Below are positions 1 to 33,371 of a DNA stretch of 33,371 nucleotides, piece after piece. Where the stretch lies: positions 1,803 through 35,173 of the forward strand of contig MFEF01000011.1 in assembly GCA_001777515.1 (NCBI GenBank), in the 5' to 3' direction. Source of the stretch: Candidatus Doudnabacteria bacterium RIFCSPHIGHO2_01_48_18 (GTDB taxonomy: Bacteria; Patescibacteriota; Doudnabacteria; UBA920; 2-01-FULL-46-14). The notes under the pieces were generated by a model that did not search any database, was not told the origin of the DNA, and was given only the letters and a program-made list of their open reading frames with translations. Within the stretch, counting starts at the first letter, position 1. Every line of letters starts with the position of its first letter. The position numbers and the translations under genes were made by a program.

Positions 1-600
1 AAATCCGCAAAAACTGGGGCTGGGTTTATCCTCATCGAACTCCCCAGCCTTCGCCACTCGCCGTCGCGACGTAGCTTTGGCGCAGTCGGAAGGCTTCGGC
101 GGGCACACGCGTTCACATTAGTTGAGTTGCTCGTGGTCATTTCCGTGATCGGATTGCTCGCGAGCGTTATTTTGGTGAGTTTGAATTCGGCTCGGGCGAA
201 AGCCAGGGATGCCAAACGCAAATCCGATCTCCGGCAAATGGTCAACGCCTTGGAATTGTATTTTAACGTAAATGACAGATATCCGGGCTATAATGACTTG
301 GGGACAAGCAGCGGGGCAATTAGCTGTGAGGGAAACTGGAATACCTTGCAAACAGCCCTCTCACTTTATATGAACAGTCTGCCGCGTGATCCGCAAAATA
401 TTTGCGATTGGGCATCTGGCCGATTTTACAAGTACCACTATAAACCCTACCTATCAGCACAGCCGACTGGTTACGAAATTGCAGCATCACTTGAAAATAC
501 CTCGGATCTGACGACTGGAGATTTTTTGTATAACTGTGCTGTGCCTCCGGAGAGTTGCATCTATCGCAAGGCCGCTGGCGGCTGGGGATTTTCTAAATGA
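1..600 (+). CDS. Type IV prepilin-like protein with doubled leader (5' end outside window)
   Basis: The reading frame is open from base 1 to a TGA ending at 600, so the start lies upstream of the window. It first encodes a prepilin-like G-F-I-L-I-E-L (bases 22-42), then about 23 unrelated residues, then a second F-T-L-V-E-L (bases 112-129) that runs directly into the hydrophobic helix LVVISVIGLLASVILVSLN and the K/R-rich segment typical of CPR pilins. The C-terminal part has a Cys pair and a P-R-D-P-Q motif like other short pseudopilins. The second site has Ala (codon 109-111) rather than Gly before Phe, while the first has Gly but no hydrophobic helix after it, so normal processing by prepilin peptidase is doubtful. 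The inserted bases 46-95 contain a 7-base inverted repeat (46-52 with 89-95). The product would be a pilus or secretion pseudopilin; it may now be non-functional. Confidence 0.75.
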   Translation, partial: KSAKTGAGFILIELPSLRHSPSRRSFGAVGRLRRAHAFTLVELLVVISVIGLLASVILVSLNSARAKARDAKRKSDLRQMVNALELYFNVNDRYPGYNDLGTSSGAISCEGNWNTLQTALSLYMNSLPRDPQNICDWASGRFYKYHYKPYLSAQPTGYEIAASLENTSDLTTGDFLYNCAVPPESCIYRKAAGGWGFSK

Positions 601-604
601 CACA

Positions 605-703
605 TTCAATTTTCTAACGCGAAAAAATGCCGGCTGGCAAATATCCTAAAACTGGCGCTGGGTTTACCCTCATTGAGCTCCTGGTGGTCATTTCCGTGAT
701 CGG
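605..703 (+). repeat. Direct repeat copy A of pilin 5' region
   Basis: This 99-base stretch recurs at 1243-1341 with only two mismatches that I can find (662/1300 and 695/1333). It includes the prepilin start codon, leader and first part of the hydrophobic helix. Copy A belongs to an intact pilin, copy B to a truncated one. Near-identity at synonymous positions points to recent duplication or conversion. Confidence 0.9.
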
Positions 704-1121
704 CTTACTGGCGAGCGTGATCATGGTGAGTTTGAACAGCGCGCGGGCCAAAGCGCGGGACGCGGCAATTAAATCTAATCTAAGCGGCATGAGAACTACT
801 GCGGCGTTAATTTATGACTCCGCTGGAACTTACGATACGGTATGCAATGCTGATACTGACTCTGGCAAACAGTTCCGCGCCGCTTATGCGCAAGGCGATA
901 AGGTTGATGCCGAAAATGTCTGTCTTAACAGCGACACAACAGCCCTTTGGTCGGCTGGCGGAAATATCATTGCCGTTACAAAGGCCGCTATTCCCGAAAA
1001 ATGGGCAGCCTCAATCCGTCTAAAGAACGGCAATTATTTCTGCGTAGACCATTCAGGTTATGCTCAAGAGCAGGAAACGAGAGGGATTGACAACAGCCCT
1101 ATTGATGTAGACTGTATTTAA
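627..1121 (+). CDS. Type IV prepilin-like protein
   Basis: The 164-residue product has a 12-residue leader ending in Gly, then F-T-L-I-E-L (Glu at +5 of the mature protein), a hydrophobic helix to about residue 35 and a charged A-R-A-K-A-R-D segment, the classic type IV pilin N-terminus processed by PilD. The C-terminal half is a small Cys-containing globular domain unlike that of its neighbours. The start ATG at 627 lies in the right half of a palindromic leader element (arm at 648-663) whose left half is missing here but present in the truncated copy at 1221. It follows the previous pilin by 26 bases without a clear Shine-Dalgarno. It is probably a minor pilin or competence/adhesion pseudopilin; its exact role is not determinable. 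Confidence 0.85.
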   Translation: MPAGKYPKTGAGFTLIELLVVISVIGLLASVIMVSLNSARAKARDAAIKSNLSGMRTTAALIYDSAGTYDTVCNADTDSGKQFRAAYAQGDKVDAENVCLNSDTTALWSAGGNIIAVTKAAIPEKWAASIRLKNGNYFCVDHSGYAQEQETRGIDNSPIDVDCI

Positions 1122-1162
1122 AATAATAAAATGCGAGGATCCAAAGTCACAGGTCACATGTT

Positions 1163-1187
1163 CCGCCGTCGCCAAGGCTATGGCGGA
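1163..1187. repeat. Short dispersed palindromic repeat (RRRQGYGGQ-type)
   Basis: The arms TCCGCC (1162-1167) and GGCGGA (1182-1187) enclose a GC-rich centre. Translated, the repeat gives R-R-R-Q-G-Y-G-G-Q, a peptide I recognise as recurrent in CPR genomes. It sits in the gap between the intact pilin ending at 1121 and the truncated pilin at 1265, and is best read as a non-coding dispersed repeat. The identification as a family rests on memory, not a search. Confidence 0.55.
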
Positions 1188-1220
1188 CAGGCAAAGGTCA
1201 AATGTTCTTCAAAGGGCTTC

Positions 1221-1301
1221 ACCCAGCACCAGTTTCCCAAAGTTCAATTTTCTAACGCGAAAAAATGCCGGCTGGCAAATATCCTAAAACTGGCGCTGGA
1301 T
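1221..1301 (+). repeat. Palindromic leader element, copy at truncated pilin
   Basis: The left arm 1221-1235 and right arm 1287-1301 are inverted repeats with 13 of 15 positions complementary. They are flanked by TTCAC (1219-1223) and TTTAC (1301-1305). The layout is the same as at 2099-2206, 2755-2820, 5548-5636, 16593-16639 and 25205-25292: a pilin-like start motif, an arm, a spacer carrying a new ATG, then the opposite arm running into the repeated motif. Confidence 0.65.
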
Positions 1302-1341
1302 TTACCCTCATTGAGCTCCTGGTGGTCATTTCGGTGATCGG
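1243..1341 (+). repeat. Direct repeat copy B of pilin 5' region
   Basis: This is the second copy of the 99-base repeat at 605-703. It supplies the start codon, leader and part of the helix of a pilin fragment that is cut off just after the repeat ends, next to the toxin-antitoxin-like module that begins at 1410. Confidence 0.9.
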
Positions 1342-1402
1342 GCTCTTGGCTAGTGCGGGCAGGCCGGAGAATGAGTGGATTTTTGGCAAATTTGTGATAT
1401 AA
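1265..1402 (+). pseudogene. Truncated type IV prepilin (N-terminus only)
   Basis: The ATG at 1265 opens a 45-codon frame with the full prepilin leader and helix start (G-A-G-F-T-L-I-E-L through V-I-G-L-L-A-S). Pilin similarity then stops and 15 unrelated residues lead to TAA at 1400-1402. The last bases of the frame overlap the TATAAT box of the next gene. The loss of similarity falls after the same G-L-L-A codons as in the second truncated pilin at 3319-3390. It is a remnant left where the following module was inserted or recombined; a functional product is unlikely. Confidence 0.8.
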
Positions 1403-1403
1403 T
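1395..1403 (+). promoter_or_regulatory. Extended -10 promoter, probably leaderless transcript
   Basis: A TGA-TATAAT sequence (extended -10, perfect hexamer 1398-1403) ends 6 bases before the ATG at 1410, so transcription would start at or next to the A of the start codon. No convincing -35 is visible at the right spacing, which fits an extended -10 promoter, and there is no Shine-Dalgarno. Confidence 0.6.
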
Positions 1404-1409
1404 TATGTT

Positions 1410-1607
1410 ATGTACAATTGGTCAACTGACGAAACAAAACTTGGCGACGATCCGCAAAAGAAAACCATTTGGAAAATTCAGCAAATGGTTAATTTTGGTT
1501 TGAACGGAGAGAAAATAAGCGAGAAGAAGCTGCGGGAGTTTTGGAATGTTCTTGAAATCGACAAAAGCAGGCGGAATTTTTTAAATATGCTGCTCCATGC
1601 CCGCTGA
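1410..1607 (+). CDS. Small protein paired with AbiEii-like gene (putative antitoxin-side partner)
   Basis: The product is 65 residues, charged, helical-looking and without Cys or a signal peptide. It resembles, from memory, the small ORFs that precede nucleotidyltransferase AbiEii/AbiGii-family genes in CPR genomes (an early W-S-T-D and a central I-N/V-N-F-G-L-N-G-E-K motif). It starts 6 bases after a TATAAT box, implying a leaderless mRNA, and overlaps the next gene by 11 bases, so the two are translationally coupled. A role as antitoxin or accessory partner is inferred from position only; no DNA-binding motif can be named with confidence. Confidence 0.6.
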   Translation: MYNWSTDETKLGDDPQKKTIWKIQQMVNFGLNGEKISEKKLREFWNVLEIDKSRRNFLNMLLHAR

Positions 1608-2070
1608 AATCCTTACCGCGAGGCAGAAGCTGTTTTTAGCCCAATTTGCCGCGCAGCCCCTGCTTTCTAAAAAATTTTATTTTCCTGACGAGGTCTTGAA
1701 GGTGGAGTTCACTTATTTTCCTTTTCCCCGCATTGAAACGAGCGTAACACATGAAGGCCTGCAGCTTGATAGCCTACGGGACATAGCAGTCAATAAGCTC
1801 TTCTCGATTTACCAGCGTTCCGTCGCCCGTGATTATATTGATCTATACTGTATAGTGCGACAGACTGGTTATACAATCGCCGATTTGGCGAGCCAGGCGA
1901 GGATCAAGTTTGATTTTATGATTGACCCGCTCCAGTTGGGTACGCAATTTTTAAAAGCGGAAACTGCGGCTGACCTGCCCAGGATGATAGAAAATATAGA
2001 CGACAAGCTCTGGCGGGAATTTTTCAGGCGGGAAGCGGAAAAATTAAAGCCGCAAATTTTAACCGATTAG
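1597..2070 (+). CDS. AbiEii/AbiGii-type nucleotidyltransferase-like toxin, catalytic core deleted
   Basis: The C-terminal two thirds match the AbiEii-type family: V-E-F-T-Y-F-P-F-P, then D-I-A-V-N-K-L, then R-D-Y-I-D-L-Y. Family members have, right after the K-x-F-Y-L start, a G-G-T-A-L-A-type nucleotide-binding turn followed by acidic metal ligands (D-x-D-F). Here K-K-F-Y-F (about residues 25-29) is joined directly to P-D-E-V-L-K-V-E-F, so the G-G-T motif and catalytic acids are absent. At 157 residues the protein is shorter than the usual 200 or more. The frame is otherwise intact. It overlaps the upstream small ORF and was probably a toxin-antitoxin or abortive-infection pair; the present product should be unable to transfer nucleotides. 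Confidence 0.7.
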   Translation: MPAEILTARQKLFLAQFAAQPLLSKKFYFPDEVLKVEFTYFPFPRIETSVTHEGLQLDSLRDIAVNKLFSIYQRSVARDYIDLYCIVRQTGYTIADLASQARIKFDFMIDPLQLGTQFLKAETAADLPRMIENIDDKLWREFFRREAEKLKPQILTD

Positions 2071-2082
2071 GCTCCGCGGCCT

Positions 2083-2700
2083 ATGAAACAAAAAAGGCTT
2101 TACCCAGCCCCAGTTTTCAGTATATTTTTTAAAACCATGATAAAATCCAAGGCTTATTTTCAAACATCCCGTCCTTACAAATCCGCAAAAACTGGGGCTG
2201 GGTTTACCCTCATCGAACTTCTCGTGGTCATTTCCATCATCGGCCTTTTGGCGAGCGTGGTTTTGGTGAGTTTGAATTCGGCAAGAGGCAAGGCGAGGAA
2301 TACCAAGAGGCTGGGCGACATAAGACAGTTAGTAACTGCTTTTAATCTTGCCTTGGACAGCAATGGTTCTGTGCCTGATATTGCCGGTAGTGATGCCTGT
2401 ATTGCTGTTGTTTGCGGCGGCGGACCATGGACCGGCATTGTGGCTAATGCGGCCATAGATAATTTTTTTGCTCCTTATATTAAAAAACCCACAGATCCGC
2501 AGGACAATACCAGAGGCCGGTGGGGGTACGTATATGGTGATCATTATTCGGGGATTGTTCCTTACGATGGATATGTTTTATCCAACGCGACTTATATTGA
2601 ATGGACAATGGAAGGCTCAGTCCAGCCAGCCTCTTGTTCTCCCGGAAGGGTTTGGTCTGCAACCGCAAATTGGTTTGATTGCTTGTATGTATTGAATTAA
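2083..2700 (+). CDS. Type IV prepilin-like protein with palindromic leader insertion
   Basis: The mature part begins at G|F-T-L-I-E-L-L-V-V-I-S, followed by the hydrophobic helix and an S-A-R-G-K-A-R segment. The C-terminal domain is Cys- and Gly-rich with a P-T-D-P-Q motif. The ATG at 2083 begins M-K-Q-K, like an ordinary short pilin leader, but is followed by a 100-base palindromic element, which lengthens the leader to 40 residues. An alternative ATG at 2137, inside the element, gives a more normal 22-residue leader and may be the true start. Bases 2206-2277 are identical to 4036-4107 in another pilin. It follows the gutted AbiEii-like gene by 12 bases. Confidence 0.85.
   Translation: MKQKRLYPAPVFSIFFKTMIKSKAYFQTSRPYKSAKTGAGFTLIELLVVISIIGLLASVVLVSLNSARGKARNTKRLGDIRQLVTAFNLALDSNGSVPDIAGSDACIAVVCGGGPWTGIVANAAIDNFFAPYIKKPTDPQDNTRGRWGYVYGDHYSGIVPYDGYVLSNATYIEWTMEGSVQPASCSPGRVWSATANWFDCLYVLN
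2099..2206 (+). repeat. Palindromic leader element in pilin gene (perfect 16-base arms)
   Basis: The left arm 2102-2117 and right arm 2188-2203 are perfect 16-base inverted complements. TTTACCC flanks the element on both sides (2099-2105 and 2203-2209), as a target duplication would. The element lies inside codons for the conserved G-F-T of the prepilin and brings its own ATG (2137). The right-arm side (2179-2207) is nearly identical to bases 1-29 of the window. Confidence 0.8.
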
Positions 2701-3312
2701 ATGAAAACAATCAGGCTTTATAAAATGAGTAATAAAAATGTAAAACAATTTGGGTTTACCCCCACACCTGTTTCTTCTAAAACAGGTGTGGGCTCCGCCA
2801 AGGCGGAGCGGGGGTTTACCCTCATCGAACTTCTCGTGGTCATTTCCGTGATCGGGCTCTTGGCGAGCGTGGTTTTGATTTCGCTCAACAGCGCACGTAG
2901 CAAAGCGCGAGACGCGAAAAGGAAAGCTGATCTCAGACAAATCCTGACAGGGATTGATCTGTATGTTAATGACAATGGGGTGCCGATTGGCACAGGCGTC
3001 GGCTGGTGGGCACAGATCACCAACACTTGTGCTGGGTGGGGCCAGATTTATAATAATTTAACCAACTATATGACTAAGGTTCCTGATGACCCAAATAGTA
3101 CTGGGCCAGCGACCGTTTGTTCGGGCGCAGATGGTTGGTGGTATTATTTCGGTGATGGTTACATGTTCAACGGCACTTCGGTAGTGTATGCTGCTGATCG
3201 TGCTCACTACGTGCTTTGCAGCAAGCTGGAAAACAGCAGTGATAGAGACTATAAAGTTATCGCTAATCCTTGGAGCGGGGCTTGGGTATTGAATTATTGT
3301 ATAGGTTACTAG
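2701..3312 (+). CDS. Type IV prepilin-like protein with hairpin leader insertion
   Basis: The product is 203 residues (or 194 from the ATG at 2728). The leader contains a first G-F-T-P, a hairpin-encoded stretch, then R-G|F-T-L-I-E-L and the standard helix and A-K-R-K-A-D-L-R-Q segment. The C-terminal domain is Trp- and Tyr-rich with three Cys and the pseudopilin P-D-D-P-N motif. It starts immediately at the stop of the preceding pilin. Its 5' coding DNA is close to that of the other pilins while the C-terminal half is unrelated, the pattern expected for an exchangeable pilin repertoire. Confidence 0.85.
   Translation: MKTIRLYKMSNKNVKQFGFTPTPVSSKTGVGSAKAERGFTLIELLVVISVIGLLASVVLISLNSARSKARDAKRKADLRQILTGIDLYVNDNGVPIGTGVGWWAQITNTCAGWGQIYNNLTNYMTKVPDDPNSTGPATVCSGADGWWYYFGDGYMFNGTSVVYAADRAHYVLCSKLENSSDRDYKVIANPWSGAWVLNYCIGY
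2755..2820 (+). repeat. Palindromic leader element with two nested hairpins
   Basis: TTTACC occurs at both ends (2755-2760, 2815-2820). Inside, 2761-2773 pairs perfectly with 2780-2792, and CTCCGCC (2793-2799) pairs with GGCGGAG (2802-2808). ACCCCC at 2758-2763 could alternatively pair with GGGGGT at 2810-2815. Different sequence but same position and symmetry as the other pilin leader elements. Confidence 0.75.
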
Positions 3313-3318
3313 CCACAT

Positions 3319-3390
3319 ATGAAACAAAAAGGCTTCACCCTCATCGAACTCCTCGTGGTCATCGCCGTGATCGGGCTTTTGGCGGTTTGA
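3319..3390 (+). pseudogene. Truncated type IV prepilin (N-terminus only)
   Basis: The ATG at 3319 encodes M-K-Q-K-G|F-T-L-I-E-L-L-V-V-I-A-V-I-G-L-L-A-V and then TGA. It is a leader plus half a helix with no mature domain. The stop overlaps the -35 box of the BrnT promoter. Similarity ends at the same codons as in the fragment at 1265-1402. This copy lacks any leader insertion and shows the uninterrupted form of the leader. Confidence 0.8.
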
Positions 3391-3415
3391 CAAGTATATG
3401 TAGCATGTATACACT
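3387..3415 (+). promoter_or_regulatory. BrnT promoter with overlapping imperfect palindrome (putative operator)
   Basis: TTGACA (3387-3392), a 17-base spacer and TACACT (3410-3415) end 6 bases before the ATG at 3422, implying a leaderless transcript. The spacer and -10 form an imperfect palindrome (3393-3402 against 3406-3415, 7 of 10 pairs). That placement suits autorepression by the ribbon-helix-helix antitoxin encoded downstream, as is known for BrnTA systems; the operator assignment is inference. Confidence 0.6.
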
Positions 3416-3421
3416 GAGATT

Positions 3422-3712
3422 ATGAACGAGAATTTCCAGGGCGAACTTAGTTTTCAATGGGATACTGGAAACAGCGGCAAAAATTTTCAGAAACATCAGG
3501 TATCTAACGATGAGTGCGAGCAGGTATTTGTGGATCCGGATAAAATCATGGTTCCTGATCCGAAACATTCCGGCCGCGAAAAACGTTTCATCATCATTGG
3601 CAAATCCAAAATCGGCAGAGCTTTATGTATTGTTTTTACCATTAGATATTCTCAGATTCGAGTCATTTCTGCACGCGACCTGAATCGGAAAGAAAAGATC
3701 AGATATTTATGA
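3422..3712 (+). CDS. brnT: BrnT-family ribonuclease toxin
   Basis: The 96-residue protein follows the BrnT pattern in order: F-Q-W-D near residue 11, N-F-Q-K-H-Q-V-S, a V-F-V-D-P segment, E-K-R-F-I-I-I-G, G-R-A-L-C-I-V-F-T-I-R and R-V-I-S-A-R-D followed by R-K-E-K-I-R-Y. BrnT is a RelE-fold mRNA-cleaving toxin that halts translation and is neutralised by BrnA. The gene overlaps its antitoxin by 4 bases. No inactivating change is visible. It sits directly behind a truncated pilin, like the other toxin-antitoxin-like module in the array. Confidence 0.88.
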   Translation: MNENFQGELSFQWDTGNSGKNFQKHQVSNDECEQVFVDPDKIMVPDPKHSGREKRFIIIGKSKIGRALCIVFTIRYSQIRVISARDLNRKEKIRYL

Positions 3713-3993
3713 AGAAAAAATTGATTCTTCCCAAATTTAAAAATGAGGATGAGGAGAGAGGATTTTGGTCAAACATTGACCTGACTGATTATTTTGAACA
3801 GGAGGATTTCGTGCCGGTGTCTTTCCCCAATCTGCAGCTCACCACCAAAGCCATTTCTTTGCGCGTGCCAAAGTATTTGATCACGCAAATTAAGGAAAAA
3901 GCCAATTCCATGGATGTGCCGTATCAGGCGCTGATGAAAAAGTATATTGCGGATGGCATTCGCAGAGATTTAGCCACTGATAAGATCAAATAG
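3709..3993 (+). CDS. brnA: BrnA-like ribbon-helix-helix antitoxin
   Basis: The 94-residue product has an acidic N-terminal half and a C-terminal CopG-like ribbon-helix-helix (about residues 44-85: I-S-L-R-V-P-K-Y-L then helices ending Q-A-L-M-K-K-Y-I-A-D-G-I). This architecture is that of antitoxins paired with BrnT: the N-terminal part binds the toxin and the RHH dimer binds the operator. The ATG overlaps the stop of brnT (ATGA), so the pair is translationally coupled. The order toxin then antitoxin is normal for BrnTA. Confidence 0.82.
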   Translation: MKKKLILPKFKNEDEERGFWSNIDLTDYFEQEDFVPVSFPNLQLTTKAISLRVPKYLITQIKEKANSMDVPYQALMKKYIADGIRRDLATDKIK

Positions 3994-4008
3994 CCCATCG
4001 CCCTATTT

Positions 4009-4518
4009 ATGAAACCAAAAAACCAAAAAGGCTTCACCCTCATCGAACTTCTCGTGGTCATTTCCATCATCGGCCTTTTGGCGAGCGTGGTTTTGGTGAG
4101 TTTGAATAGCGCAAGAAAGAAAGCAAGAGATGCAAGGCGGGTAGCTGATTTCAGGCAAGTGCATCTGGCCATGGAAAGCTATTATGATACTTTTGGAACA
4201 TACCCCGGAGATAACGCCCTTTTTGATAACACTCCGGCAGGGCACCGGGCGCAGTTTGAGGCAATGGCACAGCAGCTTATAAGTAGCGGTTTTATAAGTG
4301 CTATTCCCAGAGATCCGATAAATGACCCCGCTACTGGCAATCTGTACATGTATCACAGATACGCGGCCGGTAATCCTGTAGGCGCAATTATTGTAACCAA
4401 CCTTGAAGGCATTGATCCTACAACAACAGGACCCTCCAATTCTTGCCGGCCGTTTGACCAAAACTGGTGCAGCGGCACGCTGGCCTCCACCTACTATTGC
4501 CTGTGTCATTCATATTGA
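4009..4518 (+). CDS. Type IV prepilin-like protein
   Basis: The leader M-K-P-K-N-Q-K-G is followed by F-T-L-I-E-L-L-V-V-I-S-I-I and the usual helix, then K-K-A-R-D-A-R-R. The mature domain (about 160 residues) carries an I-P-R-D-P motif and paired Cys near the C-terminus. This gene has the short uninterrupted leader, unlike three of its relatives. Bases 4036-4107 are identical to 2206-2277. It lies 15 bases after brnA and begins a run that continues into two minor pilins. Confidence 0.87.
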   Translation: MKPKNQKGFTLIELLVVISIIGLLASVVLVSLNSARKKARDARRVADFRQVHLAMESYYDTFGTYPGDNALFDNTPAGHRAQFEAMAQQLISSGFISAIPRDPINDPATGNLYMYHRYAAGNPVGAIIVTNLEGIDPTTTGPSNSCRPFDQNWCSGTLASTYYCLCHSY

Positions 4519-4524
4519 AAACAA

Positions 4525-5049
4525 TTGACAAAAATACAAGCATCCAAAGTCAAATATAAAACAGGCTTCACATTGATCGAACTCCTTCTTTATCTGGCTT
4601 TGTCTGCCGCGATTCTTTTGGCGGTTTCGGTTTTCTTGTCGATATTGCTCCGTTCGCGGATAAAAAATCAAACAGTGGCCGAAGTAGAACAGCAGGGGAT
4701 TGCTGTTATGAACCATCTTACCGCCGCGATCAGAAGCGCGGAGAACATCAATGAGCCAGCTCTAGGCTTGAGCGCCGGCAGCTTGTCTCTCGATGCTTTT
4801 GGCAGCACCAATGACCCGGCTGTGTTCGCGGTAAGCGGTTCGGCGATAACAGTCACCGAAGGGAGCGGCTCGAGTCAAAACCTAACTTCTTCCAGGGTCA
4901 CCGTTTCCGGGGTCAGCTTTCAAAATTTATCGCGGTCCGGAACGCCGGGTATTGTTCGGGCTCAATTTACCCTGACCTATCTGAATCCGACCGGGAAAAA
5001 CGAATATGAATATTCGAAAACTTTTTATGCCTCAGCCAGTCTTCGGTAA
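4525..5049 (+). CDS. Minor pilin, PilW/GspJ-like
   Basis: The product is 174 residues with leader K-T-G|F-T-L-I-E-L-L-L-Y-L-A-L-S, where the L-Y-L-A hydrophobic start is characteristic of PilW/GspJ-type minor pseudopilins. A mostly beta, Ser/Gly-rich domain follows, ending in a long strand region (F-T-L-T-Y-L-N-P). The only fitting start is TTG at 4525. It is followed by a PilX-like gene in overlapping frame, and W-X order is typical of type IV pilus minor pilin operons, which prime pilus assembly. Confidence 0.72.
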   Translation: MTKIQASKVKYKTGFTLIELLLYLALSAAILLAVSVFLSILLRSRIKNQTVAEVEQQGIAVMNHLTAAIRSAENINEPALGLSAGSLSLDAFGSTNDPAVFAVSGSAITVTEGSGSSQNLTSSRVTVSGVSFQNLSRSGTPGIVRAQFTLTYLNPTGKNEYEYSKTFYASASLR

Positions 5050-5434
5050 GCAAAAAGGTTATATAGTTTTGATCAGCGTTCTCCTTGTGAGCGCGATTGG
5101 CGCGGCGATTTCGATTGCCGTGATTTTACTGGGTTTAGGCAGCTCGCGCAGCAGTTTTGCGGTTCAGCAATCGCGACAGGCGGCTAGCGCGGCTAATGCC
5201 TGCGTGGAAGAAGCGCTGCAGCAGATCAGGGAGAACAGCAATTTTAGCGGGAACGATACTCTAACTGTCGGGCAGGGCAGCTGCTCTTACGCAGTAGCCA
5301 GCCTTGGCGGGCAAAGCCGCTACATTGCTGCCTCAGGAACAGCCGGTACGATTGTTCGAAAATCGCGCGTTAATATTGACGCTATAACTCCGATAATCAA
5401 TGTCGTTTCCTGGGAAGAAGTTGCGGATTTTTAG
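5027..5434 (+). CDS. Minor pilin, PilX-like
   Basis: A short leader ends K-Q-K-G|Y-I-V-L-I-S-V-L-L, followed by a long hydrophobic helix (about residues 13-38) and then A-A-N-A-C-V-E-E-A-L, as in PilX-type minor pilins, where an A-x-x-C-x-E-E-A-L segment and a later Cys are usual. There is no Glu at +5, which is also common in PilX relatives. The ATG at 5027 gives a 23-base overlap with the previous gene; an ATG at 5006 is possible. It probably works with the preceding PilW-like protein at the pilus tip. Confidence 0.68.
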   Translation: MPQPVFGKQKGYIVLISVLLVSAIGAAISIAVILLGLGSSRSSFAVQQSRQAASAANACVEEALQQIRENSNFSGNDTLTVGQGSCSYAVASLGGQSRYIAASGTAGTIVRKSRVNIDAITPIINVVSWEEVADF

Positions 5435-5523
5435 ATTTGTGTCATAATGAACAGCAAACGGGTTCAGATCCGAAATAAACAGCAAATCAATAATAATTAA
5501 AAATAATAATTAAAGGAGCAAAA

Positions 5524-6048
5524 ATGATAAACACAAAAGCTAAAGGATTTACCCCGCACCTTTTCCACATGTTGTGGGGTAAGAGTGGAAATTTGGCAGC
5601 ACAAAGCTCAATACCAAGAAAAGGTGCGGGGTTTACTTTGCTGGAAATTCTGTTAGTGGTGGCAGCCATTGGAATTTTGGCTGGTATCGTTATCGTTGCG
5701 ATCAACCCCGGTAAACAACTCGGGGATACCCGCAACTCCCAGCGCAGGGTCGACGTCAACACTATTCTTAACGCGGTTTACCAGTATTCGCTGGATAATA
5801 GCGGCACATTGCCAGCGAGCATTACCACGACTGCAACCGAAATTTGCCGGACGGGCGGGACGTGCACTGGTCTCGTGGATCTCGGCGTTCTGACCGCTAG
5901 CGAAAAATATTTGACCGCGATGCCGGTTGATCCGCAGGAGACTGACGCCAACTCGACTGGTTACCGCATCATAAAAACCGCGAACAATCGCATCACCGTT
6001 GATGCTCCTGGCGCCGAACAAAGCGCGACCATTTCAGTGACTCGATAG
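5524..6048 (+). CDS. Type IV pilin, possibly the major subunit of the locus
   Basis: It has the strongest translation start of the pilin group, AGGAG at 5514-5518 spaced 5 bases from the ATG, unlike the other pilins here. The mature start is [20 protein letters not shown], then I-N-P-G-K-Q and [19 protein letters not shown], a segment shared by CPR major-pilin-like proteins. A Cys pair (C-R-T-G-G-T-C) and M-P-V-D-P follow. The leader is lengthened by a palindromic insertion and reads G-F-T-P-H before the true processing site. Calling it the major pilin is inference from the ribosome binding site. Confidence 0.8.
5548..5636 (+). repeat. Palindromic leader element in pilin gene (perfect 14-base arms)
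   Basis: The left arm 5551-5564 and right arm 5619-5632 are perfectly complementary. TTTAC occurs at both boundaries (5548-5552, 5632-5636). The insertion keeps the reading frame and adds about 28 residues between two copies of the G-F-T codons. Confidence 0.8.
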
Positions 6049-6090
6049 GAAAAACAAGAAACCGAGACAAAATAAATACCGCTATCTTTG

Positions 6091-7602
6091 ATGCGCTCGA
6101 AAAAAACCACATCGGGAGCCGGCTATATTAACGCAGAAGGCAAACTCTTTTTATGTGGTCTTTTTCTGCTGGCATTGCTGATAGGTTATTTTATCCTGCC
6201 GGTACAATCGCTGCGGGTGACTGTAATAGTGGCCTTATTTTTGGTCAGCACCGCGCTGTTATATGCGGCAGACCAGGCACTCAGGTCTTATAAACTGCGC
6301 GACCAGGAATATAGCAAGCTAAAGTGGGATATGGAATACGCGATAAAAACCGCCAAAGAAAGGCAGTTCATGCTCGCCACCAAGATCAAGGAACTTGAGG
6401 ATTCAAAAACAGCGACACTCAAGATTATACACGACCTGCAGCTTGCCAAAGAGCACGCTGAAGAAGAAAAATCCAAGGATGAAGCGATGCTTTCCAGCCT
6501 CGGGGAAGGGCTTATCGTGACGGACAAGCTTGGAAAAATCCAGCTTGTGAATAAAGTTTTTGAGGATCTGCTGGAATGGAAACCGCGCGAGGTGGTCGGC
6601 AAGCATATTCTCGCAGTGATACCGATACAGGACGAAAAGGGGAAATTGGTTTCGCTAGAAAGGTCGTTTGCCTCTGTTTTAGAAAAAGGAAAAAAAATAA
6701 CTACAGGACCTGAAACGTCGTACTTTTACGTCAAAAAAAATAAAGCTCGTTTTCCAGTCGCGATTACCATAACCCCGATCATAATTGGCAAAAAAATTGT
6801 GGGAGCGGTTCAGGTATTTCGAGATATCACGCGGGAAAAAGAAATTGATCAAGCGAAAAGCGAATTTGTGTCGCTGGCCAGCCATCAGCTGCGGACGCCG
6901 CTTTCTACCGTTAACTGGTACACGGAGATGCTGATCGACGAGGACGCGGGTAAAATCAGCAACGAGCAGAAGCAGTATCTGAAGGAAATCTATCACGCAA
7001 ACCGGCGCATGGTAGATTTGGTGAACGCGTTTTTGAATGTTTCCCGGATTGAACTCGGAACCTTTTCGGTGGAGCCTGAACCTTCAAGCGTAGTAAAAAT
7101 CGCGAAAAGCGTAGTTGCGGAGCTCAAACCTCTGATCAGCCAAAAGCGCTTGAAAATGGTGGAAAAATACGAAAAAAATATTCCAGTCATCCAGGCTGAT
7201 CCAAAATTGGTGAGAATCATCTGTCAAAATCTCCTGACAAATGCGGTGAAATACACGCCTACTGGCGGCCGTATCGAGATTGAAATTTCCCTTAATCAGA
7301 AGTCTCTGGTGTATAATGAAAATAAGCCCGAAAGCTATATTCGCTTAAAGGTCAGCGACAATGGATATGGCATTCCGCAAAGCGAGCAGGCGAATATATT
7401 CACCAAGCTATACCGCGCCGACAACGTCAAAGAAAAGGATACGGAAGGCACCGGCCTGGGCCTCTATATAGCCAAATCAGTGCTTGATCGCGTGGGCGGG
7501 ATGATCTGGTTTGAGTCTGGGGAAAATAAGGGCACCAGCTTTTATGTAGCGATTCCCATAATCGGGATGAAAGAAAAAAAAGGTAACAAAAAATTGGAAT
7601 GA
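6091..7602 (+). CDS. Membrane sensor histidine kinase with PAS domain
   Basis: Two transmembrane helices (about residues 18-38 and 42-60) are followed by a coiled coil (about 65-125), a PAS domain (about 125-255: L-G-E-G-L-I-V-T-D through F-R-D-I-T-R-E-K) and a HisKA domain with the phosphoacceptor His265 in S-H-Q-L-R-T-P-L. The HATPase domain has the N box N-L-L-T-N-A-V-K-Y-T, G1 D-N-G-Y-G-I-P and G2 G-T-G-L-G-L. All key residues are present. ATG 6091 is preferred over TTG 6088. It overlaps the response regulator by 4 bases and follows the pilin array by about 40 bases, so control of pili or surface genes is plausible but unproven. Confidence 0.92.
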   Translation: MRSKKTTSGAGYINAEGKLFLCGLFLLALLIGYFILPVQSLRVTVIVALFLVSTALLYAADQALRSYKLRDQEYSKLKWDMEYAIKTAKERQFMLATKIKELEDSKTATLKIIHDLQLAKEHAEEEKSKDEAMLSSLGEGLIVTDKLGKIQLVNKVFEDLLEWKPREVVGKHILAVIPIQDEKGKLVSLERSFASVLEKGKKITTGPETSYFYVKKNKARFPVAITITPIIIGKKIVGAVQVFRDITREKEIDQAKSEFVSLASHQLRTPLSTVNWYTEMLIDEDAGKISNEQKQYLKEIYHANRRMVDLVNAFLNVSRIELGTFSVEPEPSSVVKIAKSVVAELKPLISQKRLKMVEKYEKNIPVIQADPKLVRIICQNLLTNAVKYTPTGGRIEIEISLNQKSLVYNENKPESYIRLKVSDNGYGIPQSEQANIFTKLYRADNVKEKDTEGTGLGLYIAKSVLDRVGGMIWFESGENKGTSFYVAIPIIGMKEKKGNKKLE

Positions 7603-7997
7603 AAGACCAAAAAAAATATATAGCACTCGTGGTGGAAGACGAACCGCCGCTTGCTTACGCGATCAAAACTAAGCTAGAAAAAATGGGGTTTGACGCCGTA
7701 ACCACCAGGACCGTAGAGCAGGCTTCTGCCTACATGGAAGATATCGGCGGTTTTGATTTTGTTTGGCTCGATCATTATCTCATCGGGCAGCAAACAGGTT
7801 TAGATTTTGTTGAAAAACTAAAAGCGAGCGGCAAATGGAAGGATATTCCGATTTTTGTGGTTTCAAACACCGCCAGTTCGCAAAGAGTTCAGTCCTATCT
7901 CGATCTCGGTGTCACCAAATATTACACTAAATCAAATTTCCGTTTAGATGCGATCATCGACGATATTCGCAAATATCTAGAAGACCACGAGAAATAA
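7599..7997 (+). CDS. Single-domain response regulator (receiver only)
   Basis: The 132-residue receiver domain has acidic residues E13/D14, phosphoacceptor D58 in V-W-L-D-H-Y, S89 in the T/S position and K111 in Y-Y-T-K-S. No DNA-binding output domain follows. It is coupled to the upstream kinase by an ATGA overlap and is its likely partner. Output must be by protein contact (CheY/Spo0F-like), for example on motility or pilus machinery, or by relay to another protein. Confidence 0.9.
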   Translation: MKDQKKYIALVVEDEPPLAYAIKTKLEKMGFDAVTTRTVEQASAYMEDIGGFDFVWLDHYLIGQQTGLDFVEKLKASGKWKDIPIFVVSNTASSQRVQSYLDLGVTKYYTKSNFRLDAIIDDIRKYLEDHEK

Positions 7998-8001
7998 AAG
8001 C

Positions 8002-10188
8002 ATGAGGAAAATCCGAATCTTGCTATGGCCTGCTGCGGTGGCGGCGTTTTTCGTGCCTTCTATTGTTTATGGCGCGGACCATTTGGTTATCTCACAAATC
8101 CAAATCACTGGCGGTCCAGGAAAAACCACGGAAGATTTTGTGGAAATAAAAAACCCGACAGAAACAGATATTGATCTGAACGGCAAAAGGCTTGTAAAGA
8201 GAACAAAAACCGGAACTACAGACACACTCATTAAATCCTGGACAAGCGCAACAATCATCAAAGCCCACAGTTACTATCTGTGGGCCAATTCGTCCTATGC
8301 CGGCATCGCAATGCCTCCTGACGTCGCGACTACTGGCACGCTTGCGGAAGATAACGGGATTGCCCTTCGAGAAGGCCAGAATGACGTTGGTGTGATTATT
8401 GATAGCGTAGCCTGGGGGGAGGCGGCTAATATTTTTGTGGAGTCTGCTCCTTTCGCGACTAACCCTGCCGCCAATCAAAGCCTAGAACGAATTGCGGACA
8501 CGGATAACAATTTTATGGATTTTACGCTACAGAGCATATCGCATCCCAGAAACTCTTTTTACGTTGATACGGAGATGCCGGCGCAACCGTCTCCCGCCGT
8601 GACAAAAACTCCCAGCTCTACTCCAGAGGTTGGTTCTGAGGCAACCGTCGAGCTTTCTGAAATCATGGCAAATCCGAGGGGAAGCGATCAGGGCAACGAA
8701 TGGATTGAGTTCTATAACCCAGGCCATAGCGCAGTTGATTTGAGCGGATGGATACTCGATGATGACATGATACAAAATAGCCCTTCCAAAAATTCATTCG
8801 TTATTCCTGGGCCAGCGCCAGTGGCACCGGGCAACTATTTGGCTATAAAAATACCAAAGGGCAGATTTTCTTTAAATAATTCAGGATCCGAATCTGTGTA
8901 CGTTTTTGACAGCGCAAAAGTCCTGAATCAAAGCTTGCATTATCAAGGTCCGGCCAAAGACGGCTATGCTTATGCTCTTTCCGAATCCAGACTTTGGCAG
9001 TGGACTGAAACTTCGACCCCAGACAAGAAGAACATCATTGCTGCTGAAATTATTTACGCTAAAACTATTGCCATTTCCGAGATTGTTCCCAATCCGGATG
9101 GGGATGATGAAGAAGGCGAATTCATAGAGCTTTACAATTTTGGCGCCGATGCCGTTGATCTGACTGATTGGTCGCTCTCGGACAAAACGAGAAAATATAT
9201 CATCAGCGACGATGAAGTTTTAGATACAGAAATTCCAAGTGGCGGCTATTTTCTTGTTTATCGAGATACCAGCGGAATTAGCCTTAACAATACTGGAGAG
9301 GAAAAGATCAGTCTTTTTGATCCAACAGGAACGCTTGTCGATAGTGTCACATTTACGGCAAAAGACAACGAATCTTTTGCGCGTACTTCTGACGACAAAT
9401 ACGAATGGACTCCCGTGATCACTCCTGGTGCGACAAACTCATTTGCGGAGATGCAGAACGGTAAAAAAACGGTTCTGTCCGAACCGAAAACGGAAAATAC
9501 TGCAGTTGAATCAATACAATTGGACGAGGTCCGACAATTACCACTGGAGACTTTGATTAAAAGTTCTGGAATAGTGAGCGCGCCGCCCGGCATTTTTGAT
9601 CCAGGAGTTTTTTACCTTCAAGGAAGCGGCATCAGAATAACATTGGAAAGTGAGCTTCCTATGCAACTGAGGTTGGGTGATGAGGTTGAATTTGAAGGTT
9701 ATTTGCGGCAAGCGTACAGAGAGCTGCAAATCAGGGTAGAAAATTTGTCATCTCTCAAAGTAATAGATACAGATAATCAAGTTTCAGTGCATAGTATCAA
9801 AACGGCAGAAGTGGGAGAAGATTTTGAAGGATATTTGGTGCAGATCTCAGGCAGCATTACTGACAACCAAGGCAATGCGTTCTTTGTTGATGACGGCAGC
9901 GGAACAGCCCGGGTGCTGATTTTGGAAACTTCGGGCGTAGAAAAACCAGAACTCTTCAAAAAAGGGGAGCGGGTTACGGTTACAGGCATAGTCTCGCAGT
10001 ACAATGACAACTACCGGGTTTTACCGCGGTTTCAATCTGACCTTCATCTCGAAAGCAAAGAAGAAATTGCGGGAATACAAAGTTTGCCTCGCACTGGGTC
10101 AGAATTTTGGCTTATTCTTGCGACTGTAGCAGGAATTTGTTATATTTATTGGGTTAATTTCCAACTTAACCCTAGAAAGGAAATTTAA
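8002..10188 (+). CDS. Secreted lamin-tail-domain / OB-fold protein with LPRTG sorting signal
   Basis: A signal peptide (residues 1 to about 24, ending V-Y-G-A) precedes three lamin-tail domains: about 27-190, 214-345 (V-E-L-S-E-I-M-A-N-P, N-E-W-I-E-F-Y-N-P) and 357-470 (I-A-I-S-E-I-V-P-N-P, G-E-F-I-E-L-Y-N). Two OB-fold-like segments follow (about 510-600 and 605-685; G-S-G-I-R-I-T-L and D-D-G-S-G-T-A-R-V motifs). The C-terminus has L-P-R-T-G (695-699), a hydrophobic stretch and a short tail with R-K. The C-terminus resembles a sortase substrate and would anchor the protein at the cell surface; no sortase is in the window. Bacterial lamin-tail domains are often linked to extracellular nucleases or hydrolases, but no catalytic domain is visible here. 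Confidence 0.82.
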   Translation: MRKIRILLWPAAVAAFFVPSIVYGADHLVISQIQITGGPGKTTEDFVEIKNPTETDIDLNGKRLVKRTKTGTTDTLIKSWTSATIIKAHSYYLWANSSYAGIAMPPDVATTGTLAEDNGIALREGQNDVGVIIDSVAWGEAANIFVESAPFATNPAANQSLERIADTDNNFMDFTLQSISHPRNSFYVDTEMPAQPSPAVTKTPSSTPEVGSEATVELSEIMANPRGSDQGNEWIEFYNPGHSAVDLSGWILDDDMIQNSPSKNSFVIPGPAPVAPGNYLAIKIPKGRFSLNNSGSESVYVFDSAKVLNQSLHYQGPAKDGYAYALSESRLWQWTETSTPDKKNIIAAEIIYAKTIAISEIVPNPDGDDEEGEFIELYNFGADAVDLTDWSLSDKTRKYIISDDEVLDTEIPSGGYFLVYRDTSGISLNNTGEEKISLFDPTGTLVDSVTFTAKDNESFARTSDDKYEWTPVITPGATNSFAEMQNGKKTVLSEPKTENTAVESIQLDEVRQLPLETLIKSSGIVSAPPGIFDPGVFYLQGSGIRITLESELPMQLRLGDEVEFEGYLRQAYRELQIRVENLSSLKVIDTDNQVSVHSIKTAEVGEDFEGYLVQISGSITDNQGNAFFVDDGSGTARVLILETSGVEKPELFKKGERVTVTGIVSQYNDNYRVLPRFQSDLHLESKEEIAGIQSLPRTGSEFWLILATVAGICYIYWVNFQLNPRKEI

Positions 10189-10467
10189 ATGAACAAAGTA
10201 GAGCTAGCTGACGCAGTCGCCCAGAAAGTCGGCGGCACCAGAGGAGACGCGGAAAAGGTTATTGCCGCCACTGTTGAGGTGATTAGCGAGCAGCTCAAGG
10301 CTGGAAACGAGGTTACTATTACTGGTTTTGGCAGTTTTTCTGTGTCGCACCGCGCAGCCAGGACAGGTGTAAATCCTCAAAATCCGACAGAAAAAATTCA
10401 GATTGGGGCAACCAAGGTGCCCAAATTTAAGGCAGGCAAGGGACTCAAAGACGCGGTGCGTTCATAA
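10189..10467 (+). CDS. hup: HU-family DNA-binding protein
   Basis: At 92 residues it has the usual HU length. M-N-K-V-E-L-A-D-A-V-A, G-N-E-V-T-I-T-G-F-G-S-F, the beta-arm with R-T-G-x-N-P-Q-N-P and the K-V-P-K-F-K-A-G-K-x-L-K-D-A-V end are all canonical. It bends and compacts DNA as a dimer. A good ribosome site (AAAGGAA, inside the last codons of the preceding gene) lies just upstream, and the ATG abuts the previous stop. Confidence 0.95.
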   Translation: MNKVELADAVAQKVGGTRGDAEKVIAATVEVISEQLKAGNEVTITGFGSFSVSHRAARTGVNPQNPTEKIQIGATKVPKFKAGKGLKDAVRS

Positions 10468-10478
10468 ATCATAATTGC

Positions 10479-10549
10479 CGGGGAGTAGTATACCGGTAGT
10501 ACGTCTGCTTTGGGAGCAGATAGACCGGGTTCGATTCCCGGCTCCCCGA
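10479..10549 (+). tRNA. tRNA-Pro (anticodon UGG)
   Basis: The 7-base acceptor stem CGGGGAG/CTCCCCG, anticodon stem TCTGC/GCAGA with loop TTTGGGA (anticodon TGG) and T arm CCGGG-TTCGATT-CCCGG all pair. No CCA is encoded after the discriminator A. It lies 12 bases after hup. Confidence 0.95.
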
Positions 10550-10564
10550 TAGATAAGATAGGTA

Positions 10565-10581
10565 GCCGCCTCTTCGGCGGC
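10565..10581 (+). terminator. Short GC hairpin after tRNA-Pro
   Basis: GCCGCC (10565-10570) pairs with GGCGGC (10576-10581) across a 5-base loop. The following T run is short and interrupted, so it may be a weak terminator or a processing structure. A TATAGT box at 10594-10599 downstream may start the next transcript. Confidence 0.4.
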
Positions 10582-10617
10582 CAGATTTTGTGTTATAGTG
10601 AGAGCAAAGGACCGAAA

Positions 10618-11049
10618 ATGAGAAACAAAACAGCCAATCTTGCTTATTTTAGCCTAACTATAGCCTTGGTAGCGTTACAGTTGTTGCCGGCCGCGGTTTT
10701 CGCGCAAAATCAAAACCCGAGCCGAGCGGATGCGACCCCAACTGGATTTGAACAGGTATGTAACCAAGTTCTGGTCGAAAGTCAAGGCATTGCCGGTTGC
10801 ATTAACAAAATATATCTGTTTTCCCTGGGTGCTGGAGCCCTGATTGCCCTTTTGATGCTCGTTCTTGCCGGCTATCGCTATATGACTGCTGGCGGCAACG
10901 CGGAACAGGTTCAGACAGCCAAAGACACTTTTCAAACCACTTTTACCGGACTGATCATTATTTTTGTGGCATTTATCCTGCTGTATGTTATCAACCCTGA
11001 TTTAGTCCAATTCAAAAAATTAAGTCTTCCTACAATTAGATTACCTTAA
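10618..11049 (+). CDS. Small VirB2/TrbC-like membrane protein
   Basis: The 143-residue protein has a signal peptide (residues 1 to about 29, ending V-F-A-Q) and two hydrophobic helices (about 68-90 and 105-125) joined by a polar turn containing Y-R-Y-M-T-A-G-G-N-A-E-Q-V. This layout and the A-G-G-N turn are those of TrbC/VirB2-like pilin homologues that are widespread in CPR genomes as orphan genes. The start is ATG 10618 after AAAGGA; a longer frame back to 10510 would run through the tRNA and is rejected. No other type IV secretion genes are nearby, so the function is unknown. Confidence 0.75.
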   Translation: MRNKTANLAYFSLTIALVALQLLPAAVFAQNQNPSRADATPTGFEQVCNQVLVESQGIAGCINKIYLFSLGAGALIALLMLVLAGYRYMTAGGNAEQVQTAKDTFQTTFTGLIIIFVAFILLYVINPDLVQFKKLSLPTIRLP

Positions 11050-11052
11050 TAA

Positions 11053-11673
11053 ATGCCAGTTTTTCGCTTCTACCTGAATCTTTTCAAGGAGAACAAATAT
11101 TGGATCAAAAAGACTGCCTTCCTGGGCGGTTTTTCGTTGATAGCAGGGGTTCTAGTTTTTTCTCTGCAGCCAGAGTCGGCTCCCAGATTTATGCAGTTTT
11201 TGCGGAGAATTTTTGCTGATATTTTGGAGGGCAAGGAGATCGCGATTGATATGGCCACAGCTATGGCTATCTTCAAAAACAATGTCCAGGCAGGAATCAT
11301 TGGTCTTTTTGGGGGAATAGCTCTTGGTATTATTCCGGTTTTGAGCGTAATCGTGAACTTTTTTATTATTGGCTATCTATTCGCATTTTTTAGCCAGCAG
11401 CGCGCAGAGGGACTGCTTGTTTTCTTTGTCAGCGTTGTGCCGCATGCCATAGTCGAGATCCCGCTTTTCTTGATTACTGCCGCATTCGGTCTGAGACTTG
11501 GATGGTTTTGGAAAATAAATAGAGAACTATCAAACTGGGAAAAGCTCAAGCTATGCTTGAAAGACAATCTAAAGCTGGTACCCTTGTTAGTTGTGGGTTT
11601 TTTCCTGGCTGCACTCGCGGAGATTTTTGTCAGCGGACGGTTAGCGGAAAGATATGCCAGTGGACAGTTTTAG
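11053..11673 (+). CDS. SpoIIM-family integral membrane protein (DUF95)
   Basis: The 206-residue protein has about five hydrophobic segments. Family marks are F-K-N-N-V-Q-A-G-I-I-G-L-F-G-G-I-A-L-G-I-I-P (about residues 75-96) and the V-P-H-A-I-V-E-I-P motif (about 134-142), as in stage II sporulation protein M and its many relatives in non-sporulating bacteria. The molecular role outside sporulation is not established. It starts 3 bases after the preceding stop and overlaps the ATL gene by 20 bases. Confidence 0.82.
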   Translation: MPVFRFYLNLFKENKYWIKKTAFLGGFSLIAGVLVFSLQPESAPRFMQFLRRIFADILEGKEIAIDMATAMAIFKNNVQAGIIGLFGGIALGIIPVLSVIVNFFIIGYLFAFFSQQRAEGLLVFFVSVVPHAIVEIPLFLITAAFGLRLGWFWKINRELSNWEKLKLCLKDNLKLVPLLVVGFFLAALAEIFVSGRLAERYASGQF

Positions 11674-11980
11674 TGAAAGGGTGATCAGGGTAATTGGGAA
11701 AATTCCGAAGGGCAAAGCTGCAACCTATGGCCAGATTGCAGCCATGGTTTACAGCCCACGCGCTGCGCGCATGGTCGGACAGGTTTTAAGACATTTACCC
11801 CGTAGGATGACTGCGCCATGGCATAGAGTCATAAACAGTAAAGGCATGATCTCAATCGAGAACCTGAACGTACCAAAACCAGAGCAAGCAAGGCGTTTAC
11901 AGGAAGAGGGGATCGCTGTATCATTTAGGGACGGAAATTACTGGGTTGATTTGAAGAAATATTTATGGAATCCTAAATAA
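11654..11980 (+). CDS. atl: Alkyltransferase-like (ATL) DNA-damage protein
   Basis: The 108-residue protein is homologous to the DNA-binding domain of O6-alkylguanine-DNA methyltransferase: I-P-K-G-K-A-A-T-Y-G-Q-I-A, then A-A-R-M-V-G-Q-V-L (arginine finger region), then P-W-H-R-V-I. The catalytic Cys of the P-C-H-R-V motif is replaced by Trp (W56), which defines ATL proteins. These bind alkylated guanine without removing the group and hand the lesion to nucleotide excision repair. The start overlaps the preceding gene by 20 bases. Confidence 0.93.
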   Translation: MPVDSFSERVIRVIGKIPKGKAATYGQIAAMVYSPRAARMVGQVLRHLPRRMTAPWHRVINSKGMISIENLNVPKPEQARRLQEEGIAVSFRDGNYWVDLKKYLWNPK

Positions 11981-11993
11981 TTGCGCTCTGCGA

Positions 11994-12066
11994 GCGGGTG
12001 TCGTATAACGGCTAATTATGCCACCCTTCCAAGGTGGAGACGAGGGTTCGACTCCCTTCACCCGCT
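11994..12066 (+). tRNA. tRNA-Gly (anticodon UCC)
   Basis: The acceptor stem GCGGGTG/CACCCGC, anticodon stem CCACC/GGTGG with loop CTTCCAA (anticodon TCC) and T arm GAGGG-TTCGACT-CCCTT form a full cloverleaf. CCA is not encoded. Confidence 0.94.
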
Positions 12067-12183
12067 CATAGTGCGTAAAGGGTTCCCTGCCCGCCACCGG
12101 TTGCGCCGAAGGCGCTGCAGTCGGCGATTCCTGTATCCCGCTCCATGTGGATAAAGAGAAAGATAAATTTTTTGATATGAGTT

Positions 12184-12206
12184 ATGGCTTAGATAAGCCA
12201 TTTTTT
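12184..12206 (+). terminator. Intrinsic terminator after tRNA-Gly
   Basis: ATGGCTTA (12184-12191) and TAAGCCAT (12194-12201) form a hairpin followed directly by a run of T to 12206. It closes the transcript that includes tRNA-Gly. Confidence 0.75.
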
Positions 12207-12452
12207 GTTGATTTTTTATCCACAATAAATTTAAAAGAAATTGATCTACCCTAAATCGTTGACAGTAAACAGCAGCAGCCTTATTATTATTCATGAATTT
12301 AGATTTGCATTCTGAGCGTCTATATTGTCTGGTTTTGTAACAATAATACTACCAAAGCCGTCCAATTATGCATCTACTAATTCGTTTAATTCGTTAGAAA
12401 TAACAGTGAGACAAAAGCGCAGTCTGATAACCTAACATTGTATTTTTAGAGT

Positions 12453-12544
12453 CCAGCACCATTTGCTGGAAGTTTTTGTTAGCTTTTCGGTTTTAGAGGT
12501 GGTCGATCCCTAAGACTAAGCTAGATAATTCCAAATGGTGCGGG
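12453..12544. repeat. Degenerate palindromic element, intergenic copy
   Basis: CCAGCACCATTT (12453-12464) and AAATGGTGCGGG (12533-12544) are inverted repeats with two mismatches. The arms resemble those of the elements at 5548, 16593 and 25205. No flanking TTTAY duplication is visible, and the left arm also makes a small local hairpin (CCAGCA/TGCTGG), so this copy is less certain. Confidence 0.4.
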
Positions 12545-12614
12545 ATGTGGATAAAGTTTCTTAAATAAAGTAATTTTTGCAAAGAATTTTGATTGTCGCA
12601 ATTGAACAATTAAA

Positions 12615-12628
12615 CCTTTGCAAAGGAG
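12615..12628 (+). promoter_or_regulatory. Ribosome binding site embedded in a perfect palindrome
   Basis: CCTTTGCAAAGG (12615-12626) is a perfect 12-base palindrome, and AAAGGAG (12622-12628), the Shine-Dalgarno of the S-layer gene, overlaps its right half. Spacing to the ATG at 12635 is 6 bases. The palindrome could be a protein site or could partly mask the ribosome site in RNA. Confidence 0.55.
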
Positions 12629-12634
12629 CATTAA

Positions 12635-15600
12635 ATGCATAAACCTAATAGATCTTTTGCACAAAAGGTCTTTGCTGCGGGTTTAGCAGTTACCACTGCT
12701 CTCTGGGCCTTCGGCGGCGTCCTCGCTGTAACAGCGGCGGCAGTCGAAGCACACCCAGCAGGCACGCTCGTCCTCTCCGGATCGACTGTCTGGCACATCT
12801 CCGATGACGGAACCATGCGCCAGGGTATTGATTCCCTGGCCAAGTTCCTCTCTCATCGCTACAGCTTTGCCAACGTTGTTCCAGCCAACTCTGCTGACCT
12901 GGCTTTGCCAGACGGCGGACTCTTGGGATGGGGCTCAGGCGTTCTGTTCAATGATGGTGGTACTGTCTATCAAGTATCAGGCGGAATGAAGCATGGCTTC
13001 ACCTCTGCCGCAGCCTTTACTGGGCTCGGTTTTAGCTTTGCCAACGTTGTTAATGCCAGCCTTGCCGGAGTTCCGGCAGGAGCCAACATTAGCGATGCGT
13101 CAGGCGCGCACAAAGAAGGAACCTTTGTTTCTTCAGCGGGCACAGTCTGGCAAATCACTGCTACAGGCCGAAAAGGTATTCCGGAGCCCGGAGTACTGTT
13201 CTCTTATGGCGCTGGCTTCAACCATGTTGTTGCTGCCAATGCCGCTGACCTCGCTCTAGCAAGCGAAGGCAATAGCACCTTCCGCACTGGATCCCTGGTC
13301 AATGATGGTGGAACTCTCTACGCGGTCACTGCGACAGCAAAGCGCGGTTTCCCATCAGCTTCCTGCTACACTGGCTTTGGATTTAATTTCTCAATGCCAG
13401 TCGCAGGCTCAACCACAGGTCTGACTGCCGGCGCTAACTACTGTGCTGACAGCGGTACACCACCTTCAACACCCCCACCTCCGGGATCGACAGGAACATT
13501 GATGGTTAGCCTGGCTTCTGATACACCGCCCGCTGGCGTTGCGATCAAGAGCGCGGCTCGCGTACCGTTCACCAAAGTCCAACTGACAGCCTCAGGCGGA
13601 GATGTCATTATTGACACCTGGCAAGTCAAACGCGCAGGCGTTTCCCAGGATTCTTCGTTCGTTGATGTCGACATCATTGATCTTTCCACCAACTCGACTA
13701 TCAACGAGAGTGGCAAGACTTTCAATTCTGACCACATTGCGAACTTCACCGAAGACATGACAATCCCATCGGGTACAACCAAGTACGTCATGCTTGCCGG
13801 CAACATTGCCGCGAGCCCAGGCGCTGGTGAGACCCCGGTCCTGCAGCTTTCTGCTGTGACTGTCAAGGGCGGTTCGGTGGTAGGCAGCTTCCCGATCAGC
13901 GGCAACGCAATGACGATCAATACTTCGATCACCATTGGCACAGCCACGGTTCAAAGAGGCGCTTACACTAACGCATCTTCGACCACCATCGAGGTAGGAA
14001 AGACGGCTTACACTTTCTTCTCCTTCCAGGTTCAGGCTGGTTCCACAGAAGATGTCGAGTTCAGCCAGATTAAAGTCTATCAATCTGGCAGCGCCAGCTT
14101 GACGACTGACATGGCGAACATCAAGCTTTTGAAAGATGGCACGGTACTGTCCTCTTCAGGCACAGTTTCCGGCAACTACATCAGCTTCAGCTTCCCGGTC
14201 CAGGTCATTCCGAAAGGACAGACCTTCCAGTTCCAGGTGCAAGCTGATGTTGTCAGCGGCTCGGCCAGAACCATCAAGCTTGGTATCTGGAGATCAACTG
14301 ACATTCTCGTCAAAGGCACGACCTATGGCGCGAACATCACCCCGACCTATTCTGGTACTGGATCCGGCAGCGGAACGAATGTGTTGCAGGACAACCAGTT
14401 TACTATCTCGAACGGCACCCTGAGAGTTGGCAGATCAGCCACAGTTGGCTCCACCAACATCGCGGTTGGTTCCAACCAAACCCTCGGTGCTTTCGAGTTC
14501 GAAGTCAAAGGCGAGCCGATCGTAATCACGGCTTTGACCTTGACGGTATCGTCATCCACCTCTGGAACGATTACAGAGGACGCGACTCAGGCTTATCGCC
14601 TTGTTGATTCAAGCGGCAAGACAGTTGCTGGTCCGACAGACATCACCAACAACGCCCTGACAGTTGCCTGGACTGACACATTCACAGCGCCGGTCGGTGT
14701 GAACCACTACAAAGTCGTGGCCACTGTGACCACAGGCGGCGGCTGGACAAGCAATGACACCATCACGGTGAGCATCAACACTCCAGCTTCAGCCGTTACG
14801 GCCAAAGGCGAAACGACTGGTCAGACCATCACTCCGACTCCGTCTTCCAACACGGCAGCTTCTCAACAGACCGTAAAATCGGCCTCGTTGACAGTTACCA
14901 AGAACTCCACGCCAACCAACAAGACTGTCATCACCAACTCGGTGGGCGTCTTGACGGGAAGCTGGTCGTTTGACGCAACGAACTCTGGCGAAGACATCCG
15001 AATCACAACTATTGCGGTTCGCGCGTCCACAACCGGTAAACTCAATGCGCTGACACTCAAAGAAGTCGCGAGTCCCGGCGGCACGGTAGTCAAAGCCCTA
15101 AGTCCGGTGAATGACAACCCGACTACAAGCAATGACAAGACCGCGACCTCCACATTCGCCCTTTCCGAGCCTTTGATAATCACCAAAGGAACAACCAAGG
15201 TTATTGACCTCTATTCCAACATTGGCTCTGATGCCTTGACTGGTGAGGTTGATGCCTGGGGTTTGACTGACACCACTTCTGCCACGAACGCTTCAGTTGT
15301 GGCTTACGGTGTCGCCACCGGTAACCGAGCAACAGTCACCTTAACCGCTCATGACGGTGCGGTTCTGACCATTGCAGGTTCCGGAACCCTGACCATCACG
15401 GAAGATGCATCATCTCCGGCTTCCCGCCTCGTGGTACACGGTACAACCGGTGTGTCCCTGGCCGAAGTCAGACTGAAAGCTTCCAACGAATCAGTTGACA
15501 TCACTGTCATGAAACTGCGCGTAGCTGACGGCGGTTTGGACAGCACAGCAGCTGGTGATTACACTCAGGTTTCCAAGGTCTACCTCAAGCTCGACGGCGC

Positions 15601-16528
15601 AGTTGTCGGCAGCTCCACGGGTTACACCCTTGGCGCGGCCAGCACCACGCTCAACTTTGAGCGCGGCCAGGTTACGGTTCCGGTCGGTGATGTCGGCAAA
15701 AAGCTGACCATCTCGGCTGATATCGTCAATCTTGGCACCAACGAGCCAGGAACCTCGAACGCTGACATTGCTGTCGGTCTTAACGGCGCCAATGCCTTCA
15801 CAGCGGTTGGCAACGGCTCGAACACCACTCTGGGACTCTCGAGCAAGACCTACACTGATTCAACCGGCAGCGCGGTCATCCTGCACAAAGCAGTTCCGTC
15901 GGTAGTTATCGAAACTCCGACCAACAACCTTGCTTCGACTGCAGTCTTGCACCGCGTCAAGGTTTCCGCGGTCGGCGGGCAAATTGGTCTCTACCAATTG
16001 GCTTACGCTGTGACCTCTTCCGGTCCCGACGTCATTGTGTCTAACTACTACACCAGACTCGCGTCCTGCACAGGTTGTGGAGGCGTAGCTGACGGTGTAC
16101 AATTGGGCGCCACTGATTCTACCGGAACGCCAATGGGTGCTCTGGACATAGACATTGTGGTCTCGGCAATTGACTCTACCCAGGCGCACGGCAAGGCGTA
16201 TCTGCAGATCGCCTCTGGCGCTACTGCCACTATCGATCTGTATGCTAGCGTTGTTTTGACCACCGGTGCGGATTCAGTATCCACCAGACTCTTGGGTGAT
16301 GCTGCGTCAAGCACTCTCGATGCCAACTTCTCTAACGGTCATCGAGCCGGCGCGTTTGCAACGACCGGTCTGCAGCAAGGCAACTTTGTCTGGTCTGACC
16401 TGCGCTCCGCTGATTCACAAAGCCTCGGTTCCGGCACTGCCACTACCTCGGCCCAGTGGTTCAACGGCTACTATGTCTCAGGTCTCGGCCCGACAGCGAC
16501 CACCTCTCCGGTTACTGTAGGCGAATAA
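12635..16528 (+). CDS. S-layer-like secreted surface protein
   Basis: The 1297-residue protein has a signal peptide (about residues 1-39, A-V-T-A-A-A-V-E-A), four imperfect repeats of about 52-57 residues (about 42-95, 101-152, 161-212, 218-270; each with G-x-L-V/F, a D-G-G-T-V-Y or S-T-V-W turn and G-F/I-P/D-S) and a Pro-rich linker (about 273-287). More than 1000 residues of Thr/Ser-rich beta domains follow. It has no transmembrane anchor and no LPxTG. The strong ribosome site, its own long upstream region and a strong terminator suggest a major, highly expressed surface protein, as in the S-layer candidates of CPR cells. Codon use is more uniform and GC-richer than in neighbours. The four repeats may be the cell-wall-attachment part, by analogy only. 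Confidence 0.82.
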   Translation: MHKPNRSFAQKVFAAGLAVTTALWAFGGVLAVTAAAVEAHPAGTLVLSGSTVWHISDDGTMRQGIDSLAKFLSHRYSFANVVPANSADLALPDGGLLGWGSGVLFNDGGTVYQVSGGMKHGFTSAAAFTGLGFSFANVVNASLAGVPAGANISDASGAHKEGTFVSSAGTVWQITATGRKGIPEPGVLFSYGAGFNHVVAANAADLALASEGNSTFRTGSLVNDGGTLYAVTATAKRGFPSASCYTGFGFNFSMPVAGSTTGLTAGANYCADSGTPPSTPPPPGSTGTLMVSLASDTPPAGVAIKSAARVPFTKVQLTASGGDVIIDTWQVKRAGVSQDSSFVDVDIIDLSTNSTINESGKTFNSDHIANFTEDMTIPSGTTKYVMLAGNIAASPGAGETPVLQLSAVTVKGGSVVGSFPISGNAMTINTSITIGTATVQRGAYTNASSTTIEVGKTAYTFFSFQVQAGSTEDVEFSQIKVYQSGSASLTTDMANIKLLKDGTVLSSSGTVSGNYISFSFPVQVIPKGQTFQFQVQADVVSGSARTIKLGIWRSTDILVKGTTYGANITPTYSGTGSGSGTNVLQDNQFTISNGTLRVGRSATVGSTNIAVGSNQTLGAFEFEVKGEPIVITALTLTVSSSTSGTITEDATQAYRLVDSSGKTVAGPTDITNNALTVAWTDTFTAPVGVNHYKVVATVTTGGGWTSNDTITVSINTPASAVTAKGETTGQTITPTPSSNTAASQQTVKSASLTVTKNSTPTNKTVITNSVGVLTGSWSFDATNSGEDIRITTIAVRASTTGKLNALTLKEVASPGGTVVKALSPVNDNPTTSNDKTATSTFALSEPLIITKGTTKVIDLYSNIGSDALTGEVDAWGLTDTTSATNASVVAYGVATGNRATVTLTAHDGAVLTIAGSGTLTITEDASSPASRLVVHGTTGVSLAEVRLKASNESVDITVMKLRVADGGLDSTAAGDYTQVSKVYLKLDGAVVGSSTGYTLGAASTTLNFERGQVTVPVGDVGKKLTISADIVNLGTNEPGTSNADIAVGLNGANAFTAVGNGSNTTLGLSSKTYTDSTGSAVILHKAVPSVVIETPTNNLASTAVLHRVKVSAVGGQIGLYQLAYAVTSSGPDVIVSNYYTRLASCTGCGGVADGVQLGATDSTGTPMGALDIDIVVSAIDSTQAHGKAYLQIASGATATIDLYASVVLTTGADSVSTRLLGDAASSTLDANFSNGHRAGAFATTGLQQGNFVWSDLRSADSQSLGSGTATTSAQWFNGYYVSGLGPTATTSPVTVGE

Positions 16529-16567
16529 ACACCGCCCTCGTTTCTGGTTGCAGGTTAGTTGCAACAA

Positions 16568-16595
16568 GAGCCCCCTCTAAAAGAGGGGGCTCTTT
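16568..16595 (+). terminator. Strong intrinsic terminator after S-layer gene
   Basis: An 11-base perfect stem, GAGCCCCCTCT (16568-16578) with AGAGGGGGCTC (16582-16592), has a 3-base loop followed by T residues. It ends the S-layer transcript. Confidence 0.9.
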
Positions 16596-16639
16596 ATCCA
16601 GCACCACTTTTTGTGATCCAAAAGTGGTGCTGGATTTAT
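16593..16639. repeat. Palindromic element, intergenic copy (perfect 16-base arms)
   Basis: 16596-16611 and 16620-16635 are perfectly complementary around an 8-base loop. TTTAT (16593-16597) and ATTTAT (16634-16639) flank the core. The arms contain CCAGCACC/GGTGCTGG as in the copy at 25205. It sits directly behind the terminator, and its T-rich right side could add to termination. Confidence 0.75.
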
Positions 16640-16653
16640 TTTTGCGTCGATTG

Positions 16654-16659
16654 TATAAT
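16654..16659 (+). promoter_or_regulatory. -10 box of the TPR/ligase operon
   Basis: A perfect TATAAT (16654-16659) lies 8 bases before the ATG at 16668. Transcription would start within a base or two of the ATG, excluding the upstream TTG at 16662 as start and implying a nearly leaderless mRNA. No strong -35 is seen. Confidence 0.55.
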
Positions 16660-16667
16660 GCTTGAAC

Positions 16668-17378
16668 ATGTCTAAGCGAATTAAAATTATTGCGGGAATA
16701 ATCGGCGTAGCAGCCGCCATCTTTGGTTTGCTTGCGTATTATCAAAGCCAAGGCATTTTGAAAATTTTTCCTTCCCGCGAAGATCGGCGCATCGAGCAGA
16801 TCCTGACGATTGATCGCTCAAAATTCGGAAAGCCAGAAGGATTACCTGACGAAAAATTTGAAGAAGAAATCGCCAAGCTCGCAGATTTAAAAAAACAGAT
16901 AGAACAAAAGCCGGATGACCCGACGTTGTGGTTTGCTTTTGCCTTTACAAAAGATTTCCTCAACGACCACGAAGGGTCGGTTGCCGCCTGGGAAAAATCT
17001 TTTGAACTGCAGCCGCTCGATTTTCGCACGCCTGTAAACATGGCTAATGTGTATCAGTATTTTCTCAAGGATTATAAAAAGGCCGAGTTTTATTACCGCG
17101 AGGGCCTGAAACTCAAGGCTGATTACACCATTGCTTACCAGGGGCTTGCTGATTTGTATCGGTTTAACTGGAAAGAAAAGCAGAATTTGTTTGAACCGCT
17201 GATGGAGGAAGCCATCCAAAAAGATCCGGCTAACAAGGCCTCGTACCTTGTCGGCCTTATTGAATATTTTGTTCGCGGCGGAGATTTGACTCGGGGGCAA
17301 GCTTTGTTCAATGAGCTCAAGACTCTTGATCCAAAAGAGGCCAGTGAGTTGAAAACCGATTATCCGCAACTACAATAA
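16668..17378 (+). CDS. Membrane-anchored TPR protein
   Basis: The 236-residue product has one N-terminal transmembrane helix (about residues 6-25) and a soluble part with three or more tetratricopeptide-like helical pairs (about 75-215; e.g. W-F-A-F-A-F-T-K-D, A-A-W-E-K-S-F-E-L, K-A-E-F-Y-Y-R-E-G-L-K-L-K). TPRs mediate protein contacts. The stop overlaps the ATG of the O-antigen-ligase-like gene by one base (TAATG), so it probably acts with that enzyme at the membrane. ATG 16668 is chosen from the promoter position. Confidence 0.78.
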   Translation: MSKRIKIIAGIIGVAAAIFGLLAYYQSQGILKIFPSREDRRIEQILTIDRSKFGKPEGLPDEKFEEEIAKLADLKKQIEQKPDDPTLWFAFAFTKDFLNDHEGSVAAWEKSFELQPLDFRTPVNMANVYQYFLKDYKKAEFYYREGLKLKADYTIAYQGLADLYRFNWKEKQNLFEPLMEEAIQKDPANKASYLVGLIEYFVRGGDLTRGQALFNELKTLDPKEASELKTDYPQLQ

Positions 17379-19657
17379 TGAGTATCTGGAAAAAAATCTC
17401 TCTCTATACGATTTATATTGGCATCGGCGCGATTTTGGTTTCGCCCATCCTCGTGGACAACCGGCTATTTTTTCCGTTCATCACCACCAAGGTTTTTTTG
17501 TTCCGCGTTGTTGTGGAAATAATTTTTTTGGCATTCTTGGCGCTAAATATTGTCTCCGAGGAATATCGTCCGAAATGGAGCTGGCCACTGGTATTATTGA
17601 CGGCTTTTGTAGCGGTGGCCGCAATGTCATCCCTGCTTGGCGGGAATTTTTACCTAAGTTTTTGGGGGGATATAGAGCGCGGCGAAGGGCTTAACCTCTG
17701 GCTGCATTTACTCGCGTTTTTTGTCATCCTCACAAGCGTGGTGCGCACACGAGAGGCCTGGCTCAAGCTGCTGGATTTTTCCCTGGGTGCAAGTTTGCTT
17801 TTGGGATTTTTCGGGCTGGGACAAGTGCTGAAGATAGAGAATTTGCTGGCGACTTCCGGAACCCGTGTTGACGCCACGCTGGGCAATCCAGCGTTTTTCG
17901 CTGCTTATTTATTGCTTCAGATCGGAATTGCTTTTATACTCTTCACGCTTCGCCAATCCAAAATTGCCAGAGGTTATTATATAGCGGTGATCTTGTTTTA
18001 TACTTTTCTGATTTTTACAACGCAGACCAGAGGCGCGGTCATGGGCCTGGCCGCCGGCCTCATCGTCGGTGCGATGCTGATGGCTTGGGTTAACCGCGAA
18101 AACGTCAGGGTGCGCCGCTTAAGCATCGGCCTCCTCCTCGCGGTACTGCTCGCGCTCGGTTCACTTTATGCTTCCCGCGACACAGCTTTTGTGAAAAATT
18201 CTTTTTTGCAGAGAATTGCCAACATCTCCCCGAACAACCGCACGGCTCAAACGCGGCTCGTGACCTGGAGCGCTGCTTGGGATGGGTGGAAAGAAAAATT
18301 TGTGCTGGGTTGGGGGCTGGAGAATTTCGACGTAGTGTTCAATAAAAATTTCCCGCCGTCAATTTATGAAGACGAGGGGTCGGTGGTGTGGTTTGACCGC
18401 GCCCACAATGTCATACTCGACCGCGGCGTGACTACGGGCATTTTGGGCCTCGGTTTATTTTTAACATTCCTTATCTATCCTGCATATCGTTTGCTGCGCT
18501 ATTTCCTGCGCGATCCGCTGTCACGCAATATATCCATAGTGGGGGCGAGCCTGACTGTGGCTTACCTTGTCCAGGATTTGTTTATTTTTGAAGCAGTGGT
18601 AACGTACATGAGTTTGTTTGTGATCTTGGCATTTTTTACCGCGCAATATCTTCCGCAATACGGTTTCAGTTTTGCTTTACCGCGCAAAGCAATCCTTGCG
18701 GCCGCAATCCTATTTACGCTTCTGCTCGGGCCGATGATTTGGAAGCTGAACCTGGAGCCTTTGCGCGTAAATGCTCAGGCAGTAGACGCGCTTCGCTCCG
18801 ATCCGGAAAAAGAAGACTTTTATCTAATCGTGGACCGTTTCAAAAAAGTTTTGGAGCGGAAGGACTATGGCAATCAGGAGTACCGCATCCAGTTTATCGA
18901 ATTTGTTGACAGGATGCTTGGCAACGCAGGCCAAATTGTGGAGCGCGTCGAACCAGTCCTAGAGTACACTGACCAGCAGGGCGAGAAGCAAATCGAAGAG
19001 AACCCGGAAAATGCCAAAAATTTGCTGCTGGTGATGCGCCATTACAATTTCACCTACGCGGCGTACGAGGACCGGAAAATCGAACGGCTGAACAAAGCCC
19101 TGGATTTGTACCGCGACCTGAGCGAGCTTAGCCCGACCAGGCCCCAGATCCATCATGAAGCTGGGTATTCCTACCTATTTCTTTATAAGGAATATAAAGC
19201 TTTGCAAGACGATGATCGCGCGGAGCAGGCGCGCCAATCCGCAGAGGAAATGTTTCGCAAAGCCATTGATTTAAACCCCAAGGTGGTAGAATCGTACGTC
19301 AACCTCATTATGCTGTATTTCAACAGCGGTGAAGACAGCAAAATCGAACAAGTAATAGCGCAAATGGACGAACGGCAGGTAAATTTTCGAGTGACAGCTC
19401 ATTTGGAGAGGCTTTCCAATCTGGCGCGCAGCAATGAGCGCCTGCGCTGGATCGGATATTTCAATGAAGATGTGGTCAAACTAAACCCGGACAATGTCCA
19501 GGCCTGGATCAATCTTGCGCTTTTTTATGCGACCAGCGGCGATCGGGCCAAAGCCATAGAAATCGCCCAGAAGATCAAAGCGTTCGGCGGCCAATATGTA
19601 GAGCAAGCCGAGATCTTCATCCAGAGCGTCAACCGCGGAGAGTACGAGAAGAAATAA
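17378..19657 (+). CDS. O-antigen ligase/polymerase-family membrane protein fused to TPR domain
   Basis: The first approximately 450 residues contain about 11-12 hydrophobic helices, with T-T-Q-T-R-G-A-V-M-G-L (about residue 209-219) and an external loop carrying F-D-R-A-H-N-V-I-L-D-R-G. The R-G and A-H-N motifs are typical of the Wzy/WaaL (O-antigen ligase) family, which transfers or polymerises lipid-linked glycans outside the membrane. Residues about 540-750 form TPR repeats (A-W-I-N-L-A-L-F-Y-A-T-S-G-D-R-A-K-A). The fusion is common in bacteria without lipopolysaccharide, where the enzyme may attach glycans to surface polymers or proteins such as pilins. It links functionally to the sugar cluster from 23177 onward. 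Confidence 0.85.
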   Translation: MSIWKKISLYTIYIGIGAILVSPILVDNRLFFPFITTKVFLFRVVVEIIFLAFLALNIVSEEYRPKWSWPLVLLTAFVAVAAMSSLLGGNFYLSFWGDIERGEGLNLWLHLLAFFVILTSVVRTREAWLKLLDFSLGASLLLGFFGLGQVLKIENLLATSGTRVDATLGNPAFFAAYLLLQIGIAFILFTLRQSKIARGYYIAVILFYTFLIFTTQTRGAVMGLAAGLIVGAMLMAWVNRENVRVRRLSIGLLLAVLLALGSLYASRDTAFVKNSFLQRIANISPNNRTAQTRLVTWSAAWDGWKEKFVLGWGLENFDVVFNKNFPPSIYEDEGSVVWFDRAHNVILDRGVTTGILGLGLFLTFLIYPAYRLLRYFLRDPLSRNISIVGASLTVAYLVQDLFIFEAVVTYMSLFVILAFFTAQYLPQYGFSFALPRKAILAAAILFTLLLGPMIWKLNLEPLRVNAQAVDALRSDPEKEDFYLIVDRFKKVLERKDYGNQEYRIQFIEFVDRMLGNAGQIVERVEPVLEYTDQQGEKQIEENPENAKNLLLVMRHYNFTYAAYEDRKIERLNKALDLYRDLSELSPTRPQIHHEAGYSYLFLYKEYKALQDDDRAEQARQSAEEMFRKAIDLNPKVVESYVNLIMLYFNSGEDSKIEQVIAQMDERQVNFRVTAHLERLSNLARSNERLRWIGYFNEDVVKLNPDNVQAWINLALFYATSGDRAKAIEIAQKIKAFGGQYVEQAEIFIQSVNRGEYEKK

Positions 19658-19667
19658 ATTAACCAGA

Positions 19668-19961
19668 GTGATAAAATTAATCATTGGTATAATTATCGGG
19701 GCTGTGCTGGTTTGGTTGTTCTGGAAACCAAAGAGGCGCGATTTAGGCAATCTGGCACAGCAGCAGCTGCGAGAGAAAAATTTAGAAAAAGTTTTGGACC
19801 TCGCCCGTACAAAGGGCCAGGTTGGCAATGACGATGTGGAGCAAGCTTTGCAAATATCCAATGCCACTGCCGAGAGGTATCTCGACGAACTCGAATCGAT
19901 AGGCAAGCTCATCCAAATTGGCAAAACAGGTCGAAACGTAACCTACAAGCTCAAGCAATAA
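19668..19961 (+). CDS. Small membrane-anchored winged-helix protein
   Basis: The start is GTG at 19668. One transmembrane helix (residues 2-20) and a K-P-K-R-R stop-transfer segment are followed by a winged-helix-like domain (about residues 30-97: a helix, then D-V-E-Q-A-L-Q-I-S-N-A-T-A-E-R-Y-L-D-E-L-E, then a K-T-G-R-N-V-T-Y-K-L wing). It resembles DeoR/MarR-like DNA-binding folds tethered to the membrane. The target is unknown. It is the last gene before the palindrome at 19974 and is probably cotranscribed with the ligase. Confidence 0.68.
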   Translation: MIKLIIGIIIGAVLVWLFWKPKRRDLGNLAQQQLREKNLEKVLDLARTKGQVGNDDVEQALQISNATAERYLDELESIGKLIQIGKTGRNVTYKLKQ

Positions 19962-19973
19962 AGCCCATTCCCG

Positions 19974-20000
19974 AACACCTCAACGCCGTGTTGAGGTGTT
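19974..20000. repeat. 27-base palindrome at the left edge of the DGR island (also terminator-like)
   Basis: AACACCTCAAC (19974-19984) pairs perfectly with GTTGAGGTGTT (19990-20000) around a 5-base loop. A related 27-base palindrome, identical at 21 of 27 positions, is at 23171-23197, at the other edge of the island. It may terminate the ligase operon, though the T run after it is short, and the -35 box of the next gene begins just 3 bases later. Confidence 0.7.
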
Positions 20001-20002
20001 GT

Positions 20003-20031
20003 TTGACAACAGCTTATCAGGGAGTTATTCT
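20003..20031 (+). promoter_or_regulatory. Promoter for leaderless coiled-coil gene
   Basis: TTGACA (20003-20008), a 17-base spacer and TATTCT (20026-20031). The ATG at 20038 is where transcription should begin, so the mRNA would lack a leader, as for the toxin-antitoxin-like modules at 1410 and 3422. Confidence 0.65.
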
Positions 20032-20037
20032 AAAAAT

Positions 20038-20301
20038 ATGCCCAAGAAAAATATCACAAACGAAGATTTGGCGGTAATGATGAAAAAAGGCTTTGATGGC
20101 ATGGATGATCGATTTAACCGCATGGAAACGGACATGGATGTTATGAAATCCGATATGCAAGGATTGAAAATAGGCCAAGAAGACATAAAGCTTCGGCTTG
20201 ATCAAGCCGCATACCGTTTTGAACTTCAAGCGCTGCAAAAACGGGTTGAGGTTTTGGAAAAACGCTCTGGCATTGAGCCAACAAAAGTGAAACAATCTTA
20301 A
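20038..20301 (+). CDS. Small coiled-coil protein of unknown function
   Basis: The 87-residue protein is highly charged and almost entirely helical, with regular heptads (M-D-D-R-F-N-R-M-E-T-D-M-D-V-M-K and the region up to L-E-K-R). Similar short proteins occur widely in CPR genomes and are sometimes annotated as SlyX-like or hypothetical; I cannot assign a function. It has its own promoter and terminator and lies inside the palindrome-bounded DGR island, so it might be an accessory gene, but this rests on position only. Confidence 0.7.
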   Translation: MPKKNITNEDLAVMMKKGFDGMDDRFNRMETDMDVMKSDMQGLKIGQEDIKLRLDQAAYRFELQALQKRVEVLEKRSGIEPTKVKQS

Positions 20302-20323
20302 CACCCCATATTTAAACCTGTCT

Positions 20324-20354
20324 GCCCCGATGATAAATCGGGGCTTGTTTTTTC
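20324..20354 (+). terminator. Intrinsic terminator after coiled-coil gene
   Basis: GCCCCGAT (20324-20331) and ATCGGGGC (20337-20344) form a perfect stem with a 5-base loop, followed by TTGTTTTTTC. It separates the coiled-coil gene from the DGR target gene. Confidence 0.88.
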
Positions 20355-20373
20355 TGTGCAAATATGCTATAGT
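20345..20373 (+). promoter_or_regulatory. Candidate promoter of the DGR target gene
   Basis: TTGTTT (20345-20350), a 17-base spacer and TATAGT (20368-20373) preceded by TGC (extended -10). The -35 overlaps the T run of the upstream terminator. It implies a leader of about 78 bases before the ATG at 20458, which has AGG/GGAGG-type pairing at 20449-20453. Confidence 0.5.
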
Positions 20374-20457
20374 AGGTTGTTTTCTCAATGCTGAGGAACC
20401 CTGGGCCACGGGCAGTGGCAAATTGCTTTCGGACTTTCAGTCTGAAATGGAGGATAT

Positions 20458-21339
20458 ATGGCTAAATACAGCCATTGGAGAGACGGACAGCACGAAGCCC
20501 TGATTAATATTTTGGGCGAAGATAATGCTTTGGCGCTTTTGCGTGGTGAGAAAGCCGTTAGTTTTCAGGATGTAAAACTTTTACATTTTGACAGTAACGG
20601 CCGGTGCATTCCTCGCAATCTGACGAATAAAGTCTGTGATCCGAATACGGATTTTCATCTCGTTCAGCCCAAGCTTGACTATGGCGTGCGTCTGGCGCGC
20701 ATCGGTGAATGTCTGCATGCCGGCCTCATGATTTCGGCCGCAGAGTTTGAGGATCGCTGTCAGAAACTTCTGGAGCGTCTCGGCAAAGACGAGCTGTGTG
20801 GCAACATCGTCAAAGCAGTTCATCTGCCGATCTGCATCCCGCAGACGCAGGTTACTGACTATGGCGAAGCGCTCAATCCCTTCTTGCTTGGCGTTGACTG
20901 TTCCTATCCGCAAGAGTTTTCAGGGCGGACGTTCAACAATTACCGCGAAGACGATCTGGCTAAGAAGGTAAAGATCGTTCCTGGAATCCGCCACGATGCC
21001 CTTGTGGAAAAACTGGCCGGAGGACATGCGGTCGGAGTTTATTTCCCGAATCCGATGCAGGGATTTTCAGTTCTGGCCCAGCGCGAGCAGATTGAAGTTC
21101 TGCCGCCGTGGTTCTGGCTCTCGGGCGGGTTCGATGCAGTGACGGCGATGGTTGCTTACCCCGATGTTCTTGCCCGTGATTGGAGCACGCCGGGCTTGGA
21201 CTTTTCTGCATTACAGTGGCAGGGCGCTCGGGGCTCGCTGTACTTCAAGGCCAATGACGCGGAGCTGAAGTTCGACCGCGGGGGCAATCTCGGCGGTGCC
21301 GACGACTACTATTCTGGCGGTCTGTTCGTCCTCGGGTAG
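20458..21339 (+). CDS. DGR target protein with C-terminal variable region
   Basis: The 293-residue protein starts at ATG 20458 after a GGAGG ribosome site. No signal peptide or membrane helix is seen. The N-terminal 240 residues are a folded domain that I do not recognise, with features such as D-Y-G-V-R-L-A-R and W-F-W-L-S-G-G-F-D-A. The last 40 codons (residues 254-293) are the variable repeat. They end in G-G-L-F-V-L-G, like known DGR targets, whose C-terminal domains are often C-type-lectin-like. Nine residues differ from the template: G256, G259, Y262, A268, R274, G275, G280, D282 and Y284. Target proteins use this region to bind ligands. Without an export signal, the ligand could be intracellular, or export uses an unrecognised route. 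Confidence 0.85.
   Translation: MAKYSHWRDGQHEALINILGEDNALALLRGEKAVSFQDVKLLHFDSNGRCIPRNLTNKVCDPNTDFHLVQPKLDYGVRLARIGECLHAGLMISAAEFEDRCQKLLERLGKDELCGNIVKAVHLPICIPQTQVTDYGEALNPFLLGVDCSYPQEFSGRTFNNYREDDLAKKVKIVPGIRHDALVEKLAGGHAVGVYFPNPMQGFSVLAQREQIEVLPPWFWLSGGFDAVTAMVAYPDVLARDWSTPGLDFSALQWQGARGSLYFKANDAELKFDRGGNLGGADDYYSGGLFVLG
21217..21335 (+). repeat. DGR variable repeat (VR)
   Basis: These 119 bases align without gaps to 21665-21783. I count 15 differences: 12 at positions where the template has A (7 to G or more, the rest to C or T) and 3 at other bases (21232, 21238, and the third base of codon 268). Most changes fall in AAC, AAT, AAG or GAC template codons. The last 26 bases (21310-21335) match the template exactly, as expected for the initiation-of-mutagenic-homing end. 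Confidence 0.93.
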
Positions 21340-21351
21340 TGCTGGTCTTTG

Positions 21352-21425
21352 GGCTTGGGAATTTTGATTTTGGATCTTGACCTCTTGGTCTTTGATTTCA
21401 AAATCAGACTCCCAAGCCTTTTTGT
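21352..21425 (+). terminator. Long hairpin after VR; terminator and possible DGR hairpin
   Basis: GGCTTGGGA (21352-21360) pairs with TCCCAAGCC (21410-21418), with further pairing of TGATTTT with AAAATCA inside and a small inner GACC/GGTC hairpin. A T-rich run follows, so it is a good intrinsic terminator. In studied DGRs a hairpin just downstream of the VR promotes retrohoming; this hairpin starts 17 bases after the VR and could have both roles. Confidence 0.75.
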
Positions 21426-21437
21426 TTTGCCAATTTT

Positions 21438-21446
21438 TGTTATGAT
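21438..21446 (+). promoter_or_regulatory. Candidate promoter for template RNA and reverse transcriptase
   Basis: TGT-TATGAT (extended -10 form) lies after the hairpin and before the template repeat. It would give an RNA beginning near 21453 and running through the TR towards the reverse transcriptase on the + strand, the direction required by the A-specific changes. No good -35 was found. Confidence 0.4.
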
Positions 21447-21468
21447 AAGCTTGAGATTAGGTTAATGC

Positions 21469-21547
21469 ATTTTGAATTAAGGTTCAAAATCACCGAAATC
21501 CGGAAAATCAAACCATGCCAGAATTGCCTTGATCATGGTTAAGGCAA
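21469..21547 (+). ncRNA. Structured leader of the template-repeat RNA (putative)
   Basis: Three inverted repeats lie between the hairpin and TR: ATTTTGAA/TTCAAAAT (21469-21476 with 21483-21490), AACCATG/CATGGTT (21511-21517 with 21534-21540) and TTGCCTT/AAGGCAA (21524-21530 with 21541-21547). The last two overlap in order, so they are alternatives or a tight pseudoknot. DGR template RNAs are known to need structured flanks for reverse transcription; the role here is inferred. Confidence 0.4.
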
Positions 21548-21664
21548 GCGGTGCATAAGTTTTCTAGACACTACTTATTCTTTTCTTGCGCTCATCAGAG
21601 CCAAATTAAATTCAGGAGAAGCAGTAATGCTTCTTCGGTGTCCGAATGGAAAAGAGTAATATTT

Positions 21665-21783
21665 TGGCAGGACGCTCGGTACTCGTTGAACTTCAAGGCC
21701 AATGACGACGAGCTGAAGTTCGACAACAAGGGCAATCTCGGCAATGCCAACGACAACTATTCTGGCGGTCTGTTCGTCCTCGG
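21665..21783 (+). repeat. DGR template repeat (TR)
   Basis: This is the template copy of the variable repeat. It contains 29 adenines, of which 12 are changed in the VR, against 3 changes at the 90 other positions. AAC codons are enriched at the variable sites, the arrangement that gives most amino acid variety without stops. A frame through it (21551-21793) is open, but it has no gene-like start and is just the template. It lies 7 bases from the end of the convergent avd gene and about 360 bases before the reverse transcriptase. Confidence 0.92.
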
Positions 21784-21789
21784 TTGCGT

Positions 21790-22140
21790 CTAGAACGAAG
21801 TCAGGGAGCGTTGCCATCCTCCAAGCATTCGCCCGATTTCCTGGATATGTGTTTGCAGCAGTAAATATTTCTTGTTATCCAGGATTTTCAGATCATGGGC
21901 GGCGCGGAGGAAAAATTTGAGAGCATCAAACTTTACATTGGCTTTTTTTAGTAATGCAAGTTTCTGCTCTTTTGGCGCGCTCCCTGCCTCGATCAGCAGT
22001 TCTATCGTAGCTATGATATACATTTCGCATTTGTTTCCTAGGGCATATTTATCCTTTTTTGGAAAGAGCTGCAGATACTGGTAATAGATTTTGTAGAGCT
22101 CATTTGTTTTGGCAATTATCGGAATCTCACCATCGTTCAT
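21790..22140 (-). CDS. avd: DGR accessory variability determinant (Avd-like helical bundle)
   Basis: The 116-residue protein has the Avd / four-helix-bundle pattern: I-P-I-I-A-K-T-N-E-L-Y-K-I-Y-Y, F-P-K-K-D-K-Y-A-L-G-N-K, a second and third helix with L-L-I-E-A and K-K-A-N-V-K-F-D-A-L-K-F-F-L-R, and the ending E-I-G-R-M-L-G-G-W. Avd forms a pentameric barrel that binds nucleic acid and the reverse transcriptase and is needed for mutagenic homing. Unusually, it is on the opposite strand to the TR and RT: its ATG is back to back with that of the RT (CATATG at 22138-22143) and its stop lies 7 bases from the TR end. It therefore needs its own promoter within the RT gene. Confidence 0.88.
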   Translation of the reverse strand: MNDGEIPIIAKTNELYKIYYQYLQLFPKKDKYALGNKCEMYIIATIELLIEAGSAPKEQKLALLKKANVKFDALKFFLRAAHDLKILDNKKYLLLQTHIQEIGRMLGGWQRSLTSF

Positions 22141-23191
22141 ATGTTTGAAAATTTAGTCAGTTTAGAAAATTTGTTTGCTTGCTGGCAGGAGTACCGAAAG
22201 GGCAAGAATGGAGAGCCTGATGTTCAGCGATTTGAACGGCATCTGGAAGATAATATTTTTGCGCTTCATGGAGAGCTCCGGGATCAAACCTATCGCCATA
22301 AACCTTACAGCACGTTTCATATTTATGATCCCAAGCATCGAGTGATAAGCAAGGCTACTGTCAGAGATCGGCTGGTGCATCATGCGGTTTTCAATGAGCT
22401 TTACAAACTATTCAACCCCGGGTTTATTTATCATTCGTATTCATCCAGACTGGAAAGAGGCACTCATTTGGCGGTTAATAATCTATCCAAATCCCTGCGC
22501 AAGGTCAGCAGAAATTATACTCGTCCCGTTTTTGCACTGAAGTGCGACATCAAAAAATTCTTTGCAAGTGTTTCTCATGGAAAACTTTTGCAGATTATCG
22601 AAAGCAAAATCCAAGATCGCCGGTTCTTGCAGCTGTTCAGAGAAATAGTTGGGAGTTTTAGTTCAACTGTGGATAACCACGAACAGAGAGAGAGAGAGAG
22701 AGCTTACCGGAATCCCCATCGGCAATCTAACCTCACAAATTTTTGCCAACATATATCTGAACGAATTAGATCAATTTGTAAAACACCGGCTTTGCGCCAA
22801 ACATTATTTTCGATACGCTGATGATTTTGTTATTGTTCACAGCGATAGTGGATATTTAGAAAAAATGAAAATCGAGATCGAGAGCTTTTTGAACAATGAA
22901 TTGGCTCTAGAATTGCATCCTGACAAGGTTGAGATTAGAAAATTTAGCCAAGGGATAGATTTTCTCGGATATGTTGTCTTGCCTTATCATATCGTGTTGA
23001 GAACTAAAACGAAACGGAGAATGTTCAAGAAGCTTTTTGCGAAACAAAAATCCCTTAACGAAGGACTTTTGGAGGCAGACAGTTATCATCAAAGCGTACA
23101 GTCATATTTGGGAATGCTGAAGCACTGCAATGCGCATGATATGGCAGACTCTATAAAGAACAATTTTTTAAACACCTCAACGTGGGCATGA
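22141..23191 (+). CDS. DGR reverse transcriptase, split by a frameshift in an AG repeat
   Basis: The first frame (22141-22821) has the DGR-type RT N-terminus: N-L-F-A-C-W, D-P-K-H-R-V-I, R-D-R-L-V-H-H-A and K-C-D-I-K-K-F-F, with catalytic D136. The second (+1) frame runs from the AG repeat to 23191 and carries G-I-P-I-G-N-L-T-S-Q-I-F-A-N-I-Y-L-N, the catalytic Y-A-D-D-F (22814-22828) and F-L-G-Y. As sequenced, translation stops at 22821 after 226 residues, without Y-A-D-D-F. The break coincides with (AG)9 at 22685-22702. Ten or seven AG units would restore one protein of 350 or 348 residues, a normal DGR RT length. Neither half can work alone. The ATG abuts that of avd, and the last bases overlap the convergent glycosyltransferase gene. 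Confidence 0.9.
22685..22702 (+). repeat. (AG)9 simple repeat inside the reverse transcriptase gene
   Basis: Nine AG dinucleotides lie exactly where the RT reading frame shifts, between RT motifs around the K-C-D-I block and G-I-P-I-G-N. Such tracts are hotspots for slipped-strand changes. The repeat reads R-E-R-E in both frames, so length changes by one unit alter only the frame and a few R/E residues. Confidence 0.92.
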
Positions 23192-23197
23192 GGTGTT
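23171..23197. repeat. 27-base palindrome at the right edge of the DGR island
   Basis: AACACCTCA (23171-23179) pairs with TGAGGTGTT (23189-23197). It shares 21 of 27 bases with the palindrome at 19974-20000. It covers the stop codons of both the reverse transcriptase and the convergent glycosyltransferase. No clear T run follows on either strand, so it is not an obvious terminator. Confidence 0.7.
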
Positions 23198-24268
23198 CGC
23201 AAGCATTTCGTAAACTGCTTCAGTTTCCGCGAGCATTTTGTCCAGGGAAAATTCCTGGACTTTATTTTGCGCTCCTGAGCCAAGCTGCCTAGCCAAATCC
23301 GGATTCGCGATTAGTTTTTTTATGGCCGCGGCCAGAGCGCGGGGATTTTTTGGAGGGACGAGCAGGCCCTGCTTGCCATGTTCCACAGCCTCAGGAATGC
23401 CGCCAACCGCAGTTGAAACAATTGGCAGTCCAGCCGCCATTGCTTCCAGAATGGAGTATGGGAAACCCTCCTTGACTGAAGAACTGACGTAAATGTCAAA
23501 TTCAGAAAGGGATTGCGCGGCATTTGGACCAGATATAATTTTCAATTCCGTCTTGGGAAATTCAGACTGAAGAATGGTGAAAGCCCGACGCAGGGTTTTT
23601 AGATCTTTTGTGGGATAGTCGCGGGCAATAGTACCGATCACTATAGTTTTGTCATCCTGAACTTGATTCAGAATCCATTTTCTGGATTCCGGCTCGGAGG
23701 CCGGAATGACAAGTAAACCATTGTGGATGGTCACAAGTTTTTCTGACGCGCAGAGCTTCCATTTTATGGCCTCCTGTCGGTCAAACTCAGATACGGTGAT
23801 GATCTGCTTGCGAAACCGGGTGGCAAATTTTTCTGCCCAAAAATATATTCGTTTGAATAAATGCGGTTCCAAAAACGCAAAACCGTGAGCCGTGAAAACA
23901 ACATTTCTGTTCCTTGCGAGATGCGCGGCTACGCTGCCGATGACGCCAGCTTTGCTGGAATTGAGATGAATGATGTCGGGAGCAAAGTCTCTGATCAGTT
24001 CTTTGAGTTCAAAAACAGCCAGCAGATCAAATAAAGGCGAGATATTGCGTTTCAAAAAATCAAGCTCCGCGGTTTTTACGCCCAGAGTCGCTAGTGAATT
24101 TTTGAGCGCTGGGTTTTCTCGGCCCACAGCAACCAGGGTTTCGTAACGCGTTTTATCCAAATTTGTCGTCAGGTCAAGGACATAGCGCTGGGCGCCGCCA
24201 AGCTCCCCCTGGGTAATAACATAGAGGATTTTGACTTTCGCGGCCGATTGACTAGAAGAGGTTTTCAT
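23177..24268 (-). CDS. Glycosyltransferase family 4-type enzyme with in-frame repeat insertion
   Basis: The 363-residue product has a GT-B fold: N-terminal G-E-L-G-G-A-Q-R-Y-V-L-D-L, a V-F-T-A-H-G-F-A-F segment, I-T-V-S-E-F-D, and in the C-terminal domain the G-F-P-Y-S-I-L-E-A-M-A-A-G-L-P-I-V-S-T region with the E-x7-E nucleotide-sugar motif. It transfers a sugar from a nucleotide donor to a lipid-linked or polymer acceptor in the cytoplasm. Residues 187-206, in the linker between the two domains, are encoded by a 60-base dispersed palindromic repeat. It is the only sugar gene on the - strand, convergent with the RT and divergent from the dehydrogenase. Confidence 0.88.
   Translation of the reverse strand: MKTSSSQSAAKVKILYVITQGELGGAQRYVLDLTTNLDKTRYETLVAVGRENPALKNSLATLGVKTAELDFLKRNISPLFDLLAVFELKELIRDFAPDIIHLNSSKAGVIGSVAAHLARNRNVVFTAHGFAFLEPHLFKRIYFWAEKFATRFRKQIITVSEFDRQEAIKWKLCASEKLVTIHNGLLVIPASEPESRKWILNQVQDDKTIVIGTIARDYPTKDLKTLRRAFTILQSEFPKTELKIISGPNAAQSLSEFDIYVSSSVKEGFPYSILEAMAAGLPIVSTAVGGIPEAVEHGKQGLLVPPKNPRALAAAIKKLIANPDLARQLGSGAQNKVQEFSLDKMLAETEAVYEMLANTSCPR
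23651..23710 (-). repeat. 60-base protein-coding dispersed repeat inserted in a glycosyltransferase
   Basis: The repeat runs from GTCATTCC (complement of 23703-23710) to GGATGAC (complement of 23651-23657). It has internal inverted symmetry and encodes V-I-P-A-S-E-P-E-S ... L-N-Q-V-Q-D-D in frame. I recognise this as one of the widespread 'VIPA...' style palindromic repeats that are normally intergenic. At exactly 20 codons it does not disturb the frame. Confidence 0.7.
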
Positions 24269-24303
24269 GTGATACTGTATTTTAGCATATCCTTAATCTT
24301 CAA
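24248..24303. promoter_or_regulatory. Overlapping divergent promoters (glycosyltransferase / dehydrogenase)
   Basis: On the + strand, TTGACT (24248-24253), 17 bases and GATACT (24271-24276) with an upstream TG could serve the dehydrogenase. On the - strand, TTGAAG (24303-24298), 18 bases and TACAGT (24279-24274) end 5 bases before the glycosyltransferase ATG, giving a leaderless message. The two -10 regions overlap, so the promoters may exclude each other. Confidence 0.4.
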
Positions 24304-24310
24304 GAACTAA

Positions 24311-25171
24311 ATGGAAAAAAATCAGGGTGCGCCGCCGCCTAATAGCCAACAGGTTATTCCCCATGACATTCCCCAGCCTAAACCGCAGAAAAAGATCGGC
24401 GTGATTGGTGGCGGTTACGTCGGTGGCACGGTCGCGAAATTTTACCGGGATGGCGGTTCTGACGTAAAGGTTTACGATAAATTTCGCCCTATGGATGAAC
24501 TCGAAGAGGTTTTGAGGCAGGACTATATTTTTGTGGCAGTCCCCACCAATTTTAACGGCATATCGATCGATCTTTCCGCGATGGATGACGCGATGGCCAA
24601 TGCCGCAAAATCGAAATCCAAGGCCGTTATCATCAAATCCACGGTGGTGGCAGGCACGACCGACAGCTATCAAAAGCAGTATCCGCACCTCAAGATTATT
24701 TTTAATCCAGAATTTCTTACCGAATCAACCGCATACCAGGATTTTAACTATCCTGACCGGCAGATTGTCGGCTACACAGACAAGAGTTTTGATGTCGCGG
24801 GAGACATCATGGAGCTGCTGCCGCTTGCGCCGTTTAACAGAATCGTCCCGGCAAAAGCTGCGGAAATGACGAAATATTTTGGTAACACATGGTTCTCAGT
24901 CAAGGTGACGTTTGCCAACCAGATGTATGATCTTTGCGACAAACTCGGAATCGACTATGGCATTGTTGCCGATTGCGTAGGCGCGGATCGGCGTATCGGC
25001 AGGTCCCATCTCGAGGTCTGGCACGGCGGATATCGCGGCTACGGCGGAAAATGTTTGCCCAAGGATACCAGAGCTCTCATCAAATTCGCGGAAGACAATG
25101 GCGTAGATTTGAAAATCCTCAAAACCGCGGAAGAAATTAACAAACAATTAACGGGCGGAGTAGATCGCTAA
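24311..25171 (+). CDS. UDP-glucose/GDP-mannose dehydrogenase-family protein lacking the C-terminal domain
   Basis: The 286-residue product has an NAD-binding N-terminus (G-V-I-G-G-G-Y-V-G at about residues 30-38), F-N-P-E-F-L-T-E-S-T-A, a central helical region (Y-F-G-N-T-W-F-S-V-K-V-T-F-A-N) and Y-G-G-K-C-L-P-K-D-T with the catalytic Cys248. Normal UDP-sugar dehydrogenases run to about 420-440 residues with a third, sugar-nucleotide-binding domain, which is missing here: the protein stops about 38 residues after the Cys. It would oxidise a UDP-hexose to a uronic acid for the surface glycan, but the short form may use a different substrate or be a regulatory relative. Pro-rich N-terminal residues 1-28 are extra. 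Confidence 0.8.
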   Translation: MEKNQGAPPPNSQQVIPHDIPQPKPQKKIGVIGGGYVGGTVAKFYRDGGSDVKVYDKFRPMDELEEVLRQDYIFVAVPTNFNGISIDLSAMDDAMANAAKSKSKAVIIKSTVVAGTTDSYQKQYPHLKIIFNPEFLTESTAYQDFNYPDRQIVGYTDKSFDVAGDIMELLPLAPFNRIVPAKAAEMTKYFGNTWFSVKVTFANQMYDLCDKLGIDYGIVADCVGADRRIGRSHLEVWHGGYRGYGGKCLPKDTRALIKFAEDNGVDLKILKTAEEINKQLTGGVDR

Positions 25172-25172
25172 T

Positions 25173-25262
25173 ATGGCAAAAGTCCTGGTCACCGGCGGCG
25201 CGGGATTTATCCAGCACCACCTTGGAATACCCGGGGCGAGTAAATATATCAACTATGTCTAA
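25173..25262 (+). pseudogene. Interrupted 5' end of an NAD-dependent epimerase gene
   Basis: The ATG at 25173 encodes M-A-K-V-L-V-T-G-G-A-G-F-I, the start of an extended SDR epimerase. It then enters a palindromic element and ends at TAA (25260-25262) after 29 codons. The same motif restarts at 25255 in the intact gene, with different synonymous codons. It is a remnant of an older or different epimerase start, separated from its gene body by the element. Confidence 0.8.
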
Positions 25263-25292
25263 AGTTTTAGTTACAGGCGGTGCTGGATTTAT
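25205..25292. repeat. Palindromic element in the epimerase 5' end
   Basis: ATTTAT flanks both sides (25205-25210 and 25287-25292). The arms 25209-25221 and 25276-25288 are inverted repeats with 12 of 13 pairs, containing CCAGCACC/GGTGCTGG as in the copy at 16593. The element carries the new ATG (25255) and lies inside the codons of the G-A-G-F-I nucleotide-binding motif, just as pilin copies lie inside G-F-T. Confidence 0.75.
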
Positions 25293-26166
25293 TGGGTCCA
25301 ATCTGACAGACTGGCTAATCAATGCTGGTCACGAAGCGGTAGTAATCGATAATCTCGTTACTGGCAAGCGGGAAAATCTCAATCCCAAGGCCAAATTTAT
25401 TGAAGTTGATATTACAAATTACGAAGCCATTGCGCCTCATTTTGCTGGCGTTGAAGTTGTATTTCATACGGCGGCGCTAGCGCGCATCCAGCCCTCGATC
25501 CAAAATCCGCTGCCGTATAATGAAACCAACATTACAGGAACGCTGAATGTTTTGTGGGCGGCAAAAAATGCCGGTGTCAAAAAGGTTGTTTATTCGGCTT
25601 CTTCTTCTGCTTATGGACGAGACGAAGATGTCGCTCTCCGGGAAGACATGGATGCCAGGCCGGGCAGTCCGTACGCCCTGCAAAAATACGTCGGCGAGTT
25701 GTATTGCCAGCTTTTCAGCAAGCTTTATGGCCTCCAGACGGTGTGCCTCCGTTATTTTAATGTCTATGGCCCCCGGCAAATTACAGAAGGCGCGTATGCT
25801 GCCGTAATCGGTATATTTTTACAGCAGCGCAAAGACGGGAAGCCGATGACGATCGTTGGCGACGGAACGCAGCGAAGAGATTTTACTCACATTGAAGATG
25901 TGGTCAATGCAAACGTGCTGGCCTGGGAAAAAGACGTGCCTCCCGGTGATGTGATCAATGTCGGAGCCGGCAATAACTATAGTATTAATGAAATCGCCAA
26001 TTTTATCGCCGGCGCAACAGTAAATACCCCAGAGCGTCCGGGTGAATACAAAACCACCCTCGCTGACAACTCGAAAGCCCGAGAGCTTTTGGGCTGGGCA
26101 CCAACGCGCGAATTACCGGAAGCAATCGCGCAATTACTCGAGCAGCATGGAATAACAAAAGTGTGA
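25255..26166 (+). CDS. NAD-dependent sugar-nucleotide epimerase (UDP-glucose 4-epimerase type)
   Basis: The 303-residue extended short-chain dehydrogenase has G-G-A-G-F-I-G (residues 8-14) for NAD binding, D-N-L-V-T-G-K-R-E-N, F-H-T-A-A-L-A, the catalytic S-S-S and Y-A-L-Q-K (YxxxK), R-Y-F-N-V-Y-G-P-R and D-F-T-H-I-E-D-V. These are typical of GalE/WbpP-like epimerases that interconvert UDP-Glc(NAc) and UDP-Gal(NAc) for polysaccharide synthesis. Precise substrate cannot be read. The start at 25255 lies inside the palindromic element; the original upstream start is now disconnected. It overlaps the next gene by 4 bases. Confidence 0.88.
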   Translation: MSKVLVTGGAGFIGSNLTDWLINAGHEAVVIDNLVTGKRENLNPKAKFIEVDITNYEAIAPHFAGVEVVFHTAALARIQPSIQNPLPYNETNITGTLNVLWAAKNAGVKKVVYSASSSAYGRDEDVALREDMDARPGSPYALQKYVGELYCQLFSKLYGLQTVCLRYFNVYGPRQITEGAYAAVIGIFLQQRKDGKPMTIVGDGTQRRDFTHIEDVVNANVLAWEKDVPPGDVINVGAGNNYSINEIANFIAGATVNTPERPGEYKTTLADNSKARELLGWAPTRELPEAIAQLLEQHGITKV

Positions 26167-27269
26167 AGAAACGCATCCTCATTTTTAGCATAGCTTATGA
26201 GCCGCTAGTCGGCGGAGCAGAACTGGCGGTCAGGAACATTACTGACCGCTTGTCTAATTTTGAGTTTGATTTGATCACCTGTCATTTTGACAAAGGCTAT
26301 CCCGACCAGGAAAAAATCGGTAACGTCAATGTGTACCGCGTGGGTTTCGGAAACAGGATCGGCAGGATATTGTATCCGCTGTTTGCGGCACATTTGGCCA
26401 GAAAACTTCACCGCAAAAATCCCTACAATCTAGTATGGTCCATCATGGCTGCCTACGCTGGGGCCGCGGCTTTGTTGTTTCTGCGCGGCAAGCCAAATCT
26501 AAATTTTTTATTGACTCTTCAGGAAGGCGATCCGATCCAGCATATCCATGGCCGGGTGCGCGGTTTCCGCAAAATCTGGCAGCGCATTTTCAAGCGAGCT
26601 GATTACATTCAGGCGATCAGCAGATTTTTGGCTGATTGGGCCAGGCAGGAAGGATCGGTATGTCCTATTGAAGTTGTTCCCAACGGCGTTGATTTCAAAA
26701 AATTTCAGATTCCAAGTTTCAGGCTCAAAGACGGACAGGAATTTATCATTGTTACTGCATCGCGCCTTGTGCCAAAAAACGGTGTGGACATTTTGATTCG
26801 CGCAGTTGTAAAATTACAAACTACCAATTACAAATTACAAATTCTCGGGGTTGGACCAGAAGAGGTTAAACTCAAGGCGCTTGCCAAAAAGCTTGGGGTT
26901 TCTCAGCGGGTTCATTTTCTTGGAAATATTTTGCAGGACGAAATCCCGCAGTATTTATCAGAAGCAGATATTTTCGTGCGACCGTCGCGCTCTGAAGGAC
27001 TCGGTACGGCTTTTCTTGAAGCCATGGCGGCGGGGGTACCGATAATCGGCACTCCCGTAGGCGGTATACCTGATTTTTTAACCGAAGGTGAGACCGGCCT
27101 TTTTTCCAAAACGGACGATCCTGCTGATTTGGCTGATAAAATTACTATACTAGCTGAAAAGCCGGAACTCCGTAGAAAGCTTAGCCAAAACGGTAAACAG
27201 CTGGTTATGGAAAAATATTCCTGGGGTCTGGTCGCGGAGAAAATGGATAAGATACTCCGCGTGTTATGA
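26163..27269 (+). CDS. Glycosyltransferase family 4-type enzyme
   Basis: The 368-residue GT-B enzyme starts at GTG (overlap GTGA with the epimerase stop). N-terminal Y-E-P-L-V-G-G-A-E-L-A-V-R, V-V-P-N-G-V-D-F-K-K-F at the domain junction, A-S-R-L-V-P-K-N-G-V-D and the C-terminal R-S-E-G-L-G-T-A-F-L-E-A-M-A-A-G-V-P-I-I-G-T-P-V-G-G-I with the E-x7-E donor-binding motif are all present. It adds a sugar to a lipid-linked glycan at the inner membrane face. A tandem N-Y-K-L-Q / T-T-N-Y-K-L-Q reading reflects a short duplicated DNA motif around 26815-26840. Confidence 0.9.
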   Translation: MKKRILIFSIAYEPLVGGAELAVRNITDRLSNFEFDLITCHFDKGYPDQEKIGNVNVYRVGFGNRIGRILYPLFAAHLARKLHRKNPYNLVWSIMAAYAGAAALLFLRGKPNLNFLLTLQEGDPIQHIHGRVRGFRKIWQRIFKRADYIQAISRFLADWARQEGSVCPIEVVPNGVDFKKFQIPSFRLKDGQEFIIVTASRLVPKNGVDILIRAVVKLQTTNYKLQILGVGPEEVKLKALAKKLGVSQRVHFLGNILQDEIPQYLSEADIFVRPSRSEGLGTAFLEAMAAGVPIIGTPVGGIPDFLTEGETGLFSKTDDPADLADKITILAEKPELRRKLSQNGKQLVMEKYSWGLVAEKMDKILRVL

Positions 27270-28939
27270 GTCAAAATCAAAAAATTGTCTTCGCGGTCAT
27301 TTTGCTCGCAGCCACGGGTCTGATTTTTTTTCGGCTGGGCCGCGCTGATCCCCTCGCTGATGACGCGCATTACGCCATGCGAGCGCTCGGTTATTTTGAT
27401 TACATGGCCTCCCAGCAGCAGACAACGCCTGTGCAATGGTTCGGGCAGCGGCCGGTCTGGTCATATCTTTCTTTTCACGATCATCCACCGCTATATTTTT
27501 TCGTCCAGCATATTTTTTTCAAATTTTTCGGTTCCTCCATCGTTGTTTCTCGTCTGACCTCTGCGCTGGCCGCCGCTGGCTCCTTGGTGCTATTTTTTTT
27601 CATTGCGCGACTGCTTGGCGGCCCGCGGCTCGGACTGTTGGCCATGGGGGCGCTGGTTTTGAATAATTATTTTATTTGGCAGGGCAGAATCGGCCTGCTC
27701 GAATCATTTTTTATTTTTTGGGTGCTATTGGGATTGCTCTTTTTACTGAAGGCTATTCAAGTAAAACACAAATTTTTCATGCACAGCGGGTTGTTTTTTG
27801 GTCTGGCTTTGCTGACGAAATACACATTCTTGTTCATTGCTCCCGCGATTGTGCTGTTTGCGCTGGTTTATGACAGGACTGTTTTGAAGAGCAAGCATTT
27901 ATGGCTGGGGGTGCTGGTATTTTTTCTCGTTATTTCTCCGCTGATTGTTTACAATATGAACATGCTGCAGGACCGCGGCCATTTCGATGTGCAGCTTTCT
28001 GACCTGTTTGGCCAGCAGCATGATGATTGGCCGGTTTTGAGGAGCCGGGTAGGAGGACTGCATTTCAATTTTAGGGATACCGCCAGCTATTTGATTTCCG
28101 GAATGTCCTGGCCCTATTTTCTGTTGGTGCTGGCCGCGCTTTTATTTACAATATTTTTGATATTTCATGAAAAACAGAAAATTTTGACCCTCCCTTTGCT
28201 GGTATTATTTTTCCTGTTTGTGTTTCTGGCTTACGTCGGGGGGGCGGATCGCTGGCTCGGTGTTATGGCGCCGTTTGCCTCCCTGTTTGTAGCCGTGCTG
28301 TTAAACCGCTTTTGGCAGTACCATTCGGTCCGGGCCGTCTCAGCACTGCTGGGAATTTATTTTTTAATTTTTCTGATAAATTCTAATCACGTCAGTGCGG
28401 CCTCCAGCAATAAATATCTGACCTCGACTTTACGCAAAGAAAATCTCGGATTTAATCAGCTGGATGAAAAACTTTCCATTTTCTTATATAATAAGCGCCC
28501 GCGGCCAGCCGCGGTAGATATCGCCACCAGGCTGTGGTTTAGCGAAATAAAACCTGAAGCCATTGATTTTCCAACTATAGATAAATCAGAAGGGGAAGAA
28601 GGGCCAATCATTGTTACTGATCCGAATATATCGTGGTTTCCTGTCGCGTGGCTTTTCGAGAGGCGAAAATTTTATGAAAGATATTTGATTGCTTCTGCCG
28701 ACGAATTTGCCGCGATTGCCTCAAGCGCGGACACCCAACCCTCATTTTCCAGACTCCAAGGCTCGGAACTGCTTTTTATAAAAGCATCAACCACGACCGT
28801 GGCCAAACCTGATCTCGTGGTCCCCGAAACCGAGATGGTTCTTGATCTTTTTAAGAAAAGCAATATTCAACCGCAGATCATTTTCGATGACAAAGGCCGT
28901 GAAGCCTTCTATATTTACGAGGGAGTAATTAATCAATGA
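27266..28939 (+). CDS. GT39/PMT-like integral membrane glycosyltransferase
   Basis: The 557-residue protein has about 10-11 transmembrane helices. It carries a first-loop D-D-A-H-Y motif (about residues 32-36; the acidic residue is catalytic in PMT/ArnT enzymes) and H-D-H-P-P-L-Y-F-F (about 71-79), the hallmark of dolichyl/undecaprenyl-phosphate-sugar-dependent transferases. A soluble C-terminal part follows from about residue 380. It uses a lipid-phosphate sugar on the outer membrane face to modify glycan or protein. It overlaps both neighbours by 4 bases, so it is in a tightly coupled operon. Confidence 0.87.
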   Translation: MSQNQKIVFAVILLAATGLIFFRLGRADPLADDAHYAMRALGYFDYMASQQQTTPVQWFGQRPVWSYLSFHDHPPLYFFVQHIFFKFFGSSIVVSRLTSALAAAGSLVLFFFIARLLGGPRLGLLAMGALVLNNYFIWQGRIGLLESFFIFWVLLGLLFLLKAIQVKHKFFMHSGLFFGLALLTKYTFLFIAPAIVLFALVYDRTVLKSKHLWLGVLVFFLVISPLIVYNMNMLQDRGHFDVQLSDLFGQQHDDWPVLRSRVGGLHFNFRDTASYLISGMSWPYFLLVLAALLFTIFLIFHEKQKILTLPLLVLFFLFVFLAYVGGADRWLGVMAPFASLFVAVLLNRFWQYHSVRAVSALLGIYFLIFLINSNHVSAASSNKYLTSTLRKENLGFNQLDEKLSIFLYNKRPRPAAVDIATRLWFSEIKPEAIDFPTIDKSEGEEGPIIVTDPNISWFPVAWLFERRKFYERYLIASADEFAAIASSADTQPSFSRLQGSELLFIKASTTTVAKPDLVVPETEMVLDLFKKSNIQPQIIFDDKGREAFYIYEGVINQ

Positions 28940-30021
28940 GTAAGATATTAATCGCCACTGGAATATTTCCACCTGACGTGGGCGGGCCCGCGACGTACAG
29001 CCGGGCGCTTTCCGGGGAGCTGGCGAAACGCGGCCATAGCGTCGATGTTGTGACGTATGCCGACAAAGATAAAAATCTTCCTCAAACAGATTTTCCGGTG
29101 ACAAGGATCATCCGTTCGCGATTCAAACCCTGGCATTATTGGAAATTTTACCGCGCAGTAGTCAGGCTCGGCGCAAACACTGACCTGATTTACGCGCAAG
29201 GTCAGGTTTCAGAAGGTTATCCGGCATTTATGGCGGCGCGGTATTTGAAAAAACCGCTCGCTGTAAAAATCACTGGTGACTATTCATGGGAACGCGCTGT
29301 AAACAGTGGTTATACGGACGTGCTCATAGACGAATTTCAAAACTTAAAAGATTACCCGCCGGCTATAAAGAGAATGCGCAAGGTTCAGGAAGCCGTCTGC
29401 CGGCACGCGGCATTGATAATTACTCCCTCTGAGTATTTGAAAAAAATCGTTATTGGCTGGGGAATAAAACCGGAAAAGATAAAGGTGATCTACAACGCAG
29501 TAGAAATGCCAGAAATGAAGCTTAGCAAAGATGAGGCTCGTGAAAAGCTTGAGATCGATAAGCATACTTTCCTGATTGTCTCATCTGGCCGCAATGTGCC
29601 GTGGAAAGGATTTGCGCTGTTGGAGGAAGCGGTACAGGAATTGCAGATTACGCGGCCGGAAATTTCTTTAAAGATTTTACACAACTCGCCGCGCCAGCAG
29701 CTTCACGAGTATATTCGGGCCGCCGACGCTTATGTTTTAAATACCGGCTACGAGGGTTTGTCCAACACGCTTGTGGAAGTGCTGAGGCTTGGAACGCCGA
29801 TTATCACAACCCGAGTTTGCGGCAACCCAGAAATCATTAGCGATGGCGTCAACGGTTTACTTGTTGATTACAACTCAAAAGAGCAGCTGACAAGCGCGAT
29901 ATTAGATTTGAAAAACGATCCCGCGCTGCGCCAAAAATTCATTGATAACTCTGTGCCAGGCGCGCGTTTTCAGTTTGATTATATGATTAATGAAACGGAA
30001 AAAGTATTATGCGCGTTTTGA
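28936..30021 (+). CDS. Glycosyltransferase family 4-type enzyme
   Basis: The 361-residue GT-B enzyme has I-F-P-P-D-V-G-G-P-A-T-Y-S-R near the start, P-S-E-Y-L-K-K, V-I-Y-N-A-V-E at the linker, and N-T-G-Y-E-G-L-S-N-T-L-V-E-V-L-R-L-G-T-P-I-I-T-T with the E-x7-E donor motif (here E-G-L-S-N-T-L-V-E). No inactivating change is visible. It overlaps the next gene by 13 bases. Its acceptor and donor sugar cannot be deduced; it is one step in assembling the repeat unit of the surface glycan. Confidence 0.9.
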   Translation: MSKILIATGIFPPDVGGPATYSRALSGELAKRGHSVDVVTYADKDKNLPQTDFPVTRIIRSRFKPWHYWKFYRAVVRLGANTDLIYAQGQVSEGYPAFMAARYLKKPLAVKITGDYSWERAVNSGYTDVLIDEFQNLKDYPPAIKRMRKVQEAVCRHAALIITPSEYLKKIVIGWGIKPEKIKVIYNAVEMPEMKLSKDEAREKLEIDKHTFLIVSSGRNVPWKGFALLEEAVQELQITRPEISLKILHNSPRQQLHEYIRAADAYVLNTGYEGLSNTLVEVLRLGTPIITTRVCGNPEIISDGVNGLLVDYNSKEQLTSAILDLKNDPALRQKFIDNSVPGARFQFDYMINETEKVLCAF

Positions 30022-31100
30022 TGATCAGCCTCGATCGCGGGCTTTTGGGGGGAGGAGCCGGCAGCGGAGACGTGTTGGAGCGGCACAAGAAATACGCAAA
30101 CCTGGCAGGGGAGCTCGACGTGATTGTTTTTTCTGGCCTGCAGTATAGCCAGCAAAATCCGGCCGCGAATTTGCGCGTCATCCCCACAAGGTCAAGCAAA
30201 TTTTCACATTATCACAAAGCCGTCGAGCTTGGCTTGGCTTTGAACAAAGAGCAAGCGTATGATCTTTTGGTGACTCAGGAATTCACAGCGCCCTCTGGCA
30301 TGAGGCTGAAGAAGATTTTAGGCGTACCGTGGATCGTGAATATCCACAGCATGTTTTTCACTGCCGGGTGGCTGGGGTTTAATCTGATCTACTGGTATTT
30401 GTTGTTTCTGATCAAGCGGGCCATAAAACACGCTGACGGCTTTCGCGTTAACAATCAGGACATCCGTGACAAATTGATTTCCTGGCGCATCCAGAAACCG
30501 ATTCTGATACAACCGACGCCGATAGATATAGAAAAATTCAAGATTTCTAGCTTTCGTTTTAAAAACAGTGATTCGCGTTTGAGAGTTTTGTATGTCGGCC
30601 GTTTGGCCGCTGAAAAAAATATCGGACTCTTGATACGGTCTTTCAAAAACATCAAAGGCGATTTTATTTTACAGATAGTCGGCAAGGGCGGAGAAGAGCC
30701 GGAACTGAGACGTCTCGCCGCGGATGATAAACGCATTGAATTTCTAGGTGTTAAATCTCTTTCAGAACTGCCGCCGATTTTCCGCGCGGCTGACATTTTT
30801 GTTTTGCCGTCAAACACGGAGAGCTTTGGCCAGGTTCTGCTGCAGGCCGCGGCCGCAGGCTGCGCCATCATAGCCACTGATACGCCGGGCGCCCGCGCAA
30901 TCCTCGGCAACCCAGAGAGCGGCGTGCTTATTCCTGTGGGTTCGCAAAAACATCTGGAAAAGGCACTCGCAGATTTTTTAAGCAAAAGGTTTGAACGAGA
31001 ATACTGGTCGCAGAAGGCCAAAGAAATGGCCGATAAATACGACGCGGCCGCAGGCCTCGACCGGACAATCATGTTTTGGAAGGAGATTGCCAAAACATGA
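30009..31100 (+). CDS. Glycosyltransferase family 4-type enzyme
   Basis: The 363-residue enzyme begins M-R-V-L-M-I-S-L-D-R-G-L-L-G-G-G, and a hydrophobic stretch near residues 118-138 may touch the membrane. The C-terminal domain has Y-V-G-R-L-A-A-E-K-N-I-G-L-L, I-V-G-K-G-G-E-E-P-E-L and N-T-E-S-F-G-Q-V-L-L-Q-A-A-A-A-G-C-A-I-I. The second acidic residue of the E-x7-E donor motif is replaced by Gln (E-S-F-G-Q-V-L-L-Q), a change tolerated in some GT4 enzymes but worth noting. It is coupled by overlap to both neighbours. Confidence 0.88.
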   Translation: MRVLMISLDRGLLGGGAGSGDVLERHKKYANLAGELDVIVFSGLQYSQQNPAANLRVIPTRSSKFSHYHKAVELGLALNKEQAYDLLVTQEFTAPSGMRLKKILGVPWIVNIHSMFFTAGWLGFNLIYWYLLFLIKRAIKHADGFRVNNQDIRDKLISWRIQKPILIQPTPIDIEKFKISSFRFKNSDSRLRVLYVGRLAAEKNIGLLIRSFKNIKGDFILQIVGKGGEEPELRRLAADDKRIEFLGVKSLSELPPIFRAADIFVLPSNTESFGQVLLQAAAAGCAIIATDTPGARAILGNPESGVLIPVGSQKHLEKALADFLSKRFEREYWSQKAKEMADKYDAAAGLDRTIMFWKEIAKT

Positions 31101-32158
31101 GACTGATTTTTATCACCAGGAAAGTAGATCGCGCTGATCCTTTGACTGGATTTGTTTTTGGCTGGATCGAAGCACTGGCAAGGAATCTTCAGCAGCTTTA
31201 TGTGATTTGCCAGGAGAAGGGGGATGCGTCAGACTTACCCGCAAATGTGGCGGTATATTCCTTTGGTAAGGAAAAAGGATATGGCAGAATCAAACAAGCC
31301 CTGGGCTTGTTTGCGGTCTGCTTCAGGTTCGCGCGGCATGCCGATGGTTTTTTGGTGCACATGCATCCAGTTTATGCGGTATTGGCGGCCCTGCCCGCCA
31401 GGCTGTTTGGAAAGAAAATTGCGCTGTGGTACACGCATAAATCAGTAGATTTGAAGCTAAAAATTGCCCACGCTATGGTAAATTTTATTTTAACTGCGTC
31501 GAAGGAGAGCTTTCGCATTAACTCACCCAAGGTTAAGGTAGTGGGTCACGGCATTGACCTCAGTAAATTCAAGTTTCAAAATCAAACATTAACCAGCGGC
31601 AAAAAATTTCGTCTTCTCACGATCGGCCGGATCAGTCCAGTGAAGGATTACGAAACACTTATCAAGGCTGTTGAGATTTTGGTAAACAAAGAAAATGTTC
31701 AAGACCTCGATGTGCAGATCTATGGCAAAGTCGGTCTTGTTCAGCATCAAAAGTATCTCGATTCTCTCGTTCGGTTTGTGGAAAATGCGGGTCTCGATGA
31801 GATTATTGATTTTCAGGGTGAGGTTCAGCATGATTTTGTCCCGCAGCTCATAAACGAAGCGGATATATTTGTGAATTTGAGCATGACAGGAAGCCTTGAT
31901 AAAAATGTTTTGGAAGCGGCGGCGTCAGGCCGTTTGGTTTTAACATCAAATGAGGCGTTTGAAGAGCCATTCAAAAAAATTTCTCCGGATTTGTTTTTTG
32001 AGCGCAATAACGCCGCGGATCTGGCAAAAAAAATCATGAAGCTCAAAACTATGCCGGAAAGCGAGCGCCGAGAGCTGACTGCTAAACTGCGATCCTGGGT
32101 TGAACAAAATCATGATCTCGAAAAGCTTGCGGGGAAAATAGTGGAATCTTTTTCATGA
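31097..32158 (+). CDS. Glycosyltransferase family 4-type enzyme (divergent)
   Basis: The 353-residue product starts at ATG 31097, giving an ATGA overlap with the preceding stop; a TTG at 31076 is less likely. M-R-L-I-F-I-T-R-K-V-D-R-A-D-P-L-T-G-F is followed by V-V-G-H-G-I-D-L-S-K-F at the linker, I-G-R-I-S-P-V-K-D-Y-E-T-L and N-L-S-M-T-G-S-L-D-K-N-V-L-E-A-A-A-S-G-R-L-V-L. The usual E-G-x-x motif is altered to T-G-S-L-D-K, and the second Glu is kept. It continues the glycan operon. Confidence 0.86.
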   Translation: MRLIFITRKVDRADPLTGFVFGWIEALARNLQQLYVICQEKGDASDLPANVAVYSFGKEKGYGRIKQALGLFAVCFRFARHADGFLVHMHPVYAVLAALPARLFGKKIALWYTHKSVDLKLKIAHAMVNFILTASKESFRINSPKVKVVGHGIDLSKFKFQNQTLTSGKKFRLLTIGRISPVKDYETLIKAVEILVNKENVQDLDVQIYGKVGLVQHQKYLDSLVRFVENAGLDEIIDFQGEVQHDFVPQLINEADIFVNLSMTGSLDKNVLEAAASGRLVLTSNEAFEEPFKKISPDLFFERNNAADLAKKIMKLKTMPESERRELTAKLRSWVEQNHDLEKLAGKIVESFS

Positions 32159-33371
32159 AAAATACCTTTGCGGGAGAAAAAAATATTTACTATGACAAAA
32201 CATCCGGCAACATCTCGGCCGATTTGGACACATTCAAATTGGCTGGCCGGGGTTTAAACCGTGAAGCAGTTTTCGATTTTTTACTCTACAACATTGTCTT
32301 GCCGCCAAACAGTGTTTATCAGGGAATAAATACCTTGTTTCCCGGACAGGAATTCCCATCACTAAAAAATGAGGAATATTCGGAATTGGCTCATACAGCG
32401 AAAACGCGTTTTCAAGGTCCGGAAGCATTCGCGAAGAGACTAGATAAAATCCTGCAGGAATATTTTGCGGCGACCGTGGCCCGCGACAAGCCCACAGCGT
32501 TGATGCTTTCTGGCGGCATTGATTCGGCCATCATCGCAAGCTACCTGCCCAAAGACACAGTTTGCGTGACCTGGGGCGGCTGGGGCGAGGGGACTACGGA
32601 TGTAACCTTTGCCAAAAAGAATTTTTCGCGTTTTGGGCTGAAAGAGCACCTACTCGCTATCGTGGATTATGGCCACGACGAAGATATTTACAAACAGGCG
32701 CTAAAGCAAACCGGTCAGCTTTTTAGTTTTACAGCCTCGGTGCCGCATCTGCGGATGAGTCAAAGACTTTCAGAATATTTCGGGGCAGAAAGAAGCTATC
32801 AGCTGTTTATGGGACAGAACGCGGATACCATCTCTGGCGCTTATCTTGCCACAGAGCACATCTATTACTGGCCGAAAATCAACTGGCTATGGCAGTGGCT
32901 TCCGTGGCAAAAGATATACAATGAGAAGCGAAAATGGTTTTTACCATCGACCACCAACCCAGTTGAGCTTATGGCCTTTTTTCATTCCTGCGCCATTTAC
33001 CCAGGGCCATGGATCAATGTTCCTGCTGGGTATTTTGAAAACAAACTCTCACAAGTGGAAGAGCAGATCGGCAAAAAGATCGAAAAATTTCGCGATCACA
33101 TTTTGATGCATGAGCTCATGACTGAAGCACGGAGAAACCAATATGTCCAAAATAACTTGCCTCCACTATACGGCGCGAGCGTCGCCACTCCGTATTACAA
33201 TAAAGAGGTGGTCAAGCTGTTTATGGAGGTGCCATTTTGGGTCCGCATGAGCGGCAAATTCGATAAGGTTGTGTTCAAGGAACTCGCGCTCCTTCGCGGT
33301 GTTCCCGCAGAGGTCATTGCCAAAGGGAAAAAAGGCATGTCTTATGGTTACCAGGATTATCTAGCACAGAA
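32155..33371 (+). CDS. Asparagine-synthase-like amidotransferase (3' end outside window)
   Basis: The frame is open from ATG 32155 (ATGA overlap with the preceding gene) to the window end, at least 405 residues. The PP-loop S-G-G-I-D-S (residues 119-124) is the ATP-pyrophosphatase motif of class B asparagine synthases. Upstream, Y-N-I-V-L-P-P-N-S-V-Y-Q-G-I-N-T-L-F-P-G-Q corresponds to the end of the glutaminase domain, but the catalytic N-terminal Cys2 and most of that domain are absent: the PP-loop lies near residue 120 rather than beyond 200. In glycan clusters such enzymes may amidate uronic acid residues, using free ammonia or a partner; that fits the dehydrogenase in the same cluster but is inference. 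Confidence 0.82.
   Translation, partial: MKNTFAGEKNIYYDKTSGNISADLDTFKLAGRGLNREAVFDFLLYNIVLPPNSVYQGINTLFPGQEFPSLKNEEYSELAHTAKTRFQGPEAFAKRLDKILQEYFAATVARDKPTALMLSGGIDSAIIASYLPKDTVCVTWGGWGEGTTDVTFAKKNFSRFGLKEHLLAIVDYGHDEDIYKQALKQTGQLFSFTASVPHLRMSQRLSEYFGAERSYQLFMGQNADTISGAYLATEHIYYWPKINWLWQWLPWQKIYNEKRKWFLPSTTNPVELMAFFHSCAIYPGPWINVPAGYFENKLSQVEEQIGKKIEKFRDHILMHELMTEARRNQYVQNNLPPLYGASVATPYYNKEVVKLFMEVPFWVRMSGKFDKVVFKELALLRGVPAEVIAKGKKGMSYGYQDYLAQ

Follow-up and report, generated by a model that had tools for sequence, protein, structure and literature searches.

The window, a stretch of 33,371 nucleotides analysed here, lies on contig C11 of a 919-kb (0.92-Mb), 33-contig patescibacterial genome from a Doudnabacteria relative and carries a real chromosomal diversity-generating retroelement (DGR). 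Its reverse transcriptase (RT) is interrupted at an (AG)9 tract, and comparison with related loci makes it very likely that this RT is a phase-variable (contingency) gene, switched by slipped-strand mispairing at (AG)n. Judging from the related loci, random ON/OFF flipping of such mutation machines is probable in tiny bacteria and archaea.

The DGR of the window and the interruption of its RT

The DGR genes in the window are arranged in the order target gene with variable repeat (VR), template repeat (TR), antisense avd, and RT. The target gene (20458–21339, plus strand) encodes a protein of 293 amino acids without a match in Pfam, PHROG, or NCBIfam. The VR (21217–21335, plus strand) forms its C-terminus, lying within the last 40 codons and ending 4 nt short of the end of the open reading frame (ORF), and the TR follows at 21665–21783 on the same strand. 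The gapless alignment of both repeats described in an earlier, sequence-only reading was confirmed over 119 nt with 15 mismatches. Twelve of these are located at TR adenines (12 of 29 A changed versus 3 of 90 non-A positions; Fisher p = 1.5 × 10−6). The DGR reading, with Avd and a DGR-type RT also present, and the proposed A-specific mutagenesis are supported. The three non-A differences (T>G, T>C, and C>G) slightly exceed the drift of most loci. Given 12 of 15 differences at A, the last homing event in the window may be older; drift since then, as suggested before, is possible, with only three sites to judge it by.

The gene for the accessory variability determinant (avd; 21790–22140, minus strand) is antisense to the other parts, and its start codon adjoins the start of RT. 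The encoded protein matched PF22296 (E = 3 × 10−20) and NF033474 (92.1 bits, cut-off 80). A strong hairpin (21352–21418, plus strand; z = −5.75 against shuffled sequences) is located directly past the VR, the position at which BPP-1-like DGRs have a hairpin required for homing. A short inverted repeat at the 3′ end of RT (23171–23199, plus strand) is a possible terminator, and a similar short hairpin is present at 19972–20000, so that the DGR region is flanked by the two. The inverted repeat was not detected in the terminator scan, promoter and terminator scans gave no more matches than expected by chance, and the Rfam scan yielded only a sub-threshold match to Hrs1.

The RT remains in one frame from 22141 to 22684 (N-terminal part, plus strand), up to the (AG)9 tract at 22685–22702, the proposed phase switch. 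The remainder (22703–23191, plus strand) is encoded in another frame and includes the motifs GIPIGNLTSQ (22709–22738) and YADD (22814–22825). The frame changes exactly at the tract, just upstream of the conserved GxPxGNxTSQ motif; hence, a simple sequence repeat (SSR) with non-triplet units lies within the coding sequence. Both parts matched RVT_1 and phrog_1423, and each scored like the corresponding half of other RTs. Using the family profile, the RT was aligned to the solved Bordetella bRT (8ub7; E = 1 × 10−71), which places the tract in a short, length-variable stretch before GIPIG; an Arg–Glu insert was seen in an in-frame RT. With about 70% identity, the closest relative of the RT was found in a genome of the same family within Doudnabacteria, and L010, the nearest relative of the window, also has (AG)9, both being out of frame.

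In the present consensus, the window locus is OFF because its tract is out of frame. The assumption of a currently silent RT is supported by the broken frame. The description of the DGR as complete holds for the list of parts but not for the RT, and the RT span up to 23191 does contain both halves, albeit in two frames. Since the break sits at an SSR found at the same position of RT in many phyla, the silence is, on this comparison, most likely a reversible OFF state rather than a loss. The antisense avd, the repeat tract at the break, and the DGR loci on contigs C18, C24, and C3 had been overlooked before.

The search of the whole genome for further VRs, advised by the sequence-only reading, gave no additional VR or TR copy of the window element but revealed other VR/TR pairs on C18 and C24. 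The DGR on C18 (L092, 7944–8059, 8703–8818, and 8873–10141) has a 697-amino-acid target, 11 of 12 VR/TR differences at A, and avd. Its RT is intact and encoded on the strand opposite to the TR. This RT might act in trans, and OFF at the window locus need not mean that homing is absent. A (GA)9 tract (L092, 5737–5754) lies about 230 nt upstream of the DGR target ORF on C18, beside a dispersed repeat. The DGR on C24 (L090, 2934–5316) shows 20 of 23 differences at A and an antisense avd; its RT is a C-terminal remnant located directly after a dispersed repeat of about 100 bp that recurs elsewhere in the genome. On C3 (L091, 7359–8383), an orphan avd overlaps an antisense ORF with a VR/TR-like end (asparagine-rich FNWNGKRWKLNFNW...), without an RT.

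Repeat tracts in related RT loci

Relatives of the RT were gathered by a protein scan of genome contigs, of near relatives, and of an even sample of 379 Patescibacteria genomes, which resulted in 191 non-redundant RT loci. Under strict criteria, a long tract was located at a 5′ site in 107 loci, at the internal site in 24 (24–28 overall), at neither site in 60, and at both in none; about 30% of the relatives are without a long tract. Control windows of the same loci contained a tract in 22 of 2653 cases (0.8%). The repeats comprised G8–13, AG, GT, CT, and tetra- and pentanucleotides (units of 1, 2, 4, and 5 nt), and triplet or hexamer tracts were found at neither site among the relatives.

In the related RTs, frame breaks almost always coincide with a repeat tract, which in nearly all cases occupies the site of the window tract; a second break position near RT model (HMM) position ~131 was observed in three loci (L074, L080, and L313). 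Internal tracts consist of AG/GA, CT, or G. Loci with a tract at the internal site or at HMM ~131 and a clear frame call were out of frame in 19 cases and in frame in seven, close to the 2:1 expected of random lengths, with a ratio leaning slightly to "out" because every split RT on the list was fetched, whereas some of the intact ones were left out. L012, which is in frame across the tract but has a stop codon upstream, was counted apart. The frame shift needed at the tracts was of either sign, about equally often. A-biased VR/TR pairs accompanied 23 of the 29 tract-bearing loci with enough flanking sequence. With one genome per species sampled, the best pairs for tract comparison were relatives or paralogues with 72%–90% identity. 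Both frame states occur in nature among related loci, as shown by the 19 and seven loci above and by L095 (in frame) and L096 (out of frame), relatives that differ in tract length and phase. In L011 and L015, the tract was kept through about 25% nucleotide divergence. The window RT belongs to a supported clade of eight members, all of which have the internal tract.

When the flanks were searched for other long tracts, 63 were found outside the RT model span, 61 of them 13–71 nt upstream of it. These 5′ tracts are mostly G8–13, besides GT, GA, CT, penta-, and tetranucleotide repeats. Since avd is encoded antisense to RT and starts head-to-head with it in nearly every related locus, the 5′ tract falls into the first codons of avd. 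It is read through by avd in 99 loci, 30 of which are currently in frame. In 45 loci, the tract also precedes the start of RT, and therefore a single tract sets both avd and RT. Among the 31 scorable loci in which RT also reads through, 30 have the same ON lengths for both genes. As independent proof of co-selection, this agreement is weakened by the fact that 27 of the 31 share one antisense register, and it may result from antisense codon bias. Pentanucleotide (CCTGT-type, 7–9 copies) and tetranucleotide ((ATTG)7) tracts were observed at the 5′ site of L023, L050, L249, and L265.

Among the 379 Patescibacteria genomes, 34 distinct (AG)8+ tracts were listed, 17 of them in RT or avd of DGRs. 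Many of the examined non-DGR tracts are located at the 5′ ends of genes for pilin-like or exported proteins, as predicted for contingency loci. In the DPANN archaea of the Nanobdellota (86 RTs), 13 out-of-frame and three in-frame tracts occupy the same internal site, a ratio biased to "off" because the listed split RTs are in the sample while some intact ones are missing. The tract-bearing loci of this group had no Avd match. A run of 27 G is present at the internal site of one archaeal DGR RT (L384, position 2117), and in-frame G9 and G12 tracts near RT model position 316–317 of L420 and L425 (Nanobdellota) mark a possible third site. No long G, AG, GT, or CT tracts were found at these sites in 59 viral DGR RTs and 14 Bacillota DGR RTs with a readable 5′ site. 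A viral origin of the DGR was rejected, as the viral RT relatives matching over the full length are about 35%–51% identical and have no tracts. On the supported branches of the RT tree, at least five changes are required for the internal tract and at least 18 for the 5′ tract.

Proposed slipped-strand switching and alternative explanations

According to the proposed mechanism, slipped-strand mispairing at (AG)n would shift the reading frame of RT, and about one tract length in three would yield the full-length protein. A daughter cell whose tract slips into frame by gain or loss of repeat units would have active RT and Avd, which would copy TR RNA into the VR, with A-specific errors, and thereby generate a new target variant; a later slip out of frame would freeze this variant. 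We infer that slippage is frequent enough to be useful, that it can be reverted in the source population, and that OFF means no homing. At the level of sequence comparison, the evidence of the survey for such a switch is strong. Points that speak against it are the identical, out-of-frame (AG)9 of the window and L010, the three non-A differences of the VR, the intact RT on C18, the relatives without a long tract, and the antisense codon bias that may underlie the frame agreement of Avd and RT. It appears likely that the DGRs of Patescibacteria and DPANN archaea form a contingency system in which the hypermutator as a whole is toggled by a slippery tract, located either within RT or where avd and RT overlap head-to-head; in part, this tract would be a single bidirectional switch framing Avd and RT together. 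Bouts of hypermutation would then alternate with frozen states, and the trait would have arisen repeatedly in two domains of life.

A dying DGR, in which RT is a pseudogene and the AG tract merely the site of the first frameshift, would be compatible with the truncated RT on C24 of the same genome, the retention of avd and a VR-like ORF without RT on C3, and the three non-A differences between VR and TR of the window. This explanation is nevertheless unlikely. All 14 out-of-frame RTs checked at the internal site were without a lesion apart from the tract, and the codon-position bias is intact in both RT halves: the third codon positions are the most variable ones in the pairs window/L010, L011/L015, and L095/L096, a pattern taken to show purifying selection on both halves of the broken RTs. 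Furthermore, the out-of-frame loci have a median of 0 non-A VR/TR differences and are not distinguishable from tract-free loci in this respect (e.g., 22/22, 23/23, and 17/17 differences at A), and the same site bears tracts in bacteria as well as archaea, about one third of the bacterial ones being in frame. Judged by these features, the RT break does not look like decay. Neutral growth of the repeat in a tolerant loop of the RT, without any role in switching, could be invoked given the position of the tract in a stretch of variable length in the 8ub7 alignment. Such growth would favour in-frame units in a coding loop, yet no units of 3 or 6 nt were seen; viral homologues do not have the tract, and 5′ and internal tracts are mutually exclusive, all of which makes neutrality very unlikely.

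G or A runs can promote slippage, and both halves of the RT are conserved, which would be in line with programmed ribosomal frameshifting or transcriptional slippage providing a low level of full-length RT in all cells. There is little chance that this accounts for the tracts, considering that both shift directions are about equally frequent, the unit type varies (G, AG, CT, GT, penta-, and tetranucleotides), in-frame alleles exist, and the 5′ tracts are located in avd, a different gene. Programmed frameshifting was set aside for the mixed shift direction. An assembly or sequencing error in the tract of a really intact RT would have to be considered because repeat tracts are prone to consensus errors and the RT lies close to a contig end in some cases (L233 and L228). 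However, the tract itself is the oddity and is present in many independent assemblies, its 18 nt are short for Illumina reads, the out-to-in ratio of about 2:1 is not expected of rare errors, and the tracts are absent from viral and Bacillota RTs obtained from similar data; an error is thus highly improbable.

Comparison with known systems and implications

The closest system is represented by the patescibacterial-type DGRs, which largely belong to RT clade 2 of Roux et al., 2021 (PMC8144416). The DGRs described here resemble them in A-specific VR/TR differences, Avd (bAvd, NF033474), DGR-type RT, cellular location, and multiple loci per genome but differ in that RT and/or avd is interrupted by a frame-altering SSR. 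The DGR of Bordetella phage BPP-1 consists of the same parts, and its RT can be aligned as described above, whereas the window avd is antisense and adjoins RT, and the tested viral DGRs have no tract. The SSR contingency loci of Neisseria, Campylobacter, Haemophilus, and Bordetella (e.g., PMC11868660 and PMC1891110) are alike in their mono-, di-, tetra-, and pentanucleotide tracts at 5′ or internal coding positions, with about one third in frame and the gene otherwise intact. In contrast to those loci, the switched gene is here part of a retroelement that mutates another gene, and in many relatives one tract is placed where the antisense genes avd and RT overlap head-to-head. Phasevarions, in which DNA methyltransferases are phase-variable, share the principle of a phase-variable master enzyme altering the behaviour of other genes; the output here would be a permanent sequence change of one target, not a change in expression.

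The element is of a known kind (DGR) under a switch of a known kind (SSR phase variation), and the coupling of both was not found described in the searched literature. The search returned no description of phase variation or SSR frame switching in DGRs, although a mention in the main CPR DGR and survey papers (Paul et al., 2017; Wu et al., 2018) is possible. Likewise, text searches of Roux et al., 2021 (PMC8144416), Yan 2019, a 2024 paper on multicellular bacteria, and others gave no passage on SSR-switched DGRs. If the proposed switch exists, only a random minority of cells would have an active hypermutator while it is off in the majority, in keeping with the need to retain good variants. "Inactive" DGRs may then be off only temporarily, and DGR surveys in which an unbroken RT or Avd frame is demanded may overlook many functional elements. 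It would be a rare case of one mutation-prone device governing another, in bacteria and archaea of lineages thought to be host-dependent.

Apart from the DGRs, several genes of other Patescibacteria that encode pilin-like (FTLIELL) or exported proteins carry long AG/CT tracts at their 5′ ends (L315, L323, L324, L317, L318, and L328); by their sequence, these genes look like further phase-variable surface genes.

Follow-up and report, generated by a model that had tools for sequence, protein, structure and literature searches.

A dinucleotide tract as a putative phase-variation switch in the reverse transcriptase gene of a diversity-generating retroelement from Doudnabacteria

Introduction

Avd is the partner protein that is required for retrohoming in diversity-generating retroelements (DGRs). 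The closest described relatives of the DGR analysed here are the BPP-1-type DGRs and the Patescibacteria-restricted RT clade 2 of Roux et al. 2021 (PMC8144416), with which it shares a reverse transcriptase (RT), Avd, a template repeat (TR), a variable repeat (VR) with adenine-specific differences, and the location of the VR at the 3' end of the target gene. It differs from the BPP-1-type DGRs in that its RT gene contains an internal microsatellite that breaks the reading frame. Another DGR with a divided RT gene is that of the phage Quimbyvirus, whose RT, as described by Benler et al. 2021 (PMC8008677), is spread over three overlapping frames, is accompanied by evidence of activity and is read as a case of programmed frameshifting. 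No repeat tract is mentioned in the passages that describe it, whereas the RT gene described here is interrupted by a length-variable microsatellite and its counterparts are found in cellular genomes.

Contingency loci based on simple sequence repeats (SSRs) form the second group of systems to which the locus can be compared. Poly-C and poly-G contingency tracts are known from Neisseria and Campylobacter. The most direct mechanistic precedent is the (AG)n tract in the type III mod gene of Mycoplasma mycoides, which switches between AG12 and AG10 (PMC3498834). Like the tracts described below, that tract lies within the coding sequence, its length determines the frame, both OFF frames occur, and it is retained in relatives. 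The difference is that the gene concerned here is a targeted mutator and not a surface protein or a methylase, and that the lengths reported here come from consensus assemblies.

Results

A complete DGR with an RT gene divided at an AG tract

The window, i.e. the whole stretch of 33,371 nucleotides analysed, is part of the assembly (919 kb, 33 contigs) of Candidatus Doudnabacteria bacterium RIFCSPHIGHO2_01_48_18. It contains a genuine and complete DGR at 20458-23191, consisting of a target gene with VR, a TR, a divergent avd gene and an RT gene (Table 1). Of the 119 sites compared between TR and VR, 15 are mismatched, 12 of them at TR adenines, as is characteristic of DGRs. In profile searches the avd product matched NF033474 (E 2.3e-26) and bAvd PF22296 (3e-20), and a search of the target protein with Pfam/NCBIfam profiles returned no domain. 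No repeat tract is present in this avd gene. The starts of avd and RT stand back to back (CATATG at 22138-22143); because this leaves no intergenic room, the promoter of each gene would be located inside the other one, unless a different start codon is used.

Table 1. Coordinates of the DGR features in the window
Feature	Position	Strand	Basis
DGR target gene, 293 aa, VR at 3' end	20458-21339	+	ORF, profile search
VR (variable repeat), 119 bp	21217-21335	+	15 mismatches against TR
TR (template repeat), 119 bp	21665-21783	+	repeat comparison with VR
avd (accessory variability determinant), divergent from RT, start codon abuts RT ATG	21790-22140	-	NF033474, PF22296
RT 5' part, 226 aa OFF product	22141-22821	+	ORF; motif 1 DIKKFF, D at 22546
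(AG)9 tract, proposed phase-variation switch	22685-22702	+	homologous place occupied in 61 other species
RT 3' part, +1 frame, thumb region included	22703-23191	+	GIPIGNLTSQ from 22709, YADDF from 22814

The first-pass annotation of this DNA had placed the break in the RT frame exactly at the AG repeat, and inspection of the sequence bears this out: the (AG)9 tract is the sole AG array in the window, and the RT is otherwise open. In the 5' ORF, which includes the catalytic block K-C-D-I-K-K-F-F, the RT frame is lost at the tract; a stop follows after about 39 out-of-frame residues, giving an OFF product that lacks YADD. The motifs that had been assigned to the downstream +1 frame (ORF 22649-23191), GIPIGNLTSQ and YADDF, are indeed located there, and the former corresponds to motif 4 of the DGR clade of RTs ([I/L/V]GNLTSQ, group II-like). 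Against the RVT_1 profile (205 positions), the 5' half aligns to 8-107 and the 3' half to 106-204, so that one match takes up where the other ends. Both halves are free of further damage, as the annotation had stated, and so are avd and the TR/VR pair. Its frame arithmetic also holds: with an offset of 508 (mod 3 = +1), 10 or 7 AG units restore one frame, of 350 or 348 aa respectively, and the allele as assembled is in the OFF state.

An AG tract recurs at one RT position across Patescibacteria and DPANN archaea

A scan of 84,980 species, each represented by one genome, for six AG units followed within 30 nt by GxPxGN yielded 62 loci, of which 61 are DGR-type RTs. The remaining match, in Dankookia (L039), has no YxDD and was discarded as a chance match. 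All 61 further tract RTs belong to Patescibacteria or DPANN archaea. The same AG pattern had no match in 2.9 million viral contigs, in which the DGR-type motif 4 is common (at least 120 matches); moreover, none of 80 viral DGR RTs contained a microsatellite inside the RT, and 72 of the 74 complete ones in this set were in frame. When the first RT half was used to query 191 related genomes, AG/GA tracts of 8-17 units again turned up at this place in other families.

Across the tract RTs the tract is between 13 and 71 nt long, and in nearly all loci it starts about 40-60 residues past the motif-1 Asp and directly before GxPxGN. Rarer tract places are found before motif 1 (AG18, AC10 and AG12). 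The TR is located upstream at a stereotyped distance, about 950 nt in bacteria and about 570 nt (from the tract) in archaea. In the tract-bearing DGRs of DPANN archaea (L047, L050-L053, L061, L074 and L091-L093) all candidate switch tracts are in the RT, and the profile used detected no avd in archaeal tract DGRs.

AG arrays of this kind are few. In 145 related genomes there are about 21 distinct sites with at least eight AG units, seven of them in DGR RTs and two at the N-terminus of avd; the remaining ones include sites in an HsdS-like subunit, a pilin and surface proteins. Genes of these three kinds are classical phase-variable genes. Within the 62 tract loci (454 kb) no other microsatellite was found except for four A/T runs. 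On a quick tree of 117 RTs the tract label changes 13 times, with 6 changes forced by well-supported branches, versus 39 for shuffled labels, a result that speaks to the clustering and retention of the tract and not to its frequency, since the tract loci were picked by pattern. The tract is kept, with mixed frames, in 10 of 10 members of the clade of the window, 20 of 22 members of a Paceibacteria-like clade and 9 of 9 members of an archaeal clade.

These data bear on the central proposal of the first-pass annotation, namely that the tract is a phase-variable switch. It had suggested comparing tract lengths in related genomes, and had named relatives with an in-frame RT and no repeat as evidence against its proposal. 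What is seen is the opposite: the presence of the tract at the same place in 61 further species, with variable lengths and frames and with retention in deep clades, supports a switch as far as genome comparison allows.

Reading frames, selection and traces of past activity

Among the 62 tract RTs, including the one in the window, 12 are in frame (ON) and 25 are in each of the two OFF frames, the frame call being less sure for one or two loci near contig ends. Without selection on the frame, one third of the alleles would be expected to be ON; the share observed, about 20-25%, does not exceed this. OFF products stop 0-45 residues past the tract. The tract genomes are metagenome-assembled genomes (MAGs) or similar consensus sequences, in which tracts of more than 30 nt may be mis-sized; of the 29 tracts of at most 18 nt, 24 or 25 are out of frame. 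RTs without a tract are in frame in essentially all cases in our first sample and in 55 of 56 cases in a fresh sample (described below). The sole out-of-frame tract-less RT of the fresh sample has an internal G10.

Two Wolfebacteria RTs (L032 and L046) share 92% amino acid identity and are both OFF, with tracts of 71 and 35 nt between similar flanks; they are the one close pair in which variation in length between close relatives was observed. The dN/dS values for the two RT halves in this pair, the only close OFF pair with a clearly unsaturated dS, are 0.108 and 0.085, and judged by these ratios the halves are under purifying selection even though both alleles are OFF. Thus, as in other contingency loci, a coding SSR sets the frame by its length, and natural alleles are of both the ON and the OFF kind in a gene that is conserved apart from the tract.

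A TR/VR pair could be identified in 44 of the 62 tract loci, most of the others being near the end of the available sequence stretch. Beside OFF RTs, 578 of 618 TR/VR mismatches are at adenines, and in 15 of 35 loci the differences are confined to adenines. Changes at other bases amount to 40 in 4053 bp beside OFF RTs versus 3 in 911 bp beside ON RTs, a difference that is not significant per locus (p=0.15). Because the mismatches are adenine-biased, the DGRs beside OFF RTs appear to have copied TR to VR recently on an evolutionary scale, and the A-specific differences imply past mutagenic retrohoming.

A second tract site at the start of avd

A second candidate switch site, in avd, had been overlooked in the first-pass annotation. 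In most DGRs that have no RT tract, the N-terminal stretch that separates the start codon of the divergent avd from the avd domain contains a poly-C (8-13), AG, AC or TC tract. Where the RT has no tract, 39 of 51 DGRs show one in avd; where it has one, 0 of 47 do (Fisher 7e-17). Since the idea of an avd site arose from this first sample, a fresh sample of 380 genomes of the phylum was drawn. It contained 62 DGRs with a divergent avd, of which 32 have an avd tract, 8 an RT tract, 22 neither and none both; the RT is in frame in 2 of the 8 RT-tract loci. RT and avd tracts are therefore mutually exclusive. DGRs with a divergent avd and no tract at either place account for 12 of 51 in the first sample and 22 of 62 in the fresh one, so that the putative switch would be common, not universal. 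SSRs number 44 in the 37 kb of the RT and avd places taken together, while the other 224 kb of these loci contain 6.

In 15 of the 63 loci that have a unique candidate ATG, this avd start codon is in frame with the domain. Of the avd cases, 19 of 42 and 10 of 30 have an in-frame ATG, GTG or TTG between the tract and the domain, and some avd OFF states may therefore be leaky. Control of promoter spacing by the avd tract was also considered and rejected, as in most cases start codons lie beyond the tract and an effect on translation is the simpler reading.

The genome of the window has a second DGR (L124, 4970-9141) with a candidate target at 4970-7063, an avd-like gene at 7129-7524 and an intact RT at 7873-9141 on the minus strand. 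Neither its RT nor its avd has a tract.

Predicted structure of the region that contains the tract

An AlphaFold2 model of an ON homologue (L075; mean pLDDT 92.6) places the Glu-Arg stretch encoded by the repeat in a loop of lower confidence (pLDDT about 75) that links a helix to motif 4. Among solved structures, the ON homologue is closest to the BPP-1 DGR RT, 8ub7 (TM 0.82; sequence E 1.8e-36), which has the same fold and a short loop at this place. Going by the model, a loop that tolerates differences in length suits an in-frame repeat. The loop in which the AG tract sits also takes up long, unrelated inserts in three other Patescibacterial RTs (L010, L013 and L030).

Other repeats

Several other repeats were noticed in the genomes analysed. 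In the genome of the window (L124), near-perfect inverted repeats (85 nt at 98%, plus 30 nt) at 3155-3262 and 4758-4867 flank about 1.5 kb with a cupredoxin/nitrite-reductase-like gene, and a (GA)9.5 array adjoins one arm; this unit is possibly an invertible, phase-variable element. An HsdS-like type I specificity subunit is divided into two halves by a (GA)12 array at L131 2805-2829, a likely case of phase-variable restriction in Patescibacteria. AG tracts are also present at the N-termini of a type IV pilin-like protein (L130, 1176-1199) and a large secreted surface protein (L127, 2829-2849), and an identical (AG)8 with its flanks is found upstream of genes in two genomes, G048 and G027 (L132, 238-253, and L133, 2729-2744).

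Discussion

By far the best reading of these data, to which we give a probability of about 0.86, is that the AG tract is a contingency locus inside a DGR, and that the mutator itself would be subject to phase variation by slipped-strand mispairing. Replication slippage would add or remove AG units. With lengths that keep the frame, the RT would be made in full, the repeat forming a flexible (Glu-Arg)n loop ahead of motif 4, and mutagenic copying from TR to VR would diversify the target (ON); other lengths would cut the RT short before YADD and freeze the current variant of the target (OFF). In sister DGRs, the tract at the avd N-terminus, a poly-C run or a dinucleotide repeat that follows the start codon and precedes the domain, would do the same job, with one switch per tract-bearing DGR. 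A population would then consist of a mutator minority seeking new target variants and a majority keeping working ones. We infer from the comparative data that slippage takes place in vivo, that the OFF state entails loss of RT function (no YADD) or of Avd function, and that the population benefits. The variety of repeat units and places, and the involvement of two genes of one reaction, would point to selection for switchability and not for a given sequence.

The main rival is that slippage of the ribosome or of RNA polymerase on the repeat provides a low, constant level of full-length RT at any tract length, the tract serving to limit that level. Classical recoding consists of a fixed shift at a conserved slippery site. 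The tract RTs show no such fixed shift: both shifts are equally frequent, and as each wrong frame occurs in 25 loci, programmed frameshifting with a fixed offset is disfavoured. Purifying selection on the RT halves and the A-specific VR changes beside OFF RTs would also fit leaky expression, and Benler et al. 2021 (PMC8008677) infer programmed frameshifts for a phage DGR RT in three frames that is apparently active. Nevertheless, the occurrence of all three frames and of lengths of 13-71 nt argues against recoding as the sole explanation, and unrelated kinds of tract (AG, AC, poly-C/G) together with the site at the avd N-terminus, at which tract length decides if the start codon is in frame, fit slippage of DNA better. 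We therefore regard recoding as unlikely in place of a switch, but it may coexist with one, and slippage of RNA or ribosome on the repeat could yield some full-length RT in the OFF state.

A neutral microsatellite, accrued without benefit because the loop before motif 4 accepts any insert, would be in line with the lower pLDDT of that loop and with its unrelated long inserts in three other RTs. This explanation is very unlikely, since in a gene with a dN/dS of about 0.1 the frame breaks seen in the majority of tract alleles are not neutrally tolerable, and since it leads one to expect neither the retention in deep clades, nor the exclusivity with avd tracts, nor 80 viral RTs without an internal tract. 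It is also conceivable that the true gene is always in frame and that the tract was misread in sequencing or assembly, because most genomes are MAGs and dinucleotide repeats stutter in PCR. But (AG)9 is just 18 nt long, short and easily assembled tracts are mostly out of frame, unbiased error would not spoil 80% of consensus alleles, and the repeat, its place and the avd exclusivity would be left unexplained, making an error of this kind highly improbable. The truncation of the RT in the assembly could finally signify a dead DGR, whether a fresh or a permanent pseudogene. This we consider barely credible: the RT halves, avd and TR/VR carry no other damage, the Wolfebacteria pair is under purifying selection while OFF, and 50 of 62 independent species are likewise OFF, with A-specific VR changes where TR and VR were found.

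DGRs and SSR-based phase variation are each well known. The first-pass annotation knew of no established repeat switch in a DGR RT, and the open-access literature gave no precedent for it either; subscription papers (e.g. Paul et al. 2017) may mention one. The combination thus appears to be new in the open-access literature. The pipeline of Roux et al. 2021 (PMC8144416) accepted RTs of 250-550 aa only, which leaves out most OFF alleles with their halves of about 140-240 aa. Many elements escape DGR surveys that demand an intact RT.

Roux et al. 2021 (PMC8144416) reported slower turnover of targets in cellular DGRs, the Patescibacteria clade included, and left undecided whether tighter control of the RT or stronger selection is responsible, and a 2026 study (PMC12875486) names DGR regulation in the wild as a frontier. 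A heritable stochastic switch acting on RT or avd would answer the question of how DGRs are controlled, and such a switch is directly testable, because metagenome reads that already exist allow the tract lengths to be counted. As judged from the genomes compared, Patescibacteria and DPANN archaea quite probably use phase variation of the mutator as a general means of control that has evolved repeatedly: most of these DGRs would have one microsatellite switch, in RT or in avd, turning hypermutation on and off stochastically. Slippage and adenine-directed mutagenesis, two systems of localized hypermutation, would then be coupled in very small genomes that have few regulators.
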